DNA from: Ectothiorhodospiraceae bacterium
GTDB lineage: Bacteria > Pseudomonadota > Gammaproteobacteria > XJ16 > Halofilaceae
Assembly: GCA_007134775.1 (NCBI GenBank)
Contig: SLKC01000016.1
Coordinates: 1-43,413, forward strand
DNA length: 43,413 bases
Direction: 5' to 3'
Within the stretch, counting starts at the first letter, position 1. Each line of letters opens with the position of its first letter. A program made the position numbers and the translations under genes. Shown here piece by piece: positions 1-43,413 of the stretch. The notes under the pieces are model-generated. The model had not been told where the DNA came from and did not search any database. It worked only from the letters and a program-made list of their open reading frames with translations.

Positions 1-421
1 CCACCGTGCCAATGATACACTGCAACCAGACCCCGCGGGCATCATAGCCGCTGTGCCAGCACAACCAGAGCACGAACGGGGGCAGCCAGACGTGGTAGAA
101 GGAAGTGATGCGCGCGATCAGCGGGATCTCGTCATCGAACATGTAAGCGGTCGCGCCGGTGACGCTGTCGCCGACGACGAGGCCGGTGCCGAAGTCGAGC
201 ACCCAGACCAGCCCGATCACGATGACGGTGCCCGCCTGGCTGGCGACGAGCAGCGGGTTCGGCCGCCACACCGCATACAACAGGATGAACTGTGCCACAT
301 TGCACAGCCACCAGAAGTTCTGGAACCCGTACGTGGCCACGATGATCGGCACCCACACGGCAATCCATAAGGTGAATGCCAGGCGGACACCCCGCGGTAC
401 CGGTTCGCCCTGTATCATCAC
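1..421 (-). CDS. Integral membrane protein, unknown function (partial, 3' end outside window)
   Basis: On the minus strand an open frame begins at GTG 421 (or the adjacent ATG 418) and runs off the left edge, giving about 140 residues. A GAGGAG ribosome site lies 8 bases before the GTG, which favours that start. The translation is strongly hydrophobic and Trp-rich, with segments such as FTLWIAVWVPIIVA, FILLYAVW, VIVIGLVWVL and WLPPFVLWLCW, so at least four membrane spans are likely in the visible part. I do not recognise a family with certainty. It is divergent from the Mla-like operon at 560, with about 140 bases between them that could hold both promoters. Confidence 0.7.
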   Translation of the reverse strand, partial: MMIQGEPVPRGVRLAFTLWIAVWVPIIVATYGFQNFWWLCNVAQFILLYAVWRPNPLLVASQAGTVIVIGLVWVLDFGTGLVVGDSVTGATAYMFDDEIPLIARITSFYHVWLPPFVLWLCWHSGYDARGVWLQCIIGTV

Positions 422-559
422 GCGCGTGTCTCCTCGGGCCGGGACACGCACCATGGTAACGGTTCTCGCACACGCAACGCCCACCGCGGGTGGACCGGCA
501 GTACCGCTACGCACACCTCCAGGGCAGGCCGCTGCGGATCATCGCGGGAGTCGGCGCCC

Positions 560-1711
560 GTGACCGCTGCGAACGCCGCGTCCGATTTTCAGCCTCCGGC
601 GATCGAGACCCGGGAGACCGACGCCGGTGTCGCCATCCATCTCAGCGGCGACTGGACACTGCGTGCGCTGTGCCCCCACCTCGACGAACTCCGGGCGCGC
701 CTGACGGCGCTGGCCCGCGACGATGCCCACGCCTGGGACCTCAGCGCGATCCACCGCCTCGACAACACCGGCGCCCTGATCCTGTGGAAGGCGTGGGGTC
801 GCACCTTCCCGTCCTCAGTGGCACTGCGCGACAGCCACCGCCCCGTGTTCGCCAACTGGGAGACGCGCCAGCCGCCGCACTTCGACGAGCCGCGGCGACC
901 GCCGAGCGAGCGCGCGCTGGCGACGCTGGCCCGCCCGGCACGGGCCGCACACCACCATGCGCGTGACTGGCTCGCCCTCCTCGCCCGCTTCCTGCGCGAT
1001 GTTGCCGACCTGCTCGCGCATCCGCGGCGCATCCCGTGGCGCGAGATCTCCGCGATCATCCACCTCACCGGCGTGCGCGCGCTGCCGATCACGGGCATCC
1101 TGGGCCTGCTGTTCGGTGTGGTGCTGGCCTATCAGGCCGCGATCCATCTACAGGCGTTTGGGGCCGACACCTTCGTCTCCGAGATGGTCGGCTTTACCAT
1201 GGTCCGCGAGATGGGCCCGTCGATGACCGCGATCATCCTGGCGGGGCGCTCCGGTTCGGCGATCACCGCACAGATCGGTGTCATGCGCCTGACCCAGGAG
1301 CTCGATGCGATGAAGGTGATGGGCATTTCCAGCAGCCAGCGCATCCTGCTGCCGCGCATCATTGGGCTGACCATCGTGCTGCCGCTGCTGTCGATCTGGG
1401 TGATGCTGCTCTCGCTCAGCGGCGGCGCACTGACCGCACACCTCGCCATCGGCCTCGATTACACGCATTTCTTCAGCACCCTGCCCACGGCGCTGCCGCT
1501 GGTGAACCTGTGGATCGGCCTGGCCAAGGCGGCGCTGTTCGGGGCTGCAATCGCGATCACCGCCTGCCACTTCGGCCTGCGCATCGAGCCGAACACGCGC
1601 AGCCTCGCCGCCGAGACGACGCGTTCGGTCGTCGCGGGCATTGCGCTGGTCATCATCATCAATGCCAGCGCCACGGTCGTGCTGCAGAACATCGGGTTCA
1701 AGGGCGTATGA
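560..1711 (+). CDS. MlaE-type ABC permease with N-terminal STAS domain
   Basis: This 383-residue protein is probably the inner-membrane permease of an Mla-like phospholipid transport system. Residues about 12-90 look like a STAS domain (the MlaB role) and residues about 140-380 are the MlaE-type permease. The family motif GRSGSAITAQIG is visible near residue 230, followed by several hydrophobic spans. In E. coli the STAS protein MlaB is a separate subunit; here it is fused to the permease, an arrangement also known in other bacteria. The start is GTG 560, with GGGAG about 10 bases upstream. The stop overlaps the next gene by ATGA, so translation is probably coupled. The family assignment is firm; the lipid substrate is inference. 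Confidence 0.9.
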   Translation: MTAANAASDFQPPAIETRETDAGVAIHLSGDWTLRALCPHLDELRARLTALARDDAHAWDLSAIHRLDNTGALILWKAWGRTFPSSVALRDSHRPVFANWETRQPPHFDEPRRPPSERALATLARPARAAHHHARDWLALLARFLRDVADLLAHPRRIPWREISAIIHLTGVRALPITGILGLLFGVVLAYQAAIHLQAFGADTFVSEMVGFTMVREMGPSMTAIILAGRSGSAITAQIGVMRLTQELDAMKVMGISSSQRILLPRIIGLTIVLPLLSIWVMLLSLSGGALTAHLAIGLDYTHFFSTLPTALPLVNLWIGLAKAALFGAAIAITACHFGLRIEPNTRSLAAETTRSVVAGIALVIIINASATVVLQNIGFKGV

Positions 1712-2484
1712 ACCGCAATACAACCGCAGTCGAACTCGCCGGCATCTGGACCGATTTCGGCGACAGGGCCGTGCATCGCGGCATCGATCTGCGCGTGCCT
1801 GGCGGCCAGAAGCTGGCCCTGGTCGGCGGCTCCGGCAGCGGCAAGACCACCCTGCTGCGCATCATGCTCGGTCTGCTCGCCCCACAGCAGGGCACGGCCC
1901 GGCTGTTCGGGCGTGAACTGGAGACCCTCAGCGACGACGACCAGCAGGCGATCCGCAACCGCTGCGGCGTGCTGTTCCAGGGGGGCGCACTATTCACCGA
2001 TCTGAACATCTACGACAACATCGCCCTGCCCCTGCGCGAACTCGATGCGCTGGACGAGGACACCATCGCCGAGCTCGTCTGTATGAAGCTGTTGATGGTG
2101 CGTCTCGACGAACGTGTGGGCTCGCTGATGCCGTTCGAGCTCTCCGGCGGCATGGTCAAGCGCGCAGCACTCGCGCGCGCACTGGCCCTCGAACCCGAGC
2201 TGCTGTTCCTCGACGAGCCGACCTCGGGTCTGGATCCGCTCGCCGCGGAGAACTTCGTCGACGTCATCAACCGCCTGCACCGCGATCTACGCTTCACCAT
2301 GGTGATGGTGACGCACGACGTACACAGCCTGCATGATCTGTGTGATCAGGTCGCCGTGCTCGCCGACGGCGAGCTGGTCGCCCACGGGCCCATCGATCAG
2401 GTGATCGAGTCCGAGCACAGTTTCGTGCACCATTTCTTCCGCGGCGGCAGGAGCCGACCCATATCAGGCGCGGGGGCCCCCTGA
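1708..2484 (+). CDS. MlaF-type ABC transporter ATPase
   Basis: A 258-residue ATP-binding cassette that should drive the neighbouring MlaE-type permease. Visible motifs are a Walker A GGSGSGKTT near residue 39, the signature LSGGM, Walker B LLFLDEPTSGLDP and the switch histidine in VTHD. The length is usual for MlaF. The gene starts inside the stop codon of the permease (ATGA) and is followed after 4 bases by the MCE-domain gene, so the four genes 560-4062 form one operon. The start is fixed by the overlap and by the family's N-terminal VELAGIWTDFG region. The short C-terminal tail (SRPISGAGAP) looks unstructured. Confidence 0.93.
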   Translation: MNRNTTAVELAGIWTDFGDRAVHRGIDLRVPGGQKLALVGGSGSGKTTLLRIMLGLLAPQQGTARLFGRELETLSDDDQQAIRNRCGVLFQGGALFTDLNIYDNIALPLRELDALDEDTIAELVCMKLLMVRLDERVGSLMPFELSGGMVKRAALARALALEPELLFLDEPTSGLDPLAAENFVDVINRLHRDLRFTMVMVTHDVHSLHDLCDQVAVLADGELVAHGPIDQVIESEHSFVHHFFRGGRSRPISGAGAP

Positions 2485-2488
2485 GACG

Positions 2489-3469
2489 ATGCACGACCGC
2501 AGCTACGCCCTGTTCACGGCCGTCTTCATTCTGGCGCTGGCCATCGCCATCGGAGCTACGGCCTGGTGGCTTGCCGATGTCGACACCCAGCGGCGCCCCT
2601 ACGAACTCGCCACCGCGCACAGCGTCTCCGGACTGACCGACGCCTCGCGGGTCTACTACCGCGGCGTACGGGCGGGGCGCGTCGAGGCGGTCCGAATCAC
2701 CCCGGAGGGCGAGATCCGCATCCGCATCGAGATCGACCGCGACATCCCCATCACCCACGGCACCTTCGCGACGATGCAGACGCAAGGGCTGACCGGCATC
2801 TCGCATCTCGAGCTCGAGGACACCGGTGAGGATCCGCGCTCGCTGGCCACAACGGCCGACGACCCTGCCCGCATCCCCTTGCGTCCGGGGCTGCTCGACC
2901 GGCTCGCGGACACCGGCGAGGCGGTATTCGACGACATCGAGCGCATCGCCGGGCGCATCGAGCGCCTGCTCAGCGAGGACAACATCGAGCGCGTCGACGG
3001 CATCCTGGCCAACCTCGAGACCGCCAGCGGCGACTTCATCGGCCTGCAGGCGCAGGCGGAGACAGCCCTGGCGGCGATTCCCGACGTCGCCGCCGATGCC
3101 AGCCATTCGCTCGCGCGCATCGACGCAGTCACCGCCGACTTGCACGCCTTCATGCCACGCCTCGACGACATCGCCGACGACTTCAGCCAGCTCGCGCGCG
3201 ATGGCAGCCGCCTGAGCGTGCAGATCGAGCAGGATGTCGGCCGTCTGAGCGACCAGCTCGAGCGCGATGTCGGTGGCCTGAGCCGGCGCATCGATCGCGA
3301 TGTCATTCCGGATCTGCAGCAGACGCTGGACCGGGTCTACAGCGCCGCCGACGATGTCTCCCGGCTCTCGCGCGGCATCGAGGAGGAGCCGGGGAGCCTG
3401 ATCCGTGGGCGCCTGCCACACCGCCCCGGGCCGGGCGAACGCGGTTATCGACCGCAAGGAGGGCAATGA
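2489..3469 (+). CDS. MlaD-like MCE-domain protein
   Basis: A 326-residue periplasmic substrate-binding subunit of the Mla-like system. One N-terminal membrane anchor (residues about 9-28, ALFTAVFILALAIAIGATAW) is followed by an MCE domain at about 36-115, with the typical YYRGVRAGRV segment. The rest is a long helical region with repeated Val-Gly-Arg/Gly-Leu-Ser pieces near residues 245-275 (DVGRLSDQLERDVGGLSRR), suggesting a coiled coil or tube-like helix bundle as in longer MCE proteins. E. coli MlaD is about 180 residues, so this protein is longer. It overlaps the next gene by four bases. The role in lipid trafficking between membranes is inferred from the family. Confidence 0.88.
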   Translation: MHDRSYALFTAVFILALAIAIGATAWWLADVDTQRRPYELATAHSVSGLTDASRVYYRGVRAGRVEAVRITPEGEIRIRIEIDRDIPITHGTFATMQTQGLTGISHLELEDTGEDPRSLATTADDPARIPLRPGLLDRLADTGEAVFDDIERIAGRIERLLSEDNIERVDGILANLETASGDFIGLQAQAETALAAIPDVAADASHSLARIDAVTADLHAFMPRLDDIADDFSQLARDGSRLSVQIEQDVGRLSDQLERDVGGLSRRIDRDVIPDLQQTLDRVYSAADDVSRLSRGIEEEPGSLIRGRLPHRPGPGERGYRPQGGQ

Positions 3470-4062
3470 TGCGCCACCTGCACCCGCTGCTCCTACTGCT
3501 GGCCGCGAGCCTGATCAGTGGCTGCGGCGGCTTGTTGCCCGAGCCCGCCGAAAGCCCGCGGGTGATCGATCTCGGCCCCGGCAGCGACCCCAACGACGAC
3601 GCCGAGGCCATTGCCGCGATCACCCTGGCCCGTGTCGACGCCCCGCGCTGGCTCGACGACACCGCCATCCACTACCGGCGCCTCGACCACGATCCGAACA
3701 CGCTGGAGCGCTACGCCCAGCATGTCTGGGCCGCGCCGCCGGCGGAGCTGATCGCTGCCGAGGCCGAGGCCATGCTGCGCGCCCGCGGGGGGCGCGACGG
3801 CCCGCCGCAAGCGCGGCTCGAGCTGCGCCTGACGCGTTTCGAACAGGTCTTCGAAAGCGCCGAGGCCGCCTACGTCGATGCCCGGGTCAGCGCCGTGCTG
3901 ATCCCGCGCGGCAATGGCGCGACCCGCCAGCGCGAGTTCCGCGCACGCCTCGACACCCGGGCCGACGTCGACGGTGCGGTCGACGCGCTGCCGCGGGCGG
4001 CCCACGAGATCATCGGCGACATGGGTGACTGGCTGGCCCGGGAACACCCGCCCGGCGACTGA
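3466..4062 (+). CDS. ABC-transport auxiliary lipoprotein (PqiC-like)
   Basis: A 198-residue lipoprotein. A signal peptide with a hydrophobic run of leucines ends in a clear lipobox LISGC, with the lipidated Cys at residue 20 followed by Gly, which fits outer-membrane sorting. The remaining domain (residues about 35-190) matches the auxiliary lipoprotein family found with MCE transporters (PqiC/DUF330 type), including WLDDTAIHYR and a duplicated strand pattern. A strong AAGGAGG ribosome site precedes ATG 3466. It closes the operon and would be the outer-membrane partner of the MCE protein. A second ATG three bases later is an alternative start. No obvious terminator follows. Confidence 0.85.
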   Translation: MMRHLHPLLLLLAASLISGCGGLLPEPAESPRVIDLGPGSDPNDDAEAIAAITLARVDAPRWLDDTAIHYRRLDHDPNTLERYAQHVWAAPPAELIAAEAEAMLRARGGRDGPPQARLELRLTRFEQVFESAEAAYVDARVSAVLIPRGNGATRQREFRARLDTRADVDGAVDALPRAAHEIIGDMGDWLAREHPPGD

Positions 4063-4252
4063 ACGCAAGCCCCGCCCGCGCCGACGCGGCAGGCGCGTCC
4101 CGTGATCGCCGTGGCGCGGCGGCTGTGCCTGGCGTCCCGATCCTGGCCGGAAGCCGTGCACCGTGGCTCCCGCGTCGCTGGCGTCATCCGGCTCGCGGCC
4201 CAGTGATGCGGCGCGACGGGCTCCGCGGGTGCTGATGGCGCGGCCAATCCGG

Positions 4253-4258
4253 TAGAAT
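4253..4258 (+). promoter_or_regulatory. Probable -10 element before ttcA
   Basis: A TAGAAT hexamer sits 34 bases before the ttcA start within the 229-base gap after the Mla-like operon. No convincing -35 box is visible at the usual distance, so only the -10 is called. Nothing else was recognised between 4063 and 4291. Confidence 0.45.
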
Positions 4259-4291
4259 GCTGCGCCTGACGTCCAGCACAGCGGCCCCACC

Positions 4292-5188
4292 ATGCCCCTT
4301 AGCCCTCTCCCCGACTCGGTCAACGCCCGCAAGCGCTACAAGCGCCTCAAGCGCCAGACCGGTCAGGCGATCGCCGACTTCTCCATGATCGCCGACGGCG
4401 ACCGCGTCATGGTCTGCATGTCGGGCGGCAAGGACTCGCATGTCCTGCTGGATCTGTTGCTGGATCTGCAGCAGCGCGCCCCGGTCCGCTTCGAGTTGGT
4501 CGCCGTCAACATGGACCAGAAGCAACCGGGCTTCCCCGAGCATGTGTTGCCCGACTACTTCCGCGAGCGCGGGGTCGACTGGCACATCATCGAGCAGGAC
4601 ACCTACTCGACTGTGGTCTCGGTCGTGCCCGAGGGCAAGACGATGTGCGGGCTGTGCTCGCGCCTGCGCCGCGGCGCGCTCTACTCGTGGGCGGCGGAGA
4701 ACGGCGTGACCAAGATCGCGCTGGGCCACCACCGCGACGACATCATCGAGACCTTCTTCCTCAACCTCTTCCATGGCGGCAAGCTCAAGGCGATGCCGCC
4801 GAAGCTGCGCTCCGATGACGGGCGCAACGTCGTCATCCGCCCGCTGGCCTACTGCAGCGAGGCGGACATCGCCAAGTACGCCGCCGAGCGCGGCTTCCCC
4901 ATCATCCCCTGCAACCTGTGCGGCTCGCAGGAGAACCTGCAGCGCCAGAACATCAAGGCGATGCTCGCCGAGTGGGAGCGTGCGCACCCGGGGCGCAAGG
5001 AGACCATCTTCGCCGCGCTGCAGCACGTCGCCCCGTCGCAGCTCGCCGACCGGGCGCTGTTCGACTTCGACGCACTCGCGGGCGCTGCGGCGCAAGCCAC
5101 CACCTCCGCGGACAACGACGCCGCCCCAGTGCCCATGCCCACCGCAGCGCCGCTACACTGGCATCCGCGCAGCGCCGGCGGCGGATGA
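4292..5188 (+). CDS. ttcA: tRNA 2-thiocytidine biosynthesis protein TtcA
   Basis: TtcA thiolates cytidine 32 of certain tRNAs, using ATP and an iron-sulfur cluster. This 298-residue protein has the PP-loop SGGKDS at 44-49, the CGLC pair (Cys119, Cys122) and the third cluster ligand region PCNLC (Cys207), the pattern known for TtcA. The segment [14 protein letters not shown] is also typical. The last 40 residues are a Pro/Ala-rich tail without family similarity. The final codon overlaps the start of the next gene by ATGA, which is unexpected because that gene is a regulator with no link to tRNA thiolation. Identity is clear. Confidence 0.96.
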
Positions 5189-6963
5189 GCGACGACCGAG
5201 CCAGCACGGGGACGACCACACCGCGCGCGTTCGACCACCCCGGGGCGCCGCCCGGGCGCGAGCCCTTTCTCGTCGGGGCGGCCATCGGCACCGGGCTCGT
5301 CGCTCAGGCCGCCGAGCGTGGGCAGGCGGACTTCCTATTGGCACTCAACGTCGGTCGGCTGCGCTCGATGGGCCTGCCTTCGATCAGCTCGATGCTGCCG
5401 TTCGCGGCGGCCAACGATCTGGTCATGGATTTCGTCGAGAACGAGCTGGTGCGCCCGACCCGCATCCCCGTCTACGTCGGACTGGCCGTCTGGGAAGCCG
5501 AGGCCCGCCTGGACGCGCGGCTGGCGGCGATCCGTGCCGCGGGTCTCGCCGGCGTGGCGAACTTCCCGACCGCCGTCCACTACCCCGAAGACGCCGCACG
5601 CGCACTCGACACGGGCGGCCTCGGTTTCGGCGCGGAGCTGGCGCTGCTCGAACGAGCCCGCCTGCACGGCCATCGGGTGCTCGTCTACGTCAAGACGCGC
5701 GCGCAGGCCGAACAGGCCGCACGGCTCGAGCCCGAGCTGTTGTGCGTGAACTTCGGCTGGAATGCGGGCGGACGACTCACCGATCTCCAGCCCGAGGTAT
5801 CGATCGACGAGGCCATCCTGCGCGCCACCGACATCGCCCGCGTGGTCCGGCGACGCTCGCCCCATACGCTCTGCCTGATCGAGGGCGGGCCGATCGTCCA
5901 TCCCCACCAGGTCGCCCAGATCTGCGTCGAATCGGGAATGCAGGGCTATATCGGCGGCTCCACCATCGACCGCCTGCCGATCGAGGACGCCGTGGTCGAT
6001 GCCACGCTCGCGTTCAAGTCGGCCGGCCTGGCGCGCCAGCGCGAGCGCGGCGAGCGCGCCAACCTGTTGGGCCATGCCGCAGCGGTCGGGCTCCACGGCG
6101 GCTCGTCGGTGCTCGTCGAATGCCTGTCGCGCCTACGGGCCCTCGCCGACGGGCGCTCGCCGATCGTTGTGACCGGCCCCGCCGGCACCCAGCGTCATGC
6201 GGCGTTACGCTTCGCCCGGCGCGAGGCGGGTTTGCGCGATGAGGTGGCAACTCACCTGCTGGTCTCCGACCACGCCGAGCCCCAGCTCGGCATGCGCCTG
6301 TTCGGCCACGGCGACGGCCGCCAGGGACTGCTCATCGAGTGCGATCGCCGGCCTCTGCTGATCGAGCCGCTTGAGGGGCTGTCGCGGCGCTGGCAGCGCA
6401 AGCTGGCACGGCTGCTCTCCCGCGGCATGGTTACGCCGTTCCGCGGTAATCGGGCCATCGCCACGCGGCCATGGCTGTTGTGCCTGAGCGAGCGACCGCT
6501 GGCGGAGCTGCACGCCGAGGGCAGCCTGATCGACGAGCTCTACGGGGTGTTGCGTGAACGCGAGGTACGCATGCCGGTACTTGCTGAACGCGGCGAGGAT
6601 CTGGCCACGATCGTGACCGCGCTATGCGCGAGCCGGGGGCTGAACCTCGAACTCACCGGTTCGGCGATCGCGCTGCTGCAGCGCCAGGCCTGGCCGGGCA
6701 ATCTGCCCGAGCTTGAACGCCTGCTCGACCGCCTGCGCGGCGCCGGCGTGGTCGGCGAGGTCACGGCCGCGACCCTGGAGCCCTTCCTTGATGACGCCCA
6801 GGGCAAACCCGGGCCAACGACGCCGGGCGGCATCGAGGCCGAGGAGCGCGAATGGCTGCTCGCCGCCCTGCGCCGACACGCCTTCAACCGCACCGCTACC
6901 GCCAGCGCCCTCGGGCTCTCGCGCAAGACCCTGTACAACCGGATGCGCCGACTCGGTCTGTAG
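5185..6963 (+). CDS. Regulator: PEP-hydrolase-like TIM barrel, degenerate AAA+ domain and Fis-type HTH
   Basis: A 592-residue protein in three parts. Residues about 20-275 are a PEP-hydrolase-like barrel (PF09370, known as a sensory domain of enhancer-binding proteins), with [14 protein letters not shown] and LIEGGPI. Residues about 300-495 align with the AAA+ domain of sigma-54 activators, but the Walker A is GPAGTQRH without the lysine, the GAFTGA loop is missing after LFGHGDG, and Walker B reads LLIEP. Late AAA+ landmarks survive ([22 protein letters not shown]). Residues about 550-592 form a Fis-type helix-turn-helix ([16 protein letters not shown]). It should bind DNA but probably neither hydrolyses ATP nor contacts sigma-54. 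The likely target is the transporter operon at 7687; this is inference. Its stop abuts the stop of the convergent gene at 6964. Confidence 0.82.
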
Positions 6964-7566
6964 TCACGGTGGCGTCGCCTCGCGCCGCAGCGTCAGCGGC
7001 AGCCACGCGCCACTGCCAGCCCCGGCGCGATAATCGAGCACCCCGGAGCGCACCCGCGGCAATTCTCCCCGCGGCACCCGTGGCTCGGCCACGACCCAGT
7101 CCGCGAGCAGATCCACAGCGGGTGGGCCGCGCCCCGGTGCACCAACCGTCGCCACAGTGGCAAAGCCACGCTCCGCCGCGACCTGCAAACGCAGCGCCTC
7201 ATTCGCCAGCGAGAGTCCGCCCTGCTCGGCGGTGGCGGCGAACCCGCCCGTGAGACGAGTGATCCCCGGGAAGGCAGCAATGCCGGCGCCACCGGCGCGC
7301 TCGACGGCGTCGAGCAGGCGCGCGAGATCGAGAAAGGGGTGCGCGAGGAACGCGCCCACGACCGCCCCCCGCGGTAACCGTGTACCCGCGAGCGCTGCCA
7401 AGAGCTCGGCGTTGTAGTCGCGCGTCGGCAGCAACAGCGCGAGCCAGGGATCGGCGGCGAAGTACTCGGGCCACTCCAACGTGACCAGGGCGCGATGCCC
7501 CCCTTCCCGCGCGGCGCCGGCGTGTTGCACCGGAATGATCGCCCATTGTGCTTCGAGCTGGTGCAT
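6964..7566 (-). CDS. Short divergent PEP-hydrolase-like barrel protein
   Basis: A 200-residue protein on the minus strand, between the regulator and the transporter operon. It has no plain annotation, but its middle part lines up with the two PEP-hydrolase-like barrels nearby: GAFLAHPFLDLARLLDAV then GGAGIAAFPGITRL then LSLANEALRLQVAAERGF correspond in order to the stretch holding [12 protein letters not shown] in the regulator and [12 protein letters not shown] in the gene at 14076. It is about 75 residues shorter than a full barrel and ends in an unrelated Arg/Pro-rich tail. The active-site end is probably incomplete, so it may be a regulatory subunit or a decaying copy. The start ATG 7566 has only a weak ribosome site, and an in-frame stop lies just upstream. 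Confidence 0.6.
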   Translation of the reverse strand: MHQLEAQWAIIPVQHAGAAREGGHRALVTLEWPEYFAADPWLALLLPTRDYNAELLAALAGTRLPRGAVVGAFLAHPFLDLARLLDAVERAGGAGIAAFPGITRLTGGFAATAEQGGLSLANEALRLQVAAERGFATVATVGAPGRGPPAVDLLADWVVAEPRVPRGELPRVRSGVLDYRAGAGSGAWLPLTLRREATPP

Positions 7567-7613
7567 CAGCGAAAAAATTACCCGGATTTACACACATGGG
7601 CGAAGTAACCGTA

Positions 7614-7643
7614 TTGTAGGCGTTTTCCGGCGCTGCCTATACT
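7614..7643 (+). promoter_or_regulatory. Sigma-70-type promoter of the transporter operon
   Basis: TTGTAG (7614-7619), an 18-base spacer and TATACT (7638-7643) precede the start at 7687. I looked for a sigma-54 promoter (GG-N10-GC pattern with TGGC and TGC) because of the regulator type and saw none that is convincing, which agrees with the decayed AAA+ domain of that regulator. Confidence 0.5.
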
Positions 7644-7686
7644 CGACCCCAATACGGTCCACCGGGCCGCGGGAGGCAGATCGGCC

Positions 7687-8550
7687 GTGACCCAATTTCT
7701 CGCCATAACGCTCAATGGCCTCACCCTGGCGGCACTCTATTTCATCGTCGCCAGCGGCTTCACGCTGGTTTTCGGCCTGATGCGCAACATCAATCTCGCG
7801 CACGGGGCCTTCTATCTGCTGGGCGGCTATATCGGCTTCGAGGCCCTGCAGGCGAGTGGCAACTGGTTCTTCGCGGTCGCCGCCGCCTTCGTCGCGATCG
7901 CCGTGCTCGGCGCCCTCCTGCAGATGCTGGTGTTCCGCCACCTCGATGGCCAGGAGCTGCGCCAGACACTGATCACGCTGGCGCTGTCGATCATCCTCGC
8001 CGATCTCATGCTCTGGTTCTGGGGCGGGCAGACCTACCAGATCGCGGCCCCGGAGGCCTTCCAGGGTCCGTTGCGCACCGGCCTCGATGTCCTGCCGGCC
8101 TATCCGGCGATGCGCCTGGTCAACATCGGCATTGCCATCGTCATCGGCGTCCTGCTCTGGCTCTTTCTGACACACACGCGCACCGGCATGATGATCCGCG
8201 CCGGGGTCGACGACCGTGCAATGCTGCAGGCATCCGGTGTCAACGTCCATCGCGTCTTCGCCGCCACCTTTGCCCTGGGCGCGGGGCTGGCCGGACTCGC
8301 CGGGGTACTCGGCGGCACCGTGGAATCGCTCTCCCCGGGCGAGGATATCCGCATCCTGTTGGCGAGCCTGGTCGTGGTCATCGTCGGCGGCATGGGTTCG
8401 GTCGTCGGCAGTGCGGTGGGCGCCGTGCTCATCGGCCTCGCGCAGCAGTACGGGCTCGCCTACACCCCGACCTACGGGGCGCTCTATACCTTTGTCATCC
8501 TGATCGTGGTCCTGGCCGTCCGGCCCCAGGGCCTGTTCGGGCGGAGCTAG
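7687..8550 (+). CDS. LivH-type ABC transporter permease
   Basis: A 287-residue inner-membrane permease of the branched-chain-amino-acid (HAAT) importer class. It has about eight hydrophobic spans and the family hallmark near the N-terminus, GFTLVFGLMRNINLAHGAFY. The C-terminal loop GGMGSVVGSAVGAVLIG is also typical. The start is GTG 7687, with GGGAGG about 10 bases before it. It is the first gene of a run in which all spacings are short (4 to 68 bases) up to 17036. The substrate cannot be told from the permease; HAAT systems import amino acids, urea, amides or other small organic acids. Confidence 0.9.
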   Translation: MTQFLAITLNGLTLAALYFIVASGFTLVFGLMRNINLAHGAFYLLGGYIGFEALQASGNWFFAVAAAFVAIAVLGALLQMLVFRHLDGQELRQTLITLALSIILADLMLWFWGGQTYQIAAPEAFQGPLRTGLDVLPAYPAMRLVNIGIAIVIGVLLWLFLTHTRTGMMIRAGVDDRAMLQASGVNVHRVFAATFALGAGLAGLAGVLGGTVESLSPGEDIRILLASLVVVIVGGMGSVVGSAVGAVLIGLAQQYGLAYTPTYGALYTFVILIVVLAVRPQGLFGRS

Positions 8551-8554
8551 GACA

Positions 8555-9559
8555 ATGGGCGCCACCCTGCTCGATTGGCTCAAGCGCCCCAGCCCCGCCG
8601 AATGGGGCCTGCTCGCGGTGCTCGTTCTCATCGTCCCCGCCTTTGCCAGTGACTTCTGGTTGGTTCAGGTGTTCGCGCGCTCGATGATCCTGGGGCTCAT
8701 CGCGCTGGGCCTCACCTTCCTCGCCGGTTTCGCCGGCATCGTGTCGCTGGCGCAGATGACACTGGCCGGTGTCGCCGCCTATACGGTCGCGATCTTCACC
8801 ACGGGCGATGCCTGGCCGGGCTTCACTCTGGACCCCGCGATCACGATCCCGCTCGCCCTGCTGCTCGCCGTCCTCGCCTCCGTGATCGTGGGCTGGCTGG
8901 CGGTGCGCACGACGGGCATCTACACCATCATGATCACGTTGGCGATCGCCGTGGTGTTCGCCACCTTCGCGCGACAGAACTACACCCTGATGGGCGGCTT
9001 CACGGGCTTCACCGAAGTCTGGGCACCGACCATTGGCGAGACTTCACTGCGCATGCCGCTGCCGTTCTACTTCACCTGTCTGGTGGTGACGGTCATCGGC
9101 TACTGGGCAATCCGCCATCTCAGCCGCACGCCCCTGGGCCTGTCGCTCCAGGGGATCCGCGATGGCGCACGGCGAATGGCCTCTCTGGGCTACCACGTCC
9201 ACGGCCACCGCATCCTGGCCTACGCGATCGCCGGACTGATCGCCGGCGCCGGCGGCATCCTGATGGTCTGGTTCAACCAGCGCATCGACCCTTCCACGGT
9301 TGATGTGATGCCGGTCATCAACATCCTGATCATCGCGGTGATCGGCGGACTCGGTCACCCGATCGGCGCCTTCATCGGCGCCTTCATCTTCGTCCTGCTG
9401 GATATCTTCGCCGCCGACCTGATCCCAGGCGCGCGCGAACGCTTCAATTTGCTGATCGGCCTGATCTTCCTGCTGATCGTGGCGTTCTCGCGTGACGGCA
9501 TCGTGGGTATCTGGCAGTCCTATGCCCGAGCCATGCGGGAGCGCGAGCCGGACGATTGA
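8555..9559 (+). CDS. LivM-type ABC transporter permease
   Basis: A 334-residue second permease of the HAAT importer. It shows the family segment LGLTFLAGFAGIVSLAQM, the EAA-like loop near RHLSRTPLGLSLQGIRDG, and about nine hydrophobic spans. The GGLGHPIGAFIGAF loop near the end is the LivM counterpart of the LivH glycine loop. The gene starts 4 bases after livH, with an overlapping AGGACA ribosome site. The acidic C-terminal end (REREPDD) lies on the cytoplasmic side. With 7687, 9628, 10923 and 11728 it makes a complete five-part importer. Confidence 0.9.
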   Translation: MGATLLDWLKRPSPAEWGLLAVLVLIVPAFASDFWLVQVFARSMILGLIALGLTFLAGFAGIVSLAQMTLAGVAAYTVAIFTTGDAWPGFTLDPAITIPLALLLAVLASVIVGWLAVRTTGIYTIMITLAIAVVFATFARQNYTLMGGFTGFTEVWAPTIGETSLRMPLPFYFTCLVVTVIGYWAIRHLSRTPLGLSLQGIRDGARRMASLGYHVHGHRILAYAIAGLIAGAGGILMVWFNQRIDPSTVDVMPVINILIIAVIGGLGHPIGAFIGAFIFVLLDIFAADLIPGARERFNLLIGLIFLLIVAFSRDGIVGIWQSYARAMREREPDD

Positions 9560-9627
9560 GCCCGGCCCGCCTCCGACGGGAGCCATGGTGATGCACGCTC
9601 CCGCCACAATCGAGGGGAGGTAGAGAC

Positions 9628-10890
9628 ATGACCCACAAACCTGCAAAGCTGGCAGCGACTTCCGCAGCCGTGATGCTCGCCGTTTCACCGGCAGTGTTCG
9701 GCGACGACGAGCCGCTGGTCATCGGCACGATGGCGACACTCGAGGGCGCATTTGCCTCGGCCGGCGAGGACGGCATGCGGGGCTTTGAGATGGCGCTCGC
9801 CGAGTATGACTACGAGATCGGCGGCCGCGAGATCGAGGTGATCACCGAGTCGACCGACACGACGCCGGAGAGCGCTGTCAACGCGGCCCAGAAGCTGGTC
9901 TCCGTCGACGACGCCGACATCCTGCTCGGCCCGCTGTCGGGCTCGGAGGGCATCGCCGTGCGCGACTATTCGCGCAACGTCGATGGTGTCACCTTCATCA
10001 ACGGGGCCTCGGCGGCCCAGGAGACGACGCTGCGCAATCCCTCGGAGAACTTCTTCCGCTTCAGCACGGACGGCGCGCAATGGATGGCCGGCCTCGGCAC
10101 CTACGTGGTCGAGGAGCGTGGCTGGGACAACGTCGCCACCGTGGCGGAAGACTACTCCTATCCCTACTCCCAGGTCGCCGGTTTTCTCTACGAATACTGC
10201 GATGCCGGCGGCGACGTCGCCGAACGCTTCTGGATGCCGATCGGCACGAGCGACTACAGTTCCATCGTCTACTCGATCCCGCCCGACGTGGATGCCGTCT
10301 TCGTAGCGCTGACCGGGGCCGATGCGGTCGACTTCCTGCAGCAGTACCGCGATGCCGGGGGCGAGGCCCCGATCATCGGCGGCACCAACACGGTCGATGG
10401 CACGGTCCTCTCCGCCGAGGGCGGCCAGCGTGACCACCTCGTGGGCACGCCGAGCGCGGCACCCATCCCGGGTGACTGGGACGACGCCGACTGGACCGCC
10501 TGGGTGGATCGCTACCACGAGATGTTCGGCGACGACGCGCTCGACGAGCCCTCCGTGTTCGCGCACGCCTACTACACCAACGCGCGCGCGATGATGGCGG
10601 CGCTCGACGAGATCGACGGCGACATCGACGACGACCACGCCAACTTCCAGCAAGCGCTTGCCGATCTCGAGGTCGACACGCCGACCGGCCCCGTCGGCCT
10701 GGACGAGAACCGTGCGGCAATCGCCAACATGTTCCTGCGCGAGGTGCGCCAGGATGATGACGGCAATCTCTACAACGCCAACATCGGGGTAACGGAGAAC
10801 GTCAGCCAGACGCTCGGCTTGCCGCGCGATGAGTTCCTCGCCCTGGAGGAACCGAGTCGCAACCATCCACAGTGCAGCGAGATCCGCTGA
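9628..10890 (+). CDS. Periplasmic substrate-binding protein of the HAAT importer
   Basis: A 420-residue type I periplasmic binding protein (Peripla_BP_6 class). A signal peptide covers residues about 1-25 (hydrophobic core SAAVMLAVSPAVFG). The mature protein begins with PLVIGTMATLEGAFASAGED, the usual first strand and ligand-contact loop of the LivJ/AmiC group. It is extremely rich in Asp and Glu, as expected for a periplasmic protein of a salt-loving cell. A GGGAGG site lies 8 bases before ATG 9628. The position between permease and ATPase genes supports its role. The ligand is unknown; with the downstream Tm-1 and PEP-hydrolase-like genes, an unusual carboxylate is one guess. Confidence 0.88.
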   Translation: MTHKPAKLAATSAAVMLAVSPAVFGDDEPLVIGTMATLEGAFASAGEDGMRGFEMALAEYDYEIGGREIEVITESTDTTPESAVNAAQKLVSVDDADILLGPLSGSEGIAVRDYSRNVDGVTFINGASAAQETTLRNPSENFFRFSTDGAQWMAGLGTYVVEERGWDNVATVAEDYSYPYSQVAGFLYEYCDAGGDVAERFWMPIGTSDYSSIVYSIPPDVDAVFVALTGADAVDFLQQYRDAGGEAPIIGGTNTVDGTVLSAEGGQRDHLVGTPSAAPIPGDWDDADWTAWVDRYHEMFGDDALDEPSVFAHAYYTNARAMMAALDEIDGDIDDDHANFQQALADLEVDTPTGPVGLDENRAAIANMFLREVRQDDDGNLYNANIGVTENVSQTLGLPRDEFLALEEPSRNHPQCSEIR

Positions 10891-10922
10891 AGCGGGCCCA
10901 CGGGCGATCACGGGAGAGCTGA

Positions 10923-11735
10923 ATGCGCGACGCCGACGAACGCGGTGGCATGACGACGACCGGCGCCGACGTACTCTTCGCTGGCGACGAGTCGTCAGCG
11001 CTGTCGCTGCGGGGCATCTCGATGCGCTTCGGCTCTCTCGTCGCCCTCTCCGACATCACGCTCACTGTGCCCGCGAGCCAGCGCCACGCGATCCTCGGCG
11101 CCAACGGTGCGGGCAAGACCACGCTGTTCAACTGCATCACGGGCGATGTCGCCCCTTCCGAGGGGCGCATCCGCCTGTTCTCCGAGGACATCACCGCGCT
11201 GCCCACACACCAGCGCATCCGGCGCGGCCTGCGTCGGACGTACCAGACATCACTCGTCCTGCCGAACCTGAGTGTGCTTGACAACCTCTTTCTCGCCGAG
11301 CAGGGCGTGCAGCCACGTCGCCAGTCGCCGCTGCGCCTGACGCGCAACAACCCCCATCGCACGCGCGCGCGCGAACTCGCCGAGTTCGTCGGCCTGGAGG
11401 CGTGGCAGGACAGCGTCGCTGACAACCTGTCCCACGGCCAGAAACGCCAACTCGAGATCGGCATGGCGCTGGCCGGCCAGCCCCGGCTGATTCTCTTCGA
11501 TGAACCCGCGGCGGGCCTGTCGCAGGCGGAGCGGGAGCATCTCAAGCAGATCCTGCTGGAACTGCCACGCTCGATCACGTTCGTGCTGATCGAGCACGAT
11601 CTCGAGGTCGCCCTCGGTGTCGCCGATCACATCACCGTGCTGCACCAGGGCATGTTCTTCACTAGCGGCACGCCTGCGGAGATCGAGGCCGACGAGGGCG
11701 TGCAGCAGATCTACCTGGGCGGTGACCATGGCTGA
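10923..11735 (+). CDS. LivG-type ABC transporter ATPase
   Basis: A 270-residue ATP-binding cassette. Walker [10 protein letters not shown] lies near residue 60, the signature is [10 protein letters not shown] near 170 and Walker B is [12 protein letters not shown]; the HAAT-specific insert [22 protein letters not shown] is present. The start ATG 10923 follows GGGAGAG closely. A later ATG (residue 10) is possible, because the first 25 residues are not part of the fold. It overlaps the next gene by 8 bases (11728-11735), so the two ATPases are translationally coupled. Confidence 0.9.
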
Positions 11736-14079
11736 GCGGCGCACACGCGGCACGACTCTGGCGCTCGAGGTCGAGGGCCTCCACGTCCACTACAGCGAGG
11801 CGCTGGTCCTCCAGGACGTCAGCCTGCGCGTGCCCGCCGGCGATGTCGTCACCATCGTCGGGCGCAACGGCATGGGCAAGACCACGCTGTGCGAGACCAT
11901 CATGGGCCTGAAGGCGGCGACTTCGGGCACGATCCGCGCCTTCGGCAGCGAGATCACGGACCTGGCGCCCGAGCAGGTCGTGCGCCGGGGGATCGGCTAT
12001 GTCCCGCAGGGACGGCGCGTTTGGCCGTCGCTGTCCGTCGACGAGCATCTGCGCATGCTCGTGCGCCGCCGCACCGCCGAAACCCGCACCGACGCCCAGC
12101 CGTGGACGCTCGAGCGCATCTACGACCTCTTCCCACGCCTCGCCGAGCGACGCCAGAACAGCGGCAATCAGCTCTCCGGCGGCGAACAGCAGATGCTCGC
12201 GATCGGCCGCGCCCTGCTCGCGCAGCCCAGGCTGCTGGTGATGGACGAGCCCACCGAGGGTTTGGCGCCGGTTATCGTCGACCAGATCGCGGAGCTGCTG
12301 CGCGAACTTGCAGCGGACGGCGCGATCGCGACACTCCTCGTCGAGCAAAATCTGCGCGTCGCCCTCGATGTCGCCCGCGACGCGGTCGTGCTGGTCAACG
12401 GCCGCGTCGCGCTGCAGACTCCGGCCGCCGAGCTCGCCGCCGACGAGGCGCTGCAGAAGCAGCTCCTCGGTGTCAGCCGTGACGGCGGCGATCCCGCTCA
12501 AACGACCTCAGCAGGCGAGACGGCGGCGTCGGCCCGCGCTCCCGCCACTGCGACGGAGACCACAGCCATGGATCAACGCGCCCCGAGCCAGGCCCTATCA
12601 CGCTGGACGCGGTGGGGTCACGGCAACCCGGTTTCGCCCCGCGAGGGCGACGACGCCGATCGGGCGGCGGATGAACAGCCGGCGCAGAGTCCGACGCGCT
12701 GGTCGTCGGCACAGGGAGCCACGGCCCCCAGCGCCCGGAGCGATCGGGGCGTGGCGATGGACGCCGGCCGGTCCGCGCGGGGCTCCAGCCGCGGCATCGA
12801 ACCCGCCGAGCCGTCAAGCCGCGCGCACCCGCCCGAACCGAGCGTCGGCGACCCGCTGCGCGCCGCCTACGTCGCCGGCACGTTCGATACCAAGGGGCAC
12901 GAACTCGATTACATCGCCGGCCAGCTGCGCGCGGCGGGCGTGCGCGTGCGCACGGTGGACCTCTCCACCAGCGACCGGCCGAGCTACGCCGACATCCGCC
13001 CGACGACGGTCGCCGACCACCACCCCGATGGCCGTCGGGCGGTGTTCACGGGCGACCGCGGCAGCGCCGTCGAGGCGATGGCGACCGCCTTCGCCCACTT
13101 CGCGCCGCGCCAGCGCGACCTCGCCGGGCTGATCGGCGCCGGCGGCTCCGGCGCGACCGCCCTGGTCACGCCCGCCATGCGCGCCCTGCCCATCGGAATG
13201 CCCAAGGTGATGGTGTCGACCGTGGCCTCCGGCGATGTCGCACCCTACGTGGGCCCCACCGATATCTGCATGATGTACTCGGTCACCGACGTCGCCGGCA
13301 TCAACCGCATCTCGCGCCAAGTGCTGGCGAACGCCGCCCACGCGCTCGCGGGCATGGTCGCCCACCCCATACCCCAGCCGGCGACGGAGAAGCCGGCCGT
13401 GGGCTTGACCATGTTCGGCGTGACCACGCCCTGCGTGCAGGCGGTCATGCGCCAACTCGAGGCCGAACACGACTGCCTGGTCTTCCACGCCACGGGCACG
13501 GGCGGCCAGTCGATGGAGAAGCTGGCCGCCTCGGGTATGCTCGACGGCATCCTGGACATCTCGCTCACCGAGGTCTGCGATCTGCACGTCGGCGGTGTGA
13601 TGAGCGCCGGCGAGGGCCGCCTCGACGTGCTCGCCGAGCGCGAGATCCCCTACGTGGGCTCGCTGGGCGCGCTCGACATGGTCAACTGGGGCGCCTACGA
13701 CACCGTCCCGGCCCGCTTCGCCGGGCGCAATCTCTACCGGCACAACCCGCAGGTGACGCTGATGCGCACCACCCCCGAGGAGTGCCGCGAGATGGGGCGC
13801 TGGATCGGGCGCAAGCTCTCGCGTGCGCGCGGACCGGTGCGTTTCCTGATCCCCGAGCACGGTGTGTCGATGCTCGATGCCCCGGATCAGCCGTTCCATG
13901 ATCCCGAGGCCGATGCCGCACTGTTCGCCGGCCTCGAGGAGACCTTTGAAGCGGGTGCCGAGCGCAGACTCGAGCGCCTGCCCCACCACATCAACGATCC
14001 GGCGTTCGCCGATGCCCTGGTCAGGACCTACGAGGCCATCACGGCGCCGGCTTCGCCCAAGGGGAGGATTCGGTCATGA
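11728..14079 (+). CDS. LivF-type ATPase fused to Tm-1-like (UPF0261) domain
   Basis: One uninterrupted 783-residue frame. Residues 1 to about 250 are a complete LivF ATPase ([37 protein letters not shown]). Residues about 252-376 are a Ser/Ala/Arg/Pro-rich linker with Trp-Arg repeats (RWTRW, TRWSS) and a less biased codon choice than the flanks. Residues about 378-780 are a Tm-1-like ATP-binding domain (PF06792), starting [16 protein letters not shown] and containing [29 protein letters not shown] and [16 protein letters not shown]. Tomato Tm-1 couples this domain to a TIM barrel of the type encoded next. Internal ATGs at 12568 and 12757 could give a separate Tm-1 product. The stop overlaps 14076 by ATGA. 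Domain calls are firm; whether the fusion protein stays intact is open. Confidence 0.85.
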
Positions 14080-14909
14080 GCAGCAATGATCGCGCGGGCC
14101 TGATGGCCCGTTTCCGGGAGAAGGTGGCTTCGGGTCGGCCCATCGTCGGCGGCGGCGCCGGCACCGGCCTGTCGGCGAAGTGCGAGGAAGCCGGCGGTAT
14201 CGACCTCATCGTGATCTACAACTCGGGGCGTTACCGCATGGCCGGGCGCGGTTCGCTCGCCGGACTGCTCGCCTACGGCAACGCCAACGAGATCGTCATG
14301 GAGATGGCCCACGAGGTCCTGCCCATGGTCAAGCACACCCCCGTGCTCGCGGGCGTGAACGGGACCGACCCGTTCATGATCGGCGACCACTTCCTGCACC
14401 GGGTGCGCGACATCGGGTTTGCCGGGGTACAGAACTTCCCCACCGTCGGGCTCATCGACGGCCAGTTCCGCGCCAATCTTGAGGAGACCGGCATGGGCTA
14501 CCAGCGCGAGGTCGAGATGATCGAGCGCGCGCGGGCGCTGGAGCTGCTGACCACGCCCTACGTCTTCGACCCCGACGACGCCGAGGCGATGACGCGCGCG
14601 GGCGCCGACATCCTGGTCGCGCACATGGGCCTGACGACGGGCGGGGCCATCGGCGCCGAGACCGCGCTCACGCTCGACGACTGCGTCGAGCGCATCGACG
14701 CCATTGCCGAGCGCGCCCTGTCGCTGCGCGACGATGTGCTGGTGCTCTGCCACGGCGGACCGATCGCCCAACCCGAGGATGCAGCCTACGTCCTCCGCCG
14801 GTGCCGCACCTGCCACGGGTTCTATGGCGCGAGCTCGATGGAACGGCTGCCGACCGAGCAGGCCCTGACCGAACAGACGCGGACATTCGCCACGCTGCGT
14901 GTCGACTGA
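14076..14909 (+). CDS. PEP-hydrolase-like TIM-barrel protein
   Basis: A 277-residue full-length member of the family usually named phosphoenolpyruvate hydrolase (PF09370). It begins with [20 protein letters not shown], then [48 protein letters not shown] and [16 protein letters not shown], all in the expected order for a barrel related to isocitrate-lyase/aldolase folds. The family name does not prove the reaction. It follows the Tm-1-like gene with an ATGA overlap. Together they reproduce, as two proteins, the domain order of tomato Tm-1. It is also the same domain as the sensory part of the regulator at 5185, so enzyme and sensor may recognise the same compound. Confidence 0.88.
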
Positions 14910-14921
14910 GGGAGTGCGATC

Positions 14922-15365
14922 ATGGTCAAGGTCTTCATCAGCAGTGTCATCGACGCGCCCGCTCCGGATGTCTGGGCCGTCGTGCGCGGCTTCAACGAGA
15001 TGCCGGAGTGGCATCCCGCCATCGCGCGCTCGCGCATCGAGCGCGGCCAGCCCCAGGACCAGATCGGCTGCGTGCGCGACTTCGAGCTCGTCGACGGCGG
15101 CCGGATCCGTGAGCAGCTTCTGTCGCTGTCCGACTTCGACTACAGCTTTACCTATTGCATCCTCGAATCCCCGATGCCGGTGACCGACTACGTCGCCGGT
15201 CTGCGCCTGATCCCGATCACGGACGGCGACCGTACCTTCGGTGAATGGACGGCGGAATTCGGGACTGATCCGGGCCAGGAGCAGGAGATGGCCCGGCTGA
15301 TCGGGCAGGATGTCTTCCAGGCCGGCTTCAACGCGCTCAAGGCGCGCTTCGGCGGCCACGACTAG
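14922..15365 (+). CDS. SRPBCC-family protein
   Basis: A 147-residue START/Bet v 1-type (SRPBCC, polyketide-cyclase-2-like) protein. It begins with KVFISSVIDAPAPDVWAVVR, the usual first strand and helix, then NEMPEWHPAIARS and a C-terminal long helix ending in GFNALKARFGG. Such proteins bind a hydrophobic or aromatic ligand in a deep pocket, and some catalyse small rearrangements. A GGGAG ribosome site precedes ATG 14922, and the gap to the barrel gene is 12 bases, so it belongs to the same operon. Its ligand is not evident. Co-transcription suggests it acts on an intermediate of the imported compound. Confidence 0.8.
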   Translation: MVKVFISSVIDAPAPDVWAVVRGFNEMPEWHPAIARSRIERGQPQDQIGCVRDFELVDGGRIREQLLSLSDFDYSFTYCILESPMPVTDYVAGLRLIPITDGDRTFGEWTAEFGTDPGQEQEMARLIGQDVFQAGFNALKARFGGHD

Positions 15366-15380
15366 AGGAGGTCTCAAGCC

Positions 15381-17036
15381 ATGTCGGCCATCGTACTGAT
15401 CGTCCTGGTCGCAATTGTCATCATCGTGGCCATCGCGTTGCGTTTCTTCCATCGCGCGACCCAGGACATCTCGCTGGTCCGCTCCGGTCTCGGCGGTACG
15501 CGGGCGGTCATCGGTGGCGGGATGATCGTGATCCCGCTGCTGCACAACGTCACACGCGTGAACATGAACACGATGCGCCTCGAACTGGCGCGCACCCACG
15601 ACAAGGCCCTGATCACCGGCGACCGCATGCGCGCCGATGTCGTGGCCGAGTTCTATGTACGCGTACGGCCCCAGCGCCAGGCGGTTGAACTCGCCGCCCA
15701 GACACTGGGCTCACGCACGCTCGACCCCGAGGGCCTGAAGTCGCTGGTCGAGGGCAAGTTCGTTGACGCCCTGCGCTCGGTCGCCGCCGAACAGACGATG
15801 GAGGAGCTGCACGCCAACCGGCGCGGCTTCGCCCATGCCGTCGCCGACCAGCTCGAGGAGAGCCTGACGCGCAATGGCCTCGAGCTGGACAGCGTCTCGA
15901 TCACCGCCCTCGATCAGACCGACATCCAGTACTTCAACCCGTCGAACGCCTTCGACGCCGAAGGCCTCACGCGCCTGACCCAGCAGATCGAGGAGCGCAA
16001 GAAGAAGCGCAACGACATCGAGCAGGACACCTCGATTGCCGTTCAGCGCAAGACGTTGGAGACGGAGCGTACCCGGCTCGACCTGGAGAAGGAGAGCGAG
16101 TATGCGCGCCTGCAGCAGCAGTACGACATCGCCGACCGCCGGGCCCAGCAGCAGGCGGAGATCGCCGAGGCGGAAGCCCGCAGTCACGCCGCGTCCGAAC
16201 AGGCGCGCAGCGATGCCGAGCACGCGCTGAGTGCCCGCAACATCCACAACGAGCAGCAGCTCGGCGAGCAGCGCGCGCAGCGCGATGCCGCCATCCGCAT
16301 CGCGGAGCTGCGCGCGGCGATGGAACAGGCCCAGCAGGAACAACAGCAAAACCGCGTCCTCGCCGAACTCGAGGCGAGCCGAGGCGAGTTCGAGACCAGT
16401 CGCGAGCGCGTGGTGACCCTGCGCGAGACCGAGATCGCCGAGCGCGACAAGGCGATCGAGCTGATCAAGGCGGCACGCGAGGCCGAGCGCGATACCGAGC
16501 AGCGGCGGATCCTCGCCCGCGCCCAGCGCGATCTGGTCGAGATGGAGGGCGAGGAGCGCCGCCTGCGCGCGAGCGCGGAGGCCGAGGCCGAGCGCCTCGC
16601 CGCCGAGGGCGCGATGGCGCATCGACGCGTCGAGGCCGAGGCGACGCAGTTGCTCAACGAGGCGCGCAATGCGCTATCCGAGGAGCAGACGCGCGCCGAG
16701 GTTCGGCGCCAGCTCATCGAGGCCCTGCCCGAGATCGTGCGCGCGAGCGGGGAGCCGTTGAAGCACATCGACAGCCTGCGCATCGCCAAGGTCGACGGCC
16801 TCACGCGGCGCGTGCAGGAGCCGGCCGGCGATGCCGGCGGGGAGCGCGGCCACCGCGGGGACCTCGCCTCCGATCTGCTCGGGGGGCTGATGGAGTACCG
16901 CGCCCAGGCGCCCGTGATCGACACCATCCTGCGCGAACTCGGCCTGGCCCGCGATGGTGCCGGGCTCTCGCCGGAGGTGCTGCAGCCGGCGCGGCGCGAG
17001 TCCGACGAGCGCAGTGACGACGAGGGGACGAGCTGA
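15381..17036 (+). CDS. Flotillin-like SPFH protein (YqiK type)
   Basis: A 551-residue membrane-anchored scaffold. Residues about 3-22 are one hydrophobic anchor (AIVLIVLVAIVIIVAIALRF). Residues about 25-205 are an SPFH domain, including YFNPSNAFDAEGL. Residues about 205-440 are a long Glu/Ala/Arg/Gln coiled coil, and the last 100 residues contain a short flotillin-type C-terminal domain. A very strong GAGGAGG ribosome site precedes ATG 15381, 15 bases after the SRPBCC stop. Flotillins organise membrane microdomains and help multi-protein complexes assemble. The close spacing suggests co-expression with the importer, although flotillin genes also occur alone. Confidence 0.85.
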   Translation: MSAIVLIVLVAIVIIVAIALRFFHRATQDISLVRSGLGGTRAVIGGGMIVIPLLHNVTRVNMNTMRLELARTHDKALITGDRMRADVVAEFYVRVRPQRQAVELAAQTLGSRTLDPEGLKSLVEGKFVDALRSVAAEQTMEELHANRRGFAHAVADQLEESLTRNGLELDSVSITALDQTDIQYFNPSNAFDAEGLTRLTQQIEERKKKRNDIEQDTSIAVQRKTLETERTRLDLEKESEYARLQQQYDIADRRAQQQAEIAEAEARSHAASEQARSDAEHALSARNIHNEQQLGEQRAQRDAAIRIAELRAAMEQAQQEQQQNRVLAELEASRGEFETSRERVVTLRETEIAERDKAIELIKAAREAERDTEQRRILARAQRDLVEMEGEERRLRASAEAEAERLAAEGAMAHRRVEAEATQLLNEARNALSEEQTRAEVRRQLIEALPEIVRASGEPLKHIDSLRIAKVDGLTRRVQEPAGDAGGERGHRGDLASDLLGGLMEYRAQAPVIDTILRELGLARDGAGLSPEVLQPARRESDERSDDEGTS

Positions 17037-17164
17037 CCGGCGTGGCGGCGCCGCCCCCTGCAACGGACCGGAGAACGGGCCGGGGCGAGTCGCCGGCAGC
17101 AGCGGGATGAACGAAACTTCACCGCCCTTACAGGACACAGTCATCTTGTCCGGGGCATCATGCA

Positions 17165-17278
17165 AAGCGTCGGCAGCAGGGTTCCCCCGCCCGGCTGTCG
17201 ACGGTCTCAAAAGGTGTTTCTTCCCTGTGCGACCCTTGCTGCCGCTCCCTTCCCCCCGGGGGCGGCAGCTTCCTTTTG
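17165..17278 (+). ncRNA. Candidate small RNA, copy 1
   Basis: This copy ends in a hairpin CTGCCGC...GCGGCAG (17239-17268) with a C-rich loop, followed by CTTCCTTTTG, which is a terminator on the + strand only. It may also end the flotillin transcript. The transcript start is guessed from the repeat boundary. Confidence 0.4.
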
Positions 17279-17366
17279 TGCGTTGCCCCACAAAGCGCCC
17301 CGGCAATGATGGATAGACTGTCACGCGGTCGACAAGACGCTGTCATCGCGTCCCAGGCAACCTGAA

Positions 17367-17488
17367 AATCGTCGGCAGCGGGTTCCCCCCACACCGTTGT
17401 CGACGACCTCAATGGGTGTTTCTTCCCTGTGCAACCCTTTCTGCCGCCTCCGTCCCCCCCACCCCTCACGGGGGCGGCAGCTTCTTTT
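17367..17488 (+). ncRNA. Candidate small RNA, copy 2
   Basis: This copy ends in a hairpin CTGCCGCC...GGGGGCGGCAG (17441-17480) with a run of C in the loop, then CTTCTTTTCG. The conserved 18-mer (17415-17432) lies unpaired just before the hairpin. A TGTCAT/GAAAAT pair with a 17-base spacer just upstream is the best promoter candidate of the three copies. Confidence 0.4.
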
Positions 17489-17500
17489 CGCGCCCCGGCG

Positions 17501-17695
17501 TAGAATCCGCGAGCGGTGCGATGGACGGGCCTTCACCGGGTCGACAAGACGTTGTCATCGTTGCACGGGCAGGATGGGACGGGTCAGCGCCGGGCCTTCC
17601 CCTCTCCCGGCGCTGACCATTCCTCATTACCGAGGTGCATCTTCGCGCAAGCGGCTGTCGGCCCCTCCTCCCTGGCGGGGCCGGCAGTCTTCTTG
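17501..17695 (+). ncRNA. Candidate small RNA, copy 3, with TAGAAT -10
   Basis: A TAGAAT at 17501-17506 could start a transcript with two hairpins: a perfect 13-bp stem (17582-17594 with 17606-17618, loop CCTTCCCCTCT) and an 11-bp terminator-like stem with one wobble pair (17655-17665 with 17677-17687, loop TCCTCCCTGGC) followed by TCTTCTTGG. Both loops are C/U-rich and could pair with Shine-Dalgarno sequences. Confidence 0.4.
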
Positions 17696-17735
17696 GTTGC
17701 CACGGCCAACGACCGTGTTGTTCGGGCGCGCCCGC

Positions 17736-18626
17736 TCAGGCCGCAGGCGGCTGCCAGTGCGGGCCGAACTCATCGAGCGGGATCTTCAGGTAGCGCACGC
17801 CGTTGCCTTCGGGCTCGGGGAAGCGTCCCGCACGGATGTTGACCTGCACCGCGGGCAGGATCAGTACGGGCATGGGCAGCGTGGCATCGCGCGCATTGCG
17901 CTTCTCCGCGAACTCCTCCTCGCCAACGCCGCCACCGACATGAATGTTCTCGCGGCGCTGCGCGCCCACGGTGGTCTCATAGGCGAGGCCGCGCTGGTCC
18001 GTGCCGTAGTCGTGGAGCATGAACATGCGGTATTCATCGGGCAGCTCATCGAAGAGGCGGTGGATCGAACGGTAGAGCTGGCGCGCGTCCCCAGCCGGGA
18101 AGTCGCACCGCGCCGTGCCCGCATCGGGCATGAACAGGGTGTCCCCGACAAAGACCGCATCACCGATGACGTAGGTGATGTGGTCGCTGGTATGCCCCGG
18201 AGTATGGAAGACCCGGGCCGGCAGCTCTCCAACCTGGAAGGTGTCGCCGTCGGCGAACAAGCGGTCGAACTGGCTGCCGTCGGTCGGGAAATTCGGGTCG
18301 AGGTTGAACAGCCACTGCAACCGCTGCTGCACCACCGTGATGTGTTCACCGATCGCCGTCGGCGCATCGAAGTGCGAGCGCAGGAATGGGATCGCCATCA
18401 TGTGGTCGGCGTGGGCATGGGTCTCGAGCAGCCACTGCACTTCCAGCCCCTCCGCGTGCACGATGTCGACGAGCTGTTGCGCCGTCTCCGTGCCGCTGCG
18501 CCCCGAATAGGGGTCGAAGTCGAGGGCCGCGTCGATGATGGCCGCCCGGCGTGTCGCCGGGTCCCACACGACGTAGGAAAAGGTGTTGCTCGGCTCGTGG
18601 AGCACGCTTCGGACTTCGGTATGCAT
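17736..18626 (-). CDS. MBL-fold hydrolase, persulfide-dioxygenase-like (BigR operon type)
   Basis: A 296-residue metallo-beta-lactamase-fold protein. The metal motif THAHADHMM lies near residue 70, with further ligands in HTPGHTSDH and FVGDTLFMPD. This matches the Blh/persulfide dioxygenase group, which oxidises glutathione persulfide or related sulfane sulfur. The C-terminal part (ENIHVGGGVGEEEFAEKR, then ILPAVQVNIRAG) is typical of the BigR-controlled members. The start is ATG 18626 with GGAGGA upstream. It is the last of three genes transcribed from 19496, following a YeeE/YedE half after 13 bases. The sulfur role rests on family and context. Confidence 0.88.
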   Translation of the reverse strand: MHTEVRSVLHEPSNTFSYVVWDPATRRAAIIDAALDFDPYSGRSGTETAQQLVDIVHAEGLEVQWLLETHAHADHMMAIPFLRSHFDAPTAIGEHITVVQQRLQWLFNLDPNFPTDGSQFDRLFADGDTFQVGELPARVFHTPGHTSDHITYVIGDAVFVGDTLFMPDAGTARCDFPAGDARQLYRSIHRLFDELPDEYRMFMLHDYGTDQRGLAYETTVGAQRRENIHVGGGVGEEEFAEKRNARDATLPMPVLILPAVQVNIRAGRFPEPEGNGVRYLKIPLDEFGPHWQPPAA

Positions 18627-18639
18627 TCGTCCATTCCTC

Positions 18640-19065
18640 CTATTTCACACCCGCATTCAAGTGCCCGCGCAGCCCGTAGCCGAGCATCCCCGCGGCCATG
18701 CCGAGCATGAACCACGCCGGATCCGCGGCGCCGTGCGTGAGCGCCGCGATGCCGGGGCCGGGGCAGTAGCCGGCCAGTCCCCAGCCGATGCCGAACAGCG
18801 CTGCACCGCAGACGAGCGGCGCGTCGATGTCGCGTTGGGTCGGCAGCTGCAGCGCGCCGCCAAACCAGGATTGCCCGCTCTGGCCGGTGAGCCGAAAACC
18901 GATGAATGCGGTCACCAGCGCGCCGGCGAGCACGAAGACCAGTTGCGGATTCCACTGTCCGGCGACATCGAGGAATCCGATGACCACCTCGGGGTCCGTC
19001 ATGTGCGCGAGATTCAGCCCGATGCCGAAGAGCAGACCCGCGATCAGTGCGATCACACCATTCAT
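18640..19065 (-). CDS. YeeE/YedE-family half transporter (second half)
   Basis: A 141-residue membrane protein with about four spans, starting at ATG 19065 inside the stop codon of the preceding gene (ATGA). The segment GYCPGPGIAAL holds the conserved cysteine of one half of the YeeE/YedE (TsuA-like) sulfur-compound channel. In many bacteria, as here, the channel is split into two small genes (pmpA/pmpB type) next to a BigR/SqrR regulator. It probably moves thiosulfate or a related sulfur species across the inner membrane as a complex with the product of 19065-19496. An upstream extension to 19176 exists in frame but is not needed. Confidence 0.85.
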   Translation of the reverse strand: MNGVIALIAGLLFGIGLNLAHMTDPEVVIGFLDVAGQWNPQLVFVLAGALVTAFIGFRLTGQSGQSWFGGALQLPTQRDIDAPLVCGAALFGIGWGLAGYCPGPGIAALTHGAADPAWFMLGMAAGMLGYGLRGHLNAGVK

Positions 19066-19496
19066 CAGACCACCCCTCCCAAGCCGTGCCGAACGAGCCA
19101 GACCGTTGCGATCGCGGTCGCGACGAAGGTCACGGTCGCCACCATCGAGCGCGGTGCCAGCCGCGCCATGCCGCAAACGCCGTGGCCACTCGTGCAGCCA
19201 CCGCCCATGCGCGTGCCGAGCCCGACCAGCAGCCCGCCGAACAGCAGCAGCAGGATGGGATACCCCATGCGCGGCTCAACCGGCGTGGCGCTGAAGAACT
19301 GCTGACCGAAGGCGCCCAGCAACAGCCCGATGACGAACAGCCAGCGCCAATAGCCCGCCGCCCGGGGGCGCGAGAGGATCTCGCCGAGGATGCCACTGAT
19401 GCCGGCGATGCGCCCGCTGCCGGCGAGCAGCAGCGTTGCCGCGAGCCCGATGAGCACGCCGCCGGCGAGCCCCGATACCCAGTCGAATTCAGCCAC
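19065..19496 (-). CDS. YeeE/YedE-family half transporter (first half)
   Basis: A 143-residue membrane protein with about four spans and the family signature GGGCTSGHGVCGMARL near residue 98, which carries the essential cysteine. It starts with GTG 19496, preceded by GGGAGG. A good promoter lies upstream on the minus strand: TTGACT (19573-19568), a 17-base spacer and TATCTT (19550-19545). It is the first gene of the operon and is coupled by ATGA to the second half. The role is sulfur-compound transport by family; the exact substrate is unknown. Confidence 0.88.
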   Translation of the reverse strand: MAEFDWVSGLAGGVLIGLAATLLLAGSGRIAGISGILGEILSRPRAAGYWRWLFVIGLLLGAFGQQFFSATPVEPRMGYPILLLLFGGLLVGLGTRMGGGCTSGHGVCGMARLAPRSMVATVTFVATAIATVWLVRHGLGGVV

Positions 19497-19544
19497 AGTT
19501 GCCTCCCGTTGCGTTGCTGTGGAGCGATATAGCGAACACCGCTC

Positions 19545-19596
19545 AAGATAGATCGATTTGCTATTTGAGTCAATACTAAATTAGAATTCGCAAATC
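19545..19596. promoter_or_regulatory. Divergent promoters and palindromic operator of the sulfide locus
   Basis: An AT-rich island in GC-rich DNA. An imperfect palindrome, CTATTTGAGT-CAAT-ACTAAATTAG (19561-19584, 8 of 10 pairs), covers the minus-strand -35 (TTGACT). On the plus strand TTGCTA (19558-19563) and TAGAAT (19582-19587), 18 bases apart, are a plausible promoter for the repressor gene. A wider inverted pair GATTTGC (19555) / GCAAATC (19590) encloses the palindrome. Position and symmetry fit an ArsR/BigR operator that shuts both transcripts. Confidence 0.65.
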
Positions 19597-19637
19597 TACT
19601 GCGATTGCCCGTCAACGCGCCCCGGAGGCAGCACACG

Positions 19638-19964
19638 ATGAAACCGCCCAACCGCGACAACGCCGTGGGGCCGCTGACCGACCCCGAAGCGGCCTCCACG
19701 GCGGCGCGCTTTCTCAAGGTACTCGCCAACGACAGCCGCCTGATGGTCCTGTGCTCCCTGCACGAGGGCGAACTCTGCGTGGGCGAGCTGCAGGCCCGCA
19801 CGCCCCTGTCCCAGTCCGCCCTGTCGCAGCATCTGCAGGTCCTGCGCCGTGAAGGGCTGGTGACGACCCGGCGCGAGGCGCAGACGATCTACTACCGTAT
19901 CGCCGATCCACGGGTGCGCGCGCTGATGCCACAGGTCTGCGCGCTCTTCGGCGGCCAGGCATGA
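19638..19964 (+). CDS. ArsR-family repressor, BigR/SqrR-like persulfide sensor
   Basis: A 108-residue winged-helix repressor. The recognition helix region is SQSALSQHLQVLRREGLV. Cys39 (VLCSL) and Cys101 (QVCALF) sit where SqrR/BigR carry the two cysteines that form a polysulfide bridge on sensing persulfide; the metal-binding ELCVCD motif of arsenic sensors is absent. An additional Cys47 (ELCVGEL) is not part of that pair. The start is ATG 19638, with GGAGG 8 bases upstream; an earlier TTG at 19605 in the same frame is less likely. It overlaps the exporter gene by ATGA and faces the operon it should repress. Confidence 0.88.
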   Translation: MKPPNRDNAVGPLTDPEAASTAARFLKVLANDSRLMVLCSLHEGELCVGELQARTPLSQSALSQHLQVLRREGLVTTRREAQTIYYRIADPRVRALMPQVCALFGGQA

Positions 19965-20719
19965 TCGCTTCGCTGTTCGGAGCCGCGGTGATCGGCATCG
20001 CCCTGGGCGTGCTCGGCTCGGGTGGGTCGATCCTGACGATCCCGGTGCTGGTCTTCGGCCTCGGCGTCAGCGAGGCCACCGCGATCGCGAGTTCGCTGGT
20101 GATCGTGGGGGCGATTTCCGCCGTCGGCACAGCGATGGCCGCGCAACGCGGACTCGTCGTCGCGCGCTGCCTCATCCTGTTCGGCCTGCCCGGAGTCGTC
20201 GGCGCCGCCGGCGGCGGCCTGCTGGCGCCGCTGGCACCCGAGTGGATCCAGATGGGCGTGTTCACCGCGCTCGTCGTTGCCGCGGCGTGGATTACGGCAC
20301 GCGCGTCGGTGGTCATGAGCGCGACACCGGGTTGCGGACCGTGGCCGCGCGCCGCTGCGGCGGGGGCCGGCATCGGTGCCCTGACGGGCTTCGTCGGCGT
20401 CGGCGGCGGTTTCCTGCTGGTCCCGGCCCTGCTGCGCTTCGGCGGGCTCGGCCTGGAGCGCGCGGTGGGCACCAGCCTCGCGCTGATCGCGCTGAACTGC
20501 GCCGTCGGCCTCGCCGGTCAGCTCATCGGACCGGCGCCGGGGCTGCTGCCGCCGGTGACACTGGCACTGTTCGTGGGCATGGGCGTCGCCGGGATGATCG
20601 CGGGACGACACCTCGGCCGGTTCCTGCCGGCGAAAGCCGTGCGGGTCGCCTTCATCGCACTGCTCGCGATCATCGCCGTCTATACGCTGTGGCACACCCT
20701 GGTGATCGCGAGCGGCTGA
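19961..20719 (+). CDS. TauE/SafE-family sulfite/sulfonate exporter
   Basis: A 252-residue membrane protein with about eight spans. It has the two repeated glycine-rich motifs of the TauE/SafE family, GVLGSGGSILTIPVLV near the start and GFVGVGGGFLLVPALL in the middle. Members of this family export sulfite, sulfoacetate or related anions. It overlaps the persulfide-sensing repressor gene by four bases, which strongly suggests removal of sulfite made by persulfide oxidation (MBL dioxygenase, 17736). It ends 67 bases before the convergent transaldolase gene. Confidence 0.88.
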   Translation: MIASLFGAAVIGIALGVLGSGGSILTIPVLVFGLGVSEATAIASSLVIVGAISAVGTAMAAQRGLVVARCLILFGLPGVVGAAGGGLLAPLAPEWIQMGVFTALVVAAAWITARASVVMSATPGCGPWPRAAAAGAGIGALTGFVGVGGGFLLVPALLRFGGLGLERAVGTSLALIALNCAVGLAGQLIGPAPGLLPPVTLALFVGMGVAGMIAGRHLGRFLPAKAVRVAFIALLAIIAVYTLWHTLVIASG

Positions 20720-20786
20720 CCCGCCCGCGCGAACAGCGCCAGAAGCAGCTCGCGCGGCGCCGTGGCGCCCATCACGGGGTCTGCGA

Positions 20787-21893
20787 CTACACCGCGTAGC
20801 GCTCGGTCACCTCGGTGGTCTTGCGCGCCAGGTCGGCGAGCAGGGCCTCGTGCGAGGCGGCGAACTTCGCCACACCGTCGGCTTCCAGGTCCGCGGCGAC
20901 GGTCTCGATGTCGATACCGAGGCCGGCGAGGCGGTCGAGCGTGGTCTGCACGGTCTCCACGCCATCGACCAGGTGCGGGTGATCGGAGGCGTGCTCGACC
21001 AGGGCGTCGAGCGTCTTCGGTGGCACGGTGTTGACCGTATCCGGCCCGAGCAACGCCTCGACATAGTAGACATCGGAGAGGCTCGGATCCTTCGTCGACG
21101 TGCTCGCCCACAGCGGGCGCTGCACGCGGGCGCCGCGCCGGGCCTGCGCCGCGAACGCCCTTTCCGCGCGCAGGCGCTCGAACGCCTGGTAGGCGAGCCG
21201 GGCATTGGCGATCGCGGCCTGGCTGCGCAGCGACTGCGCCTCACGGGTGGCGATCTCGTCGAGCCGGGGATCGATCGCGCCGTCGATGCGGCTGACGAAG
21301 AACGAGGCCACGGAGGCGACATCGCGCGGGCGGTCGTTCTGCTCCAGCCCGCGGATGAAGGCGCGGAAAACGGCCTCGTAGCGCGCCACCGAGAACAGCA
21401 GCGTAACATTCACGTTGATGCCTTCGGCGATCAGCGCCTCGATCGCCTCGAGTCCCGCCTCCGTGCCCGGCACCTTGATCATCAGGTTGTCGCGATGCAC
21501 CGCCTTCCACAGATGACGCGCCTGCTCGATCGTGCCGCTCGCATCATGGGCCAGATGCGGCGACACCTCGAGGCTGACGAAGCCGTCACTGCCCGCCGTC
21601 TTGGCGTAAACGGGCTGGAGGATATCGGCCGCCATCTGGATGTCCTGCACGGCCAGCCACTCGTAGAGCGTCTCCGGCGAGACCTCGTGATCGGCCTGGA
21701 TGAGGTCGAGGATGACATCGTCGTAGTCGCTACCCGATGTCATCGCCTGATGGAAGATCGTCGGATTGCTGGTCACGCCGCGCAGGCCTTCATCGACCAG
21801 GCGTTCGAGACCGCCGCGCGTGAGCAGACTGCGGTCGACATAGTCGAGCCAGAGGGATTGACCGCGTTCAAGGAACTGTCGCATCGATGCCAT
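20787..21893 (-). CDS. tal: Transaldolase
   Basis: A 368-residue transaldolase of the longer TalB/cyanobacterial-actinobacterial class, which transfers dihydroxyacetone units in the pentose phosphate pathway. The catalytic lysine is in NLMIKVPGTEAGLEAI near residue 137, and the early signature is GLRGVTSNPTIFHQA. FVSRIDGAIDP and STSTKDPSLSDVYYVEAL are also typical. The start is ATG 21893; a second ATG at 21884 is possible. It is convergent with the exporter and divergent from the small membrane gene at 22044. It has no operon partner. Confidence 0.94.
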   Translation of the reverse strand: MASMRQFLERGQSLWLDYVDRSLLTRGGLERLVDEGLRGVTSNPTIFHQAMTSGSDYDDVILDLIQADHEVSPETLYEWLAVQDIQMAADILQPVYAKTAGSDGFVSLEVSPHLAHDASGTIEQARHLWKAVHRDNLMIKVPGTEAGLEAIEALIAEGINVNVTLLFSVARYEAVFRAFIRGLEQNDRPRDVASVASFFVSRIDGAIDPRLDEIATREAQSLRSQAAIANARLAYQAFERLRAERAFAAQARRGARVQRPLWASTSTKDPSLSDVYYVEALLGPDTVNTVPPKTLDALVEHASDHPHLVDGVETVQTTLDRLAGLGIDIETVAADLEADGVAKFAASHEALLADLARKTTEVTERYAV

Positions 21894-22043
21894 GTTGGTA
21901 CGCTCGCCCTGAGTGGAATCGAAAGTCTACCAGCCCTGTCGTGGCCACGCCCTGCTTCGCATCAGACGCGGCGCGCCGTCACAGGGCAACCTGACCGACG
22001 GGTTGTGATACCGTTGTCTCGTTCATTCACTTGCGGCAATGCC

Positions 22044-22382
22044 ATGCAGGCACTCTCTCTGTTGCCGATCGCGCTGGTCACGCTGCTGGCGGCCTTCTAT
22101 ACGCATCTGCGCCTGCCCGCGCTCACGGGTAGCGCGCGCAGCCTGCTGTTCGCCCGCGGCTTGCTCGGCGCCACGGGTATCGCCTGCGGGGCCGTCATGG
22201 TGGCCTCCGCGCGCGTGTTCACCGAGGAACTCGGCCTCGTTTCGGCCGCGCTCGTCTTCGTCAGCGGTTTCGGGGTGGTGCATGTGCCCGCTGCGCTGAT
22301 CACGCTGATCAAACTCGCCCGGCGCCGAGAGGGCGCGGGGCCGGAGGAGCCGGGGCAGTGGCCCTGGGGACGGCATGATTGA
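22044..22382 (+). CDS. Small integral membrane protein, unknown function
   Basis: A 112-residue protein with three or four hydrophobic segments: SLLPIALVTLLAAFYTHLRL, FARGLLGATGIACGAVMVA, and LVSAALVFVSGFGVVHVPAA. It ends in a charged, Gly/Pro/Trp-containing tail on the cytoplasmic side. I do not recognise the family. The start is ATG 22044; no strong ribosome site is visible, so it could begin nearby. It stands alone, divergent from tal and convergent with the ABC-F gene, whose stop lies 36 bases away. Codon use fits a real gene. Confidence 0.6.
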   Translation: MQALSLLPIALVTLLAAFYTHLRLPALTGSARSLLFARGLLGATGIACGAVMVASARVFTEELGLVSAALVFVSGFGVVHVPAALITLIKLARRREGAGPEEPGQWPWGRHD

Positions 22383-22418
22383 ACGCGACGCGCTATCCCG
22401 CCGCACCCTGATCCCGGC

Positions 22419-24338
22419 TTAGCCGGTCTGTTCGAGCGCTTCGGCGGTCTCGAGCCAGGCCGCCTCGAGCGTCTCGATGCGCTCACGCAGGCTCGCCTGC
22501 GTGCGCAACCGCTCTTCCAACTCTGCTTGGCGGCCCGACTCGTAGAGGGCGGGGTCGGCCAGGGTCTCTTCCATCGCTGCAAGCTCGCCCTGGCTACGCT
22601 CGAGGTCACGCTCGATCCGCGCGAGTTCGTCGCGTAACGGCTTCGACGCCGCACGCGCCCGGGCCGCGGCCTGGCGCTCGGCCTTGCGGTCACGCGCCGG
22701 GGCGGCTGGTCCGGAGGACTCGCTGGGCCCGGTGGTCGCAGCGGCATGGCCCGGGCCGATCTGGCCGCGGCGCTCGCGCAGCCAGACCGCGTAGTCGTCC
22801 AGATCGCCGTCGAAACCCTGCAGCCGCCCATCGGCGACGAGCCAGAGCTCGTCGACGCTATCGCGCAACAGGTGGCGGTCGTGCGTGACGAGCACCACCG
22901 CACCGGCGAAGGACTGCAGGGCGAGATCGAGCGCATGGCGCATGTCGAGATCAAGGTGGTTGGTCGGTTCGTCGAGCAGCAGCAGATTGGGCCGGCGCCA
23001 GGCGATGCGCGCGAGGGCAAGGCGGGCCTTCTCACCGCCGGAGAACTTCGACACGGGCGCCAGCGCGAGATCGCCAGAGAAGCCGAAGCCGCCGAGGAAG
23101 TCGCGCAGCACCTGGTCGCGCTCACCGCGGCTCTCGTCGCGCAGGTGCTCGAGGGCGCTGCGTGACGGGTCGAGGTCATCGAGCTGGTGCTGGGCAAAGT
23201 AGCCGATGGCGAGGTGCTCGCCGGCGGTGCGGTCGCCGGCGAGCGGCGCTAGCTCGCCGGTCAGGGTTCGGATCAGGGTCGACTTGCCGGCGCCATTGGC
23301 CCCGAGCAGCCCGACCCGCTCCCCGGGCAGCAGCGACAGGCCCACATTGCGCAGCACGGGACGACCCGGCTCGTAGCCCGCATCGATGGCGCGCAAGTGC
23401 AATAGCGGGTTCGAGGTCTTCTCCGCGGCGGGGAACTGGAAGCGGAAGGGCGAGTCGACGTGGGCCGGGGCGAGCTCTTCCATGCGTTCGAGCTCCTTGA
23501 GCCGACTCTGCGCCTGCCGCGCCTTCGAGGCCTTGGCGCGGAAGCGGGCGACGAACTGCTCGATCTCGCGCACACGCTGCTGCTGCTTTTCGTATGCGGC
23601 CTGTTGCTGGGCCAGGCGCTCGGCGCGCTGGCGCTCGAACGCCGAGTAGTTGCCGCGATACTGCACCAGGGTGCCGCGGTCGAAGTGGAGGATGTGGCCG
23701 ACCACATTGTCGAGGAAGTCGCGATCGTGCGAGATCAGCAACAGCGTACCCGGATACTGCTGCAGCCACTGCTCAAGCCAGACCACGGCGTCGACGTCGA
23801 GGTGGTTGGTCGGCTCGTCGAGTAGTAGCAGGTCGGAGCGGCGCATCAGTGCCCGGGCGAGGTCGAGGCGCACCCGCCAGCCACCGGAGAAGTGCTCCAC
23901 CGGCTGGTCGATCACGTCCGCGGGGAAGCCGAGGCCCGCCAGGAGCTGTTCCGCGCGCGCCGGCGCGGTGTAGCCATCGATGGCGTCGAGTTCGCCGTGG
24001 ATGCGCCCCAAGCGCTCGCCATCGCCCGCGGCTTCCGCCTCGGCGAGAGCGTGCTGTAGGGCAAGCAGCTCACTGTCGCCTGCCATGACGTAGTCGCGCG
24101 CGCTATCCTGGCCGCCCGCTGCCTCCTGGGCCATGTGGGCGATGCGCGTGCCGGGCGGCAGCACGACCTGCCCACTGTCGGCCGCCAGCTCGCCCAGCAA
24201 CAGCCGGAACAGGGTCGACTTGCCGCAGCCGTTGCGCCCGATGACACCGACGCGCCAGCCCGGATAGAGCTGCATCGTGGCCTCTTCCAGCAGCGCCTCG
24301 CGGCCAACGCGCAGTGTGACGCGATCGAGTCGGAGCAT
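22419..24338 (-). CDS. yheS: ABC-F family ATPase (YheS type)
   Basis: A 639-residue soluble protein with two ATP-binding cassettes and no membrane part, as in translation-associated ABC-F proteins. The first cassette has GRNGCGKST (about 35-43), FSGGWRVRLDLARAL and LLLLDEPTNHLD. A charged P-site tRNA-interaction linker (about 235-290, rich in Gln/Arg/Lys) follows. The second cassette has GANGAGKST, FSGGEKARLALARI and LLLLDEPTNHLDLD. A C-terminal coiled-coil region (about 545-630) closes the protein. The length is almost the same as E. coli YheS. The likely role is relief of ribosome stalling; it is monocistronic. Confidence 0.92.
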   Translation of the reverse strand: MLRLDRVTLRVGREALLEEATMQLYPGWRVGVIGRNGCGKSTLFRLLLGELAADSGQVVLPPGTRIAHMAQEAAGGQDSARDYVMAGDSELLALQHALAEAEAAGDGERLGRIHGELDAIDGYTAPARAEQLLAGLGFPADVIDQPVEHFSGGWRVRLDLARALMRRSDLLLLDEPTNHLDVDAVVWLEQWLQQYPGTLLLISHDRDFLDNVVGHILHFDRGTLVQYRGNYSAFERQRAERLAQQQAAYEKQQQRVREIEQFVARFRAKASKARQAQSRLKELERMEELAPAHVDSPFRFQFPAAEKTSNPLLHLRAIDAGYEPGRPVLRNVGLSLLPGERVGLLGANGAGKSTLIRTLTGELAPLAGDRTAGEHLAIGYFAQHQLDDLDPSRSALEHLRDESRGERDQVLRDFLGGFGFSGDLALAPVSKFSGGEKARLALARIAWRRPNLLLLDEPTNHLDLDMRHALDLALQSFAGAVVLVTHDRHLLRDSVDELWLVADGRLQGFDGDLDDYAVWLRERRGQIGPGHAAATTGPSESSGPAAPARDRKAERQAAARARAASKPLRDELARIERDLERSQGELAAMEETLADPALYESGRQAELEERLRTQASLRERIETLEAAWLETAEALEQTG

Positions 24339-24410
24339 GATGGTCCCGGAGTTCCCGTGCGGGGGCGTTACCGTACAGCGAATACCGCGGGTTGCGCCAC
24401 GCGGGCGGCG

Positions 24411-25301
24411 TTACCACAACCAGGCAGCGCCCCGAACGCCGCTGGCATCACCGTGCACCGGTGGCTTCAACGGCGTATCGCAGCGATCGGAGTAGACGTA
24501 ATCCTGCCAGCGCCGCGGCACGGCCTGGTAGAGGCGCTCGATGGCCGAAACACCGCCACCGAGGACGATGACATCGGGGTCGAGCAGGTTGATCACGTGG
24601 GCGAGGCCGCGGGCCAGTCGATCCTCGTGGCGCTGCAGCGTGGCCTCGGCATCGGCGTCCCCCTGCCCGGCGCGCTCGACGATCTCGGGCGCACTGAGGG
24701 CCGCGCCCGTCACCGCCTCGTGATCCCGGGCGATCCCGGTGCCGGAGACCCAGGTCTCGAGGCAACCGTTCTGCCCACAGAAACAGGCCGGTCCAGGGTA
24801 CTCGTCCGCACGCGGCCACGGCAGCGGGTTGTGCCCCCACTCGCCCGCGATCGCGTTCGGCCCGATGAGCACATGACGGTCGATGACGATGCCGCCGCCA
24901 CAGCCGGTACCCAGGATTACGCCGAAGACGACGTCATAGCCCTCGCCCGCACCGTCGACGGCCTCGGACAGGGCGAAACAGTTGGCATCGTTGGCCACCC
25001 GGATCGTGCGCTTGAGGCGGCGGCTGAGATCGACATGGCCGGGGCGTCCGTTGAGGAAGACCGAATTGGCGTTCTTGAACAGCCCCGTCGCCGGCGAGAT
25101 CGCGCCCGGCGTGCCGATGCCGATGCTGCCGGTCTCGCCGACCTCCGTCTCAAGCGCCGTCACCAGATCGGCAATGGCATCGAGGGTGGCTTCGTAATCG
25201 CCCCAGGGCGTGGGTACACGGCGGCGTGCCAGGGTGATGCCGTCATCCGCGAGGGCGATGCCCTCGATCTTCGTGCCGCCCAGATCGATGCCGATACGCA
25301 T
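24411..25301 (-). CDS. ROK-family sugar kinase (fructokinase / N-acetylhexosamine kinase type)
   Basis: A 296-residue sugar kinase. Phosphate loop MRIGIDLGGTKIEGIALAD at the start, catalytic Asp in RVANDANCFALSEA, and the ROK zinc site GHN...ACFCGQNGCLETWVSG (about 152-185). It is closest in pattern to Mak-type fructokinases or N-acetylglucosamine kinases; sequence alone does not decide the sugar. The start is placed at ATG 25301, which begins the family motif; ATG 25313 is an alternative. A TATGAT near 25306-25312 is a -10-like sequence very close to the start. The 72 bases before the ABC-F gene suggest separate transcription or a loose operon. Confidence 0.85.
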   Translation of the reverse strand: MRIGIDLGGTKIEGIALADDGITLARRRVPTPWGDYEATLDAIADLVTALETEVGETGSIGIGTPGAISPATGLFKNANSVFLNGRPGHVDLSRRLKRTIRVANDANCFALSEAVDGAGEGYDVVFGVILGTGCGGGIVIDRHVLIGPNAIAGEWGHNPLPWPRADEYPGPACFCGQNGCLETWVSGTGIARDHEAVTGAALSAPEIVERAGQGDADAEATLQRHEDRLARGLAHVINLLDPDVIVLGGGVSAIERLYQAVPRRWQDYVYSDRCDTPLKPPVHGDASGVRGAAWLW

Positions 25302-25388
25302 GGCACGCATCATAACGCATCCAACCCCGACGCACGCTGCTTCGCTGCACCGCGACGCGGCATCGGGGGCGTTCGCGAACAGCGGCGA

Positions 25389-25463
25389 ACTCTCGCCAGG
25401 GTGACAACCACACCAAGTGAATTTTCCCTTCTTGGCGTGCTTGCCGCCTTGGCGAGATTCCCG
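25389..25463. repeat. Dispersed inverted-repeat arm (TTGGCGAGA type)
   Basis: In the 183-base gap between the kinase and prpE, TTTTCCCTTCTTGGCGTGC...CCTTGGCGAGATT (25422-25459) closely matches the right arm of the larger nested element at 31505-31542. CTCTCGCCAGG at 25390 is a partial opposite arm. This shows that the sequence is a dispersed intergenic repeat rather than a unique terminator. Confidence 0.7.
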
Positions 25464-25484
25464 CCGATGCCCGTACTGAGACCG

Positions 25485-27374
25485 TCAACCGCGCAGACGC
25501 TGCAGCTCCGCTTCGATCTCCTCGAGGATCGCCGGGTCGTCGATCGTCGCCGGCGCGGTCCACTCCTTGCCGTCGGCGATGTTGCGCATGGTTCCGCGCA
25601 GGGTCTTGCCGGAACGCGTCTTGGGCAGACGCTTGACCACGGCACAGTTGCGGAAGGCGGCGACGGGGCCGATCTCGTCGCGCACGCGCTGGATCAGCTC
25701 GGCGGCCAGCTCGCTTTCGTCACGCTCGACGCCCTGGTTCGCCACCACGAGGCCGACGGGGATCTGCCCCTTGTCCGCGTCGGCGACACCGAAGACCGCC
25801 GCCTCGGCGACATCGGGGTGGTTCGACAATACCTCCTCCATCTGCCCCGTGGAGAGGCGGTGGCCGGCGACGTTGATGACGTCATCGATACGACTCATGA
25901 TGTGGACATAGCCCGCCTCATCGATGATTCCCGAGTCGCCCGTGAGATAATGCCCGGGATAGCGCTGGAGATAGTGCTGGCGGTGACCCTCGCGGTTGTT
26001 CCACAGCGTCAGCAGTGTCCCCGGCGGCAGCGGTAGGCGAATGGCGACATTGCCGAGTTCGCCGCGGGGCTGATCGTTGCCCGATTCATCGAGCACGCGG
26101 ACATCGTAACCGGGCATGGGCACGCCCGCGGAGCCGACCTCAACCGGTATCGACTCGATGCCCATCGGATAGCCGGTAATCGCCCAGCCGGTCTCGGTCT
26201 GCCACCAGTGGTCGAGCACGGGCACGCTGAGCTGGCGCTCGGCCCAGTGCACGCTGTCGGGATCGGAGCGCTCGCCGGCGACAAAGAAGGCACGCAGCGT
26301 CGACAGGTCGTACTGGGCCACGGTCTCGCCGTGGGGGTCCTCCTTCTTGATCGCGCGCAGTGCGGTGGGTGCGGTGAACAGGGCGCGCACGCCGTGCTCC
26401 TGGACGACGCGCCAGAATGCCCCGGCATCGGGCGTGCCCACCGGCTTGCCCTCGAAGACGATGGTGGTATTCCGATTCAGCAGCGGCCCGTAGACGATGT
26501 AGGAGTGGCCCACCACCCAGCCGATATCGGAGGCGGTGAAGTAGACCTCGCCCGGCGCCAGGCCGTAGATGTTGCGCATGCTCCACTGCAGGGCGACGGC
26601 ATAGCCGGCGGTGTCGCGCACGATGCCCTTCGGCCGCCCGGTGGTGCCCGACGTGTAGAGGATATAGAGCGGGTGATTGGCATCGACGGCGACGCACTCG
26701 GCGGGCTCGGCCGCCGCCACCGCCTCCTGCCAATCGAAGTCGCGCCCCGCCTGGAGCTGGCAGCGCCGCGTCTCGCGCTGCAGGATCATGCACTGTTCGA
26801 CGCGGTGCTCGGCGAGTTCCAGGCCGCGCTCGAGCAGGCCGTGGTAGTCGACGATACCGCTGGGTTCGATACCGCAGGAGGCAGACATCACGAGCTTGGG
26901 CTCGGCGTCGTCGATGCGCTTGGCCAGCTCCGGCCCGGCAAAGCCGCCGAAGACGACGGAGTGGATCGCGCCGATGCGTGCGCAGGCGAGCATCCCCATG
27001 ATCGCCTCGGGCACCATCGGCATGTAGATGATGACGCGATCCCCGTGCTCCACGCCCGCCGCACGCAGGGCCCCGGCCACGCGCGCGACCCCATCGCGTA
27101 GCTCGGCATAGCTGTAGCGTGCCTGCTGCCCGGTGACCGGACTGTCCCAGATCACGGCGGTCTGGTCGCCGTGACCCGCTTCGACATGCCGGTCGAGCGC
27201 GTTGTGGCAGATGTTGAGCCTGCCCCCGCTGAACCAGCGATAGAAGGGTGCATCGGCGTCGTCCAGTACCTTGTCCCAGCGCCGCTCCCACTCGATCTGG
27301 TCACCGAGCTCGCCCCAGAACTGCTCGGGCTCGCTGAGCGAGTATTCGTGAATGCTGGCGTAGTTTGTCGTCAT
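25485..27374 (-). CDS. prpE: Propionyl-CoA synthetase
   Basis: A 629-residue acyl-CoA synthetase that activates propionate with ATP and CoA, feeding the methylcitrate cycle encoded on the other side of the regulator. Adenylation motifs are LYILYTSGTTGRPKGIV (about 230-246), DHWWQTETGW and YLTGDSGIID; the acetylatable lysine region is LPKTRSGKTLRGTMR. The length equals typical PrpE and it begins TNYASIHEYSLSEPEQFW, typical of PrpE rather than Acs. The start ATG 27374 overlaps the stop of the MBL gene (ATGA) and follows GGGGCA. An in-frame extension to 27428 would lie inside that gene and is rejected. Confidence 0.93.
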   Translation of the reverse strand: MTTNYASIHEYSLSEPEQFWGELGDQIEWERRWDKVLDDADAPFYRWFSGGRLNICHNALDRHVEAGHGDQTAVIWDSPVTGQQARYSYAELRDGVARVAGALRAAGVEHGDRVIIYMPMVPEAIMGMLACARIGAIHSVVFGGFAGPELAKRIDDAEPKLVMSASCGIEPSGIVDYHGLLERGLELAEHRVEQCMILQRETRRCQLQAGRDFDWQEAVAAAEPAECVAVDANHPLYILYTSGTTGRPKGIVRDTAGYAVALQWSMRNIYGLAPGEVYFTASDIGWVVGHSYIVYGPLLNRNTTIVFEGKPVGTPDAGAFWRVVQEHGVRALFTAPTALRAIKKEDPHGETVAQYDLSTLRAFFVAGERSDPDSVHWAERQLSVPVLDHWWQTETGWAITGYPMGIESIPVEVGSAGVPMPGYDVRVLDESGNDQPRGELGNVAIRLPLPPGTLLTLWNNREGHRQHYLQRYPGHYLTGDSGIIDEAGYVHIMSRIDDVINVAGHRLSTGQMEEVLSNHPDVAEAAVFGVADADKGQIPVGLVVANQGVERDESELAAELIQRVRDEIGPVAAFRNCAVVKRLPKTRSGKTLRGTMRNIADGKEWTAPATIDDPAILEEIEAELQRLRG

Positions 27375-28354
27375 TGCCCCTGCCCTCCCGTGTTTTCGGT
27401 CATCTTCTGTTCCTGTTTCTTCCGCCACAGCCAGATGCCCTCGGCCGTGAGCCAGATATCCATGTCGTAGTAGGTGCGCAGCGCCTCGCGCTCATCCCCC
27501 CGACCGCGGCGCTCAAGCTCATCGCCGAAGAGCTCGAACAGCGCCCGGTAGAGTTCTTCAGCGGCGTTCACCTGCCAGGCGCGGGCGACGGCCGCATCGA
27601 GCAGGCGGCAGAGGTCGGCCCCGACCCGTTCGGGCTCCTCGAAGATGTCGAAGTGGGTAACGGCAACCCGGGCGGGAGCGAGCTGGACGATGCGCTCGAC
27701 CGAGGCCTTGTAGACCTCGGGCTTGAACTGGGGTGGCGGCACCACGGGCAGCACAAACGGCCCGTCGGCATCCGTCATCTCGGCATAGCCGACCCCGAAG
27801 GCATCACCGGCGACGAGCGTACCGCTGCGGTGGTCCATCACGCTGAAGTGGTGCCAGGCGTGGCCCGGCGTATACAGGATCTGCAGTGGCCGGCCCGCAA
27901 GTTCCAGCGTCTGTTCATCGGGCGTCTCGACGATCCGTGCCGCCTCGACCGGTTCCACCGGATCGTATTCGCGTTCGAAGAAGTCATCGCCGTAGAGGCC
28001 ACGCACCCCGGCCGCGAGCTGGGTCGGATCGATCAGATGCGCGGCCCCCGAGGGGTGCACCGCGACACGCGCATTCGGCAACGACTGCAACAGACGCCCG
28101 GCACCGCCGGTGTGGTCGATATGGACATGCGTGGCCACCAGCCACTCGACCGCCCCCCGATCCAGGCCGAGTTCATCAAGTGCCGCCAGCAACGCAGGCG
28201 CCGTTGCCGTCACGCCGCAATCGATCAGCGCCGCGCGGCCCGCCTCGACGGCGATATAGCAGGCGGTATGTCCGGGGCGCAGATAGTGGGTATCGAAGCG
28301 GTAGAGCCCCGATGCGACCTCCTGCAGGCGCCCGCGCGTACTCGAGTCGGCCAT
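27371..28354 (-). CDS. MBL-fold metallo-hydrolase coupled to prpE
   Basis: A 327-residue metallo-beta-lactamase-fold protein. Metal ligands are in THVHIDHTGGAG (near residue 75), YTPGHAWHHFSVMD and VAGDAFGVGYAE, followed by a C-terminal helical extension of about 110 residues ending in an Arg/Lys/Gln-rich tail. Start ATG 28354 has a strong GGAGGAG site 5 bases upstream. Its stop overlaps prpE by ATGA. The coupling suggests a role in propionate or acyl-thioester metabolism, perhaps hydrolysis of a toxic acyl-CoA or related ester; that is inference. It differs clearly from the persulfide-type MBL protein at 17736. Confidence 0.82.
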   Translation of the reverse strand: MADSSTRGRLQEVASGLYRFDTHYLRPGHTACYIAVEAGRAALIDCGVTATAPALLAALDELGLDRGAVEWLVATHVHIDHTGGAGRLLQSLPNARVAVHPSGAAHLIDPTQLAAGVRGLYGDDFFEREYDPVEPVEAARIVETPDEQTLELAGRPLQILYTPGHAWHHFSVMDHRSGTLVAGDAFGVGYAEMTDADGPFVLPVVPPPQFKPEVYKASVERIVQLAPARVAVTHFDIFEEPERVGADLCRLLDAAVARAWQVNAAEELYRALFELFGDELERRGRGDEREALRTYYDMDIWLTAEGIWLWRKKQEQKMTENTGGQGQ

Positions 28355-28430
28355 GCCCTCCTCCGATGGCTTCGCCACACTCCCCCGTATAGCTGTCCCA
28401 GCCGCCGAACGCAAGGGGGAGAAGCCACAA

Positions 28431-28508
28431 ATTGACCGACAATCGAATGAAGAGACTTGACAATCCCCCCGGTTTGGACGAATGTTCGCCCTATTCTGTA
28501 GGACAATC
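28431..28508. promoter_or_regulatory. Divergent prp promoter region with three GACAATC sites
   Basis: The gap between the MBL gene and the regulator gene holds TTGACA (28457-28462) with GAATGT 17 bases on (28480-28485) as a plus-strand promoter. The heptamer GACAATC occurs at 28438, 28459 and 28502, spaced 21 and 43 bases, that is close to whole helical turns. The first lies in ATTG-ACCGA-CAAT (28431-28443), near-symmetrical and similar to operators of FCD-type GntR regulators. Autoregulation and control of both operons are likely. Confidence 0.55.
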
Positions 28509-28515
28509 GCTTGCG

Positions 28516-29199
28516 ATGCGCACGAATTCTCCATCCGCCACGACCCAGCTCTTCGATGAACTGCGCGCGGCCATTATCGACGGCCAGCTCGCCGCCGGTG
28601 AACGCCTGGGCGAGGTCGAACTGGCCCGCCGCCATGGCGTGGCGCGCAGCACGGTGCGCGATGCGATTGCGCGGCTGGTCAGTCGCGGTCTCGCCGAGCG
28701 CCGGCCCCATGCCGGGGCACGTGTGCTCACGCCGTCGCAGCGTGAACTGCGCGAACTCTACGAGATGCGCGAGTGCCTCGAGGGCATGGCCTGCCGGCTC
28801 GCGGCCCGGCACATGAGCGATAGCGCCATCGCCGGTGTGCGCCAATTGCTCGCCGACTACGAGCGCAGTACCGATCTGCAGGCCGGCACCGCCTATATCC
28901 AGGGCGAGCACGATCTCGATTTCCACTGCCGCCTGGCGGCCGGCAGCGGCAACACCATGCTCGAGCGCCAGCTCGACGGCGAGCTGTACGACAAACTGCG
29001 CATCTACCGCCGCCAGTTCGGCATGGTCGGCCCGCGGGCACGCCCCGCGCACTACGAGCACCAGCAGATCATCGACGCGATCGCCGAACGCGATGCGGAA
29101 ATGGCCGAGATGCTGATGCGACGCCACATCCGCGCCTCGCTGGCCAACATCGACCAGCAACTCGGCGCCCGTCCGCGCAAGAAGGAGTCCGCAGCATGA
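28516..29199 (+). CDS. GntR-family (FCD) regulator of propionate genes
   Basis: A 227-residue GntR-family repressor. An N-terminal winged helix (about 10-75) contains [20 protein letters not shown]. The C-terminal FCD domain (about 80-210) has the Asp/His metal-ligand pattern in [21 protein letters not shown] and MRRHIRA. These regulators usually respond to an organic acid. It overlaps prpB by four bases and is divergent from the MBL-prpE pair, so it probably senses a methylcitrate-cycle intermediate and controls both. The start is set at ATG 28516, which begins the family-length protein; an in-frame extension to 28432 would run through the operator sites. Confidence 0.87.
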
Positions 29200-30110
29200 G
29201 CACCACCCGCGAGGACAGCCCCGGCGCCCGCTTCCGCCGTGAACTCGACGGCCCCCGTCCCCTGCCCATCGTCGGCACGATCAACGCCTACACCGCCCTG
29301 ATGGCGCGGCGCATCGGCCACCGCGCGATCTATCTCTCCGGCGGCGGCGTGGCCAATGCCTCGTTCGGCCTGCCCGATCTCGGCATCACCAACCTGGCCG
29401 ACGTGGTCACCGATGCCGCGCGCATCACTGCGGTGTGCGACACGCCGCTGCTCGTCGATATCGACACCGGCTTCGGTGGGGCCTTCGGCATCGCCCGCAC
29501 GATCCGCAGCATGATCCGCGCCGAGGTCGCCGCCGTTCACATGGAGGACCAGGTGGCAGAGAAGCGCTGCGGTCACCGCCCGGGCAAGATGGTCGTGCCC
29601 ACCGGCGAGATGGTCGACCGCATCAAGGCAGCCGTCGACGCGCGCACGGATCCCGATTTCTTCATCATGGCACGCACCGACGCCTTTGCCGTCGAGGGCC
29701 GCCAGGGCGCCATCGACCGTGCCTGTGCCTATATCGAGGCCGGCGCCGACGGCATCTTCGCCGAAGCGGTAAGCGCCGAAGACGACTACCGCGCCTTCCG
29801 CGCAGCGCTGGGGAGCACCCCGCTGCTCGCGAACCAGACCGAGTTCGGACGCACCGAACTCCACGACCAGTCCACGCTGGCGGCGTGGGGCGTCGACATG
29901 GCCCTCTATCCCCTCTCCGCCTTCCGCGCCATGAACCGCGCGGCCGAGGCCGTCTACCGCGGCATCCTGAGCGACGGCCACCAGCGCGCCCATGTCGACG
30001 CGATGCAGACGCGCGACGCACTCTACGATTATCTCGACTACCACGCTTGGGAGGCGAAGCTCGACGAACTCTTCGCCACCGATCCCGGTTCGGAGGAGGC
30101 CTCATCATGA
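29196..30110 (+). CDS. prpB: 2-Methylisocitrate lyase
   Basis: A 304-residue enzyme that splits 2-methylisocitrate into pyruvate and succinate, the last step of the methylcitrate cycle. The catalytic motif is [10 protein letters not shown] (near residue 122); [16 protein letters not shown] and VDIDTGFGG line the active site. The length matches PrpB. The start ATG 29196 lies in the stop of the regulator gene (ATGA) and its own stop overlaps prpC (ATGA), so regulator, prpB and prpC are translated as a chain. Confidence 0.96.
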
Positions 30111-31231
30111 CGCAAAACAGCCAGGCAACAGCGGGCCTGCGCGGTCAGGTCGCAGGGCAGACCGCACTGTCGACCGTCGGCCAGGCCGGCACCGGTCTGA
30201 CCTACCGCGGCTACGACATCAGCGAACTCGCGGAGAAGTGCCAGTTCGAGGAGATCGCCCATCTACTGCTCAAGGGCGAACTCCCCACCCGCGATGAACT
30301 CGCGGCCTATCGCGAGCGGCTCTCGGGCTTGCGCCATCTTCCCGAACCGCTACGCGCCGTGCTCGAACAGATCCCAGAAAACGCTCATCCGATGGATGTG
30401 CTGCGTACCGGCGTGTCGATGCTGGGCAACCTCGAAACCGAGACCGACTTCTCCCAGCAACAGGATCTCGCCGACCGGATCCTGGCAGCCCTGCCCGCGA
30501 TCGTCTGCTACTGGTACCGCTACAGCCACGACGGTGTGCGGGTGGACACCGACAGCGATGCCGACTCGATCGGCGGTCACTTCCTGCAGATGCTCCATGG
30601 TGGCGAGCCGAATCCGCTGCATGAGCAGGTCATGCACGTCTCGCTGATCCTCTACGCCGAGCACGAGTTCAACGCCTCGACATTTACCGCACGCGTGTGC
30701 GCCTCAACGCTGTCGGACTTCCATTCCTGCATCACGGGCGCGATCGGCTCGCTGCGCGGTCCGCTGCACGGCGGTGCCAACGAAGCCGCGATGGCGATGA
30801 TCGAGCAGTGGAGTTCGCCCGACGAGGCCGAGCGCGAGATCCTCGGCATGCTCGAGCGCAAGGAGAAGATCATGGGCTTCGGCCACGCGGTCTACCGCGA
30901 GTCCGACCCGCGCAACGCGATCATCCGCGAATGGTCACGCAAGCTCGCCGAAGAGATCGGCGATGACGTGCTCTTCCCCGTATCCGAACGCTGCGAGCAG
31001 GTGATGTGGCGTGAGAAGAAGCTGTTCTGCAATGCCGATTTCTTCCACGCCTCAGCCTATCGCTTCATGGGCATCCCGACGAAGCTGTTCACGCCGATTT
31101 TCGTGATCTCACGCCTGACCGGCTGGGCCGCCCATGTCTTCGAGCAGCGCGCCGACAACCGCATCATCCGGCCCTCGGCCGAGTACGTCGGCCACGACCT
31201 GCGACCCGTGGTCCCGATTGACCAGCGGTAG
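30107..31231 (+). CDS. prpC: 2-Methylcitrate synthase
   Basis: A 374-residue citrate-synthase-family enzyme that condenses propionyl-CoA with oxaloacetate. The active-site histidines are in [12 protein letters not shown] and [14 protein letters not shown]; the family N-terminus [19 protein letters not shown] and length fit methylcitrate synthase rather than the longer citrate synthase GltA. It overlaps prpB by ATGA. After its stop at 31231 the operon is interrupted by a 354-base repeat element before prpD. Confidence 0.95.
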
Positions 31232-31250
31232 CGGTCCGATCGAGAAACGG

Positions 31251-31542
31251 AATGGCTCTCTCGCCAAGACGCCAAGCCCGCAAGGCAAGGAGTGGCGTGG
31301 GTTCCATTTGCCGCGCCGGATATTCGCGCATGTCGATTCCGCGACTCGATGTGCGGAGAATCTCGCAGAGGCGCGGAGCACGCGAAGAGAACGTAATGGC
31401 TGTTCCCTGCGAGCCCTGCGCGTCTGCGAGATCCCTTCGCACGGCCATGATCGCACCGCGGCGAGCAGCAGTTTCGTTGCGGAGTGATGCCGCCGAAGGC
31501 CCTCTTTTCCTTGGCGTGCCTGGCCTCTTGGCGAGATTCATT
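31251..31542. repeat. Nested inverted-repeat element between prpC and prpD
   Basis: The outer arms are 31251-31290 (with CTCTCGCCAAGACGCCAAG) and 31505-31542 (with CTTGGCGTGCC...CTTGGCGAGATT), which are reverse complements with small changes. Inside, a second, different pair lies at 31356-31393 (AATCTCGCAGAGGCGCGGAG) and 31411-31439 (CTGCGCGTCTGCGAGATCC). The arms also show a rough 9-base internal period. The whole could fold as a long stem with a side stem. A single related arm is at 25422. No transposase is present; the element may be a MITE-like repeat. Confidence 0.75.
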
Positions 31543-31585
31543 TCGTGCCACATCGAACTCGGCACACCGACAGTGAGTGAGACGA

Positions 31586-33070
31586 ATGAGCAACACGGTT
31601 GAAAGCAACATCCGCCCCGACTACGACGACGTGATCCAGGAGATCGCCGATTACGCCCTCGACTACGAGGTAACCTCCGAGCTCGCCCTCGACACGGCAC
31701 GCCACTGCCTGATGGACACACTCGGCTGCGGGCTGCTCGCGCTGCGCTTCCCGGAGTGCACCAAACACCTCGGCCCGCGCGTCGAGGGCACGATCGTGCC
31801 GGGCGGCGCGCGCGTGCCCGGCACGCAGTTCCGCCTCGACCCCGAGAAGGCCGCCTGGGACATCGGCTGCATCATCCGCTGGCTCGACTTCAACGACACC
31901 TGGCTCGCCGCCGAGTGGGGCCACCCATCGGACAACCTCGGCGGCATCCTCGCCGTCGCCGATTTCCTCAGCCAGCGGCGTCTGGCGCGCGGCGAGGCGC
32001 CACTGACGATCCACGACGTGCTCGTGGCCATGATCAAGGCGCACGAGATCCAGGGCGTGCTGGCGCTGGAGAACAGCTTCAACCGCGTCGGGCTCGATCA
32101 CGTCGTGCTGGTCAAGGTCGCCACGACCGCCGTCGTCGCCGCACTGCAGGGCGCCACCCGGGAGCAGATGCTCGCCGCGATCTCCCACGCCTGGGTCGAC
32201 GGCCAGGCGCTGCGCACCTACCGCCATGCGCCCAACGCCGGCCCGCGCAAGTCCTGGGCCGCGGGCGACGCCACCGCGCGCGGTGTGCGCCTCGCCGACA
32301 TCGCCCTGCGCGGCGAGGCGGGCATCCCCGGTGCGCTCTCGGCGCCGCAGTGGGGTTTCTACGACGTACTGTTCAGCAAGACCAACCGGGATCAGCAGCT
32401 CAAGCCCGAGGAACAGCGCCGGTTCTCGCTGCCACAGCCGTTCGGCACCTACGTCATGGAGAACGTGCTGTTCAAGATCTCCTTCCCGGCCGAGTTCCAC
32501 TCCCAGACCGCATGCGAGGCCGCAGTACGCCTGCACCCGGAGGTGCGCGGCCGCATCGACGAGATCGAGCGCATCGTGATCACCACACACGAGTCGGCCA
32601 TTCGCATCATCTCGAAGTCGGGGGCGCTGGCGAACCCGGCCGATCGCGACCACTGCCTGCAGTACATGACCGCGGTACCGCTGCTGTTCGGCGAGCTCAC
32701 CGCCGAGCACTACGAGGACGACTTCCACACCGCCCATCCCGAGATCGACACGCTGCGCGAGAAGATGGAAGTGGTCGAGGACGAACGCTACAGCCGCGAC
32801 TACCTCGACCCCGGCAAGCGTTCCATCGCCAACGCCGTGCAGGTCTTCTTCCGCGACGGCTCCGCCACCGACCGGATCGAGATCGAGTACCCGATCGGGC
32901 ATCGGCGGCGGCGCGAGGAGGGCATCCCCGTGCTCGAGGCGAAGTTCCACAACGCGCTCGCCACGCGCTTCCCGGCGGGCCGCAGCGAGGAGATCGCCAA
33001 CCTCTGCCGCGATGCGGCTACGCTCGTGCGGCTGCCCGTGCACGATTTCGTCGACCGCCTGGTCATCTGA
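31586..33070 (+). CDS. prpD: 2-Methylcitrate dehydratase (MmgE/PrpD family)
   Basis: A 494-residue iron-sulfur-free dehydratase that turns 2-methylcitrate into cis-2-methylaconitate. The family hallmarks are [22 protein letters not shown] (residues about 95-115), [27 protein letters not shown] and [16 protein letters not shown]. The length is near that of E. coli PrpD. The start is ATG 31586; GTG 31577 is an in-frame alternative. No AcnD/PrpF pair is present, so this is the classical PrpD route. Whether it shares the prpBC transcript across the repeat element is unclear. Confidence 0.95.
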
Positions 33071-33352
33071 GCCCGCCGTCGCGCGGACGGCTCGACTCCG
33101 GGAGCCCAGGGGAAGGGCTTCCCGCTGCGAGTGCAGATAGAATCTCGGAAAGGTTGCCGCTCCGCCGTGATTTTTTTCTTCATCTCAACCGAGACAAAAT
33201 CTTTTTCCAAGTTCCGTAACAGGCGCATTTTCCTGCTTGAACGAGCGTAATCTGCTCCTGTAGCGTCAATCGGCAAGTGACCCTCCCCGTACGCCAACGG
33301 TTTTGGGTCACCTTCGCAACCAACAAACTGCAAAGCAGTTTAGGGGGATAGA
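33071..33352. other. Intergenic region before the TRAP gene
   Basis: 282 bases. A run of seven T (33171-33177) after a weak stem may end the prp transcript. TAGAAT at 33138-33143 is a possible -10. A small CTGC-AAA-GCAG hairpin sits just before AGGGGG, the ribosome site of the next gene, and could affect its translation. I saw no sigma-54 promoter. Confidence 0.35.
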
Positions 33353-34378
33353 ATGGACTGGAAGAAGACGTCGCAGGTGAGCGCCGCGGTCGCGCTCGCG
33401 CTCGGTGTGCAGGGCAACGTGCTTGCGCAGGATTTCGATTCACAGACCTGGCGTTTCGGCCTCGAGGAGATCGAGGGCAGCGTCCAGTACGAGTGGGCAA
33501 CCCGTTTCGGGGACAAGATCGAGGATCTCAGTGACGGCGCCATTACCGTCCAGGTCTTCCCCTATGGCCAGCTTGGTGGACTGACCGACATCTACGAGCA
33601 GGTACAGGATGGCGACATCCAGCTCGGCTTCGGCTCCGGCTTCCTCGGCGGCACCGTGCCCGAAAGCCAGATCATGAGCCTGCACTTCATCTGGTCGGAC
33701 AGCGAGGAGGTCAACAACGAAGTCCTGAACTCCGATGCGTTCCTCAAGAGCGATGCGCTGATCGACTCCTACCGGGATCGCAATCTGCACCCGATCGCGA
33801 TGGTACCGGAAGGCTGGCAGGTGCTCAGTGCCAACGAGGAGAAGCGCACACCGGCCGACTGGGAAGACGTACGCATCCGCGTCATGGACAACCGCCTGCT
33901 CAACGCGCAGTGGGAGGCCTACGGTGCGGATCCCACCGCAATCGAATACGGCGAACTCTACTCCGCCCTGCAGCTCGGCATTGTCGATGCCGCTGTACAG
34001 CCGGTCTTCGCCCACCAGGAGATGGGCTTCTACGAGGTGCAGGAGTACCTGATCAACGCCTTCCACCTGCCCTTCCTGGCCGGCGTCATGTCCAATGCCG
34101 ATTGGTATGACGGCCTCAGCGACGCCGAGATCGGGATCATCGAAGAGGCGCGACTCGAGCTCGTCGACGAGGTGCATCAGGTACAGCAGGAGTTCAACGA
34201 GGGCCGCCTCGACGACATGCTCTACGACATCGAGTACGTCGAGCTGACCCCGGAGGAGCAGAACGCCTTCCGCGAGCTCCAGGAGCCGCTGCGTGACACG
34301 GTCTATGTCGACATGACCGGCGAGCGCGGTGAACAGCTGATGAACATCGTGCTCGAGGGCGTCGAAGCCGCCGAGTAA
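33353..34378 (+). CDS. TRAP-transporter periplasmic binding protein (DctP type)
   Basis: A 341-residue solute-binding protein of tripartite ATP-independent transporters. The signal peptide (residues 1 to about 25, core VSAAVALALGVQGNVLAQ) is followed by WRFGLEEIEGSVQYEWATRF, the usual helix for DctP. The ligand-contact arginine region is VRIRVMDNRLLNAQWEAYGA and EYGELYSALQLGIVDAA is a family hallmark. The mature protein is highly acidic. No DctQ or DctM membrane genes occur nearby, so it is an orphan subunit. Its place after prpD suggests an organic acid such as propionate as ligand; that is a guess. A strong terminator follows at 34437. Confidence 0.88.
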   Translation: MDWKKTSQVSAAVALALGVQGNVLAQDFDSQTWRFGLEEIEGSVQYEWATRFGDKIEDLSDGAITVQVFPYGQLGGLTDIYEQVQDGDIQLGFGSGFLGGTVPESQIMSLHFIWSDSEEVNNEVLNSDAFLKSDALIDSYRDRNLHPIAMVPEGWQVLSANEEKRTPADWEDVRIRVMDNRLLNAQWEAYGADPTAIEYGELYSALQLGIVDAAVQPVFAHQEMGFYEVQEYLINAFHLPFLAGVMSNADWYDGLSDAEIGIIEEARLELVDEVHQVQQEFNEGRLDDMLYDIEYVELTPEEQNAFRELQEPLRDTVYVDMTGERGEQLMNIVLEGVEAAE

Positions 34379-34436
34379 TCGATCGGCCCAACCAGCGCGA
34401 CCGCAGCCCCGCTGCGCTCGCGCCTACGGCCACACC

Positions 34437-34469
34437 AGCCCGGTGACCGTTGCGGTCACCGGGCTTTTT
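34437..34469 (+). terminator. Strong intrinsic terminator
   Basis: A perfect 13-bp stem (34437-34449 with 34453-34465), loop TTG, followed by a run of T. It closes the TRAP gene transcript and perhaps the whole prp unit. Confidence 0.92.
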
Positions 34470-34608
34470 CGTGGGCGCGCGCGCCCGCGAGCAGGAGCTC
34501 CCGCGCGGCTCCCTCCCGCCCGGCACCCTTCCCCAGCAGCGCGGATGGCCCACACGGGCGCACCTCGTCGTGCCCCGCACACCGCGGTTCACGGCACCTG
34601 CCACCAGC

Positions 34609-34617
34609 TTATCCACA
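34609..34617 (+). promoter_or_regulatory. DnaA box upstream of nrdJ
   Basis: TTATCCACA is a perfect match to the DnaA consensus. A second, opposite site with one mismatch (TGTGCATGA) is at 34637-34645. In E. coli DnaA boxes lie in the nrdAB promoter and link nucleotide supply to replication initiation; the same idea fits here. Confidence 0.55.
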
Positions 34618-34625
34618 GGATATCA

Positions 34626-34672
34626 CCACATCATCTTGTGCATGAACAAAGGCTGAACACCCATTTGTTGTG
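34626..34672. promoter_or_regulatory. NrdR-box-like pair upstream of nrdJ
   Basis: CCACATCATCTTGTGC (34626-34641) matches the palindromic NrdR consensus at 11 of its main positions when read on the minus strand. A weaker CAC...GTG site (34658-34672) is centred about 31 bases further, the usual three-turn spacing of NrdR box pairs. The second box has one extra base, so the call is tentative. Confidence 0.4.
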
Positions 34673-34680
34673 GTCAGGCA

Positions 34681-34825
34681 TTGACGACGGTCGCTGCAAC
34701 TGCGATTCTATTGTCATGGTCACCGACGGAAACGGGTGGCCACCGACCACACGCCCACCACCGCAGGGAAGAGGCACCAGCACACGGGCACAACAAGCCG
34801 CCACCACCGGGCACTCCGTGGTGGC
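34681..34825. promoter_or_regulatory. Possible promoter and structured leader of nrdJ
   Basis: TTGACG (34681-34686) with GATTCT 17 bases on (34704-34709) is a possible promoter. Downstream an 8-bp perfect stem, GCCACCAC (34800-34807) with GTGGTGGC (34818-34825), stands just before the LexA box and has no T-tract. No cobalamin riboswitch box was seen, although the enzyme needs adenosylcobalamin. Confidence 0.35.
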
Positions 34826-34829
34826 ATAA

Positions 34830-34845
34830 CTGTCTAAAAATACAG
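34830..34845 (+). promoter_or_regulatory. LexA (SOS) box before nrdJ
   Basis: CTGT-CTAAAAAT-ACAG is a perfect CTGT-N8-ACAG LexA site, in an AT-rich patch 57 bases before the nrdJ start. It suggests that the ribonucleotide reductase is induced by DNA damage. Confidence 0.7.
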
Positions 34846-34902
34846 TATCGTCATGGCGATTGAACCGCCATGGCGGATACCGCGAACCGGGGTAGGAGCA
34901 AC

Positions 34903-37900
34903 ATGGATTTCCAGCCGATCTCGAACGACGCGTTCCAGGAGAAGTACGCCAAGAACGGCGAGACGCGCGAACAGCAGCGTGCGCGCGTGGCGAAGGCACT
35001 CGCGAGCGTCGAACGCCACGACCGCGAAAAGTGGGAGCAGCGCTTCGCCCAGACGCTGCACGACGGCTTCGTCCCGGGCGGGCGCATCCAGTCGGGCGCG
35101 GGCACGGGGCTGCAGGTCACGCTGATCAACTGCTTCGTCCAGCCCGTGACCGACAGCATGGAGGGCATCGCCGAGGCCCTGCGCCAGTCCATGCTCACGC
35201 TCAAGGCGGGCGGCGGCGTCGGCTACGACTTCAGCCGCATCCGCCCCAAGGGCGCGCTGGTCAAGGCCGTCATGGCCGAGGCCTCCGGGCCGATCTCGTT
35301 CATGCGCGTGTTCGATCGCGCCTGCGAGACCATCGAGTCCGCCGGCTATCGCCGCGGTGCCCAGATGGGTGTACTGCGCGTCGACCACCCCGACATCCGC
35401 GAATTCATCGAAGCCAAGTACGAGCGCGGCCAGCTGTCCAACTTCAACGTCTCCGTCGGCGTCACCGACGAGTTCATGCAGGCGGTCGAGGACGACGACT
35501 ACTTCGAACTCGTCCACGAGGCCGAACCGTGCGAACGCATCTTCCGCGAACAGGGCGATGCCATCCGCTACGACGAGGCCAAGGAGAAGTGGGTCTACGA
35601 GCGCGTCCGTGCCCGCGAGATCTGGGACTACGTCATGGAGGCGACCTACGACCACGCCGACCCGGGCGTGCTCTTCCTCGATCGCGTCAACAACGAGAAC
35701 AACCTCTGGTACGCCGAGCGCATCGAGGCCTCGAACCCCTGCGTTACCGGCGATACCTGGGTCCACACTGCCGCCGGCCCGCGCCAGGTCCACGAACTCG
35801 TCGGTGAGCCCACGGATCTGCTCGTCAACGGCGAGGCCTACCCGTCGACCGAAGCCGGCTTCTTCGCCACCGGCGAAAAGCCCGTGCTGCGCCTGAGCAC
35901 GGATCGCGGCCAGAGCCTGCGCCTGACTGCCGACCACCCCGTGCTGCGCCGCCAGGCACCGGAGACACCGAAGGGCCCGGCGCCCACCGAGTGGGTCAAG
36001 GCCGGCGATCTGCAGGTCGGCGACGCGATCGTCCTCCACGATCACGGTGCGACCGTCACCTGGGCCGGCCCCTCCAACAGCGACGAGGGCTACGCGCTGG
36101 GCCTGCTGCTCGGCGACGGCACGCTCAAGGAGCAGACCGCCACCCTGTCGGTTTGGGATGCCAGCGTTGAACCGGCCGCTGACGGCTCCGTGCCCGGTAA
36201 TCCGGTGATGCGCGCGGCCGAATCCGCCGTGCGCAGCCTGCCCCACCGCGCCGACCACGGCGGCTGGAGCGCCATCGCGGGGCGCAACGAGTTCCGCCTG
36301 AACTCCGCGAGCCTGCGCGACCTTGCCGGCCGCTTCGGCATGGCGCCGGGGAACAAGACCATCACCCCGGCCATCGAGCGCGCCTCCAGCGACTTCTACG
36401 AGGGCTTCCTGCGCGGCCTCTTCGACGCCGACGGCAACGTCCAGGGCACGCAGACCAAGGGTGTGAGCGTGCGCCTCGCCCAGTCCGACCTGCCCGCGCT
36501 CGAAGCGACTCAGCGCATGCTCGGCCGCCTCGGCATCGGCAGCACGATCTATCGCGAGCGCCGGCCCAAGGGCGAGGCCGAGCTGCCCGACGGCCGCGGC
36601 GGGACCGCAAGCTATGCCATCCAGGCACAGCACGAGCTGGTCATCAGCGGCGGCCACCTCGCCCGCTTCGCCGAGCGTATCGGCTTTACCGACACCGCCA
36701 AGGCGGAGCGCCTGCGTCTGGCGTTGGGCAGCTATCGGCGCCGGCTCAACCGGGCACAATGGCACACTGCCGTGACGGCGATCGAGGCCGACGGCAACGA
36801 GACCGTCTACGACGTCCAGGTCCCCGGCGTCCACGCCTTCGACGCCAATGGCTTGTATGTGCACAACTGCGGTGAGCAGATGTTGCCCAGCTACGGCTGC
36901 TGCTGCCTCGGCTCGGTCAACCTGACGAACTTTGTGGAAAACCCGTTCAGCGCCGATGTGCGCTTCGACTACGAGCGCTACGGCCGCGTCGTGCGCGACT
37001 CCATCCGCATGCTCGACAACGTGCTCGACGCCACCGCATGGCCGCTGCCCGAGCAGGATCGGGAAGCCGAAGCCAAGCGCCGCGTCGGCCTCGGCTACCT
37101 CGGCCTCGGCGATGCCCTGATCATGCTCGGCGTGCGCTACGACAGCGAGGAAGGCCGCGAGATGGCCGCGGCGATGACCCGCGTCATGCGCGACGAGAGC
37201 TACCGCGCCTCGGTCGAGCTTGCGAAGGAGAAGGGTGCATTCCCGCTGTTCGATGCGGAGCAGTACCTCCAGGGTCAGTTCGTCGCGCGCCTGCCCGAGG
37301 ACATCCGCAACGACATCCGCGAGCACGGCATCCGCAACAGCCACCTGATGTCGATCGCGCCCACCGGCACGATCACGCTGGCCTTTGCCGACAACGCCTC
37401 CAACGGCATCGAGCCGCCCTTCTCCTGGACCTACCGGCGCAACAAGCGCATGCCGGACAACACCACGCAGTCCTTCGACGTCGAGGACCACGCCTTCCGC
37501 GTGTGGCGCCAGCTCGGCAACGAGCCGGGCGAGATCGTCAACGGCCGCTACGCCAACCTGCCCGACTCCTTCGTTTCCGCGCTGGAGATGGGTGTCGAGG
37601 ACCACATGCAGATGATCGCCGCGGTCCAGCCCTACATCGACTCGGCGATCTCGAAGACCTGCAACGTGCCGGCCGACTACGACTACGGCGACTTCCGCGA
37701 GCTCTACTCGAAGGCGTGGCGCGCGGGCGCGAAGGGCCTGACCACGTTCCGGCCCAACGACATCACCGGCGCCGTGCTCGAGACCAACCACGACCAGCAG
37801 CAGCCGGCCGAGTTCGACGTCTCCGACGCCGACCGCCGCCTGCGCCTGGACAAGACGCCCTCCCCGGCGCTGGCCAGCCTGCGCTGGCAACACCGGCCCG

Positions 37901-38907
37901 ACTTCAACGACGGCAACCCGGCGCGCACCTACATGGTCAAGCATCCGGGCGGCAAGTTCGCCGTGTTCGTCGGCTACGTCGAGAACGGCGAGAAGCACCC
38001 GTTCGAGGTCTGGCTCAACGGCGCCGAACAGCCGCGCGGTGCCGGCGCGATCGCCAAGGCCCTGTCCATGGACATGCGCACGCAGGACACCGCCTGGCTC
38101 AAGACCAAGCTCGACAGCCTGGCCAAGGTGCATGACCAGTCCTTCGAGATGCCGATGCCGCCCGACGGCGAGCTGCGCCACGTGCCGTCGGCCGTCGCCG
38201 CCATCGCCATCCTGGTGCGCCACTGCTGCGAACAGCTCGGCACCTTCGAGCGCAAAACCGACACGCCGGTGCTCGACGCGCTGATGTCGCCCAAGGAGCC
38301 GAAGACCGGCCCCAACGGCACCATGTCCTGGACCGTCGACGTGCGCAATCCGAGCACGGGCGACGACTTCGTCCTCGGCATCAAGGAACTGGTCCTGCCC
38401 GACGGCGAGCGCCGCCCCTACAGCATGTGGCTCGCGGGCGAGTACCCGCGCGCGCTGGATGGCCTGTGCAAGGTCCTGAGCTTCGACATGCGCGTCATCG
38501 ACCCGGCGTGGATCGGCGCCAAGCTGCGCACCCTGGTCGACTTCCCCGAGACCCAGGGCGACTTCCTCGCCTGGGTCCCGGGCCAGGACCGCCAGGCCGT
38601 GCAACCCTCCACCGTCGCGTACATCGCCCGGCTCATGGTCCACCGCTATCAGATGCTCGGCATCCTCGACAGTGAAGGCTTCCCGGTGAACCCGATGGAG
38701 GTGATGTTCCACGACACCAGCGCCAGCCGCCGCCTGGGTGACAACGTGATCCCTATGCAGCAACCCGAGGAAGCCCCGGCCCGCGCCGTCGGCGCCAACG
38801 AAGTCACCCCGGGCCGCCGCTGCGACGAGTGCGGCAACTACGCCATGATCAAGAAGGACGGGTGCGATTTCTGCACCGCTTGTGGGGCGATGGGGGGGTG
38901 TGGCTGA
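34903..38907 (+). CDS. nrdJ: Class II (adenosylcobalamin-dependent) ribonucleotide reductase with intein
   Basis: The precursor has 1334 residues; removing the 376-residue intein leaves about 958. The enzyme makes deoxyribonucleotides for DNA synthesis. Redox Cys in LINCFVQPV, glycine-rich GGGVGYDFSRIRP, catalytic NP/CGEQ at the intein junction, the partner Cys in SKTCNVPADYDYG and phosphate site MSIAPTGTITL are visible. Two tandem TSCPD-like repeats (FAVFVGYVENGEKHPFEVWL and FVLGIKELVLPDGERRPYSM) precede a C-terminal Cys-rich tail (CDECGNYAMI...CDFCTACGAMGGCG) typical of class II enzymes. Start ATG 34903 has TAGGAG 7 bases upstream; ATG 34870 in frame lies between LexA box and this site and is less likely. 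HicA-like and HicB-like genes follow. Confidence 0.93.
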   Translation: MDFQPISNDAFQEKYAKNGETREQQRARVAKALASVERHDREKWEQRFAQTLHDGFVPGGRIQSGAGTGLQVTLINCFVQPVTDSMEGIAEALRQSMLTLKAGGGVGYDFSRIRPKGALVKAVMAEASGPISFMRVFDRACETIESAGYRRGAQMGVLRVDHPDIREFIEAKYERGQLSNFNVSVGVTDEFMQAVEDDDYFELVHEAEPCERIFREQGDAIRYDEAKEKWVYERVRAREIWDYVMEATYDHADPGVLFLDRVNNENNLWYAERIEASNPCVTGDTWVHTAAGPRQVHELVGEPTDLLVNGEAYPSTEAGFFATGEKPVLRLSTDRGQSLRLTADHPVLRRQAPETPKGPAPTEWVKAGDLQVGDAIVLHDHGATVTWAGPSNSDEGYALGLLLGDGTLKEQTATLSVWDASVEPAADGSVPGNPVMRAAESAVRSLPHRADHGGWSAIAGRNEFRLNSASLRDLAGRFGMAPGNKTITPAIERASSDFYEGFLRGLFDADGNVQGTQTKGVSVRLAQSDLPALEATQRMLGRLGIGSTIYRERRPKGEAELPDGRGGTASYAIQAQHELVISGGHLARFAERIGFTDTAKAERLRLALGSYRRRLNRAQWHTAVTAIEADGNETVYDVQVPGVHAFDANGLYVHNCGEQMLPSYGCCCLGSVNLTNFVENPFSADVRFDYERYGRVVRDSIRMLDNVLDATAWPLPEQDREAEAKRRVGLGYLGLGDALIMLGVRYDSEEGREMAAAMTRVMRDESYRASVELAKEKGAFPLFDAEQYLQGQFVARLPEDIRNDIREHGIRNSHLMSIAPTGTITLAFADNASNGIEPPFSWTYRRNKRMPDNTTQSFDVEDHAFRVWRQLGNEPGEIVNGRYANLPDSFVSALEMGVEDHMQMIAAVQPYIDSAISKTCNVPADYDYGDFRELYSKAWRAGAKGLTTFRPNDITGAVLETNHDQQQPAEFDVSDADRRLRLDKTPSPALASLRWQHRPDFNDGNPARTYMVKHPGGKFAVFVGYVENGEKHPFEVWLNGAEQPRGAGAIAKALSMDMRTQDTAWLKTKLDSLAKVHDQSFEMPMPPDGELRHVPSAVAAIAILVRHCCEQLGTFERKTDTPVLDALMSPKEPKTGPNGTMSWTVDVRNPSTGDDFVLGIKELVLPDGERRPYSMWLAGEYPRALDGLCKVLSFDMRVIDPAWIGAKLRTLVDFPETQGDFLAWVPGQDRQAVQPSTVAYIARLMVHRYQMLGILDSEGFPVNPMEVMFHDTSASRRLGDNVIPMQQPEEAPARAVGANEVTPGRRCDECGNYAMIKKDGCDFCTACGAMGGCG
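35740..36867 (+). mobile_element. Intein with LAGLIDADG homing endonuclease in nrdJ
   Basis: A 376-residue in-frame insertion. It begins with Cys1 (CVTGDTWV, block A), has the block B TxxH motif in LRLTADHPVLRR, and ends with block F (ETVYDVQVPGVHAFDANG) and block G (LYVHN) followed by Cys+1. Both LAGLIDADG-type motifs are present, GLLLGDG and FLRGLFDADG, so the homing endonuclease may be active. The Cys+1 is the catalytic radical cysteine of the reductase, so the enzyme stays dead until splicing. All splice residues appear intact, which predicts an active intein. Confidence 0.93.
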
Positions 38908-38965
38908 CCCATCCCTCGGCTCTGACGAGCCGCTGACGCCAGGGACGGCACGCCGGGATACTACG

Positions 38966-39226
38966 GTGAGCCAGTTGGAGAAACTACGGGCGACGATCCT
39001 TGCCGGGACGTCGGATACGAATATCGACTTCCCGACCCTACGCAAGCTCCTCAAGCGGCTGGGATTTGCCGAAAGGGTTCGGGGCAGCCACCCTATCTTC
39101 AGCCATAAGGACATGGAGGAAATCCTGAGTCTGCAACCCCAAAGCGGGAAGGCAAGGCCCTATCAGGTCAAACAGGTCCGGCAAGTTCTGGTGAAGTACC
39201 GGCTCGGAGATGCCGATGTCGATTGA
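38966..39226 (+). CDS. hicA: HicA-like toxin (mRNA interferase)
   Basis: An 86-residue dsRBD-like toxin of the HicA/YcfA family. It shows IDFPTLRKLLKRLGFAERVRGSHPIF, with the conserved Gly-Ser-His of the active site (shown split here: ERV-RGSHPIF), and ends ARPYQVKQVRQVLVKYRL, the usual final helix. Such toxins cleave mRNA and block growth. The start is set at GTG 38966 by family length; in-frame GTG codons back to 38900, overlapping the nrdJ stop, would add an unrelated Pro/Thr-rich leader. It lies 58 bases after nrdJ and overlaps the antitoxin gene by 11 bases. Confidence 0.8.
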   Translation: MSQLEKLRATILAGTSDTNIDFPTLRKLLKRLGFAERVRGSHPIFSHKDMEEILSLQPQSGKARPYQVKQVRQVLVKYRLGDADVD

Positions 39227-39428
39227 GTACGAGATGGTCATCTATTGGAGCGAGGAGGACGCGGCCTTCATCGTCGAGGTCCCGGAGCTGCCTGGCTGCA
39301 TGACCGACGGCGAGACCTACGAGGCTGCCGTCGCGAACGCTCAGCACGTCATCCAGGAATGGATCGAGACTGCGGAAGAACTGGGCCGCGCGGTGCCAAA
39401 GGCCCGTAACCGGCTCATGTCTGAATGA
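39216..39428 (+). CDS. hicB: HicB-like antitoxin
   Basis: A 70-residue antitoxin with the partly degraded RNase-H-like HicB fold. EYEMVIYWSEEDAAFIVEVP and ELPGCMTDGETYEAAVANAQ are the hallmark strands and helix. This short form lacks a C-terminal DNA-binding domain, so autoregulation may need another partner. The start ATG 39216 has GGAG 6 bases upstream, inside the hicA 3' end; ATG 39210 overlaps that site and is less likely. The toxin-first order is the usual hicAB order. About 135 bases downstream to 39564 hold nothing I can name. Confidence 0.82.
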   Translation: MSIEYEMVIYWSEEDAAFIVEVPELPGCMTDGETYEAAVANAQHVIQEWIETAEELGRAVPKARNRLMSE

Positions 39429-39564
39429 TCCAGGTGGTGTAGCGTCTCGGGCCTTCATCGGCTCTCCAGCTCGACCGATTTCAGGTGATACGAGAGACAG
39501 GCGCCGGAGCCTGAGGGAAGCCGGCGAAGACGCAGCAAGGTGCAGGACAGGCGGTCCAAACGCG

Positions 39565-39861
39565 CTACAGACTATCGAGATCGTCAGGGAGCAGTTCGCG
39601 GTAGTGCATCACCGTGATCACGTCGATGCGCTCGGCTCCGACGCGGTAGATGATCCGGTAGGGGCGTTCGAGCACTTCGCGCAGATCGGGTTGTGCATAT
39701 TCGGGCACGGCACGGCCGATGCGCGGGAGCTCTTGCAGGCGCCAAGAGCGTTCGACGATCCGCGTAATCGTGGGTTCAACGGCCATCGGCCGCTGCTCGC
39801 GGATATGCTCGGCAATTCGGCGCAGCCGGGCCTTGGCCCGCGCGCTCCAGTAGACCCTCAT
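39565..39861 (-). CDS. ParE/RelE-superfamily toxin
   Basis: A 98-residue toxin of the ParE group. It begins VYWSARAKARLRRIAEHI, the usual helical hairpin, and contains the core REVLERPYRIIYRVGAERI followed by DVITVMHYRELL. ParE toxins poison DNA gyrase, while RelE members cleave mRNA; the sequence favours ParE. The start ATG 39861 overlaps the antitoxin stop (ATGA), so antitoxin then toxin is the translation order. The gene is convergent with the HicAB-like pair. Confidence 0.85.
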   Translation of the reverse strand: MRVYWSARAKARLRRIAEHIREQRPMAVEPTITRIVERSWRLQELPRIGRAVPEYAQPDLREVLERPYRIIYRVGAERIDVITVMHYRELLPDDLDSL

Positions 39862-40067
39862 TCGGGCCGATCAATGCCGAACTCGCGCATGACCTCTTCG
39901 ACGGGGGTCACCCGCCCGGCATCGCTGTCGGCCAGGCCTCGCTCGATCTCCCAGCGCACGACCATGCGATAAACCACATCGTGCCAGCTCGCATCATCGG
40001 GCAACTGGTCGATCAACTCATGTGCCTGCGCCTTCGGGGTCTTGGCCGATTCCATGGTTCGCTTCAC
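39858..40067 (-). CDS. Antitoxin partner of the ParE-like toxin
   Basis: A 69-residue acidic protein. It contains KAQAHELIDQLPDDASWHDV and EIERGLADSDAGRVTPVEEV, a pattern common in antitoxins placed before ParE/RelE toxins (lipase-like helix pair followed by a GRVTPVEEV tail). No ribbon-helix-helix is obvious. The start is set at GTG 40067, which has AGAGGT 7 bases upstream; ATG 40085 and ATG 40055 are alternatives. A TACAAT sequence (40089-40084 on the minus strand) is a likely -10. Function is inferred from size and position. Confidence 0.7.
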   Translation of the reverse strand: MKRTMESAKTPKAQAHELIDQLPDDASWHDVVYRMVVRWEIERGLADSDAGRVTPVEEVMREFGIDRPE

Positions 40068-40160
40068 GTCAGTACCTCTGGTCATTGTACACCGCCATCG
40101 CCGGCCTCGGCGTCGAGTTGTTACCTCTCCCCCATGAAATAGGCAACCAGGCAGCGATTG

Positions 40161-40374
40161 TCCCGGGCCTTGGCCGGGAAACAGGGGGCAGAGTCAATAA
40201 CCGGGACAATGCGCACACGCGGTTGCCGCGATCGCCACGTACATCGCGTTCAGGCGTCCGTGTTCACGTGTGCGTCGCGCCTTCGGCGCGAGGCGCACCT
40301 ACGGCGTGCGCCGTGCGCCGATCCCGTAGGTGCGCTTTGGCCCGCGCCAGCGGGACAACGCGCACACGGTGTTG
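40161..40374. repeat. Palindrome and direct-repeat patch
   Basis: The 310 bases between the TA genes and the oxygenase stop contain no gene. Direct repeats CGGGACAATGCGCACACG (40202) and CGGGACAACGCGCACACG (40350) flank a perfect 12-bp inverted repeat (40293-40304 with 40324-40335) and a small stem TCGCGCC-TTC-GGCGCGA (40275-40291). A near-palindrome TCCCGGGCCTTGGCCGGGA lies at 40161-40179. It resembles REP-type intergenic repeats. Confidence 0.6.
40182..40195 (+). repeat. CAGGGGGCAGAGTC repeat, left copy
   Basis: A short repeat also found, with one base fewer, at 42224-42236 in the same orientation. The two copies bracket the oxygenase-LysR pair. Such sequences are often seen next to REP-associated or IS200-like transposases, but no transposase gene is here. 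Confidence 0.5.
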
Positions 40375-40395
40375 CGGGCCGAAACAAGCTGTACT

Positions 40396-41247
40396 TCAGT
40401 CCACCAGGGCATCCTGGCGCATGCCAGCGCGTTCGAGGTGGACCGGGAGCACGCGGCCGTAGAGCTGCTTCATTCGGTGCGGCTGTCCCACCATCTCGGG
40501 ATCGCGCGCCCAGGACGGAATGGCGACGTGGCGGGCACGGCTGCCTGCAATCTCGGTGACCCGGTGAAGCGTGTAGCGCCCGAGGAAGAGCTGCATGTCA
40601 CCGGCGCCGAGGTCGAGTGTCCGGATCCGGCTGCGATCACCTGACATGACCGCCGCGACATCGTCGTAGTGTTCGTCCTCCGGGTCCCTGATGCCGGGGG
40701 CGTACTCGAAGATCCCGCCCTGCTCGGGGCGCTGGATCATCCAGGTGACGGTGAACTCGTTGGTGTCGAAGTGCCACGGGAAGCTGTCGCCCGGCTGCAT
40801 GACGTTGAATGGCATGCACGCAAGGGGGTCCGCATACTGGTACAGCGGATCGATCCCGAACACATCCGCAACGAACGTCGTGAGCACCTCGCTGTTGTAG
40901 AGCGTCCAGAGATCCGAGGAGGGATCGATGAGGTCGGCGCAGACGAAACCGTTGGTGCGTTCCTGAAATCGGTTCACGGGATGCTCGTCACCAAGCTCTT
41001 CGTTCGCCTCACGGAAGTAGGGATTATGAGCGGTCCGGTGACGATGGGCCCGGGGGGCCAAGCACTCGGCTTCCTCCGCGATGCGGCCGATGGTGTCGGG
41101 GCGCAGGAACCCGGACAGGGTGCAGCAGCCATCATCGGCGAGGGATTCCCGGCACCGGGCGACGAGATCGTCGTAGGCCCGCGTGCCCGGTTCATGGATC
41201 GGGTAGCGGTCCGCATCAAAGATGTCGGTCAGCGCTGCATCAGCCAT
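40396..41247 (-). CDS. Fe(II)/2-oxoglutarate-dependent oxygenase-like protein
   Basis: A 283-residue protein with the features of a non-heme iron/2-oxoglutarate dioxygenase: iron ligands His-x-Asp in FPWHFDTNEFTVTW (near residue 157) and a distal His in GRYTLHRVTEI (near residue 230), with Arg in GSRARHVAI as likely 2-oxoglutarate contact. The N-terminal half is a helical cap. The start ATG 41247 has GGAGG 10 bases upstream. It is divergent from a LysR regulator, 114 bases apart, so that regulator probably controls it. The substrate is unknown; HalD/ArpA-type amino-acid oxygenases are the nearest idea. Confidence 0.7.
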   Translation of the reverse strand: MADAALTDIFDADRYPIHEPGTRAYDDLVARCRESLADDGCCTLSGFLRPDTIGRIAEEAECLAPRAHRHRTAHNPYFREANEELGDEHPVNRFQERTNGFVCADLIDPSSDLWTLYNSEVLTTFVADVFGIDPLYQYADPLACMPFNVMQPGDSFPWHFDTNEFTVTWMIQRPEQGGIFEYAPGIRDPEDEHYDDVAAVMSGDRSRIRTLDLGAGDMQLFLGRYTLHRVTEIAGSRARHVAIPSWARDPEMVGQPHRMKQLYGRVLPVHLERAGMRQDALVD

Positions 41248-41361
41248 CGCTTTTCGCCTCCGTTACGTGTGGGTATGCCCTAGTGTCATCGAGCCACACC
41301 CAATCGCGGAAGCGAAATTTGTTAGGGTCTAGGATCAAGAAATTCGATCGCGGGCCCTGAC

Positions 41362-42216
41362 ATGAATATCGAGCACATGCGCGCTTTCCTCGATGTCGCG
41401 GCAACGGGGAGCTTCCAGCTCGCCTCGGAACGACTGAACGTGACTCAGTCCACGGTCTCGGCACGCATCAAGGTGCTCGAACAGCGGCTGGGCTCGATGC
41501 TGTTCCAACGCCGACGCTCGGGTGCCGCACTCACCGCGGCAGGACGCCACTTCCACCGCTACGCGCTGACGGCCGTGCGCGCATGGGAGCAGGCCCGCCA
41601 CGACATCGCGCTTCCGGAAGAGCTGAGCGGCGTGATCGGCCTCGGACTCCAGCCGCCCCTCTGGGACCGAATCGGCTGCGGTTGGATCGAGCGCATCCGG
41701 GAACGCACCCCCCAGCTCGGCGTGCGCACCGCACTGGACTATTCGGAACCGTTGACCCGCCTGCTCTGCGATGGCTTCCTCGACGTTGCAGTCCTCTACG
41801 TTCCCCAGCAACGGCCCAACCTGAAGGTCGAGTGGCTCATGGAGGAGGATCTGGTTCTCGTGTCGGGGAACTCCGAGCAGGACGCCACTCCGCTGCCGGG
41901 CAGCGACTACATCTTCGTCGACTGGGGCGACGATTTTCGCCACCAGCACGCCCTGGCGTTCCCGGATGCGCGGACACCGGCGCTCCAGCTCGACGACGCC
42001 ACCATGGCCCTGCAGTTCGTGCTCCGCCACGGCGCGTGTGCCTACCTGCTGGAGAGTATCGCGCGTCCCTATCTCGACGAAGGTTCACTTCGGCGGATCG
42101 AAGAAGCCCCTGTCTTCAGCCGCGCCACCTACGTCGCCTATCCCGAGGAGCCCATCGACGAGGGACACCTTCAGGTCGCACTTGAGGAACTCAACGCACT
42201 GGTCACTCGCGCCTGA
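41362..42216 (+). CDS. LysR-family transcriptional regulator
   Basis: A 284-residue LysR regulator. N-terminal winged helix (residues 1-60): MRAFLDVAATGSFQLASERL then VTQSTVSARIKVLEQRLG. The C-terminal co-inducer domain (about 90-280) is complete. It is divergent from the oxygenase gene. The 114-base spacer contains GTGTGGGT (41259) and, further on, CCACACCC, a loose inverted pair that may be part of its operator. The ribosome site before ATG 41362 is weak. The effector is unknown and is probably a substrate or product of the oxygenase. Confidence 0.88.
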   Translation: MNIEHMRAFLDVAATGSFQLASERLNVTQSTVSARIKVLEQRLGSMLFQRRRSGAALTAAGRHFHRYALTAVRAWEQARHDIALPEELSGVIGLGLQPPLWDRIGCGWIERIRERTPQLGVRTALDYSEPLTRLLCDGFLDVAVLYVPQQRPNLKVEWLMEEDLVLVSGNSEQDATPLPGSDYIFVDWGDDFRHQHALAFPDARTPALQLDDATMALQFVLRHGACAYLLESIARPYLDEGSLRRIEEAPVFSRATYVAYPEEPIDEGHLQVALEELNALVTRA

Positions 42217-42223
42217 AGGGAAT

Positions 42224-42236
42224 CAGGGGCAGAGTC
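42224..42236 (+). repeat. CAGGGGCAGAGTC repeat, right copy
   Basis: Right partner of the repeat at 40182, directly after the LysR stop. The remaining bases to 42310 hold no gene that I can support. Confidence 0.5.
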
Positions 42237-42310
42237 GTAATCGTCCTTTCGCGTTGCTCCTGATCCAGTCCACGCCTTTGCTGCCTTTGATCTCGAATTG
42301 ACGAATCGAC

Positions 42311-43105
42311 TTACGCGATACTGTCGACGATGCCACCATCGACGCGGAGGGCCGCGCCCGTTGTCGCCGAGGACTGCGGTGAGGCCACATAGACAATGAG
42401 ATTGGCGACCTCCTCGGCACTGGCGCAGCGGCGGATGATCGATGTCGGGCGCTCGCTCACGGCCATGTCGTCGGCCAGTTCCTCGATCGCCCTGCCTGTT
42501 CGTTGCGCTTCCGGTTCAAGCTCGGCGCGCACGCTCTCGGTCAGCGTCGGTCCCGGCAGAACGGCGTTGACTGTCACGCCGGTACCCGCCATACGCTTGG
42601 CCAGACCCCGTGACAGGGCGAGATAGGCGGTCTTGCTGACGCCATAATCGATCATGTCCACGGGGATGTTGAGTGCGGACTCGGATGACAGGAAGATCGT
42701 GCGCCCCCAACCACGCTCGGCCATTGCCGGCAGCCAGGCGCGCGCCAGGCGGACACCGGACATCACGTTGATGTCCCAGCCGCGCTGCCAGTCCGCGTCG
42801 GTGGTGGCAAAGAATTCGCGCGGTTCGTAGATGCCGAGGTTGTTGACCAGGATGTCCGGGGCGGACAGTTGATCAATCAGGGCCGCGCAGCCATCGGCCG
42901 TACCGGCGTCGGCCGCGACACCGTGCAGGTCGGCACCCGGCACGGCGGCGCGCAGATGGTCGCGTGCACGCTCGACCCCTTCGGGCCTGCGGCCATTGAC
43001 GATGACGGTTGCACCCGCGCCAGCGAGCCCCTTGGCGCTCGCGAGACCGATGCCGCCGGTCGAGGCGGTTACCACGGCGGTCTTGCCGCTTAGGTCGACA
43101 TGCAT
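42311..43105 (-). CDS. Short-chain dehydrogenase/reductase (SDR)
   Basis: A 264-residue classical SDR oxidoreductase. The cofactor motif TASTGGIGLASAKGL is close to the start, followed by NGRRPEG, which suggests NADP(H). NNLGIYEP replaces the usual NNAG, and the catalytic Tyr/Lys lie in DYGVSKTAYLALSRG with Ser in FLSSESALN. The C-terminal ALRVDGGIVDSIA is typical. The start ATG 43105 has GGGAGA 6 bases upstream. It stands alone, between the LysR gene and the hairpin array; the substrate is unknown. Confidence 0.88.
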   Translation of the reverse strand: MHVDLSGKTAVVTASTGGIGLASAKGLAGAGATVIVNGRRPEGVERARDHLRAAVPGADLHGVAADAGTADGCAALIDQLSAPDILVNNLGIYEPREFFATTDADWQRGWDINVMSGVRLARAWLPAMAERGWGRTIFLSSESALNIPVDMIDYGVSKTAYLALSRGLAKRMAGTGVTVNAVLPGPTLTESVRAELEPEAQRTGRAIEELADDMAVSERPTSIIRRCASAEEVANLIVYVASPQSSATTGAALRVDGGIVDSIA

Positions 43106-43295
43106 TCCGGTTCTCCCTTCAGCCAGGGACCCACATCGTTGCCACCCGGCGCAGGCCGGATGGCTGCTCGATCATGTTGGCACATGGGGCCCCGGGATTC
43201 CGAGCGGGGCGGCCCCATACCGCGCGTACCAGTCCGCCGTCGCCGGCGGTAGCGCGTGTAGCGTATCAAGATCGACTCCGCCCCCTAGGGAACCT

Positions 43296-43408
43296 CTGAA
43301 CAAAGGCCATCCTGGCCTTGTTCAGATACGGGCCATGAAAATGCGATTTTCATGGCCCTTCAGATCAACGACTTGCAGTCGTTGATCTGCCGGCACATCC
43401 CTGTGCCG
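43296..43408. repeat. Array of four adjacent hairpins at the right edge
   Basis: Four stems follow one another with only 1 to 4 bases between them: 43296-43325 (13 bp with one bulged A, loop TCC), 43330-43358 (13 bp perfect, loop GCG), 43361-43389 (13 bp perfect, loop TGC) and 43391-43408 (7 bp, loop TCCC). The stems are unrelated in sequence. CTAGGGAACCTCTGAA just before the first resembles insertion-sequence end motifs, but this is unverified and the array may continue beyond the window. Apart from this, 43106-43295 holds no gene that I can see. Confidence 0.85.
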
Positions 43409-43413
43409 CGGGA

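Follow-up and report, generated by a model that had tools for sequence, protein, structure and literature searches.

The window (the whole 43,413 nt stretch of DNA analyzed) contains a tandem array of hairpin-rich repeats, and the question it raises is whether these repeats are small RNA (sRNA) genes and, if so, what such RNAs would do. The array is bounded on one side by a flotillin/SPFH gene (15381–17036, + strand) and on the other by a convergent gene (17736–18626, – strand) with a metallo-beta-lactamase profile; our reading of its sequence and context is that the latter is probably of the persulfide dioxygenase type. Sulfur-transport-like, ArsR-type regulator, and TauE genes are nearby. 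A sequence-only reading of the locus had proposed tandem anti-Shine-Dalgarno riboregulators associated with sulfide stress. Its observations are partly confirmed and its interpretation is partly supported, while the sulfide-stress link is unsupported.

Organization of the array

The proposed three copies of ~200 bp are borne out: three units lie on the + strand (17108–17696) with start-to-start spacings of 202 and 212. In every unit, an upstream element precedes a 5' hairpin, which a linker connects to a GC-rich terminator hairpin. In copy 1, the upstream promoter-like element (17108–17167, + strand), which aligns without gaps over 60 nt with those of copies 2 and 3, contains the core ACAGGACACAGTCATC at 17130–17145. 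It is followed by hairpin 1 (17168–17203; loop run TCCCCC), identified by folding, stem conservation, and accessibility, by the linker 18-mer GGTGTTTCTTCCCTGTGC (17213–17230), and by a terminator hairpin (17238–17269; loop run TCCCCCC) whose tail, TTCCTTTT, extends the feature to 17277. Copy 2 has the same layout on the same strand: an upstream element (17310–17369; core ACAAGACGCTGTCATC at 17332–17347), hairpin 1 (17370–17405; loop run TCCCCCC), the 18-mer (17415–17432), and a terminator hairpin with loop runs TCCCCCCC and CCCC and the tail TTCTTTTC (17440–17489). In copy 3, also on the + strand, an upstream element (17522–17581; core ACAAGACGTTGTCATC at 17544–17559) precedes a 13 bp hairpin 1 (17582–17618) and a terminator-like hairpin (17653–17689) that carries CCTCCTCCC on its loop side and then TTCTTGG, ending at 17696. 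The two strong hairpins of copy 3, with the C-rich loops CCTTCCCCTCT (hairpin 1) and TCCTCCCTGGC, are as originally described; a pair of strong hairpins is likewise present in both copy 1 and copy 2, a point overlooked in the earlier reading, as were the fixed spacing of the upstream core and the copy on another contig described below.

Tandem duplication is plain in the array, and copies 1 and 2 share 79% identity across 128 nt. The 18-mer that was said to be identical in all three copies is nevertheless restricted to copies 1 and 2. The longest string common to copies 1, 2, and 3 is 6 nt (GTCATC), and a 13-mer in the upstream region is common to copies 2 and 3.

GC-rich hairpins with T-rich tails had been described on one strand only, and such hairpin–tail pairs are indeed confined to the + strand, although all three tails are broken by other bases. 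The + strand folds far better than dinucleotide shuffles (z = –5.8, –5.8, and –6.5 for copies 1–3), with minimum energies of –53 to –72 kcal/mol for the three units; – strand folding is weaker (z = –3.7, –1.2, and –3.5). A CsrB-like RNA with GGA loops on the – strand was considered and rejected, as that strand lacks the terminators and folds more poorly. A peptide-coding role was also rejected, since inspection by eye found no conserved start codon shared by copies 1 and 2.

A fourth copy and conserved structure

A covariance model, R1, built from copies 1 and 2 alone recovers copy 3 (17582–17696; 36.7 bits, E = 1e-6 in one megabase), and copy 3 therefore belongs to the array. A genome search with R1 also identifies a fourth copy on another contig (G000:C198:27438–27551, equivalent to L105:1501–1614; 43.2 bits, E = 6.7e-8), and the next-best match in the genome scores 14.2 bits. 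Copy 4 is flanked by a Nudix-hydrolase-like gene and a LolD-like ABC gene, both named from their translated sequences without a profile search. A long His-Asp repeat (L105:3020–3114) lies within a permease-like gene 3' of copy 4.

Repeated intergenic hairpins could also represent a dispersed repeat of the REP type, which had been named as a finding that would overturn the sRNA proposal. The 3.06 Mb genome contains just four copies, three of them in one array, which rules out such an element and leaves this explanation with a negligible probability.

Divergence among the four paralogues is sufficient for compensatory changes to appear, which allows the structure to be checked from one genome. 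In an alignment of the four RNAs (A3), 97.8% of stem cells are paired, and two-sided changes are present in six of 23 pairs. The covariation score is 0.507, compared with 0.281 in shuffles (0/500 reach it), and sliding the pairing partners abolishes the signal. These values derive from four paralogues in one genome, aligned by fitting to R1 and hence biased towards its structure; RNAalifold on A3 returns the same two stems. Loop-1 C-runs have unpaired probabilities of 0.99–1.0 in all four RNAs, and the main terminator-loop C-runs have values of 0.8–1.0, whereas G-runs of at least three are mostly or fully paired. A linker C-run is present in copies 1, 2, and 4, with exposure of 0.94 in copy 2 (at the TCCC of its 18-mer), 0.74 in copy 4, and 0.34 in copy 1, where it is partly paired. 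The locus and its unlinked relative thus comprise several homologous structured copies with exposed C-runs.

The upstream region is conserved as well. First, the core pattern ACARGACNNNGTCATC starts exactly 38 nt ahead of hairpin 1 in all three array copies, and its only mismatch-free occurrences in the whole genome are at these three copies, from which the pattern itself was derived. Second, ungapped pairwise comparisons of the 60 upstream nt in the array give 35–40 identities (p < 1e-4), against ~19 in shuffles; the copy 1 element has 35–37 identities with the other two, which match each other at 40 of 60 positions. Third, when shifted by one base, the region upstream of copy 4 matches those of the array at 25–30 of 59 positions (p = 1e-4 to 1e-2). 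No sigma-70-type promoter was recognized ahead of the units. Together with the terminators, the upstream element suggests that each copy is transcribed separately.

These features bear on a simpler explanation, in which the array is a set of strong terminators plus spacer behind the flotillin gene that became tandemly duplicated and encodes no regulatory RNA. Its location downstream of that gene, the terminator-like hairpins, and the plain tandem duplication are all as this explanation predicts. However, hairpin 1 is not a terminator and is yet conserved with compensatory changes, the upstream element is maintained at a fixed distance, and the unlinked copy 4 has the whole architecture in a different gene context. 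We consider duplicated terminators improbable. As judged from the sequence evidence, namely compensatory changes in four paralogues, constant upstream spacing, terminators, and the lack of dispersed copies, the structured multicopy sRNA genes are real, as had been proposed for the tandem copies.

Comparison with known RNA families

A scan of Rfam at gathering score returned nothing for the array. Its RNAs belong to a known kind but form a new sequence family, outside every Rfam family at threshold, and they add to the C-rich-loop sRNAs a family absent from that database.

The closest organizational parallel is with LhrC1–5 of Listeria monocytogenes, for which five copies with indicated additive action are described, with C-rich (UCCC) sites in a hairpin loop, a single-stranded stretch, and the terminator loop (PMC4132741). 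The array shares both the several homologous copies and this layout of C-rich sites; LhrC, which is controlled by LisRK, differs from it in having a low-GC host and in giving no sequence match in the Rfam scans. The layout of several copies with several C-rich sites per copy is now seen in a GC-rich gammaproteobacterium.

The Xanthomonas sRNA sX13 (RF02232) is ~115 nt long and also has C-rich hairpin loops, including that of the terminator; through these loops it targets G-rich motifs close to start sites, independently of Hfq (PMC3771888). Its host is likewise among the GC-rich gammaproteobacteria, and C-rich motifs occupy the apical loops in the array RNAs as they do in sX13. Unlike the array, sX13 is a single copy with three stable stems that is always found 3' of polA, whereas the array lies beside the flotillin and metallo-beta-lactamase genes. 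The sX13 model (gathering score 50 bits) has no match at E ≤ 10 within 17050–17740.

Anti-Shine-Dalgarno C-rich motifs in loops are also described for NfeR1/alpha-r14 (RF02344) and for CcsR (RF02791), the latter comprising four neighboring sRNAs, CcsR1–4 (PMC10746234, PMC10253847). Copy 3, with CCTCCTCCC, resembles both. NfeR1 presents the same motif in three hairpins, but in the array CCUCCUCCC occurs only in the terminator hairpin of copy 3 and is not displayed unpaired in every hairpin; copy 3 scores 20 bits with the alpha-r14 model, against a threshold of 58.8. The CcsR RNAs differ in being processed from one precursor with ccaF1, and the CcsR1 match is 11.4 bits against a threshold of 65.3.

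Two further families show some likeness. 6C RNA (RF01066), which is actinobacterial, is likewise built from two hairpins whose loops contain runs of six C, and its match reaches 23.8 bits against a threshold of 47. The array linker GGGUGUUUCUUCCCU resembles GGGCGUUUCCUCCCU of mmgR in the suhB/mmgR family (RF00519). This candidate was rejected: the match scores 23.9 bits against a threshold of 41, no better than plain terminators in congeners (28.2 bits for one), and is therefore background.

Proposed function and candidate targets

By analogy with LhrC and sX13, the array most likely encodes multicopy C-rich-loop sRNAs that would occlude G-rich ribosome-binding sites (RBSs). The three tandem genes and the fourth on another contig would each produce a trans-acting sRNA of ~110–120 nt, using a promoter-like upstream element and an intrinsic terminator that belong to that copy. 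The resulting RNA may serve as a rigid scaffold displaying C-rich stretches in two loops, that of hairpin 1 and that of the terminator; copies 1, 2, and 4 have a further one in the linker, which in copy 1 is partly paired. These stretches would pair with G-rich RBSs to repress translation, and the copies may act together or under slightly different control. We infer the transcription, the pairing with G-rich mRNA sites, and the additive action, and consider the scheme as a whole probable, though well short of certain. Should the pairing model be true, the array would be another instance in which translation is repressed by this same means.

The anti-Shine-Dalgarno mode proposed earlier is plausible by anatomy, and we infer it from the precedent of LhrC, sX13, and NfeR1; the pairing test reflects only base composition. 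Targets were ranked over ~443 kb of the genome, in which a simple home-made caller predicted 344 genes and their starts; 329 of these genes were scored. The loop and linker segments bind the –25 to +4 region 0.5–3 kcal/mol better than control regions, but reversed segments favor the RBS regions equally, and the preference is therefore explained by base composition.

This lack of specificity in the pairing test is compatible with an alternative in which the RNAs, conserved in shape, mainly bind a protein that prefers single-stranded C, so that the repeated C-rich loops form a sponge. Repeated exposed C-runs in rigid hairpins would suit such a protein, and CsrB/RsmZ are known as multicopy sponges (discussed in PMC4132741). 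Nonetheless, the C-rich-loop RNAs that have been tested (sX13, LhrC, and NfeR1) act on mRNAs, and the GGA motifs of CsrA sponges would fall on the – strand, which has no terminators. A protein sponge is thus unlikely, though it deserves some weight.

The idea that the array specifically controls the neighboring persulfide-dioxygenase-like gene or its sulfur genes fares worse. Besides the adjacency on which the proposed sulfide-stress link relied, a 9-nt complement in copy 3, CCAUUCCUC, faces the RBS of that gene, which ranks 41st of 329 for the copy 3 linker. Across the twelve loop and linker segments, however, this RBS ranks between 32nd and 282nd of 329 and is no top target of any, and in the congeners the model detects no RNA of this kind next to their version of that gene. 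Dedicated control of the sulfur genes is very improbable, and the preferred reading remains that of trans-acting, translation-repressing sRNAs.

Distribution and polA-linked RNAs

The covariance search suggested earlier yields copy 4 in the same genome; no convincing homologue came from either of two congeners or from 273 further genomes of the class. Searches by BLAST, with a 16-mer, and with the models covered class samples of 56, 369, and 276 genomes, with stricter filters for the last, and none turned up a convincing relative; a plasmid collection contains no match to the array. Chance alone should give E ≤ 0.01 in about three of the 276 genomes. Matches at L135, L136, and L137 were taken as chance, being coding-like or without C-run loops, and L028 (25 bits over 45 nt) was rejected as an operon terminator. 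A 14.5-bit match in congener G002 (L101) was rejected because it looks like part of a gcgaag-type repeat. That repeat tract (L101:1501–1870) is intergenic, lies behind a carbamoyltransferase-like gene, and contains an inverted pair around GTCGGACTGGAAGTCCGAC.

One weak match, in G288 (32.3 bits; E = 1.7e-4 in its own genome, with ~0.05 expected over 276 genomes), is a C-rich hairpin RNA immediately 3' of polA that has sub-threshold Rfam matches to anti-hemB, ar7, and sX13. Similar C-rich hairpin RNAs are present 3' of polA in G014, G024, and G021; that of G014 is a true sX13 (103 bits) and served as a positive control, on which model R2 scores only 18 bits. The model touches a general architecture, and homology of the array to the polA-linked RNAs is not supported.

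Downstream of polA, no C-rich hairpin RNA was found in congeners G001 and G002 or in G017; in the two congeners (L140, L141), a pilin-like gene soon follows polA. In the host itself, a contig end falls inside polA. It is conceivable, although doubtful, that the genus is without the polA-linked C-rich sRNA (sX13 or a similar one) of other Gammaproteobacteria and that in this species its role is filled by four relocated or newly arisen C-rich sRNAs that have multiplied and share a promoter type. If true, this would be a turnover of translation-repressing sRNAs via amplification away from the ancestral site.

A question raised earlier is whether other bacteria, too, have such sRNAs encoded at polA (PMC3771888). 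The C-rich hairpin RNAs 3' of polA at L134:1501–1650 (– strand), L139, L143:2992–3096 (+ strand), and L144:1224–1337 (– strand) bear on this question. They come from four Gammaproteobacteria of different families; one is the sX13 noted above, and the rest have sub-threshold matches to anti-hemB, ar7, or sX13, or no match.
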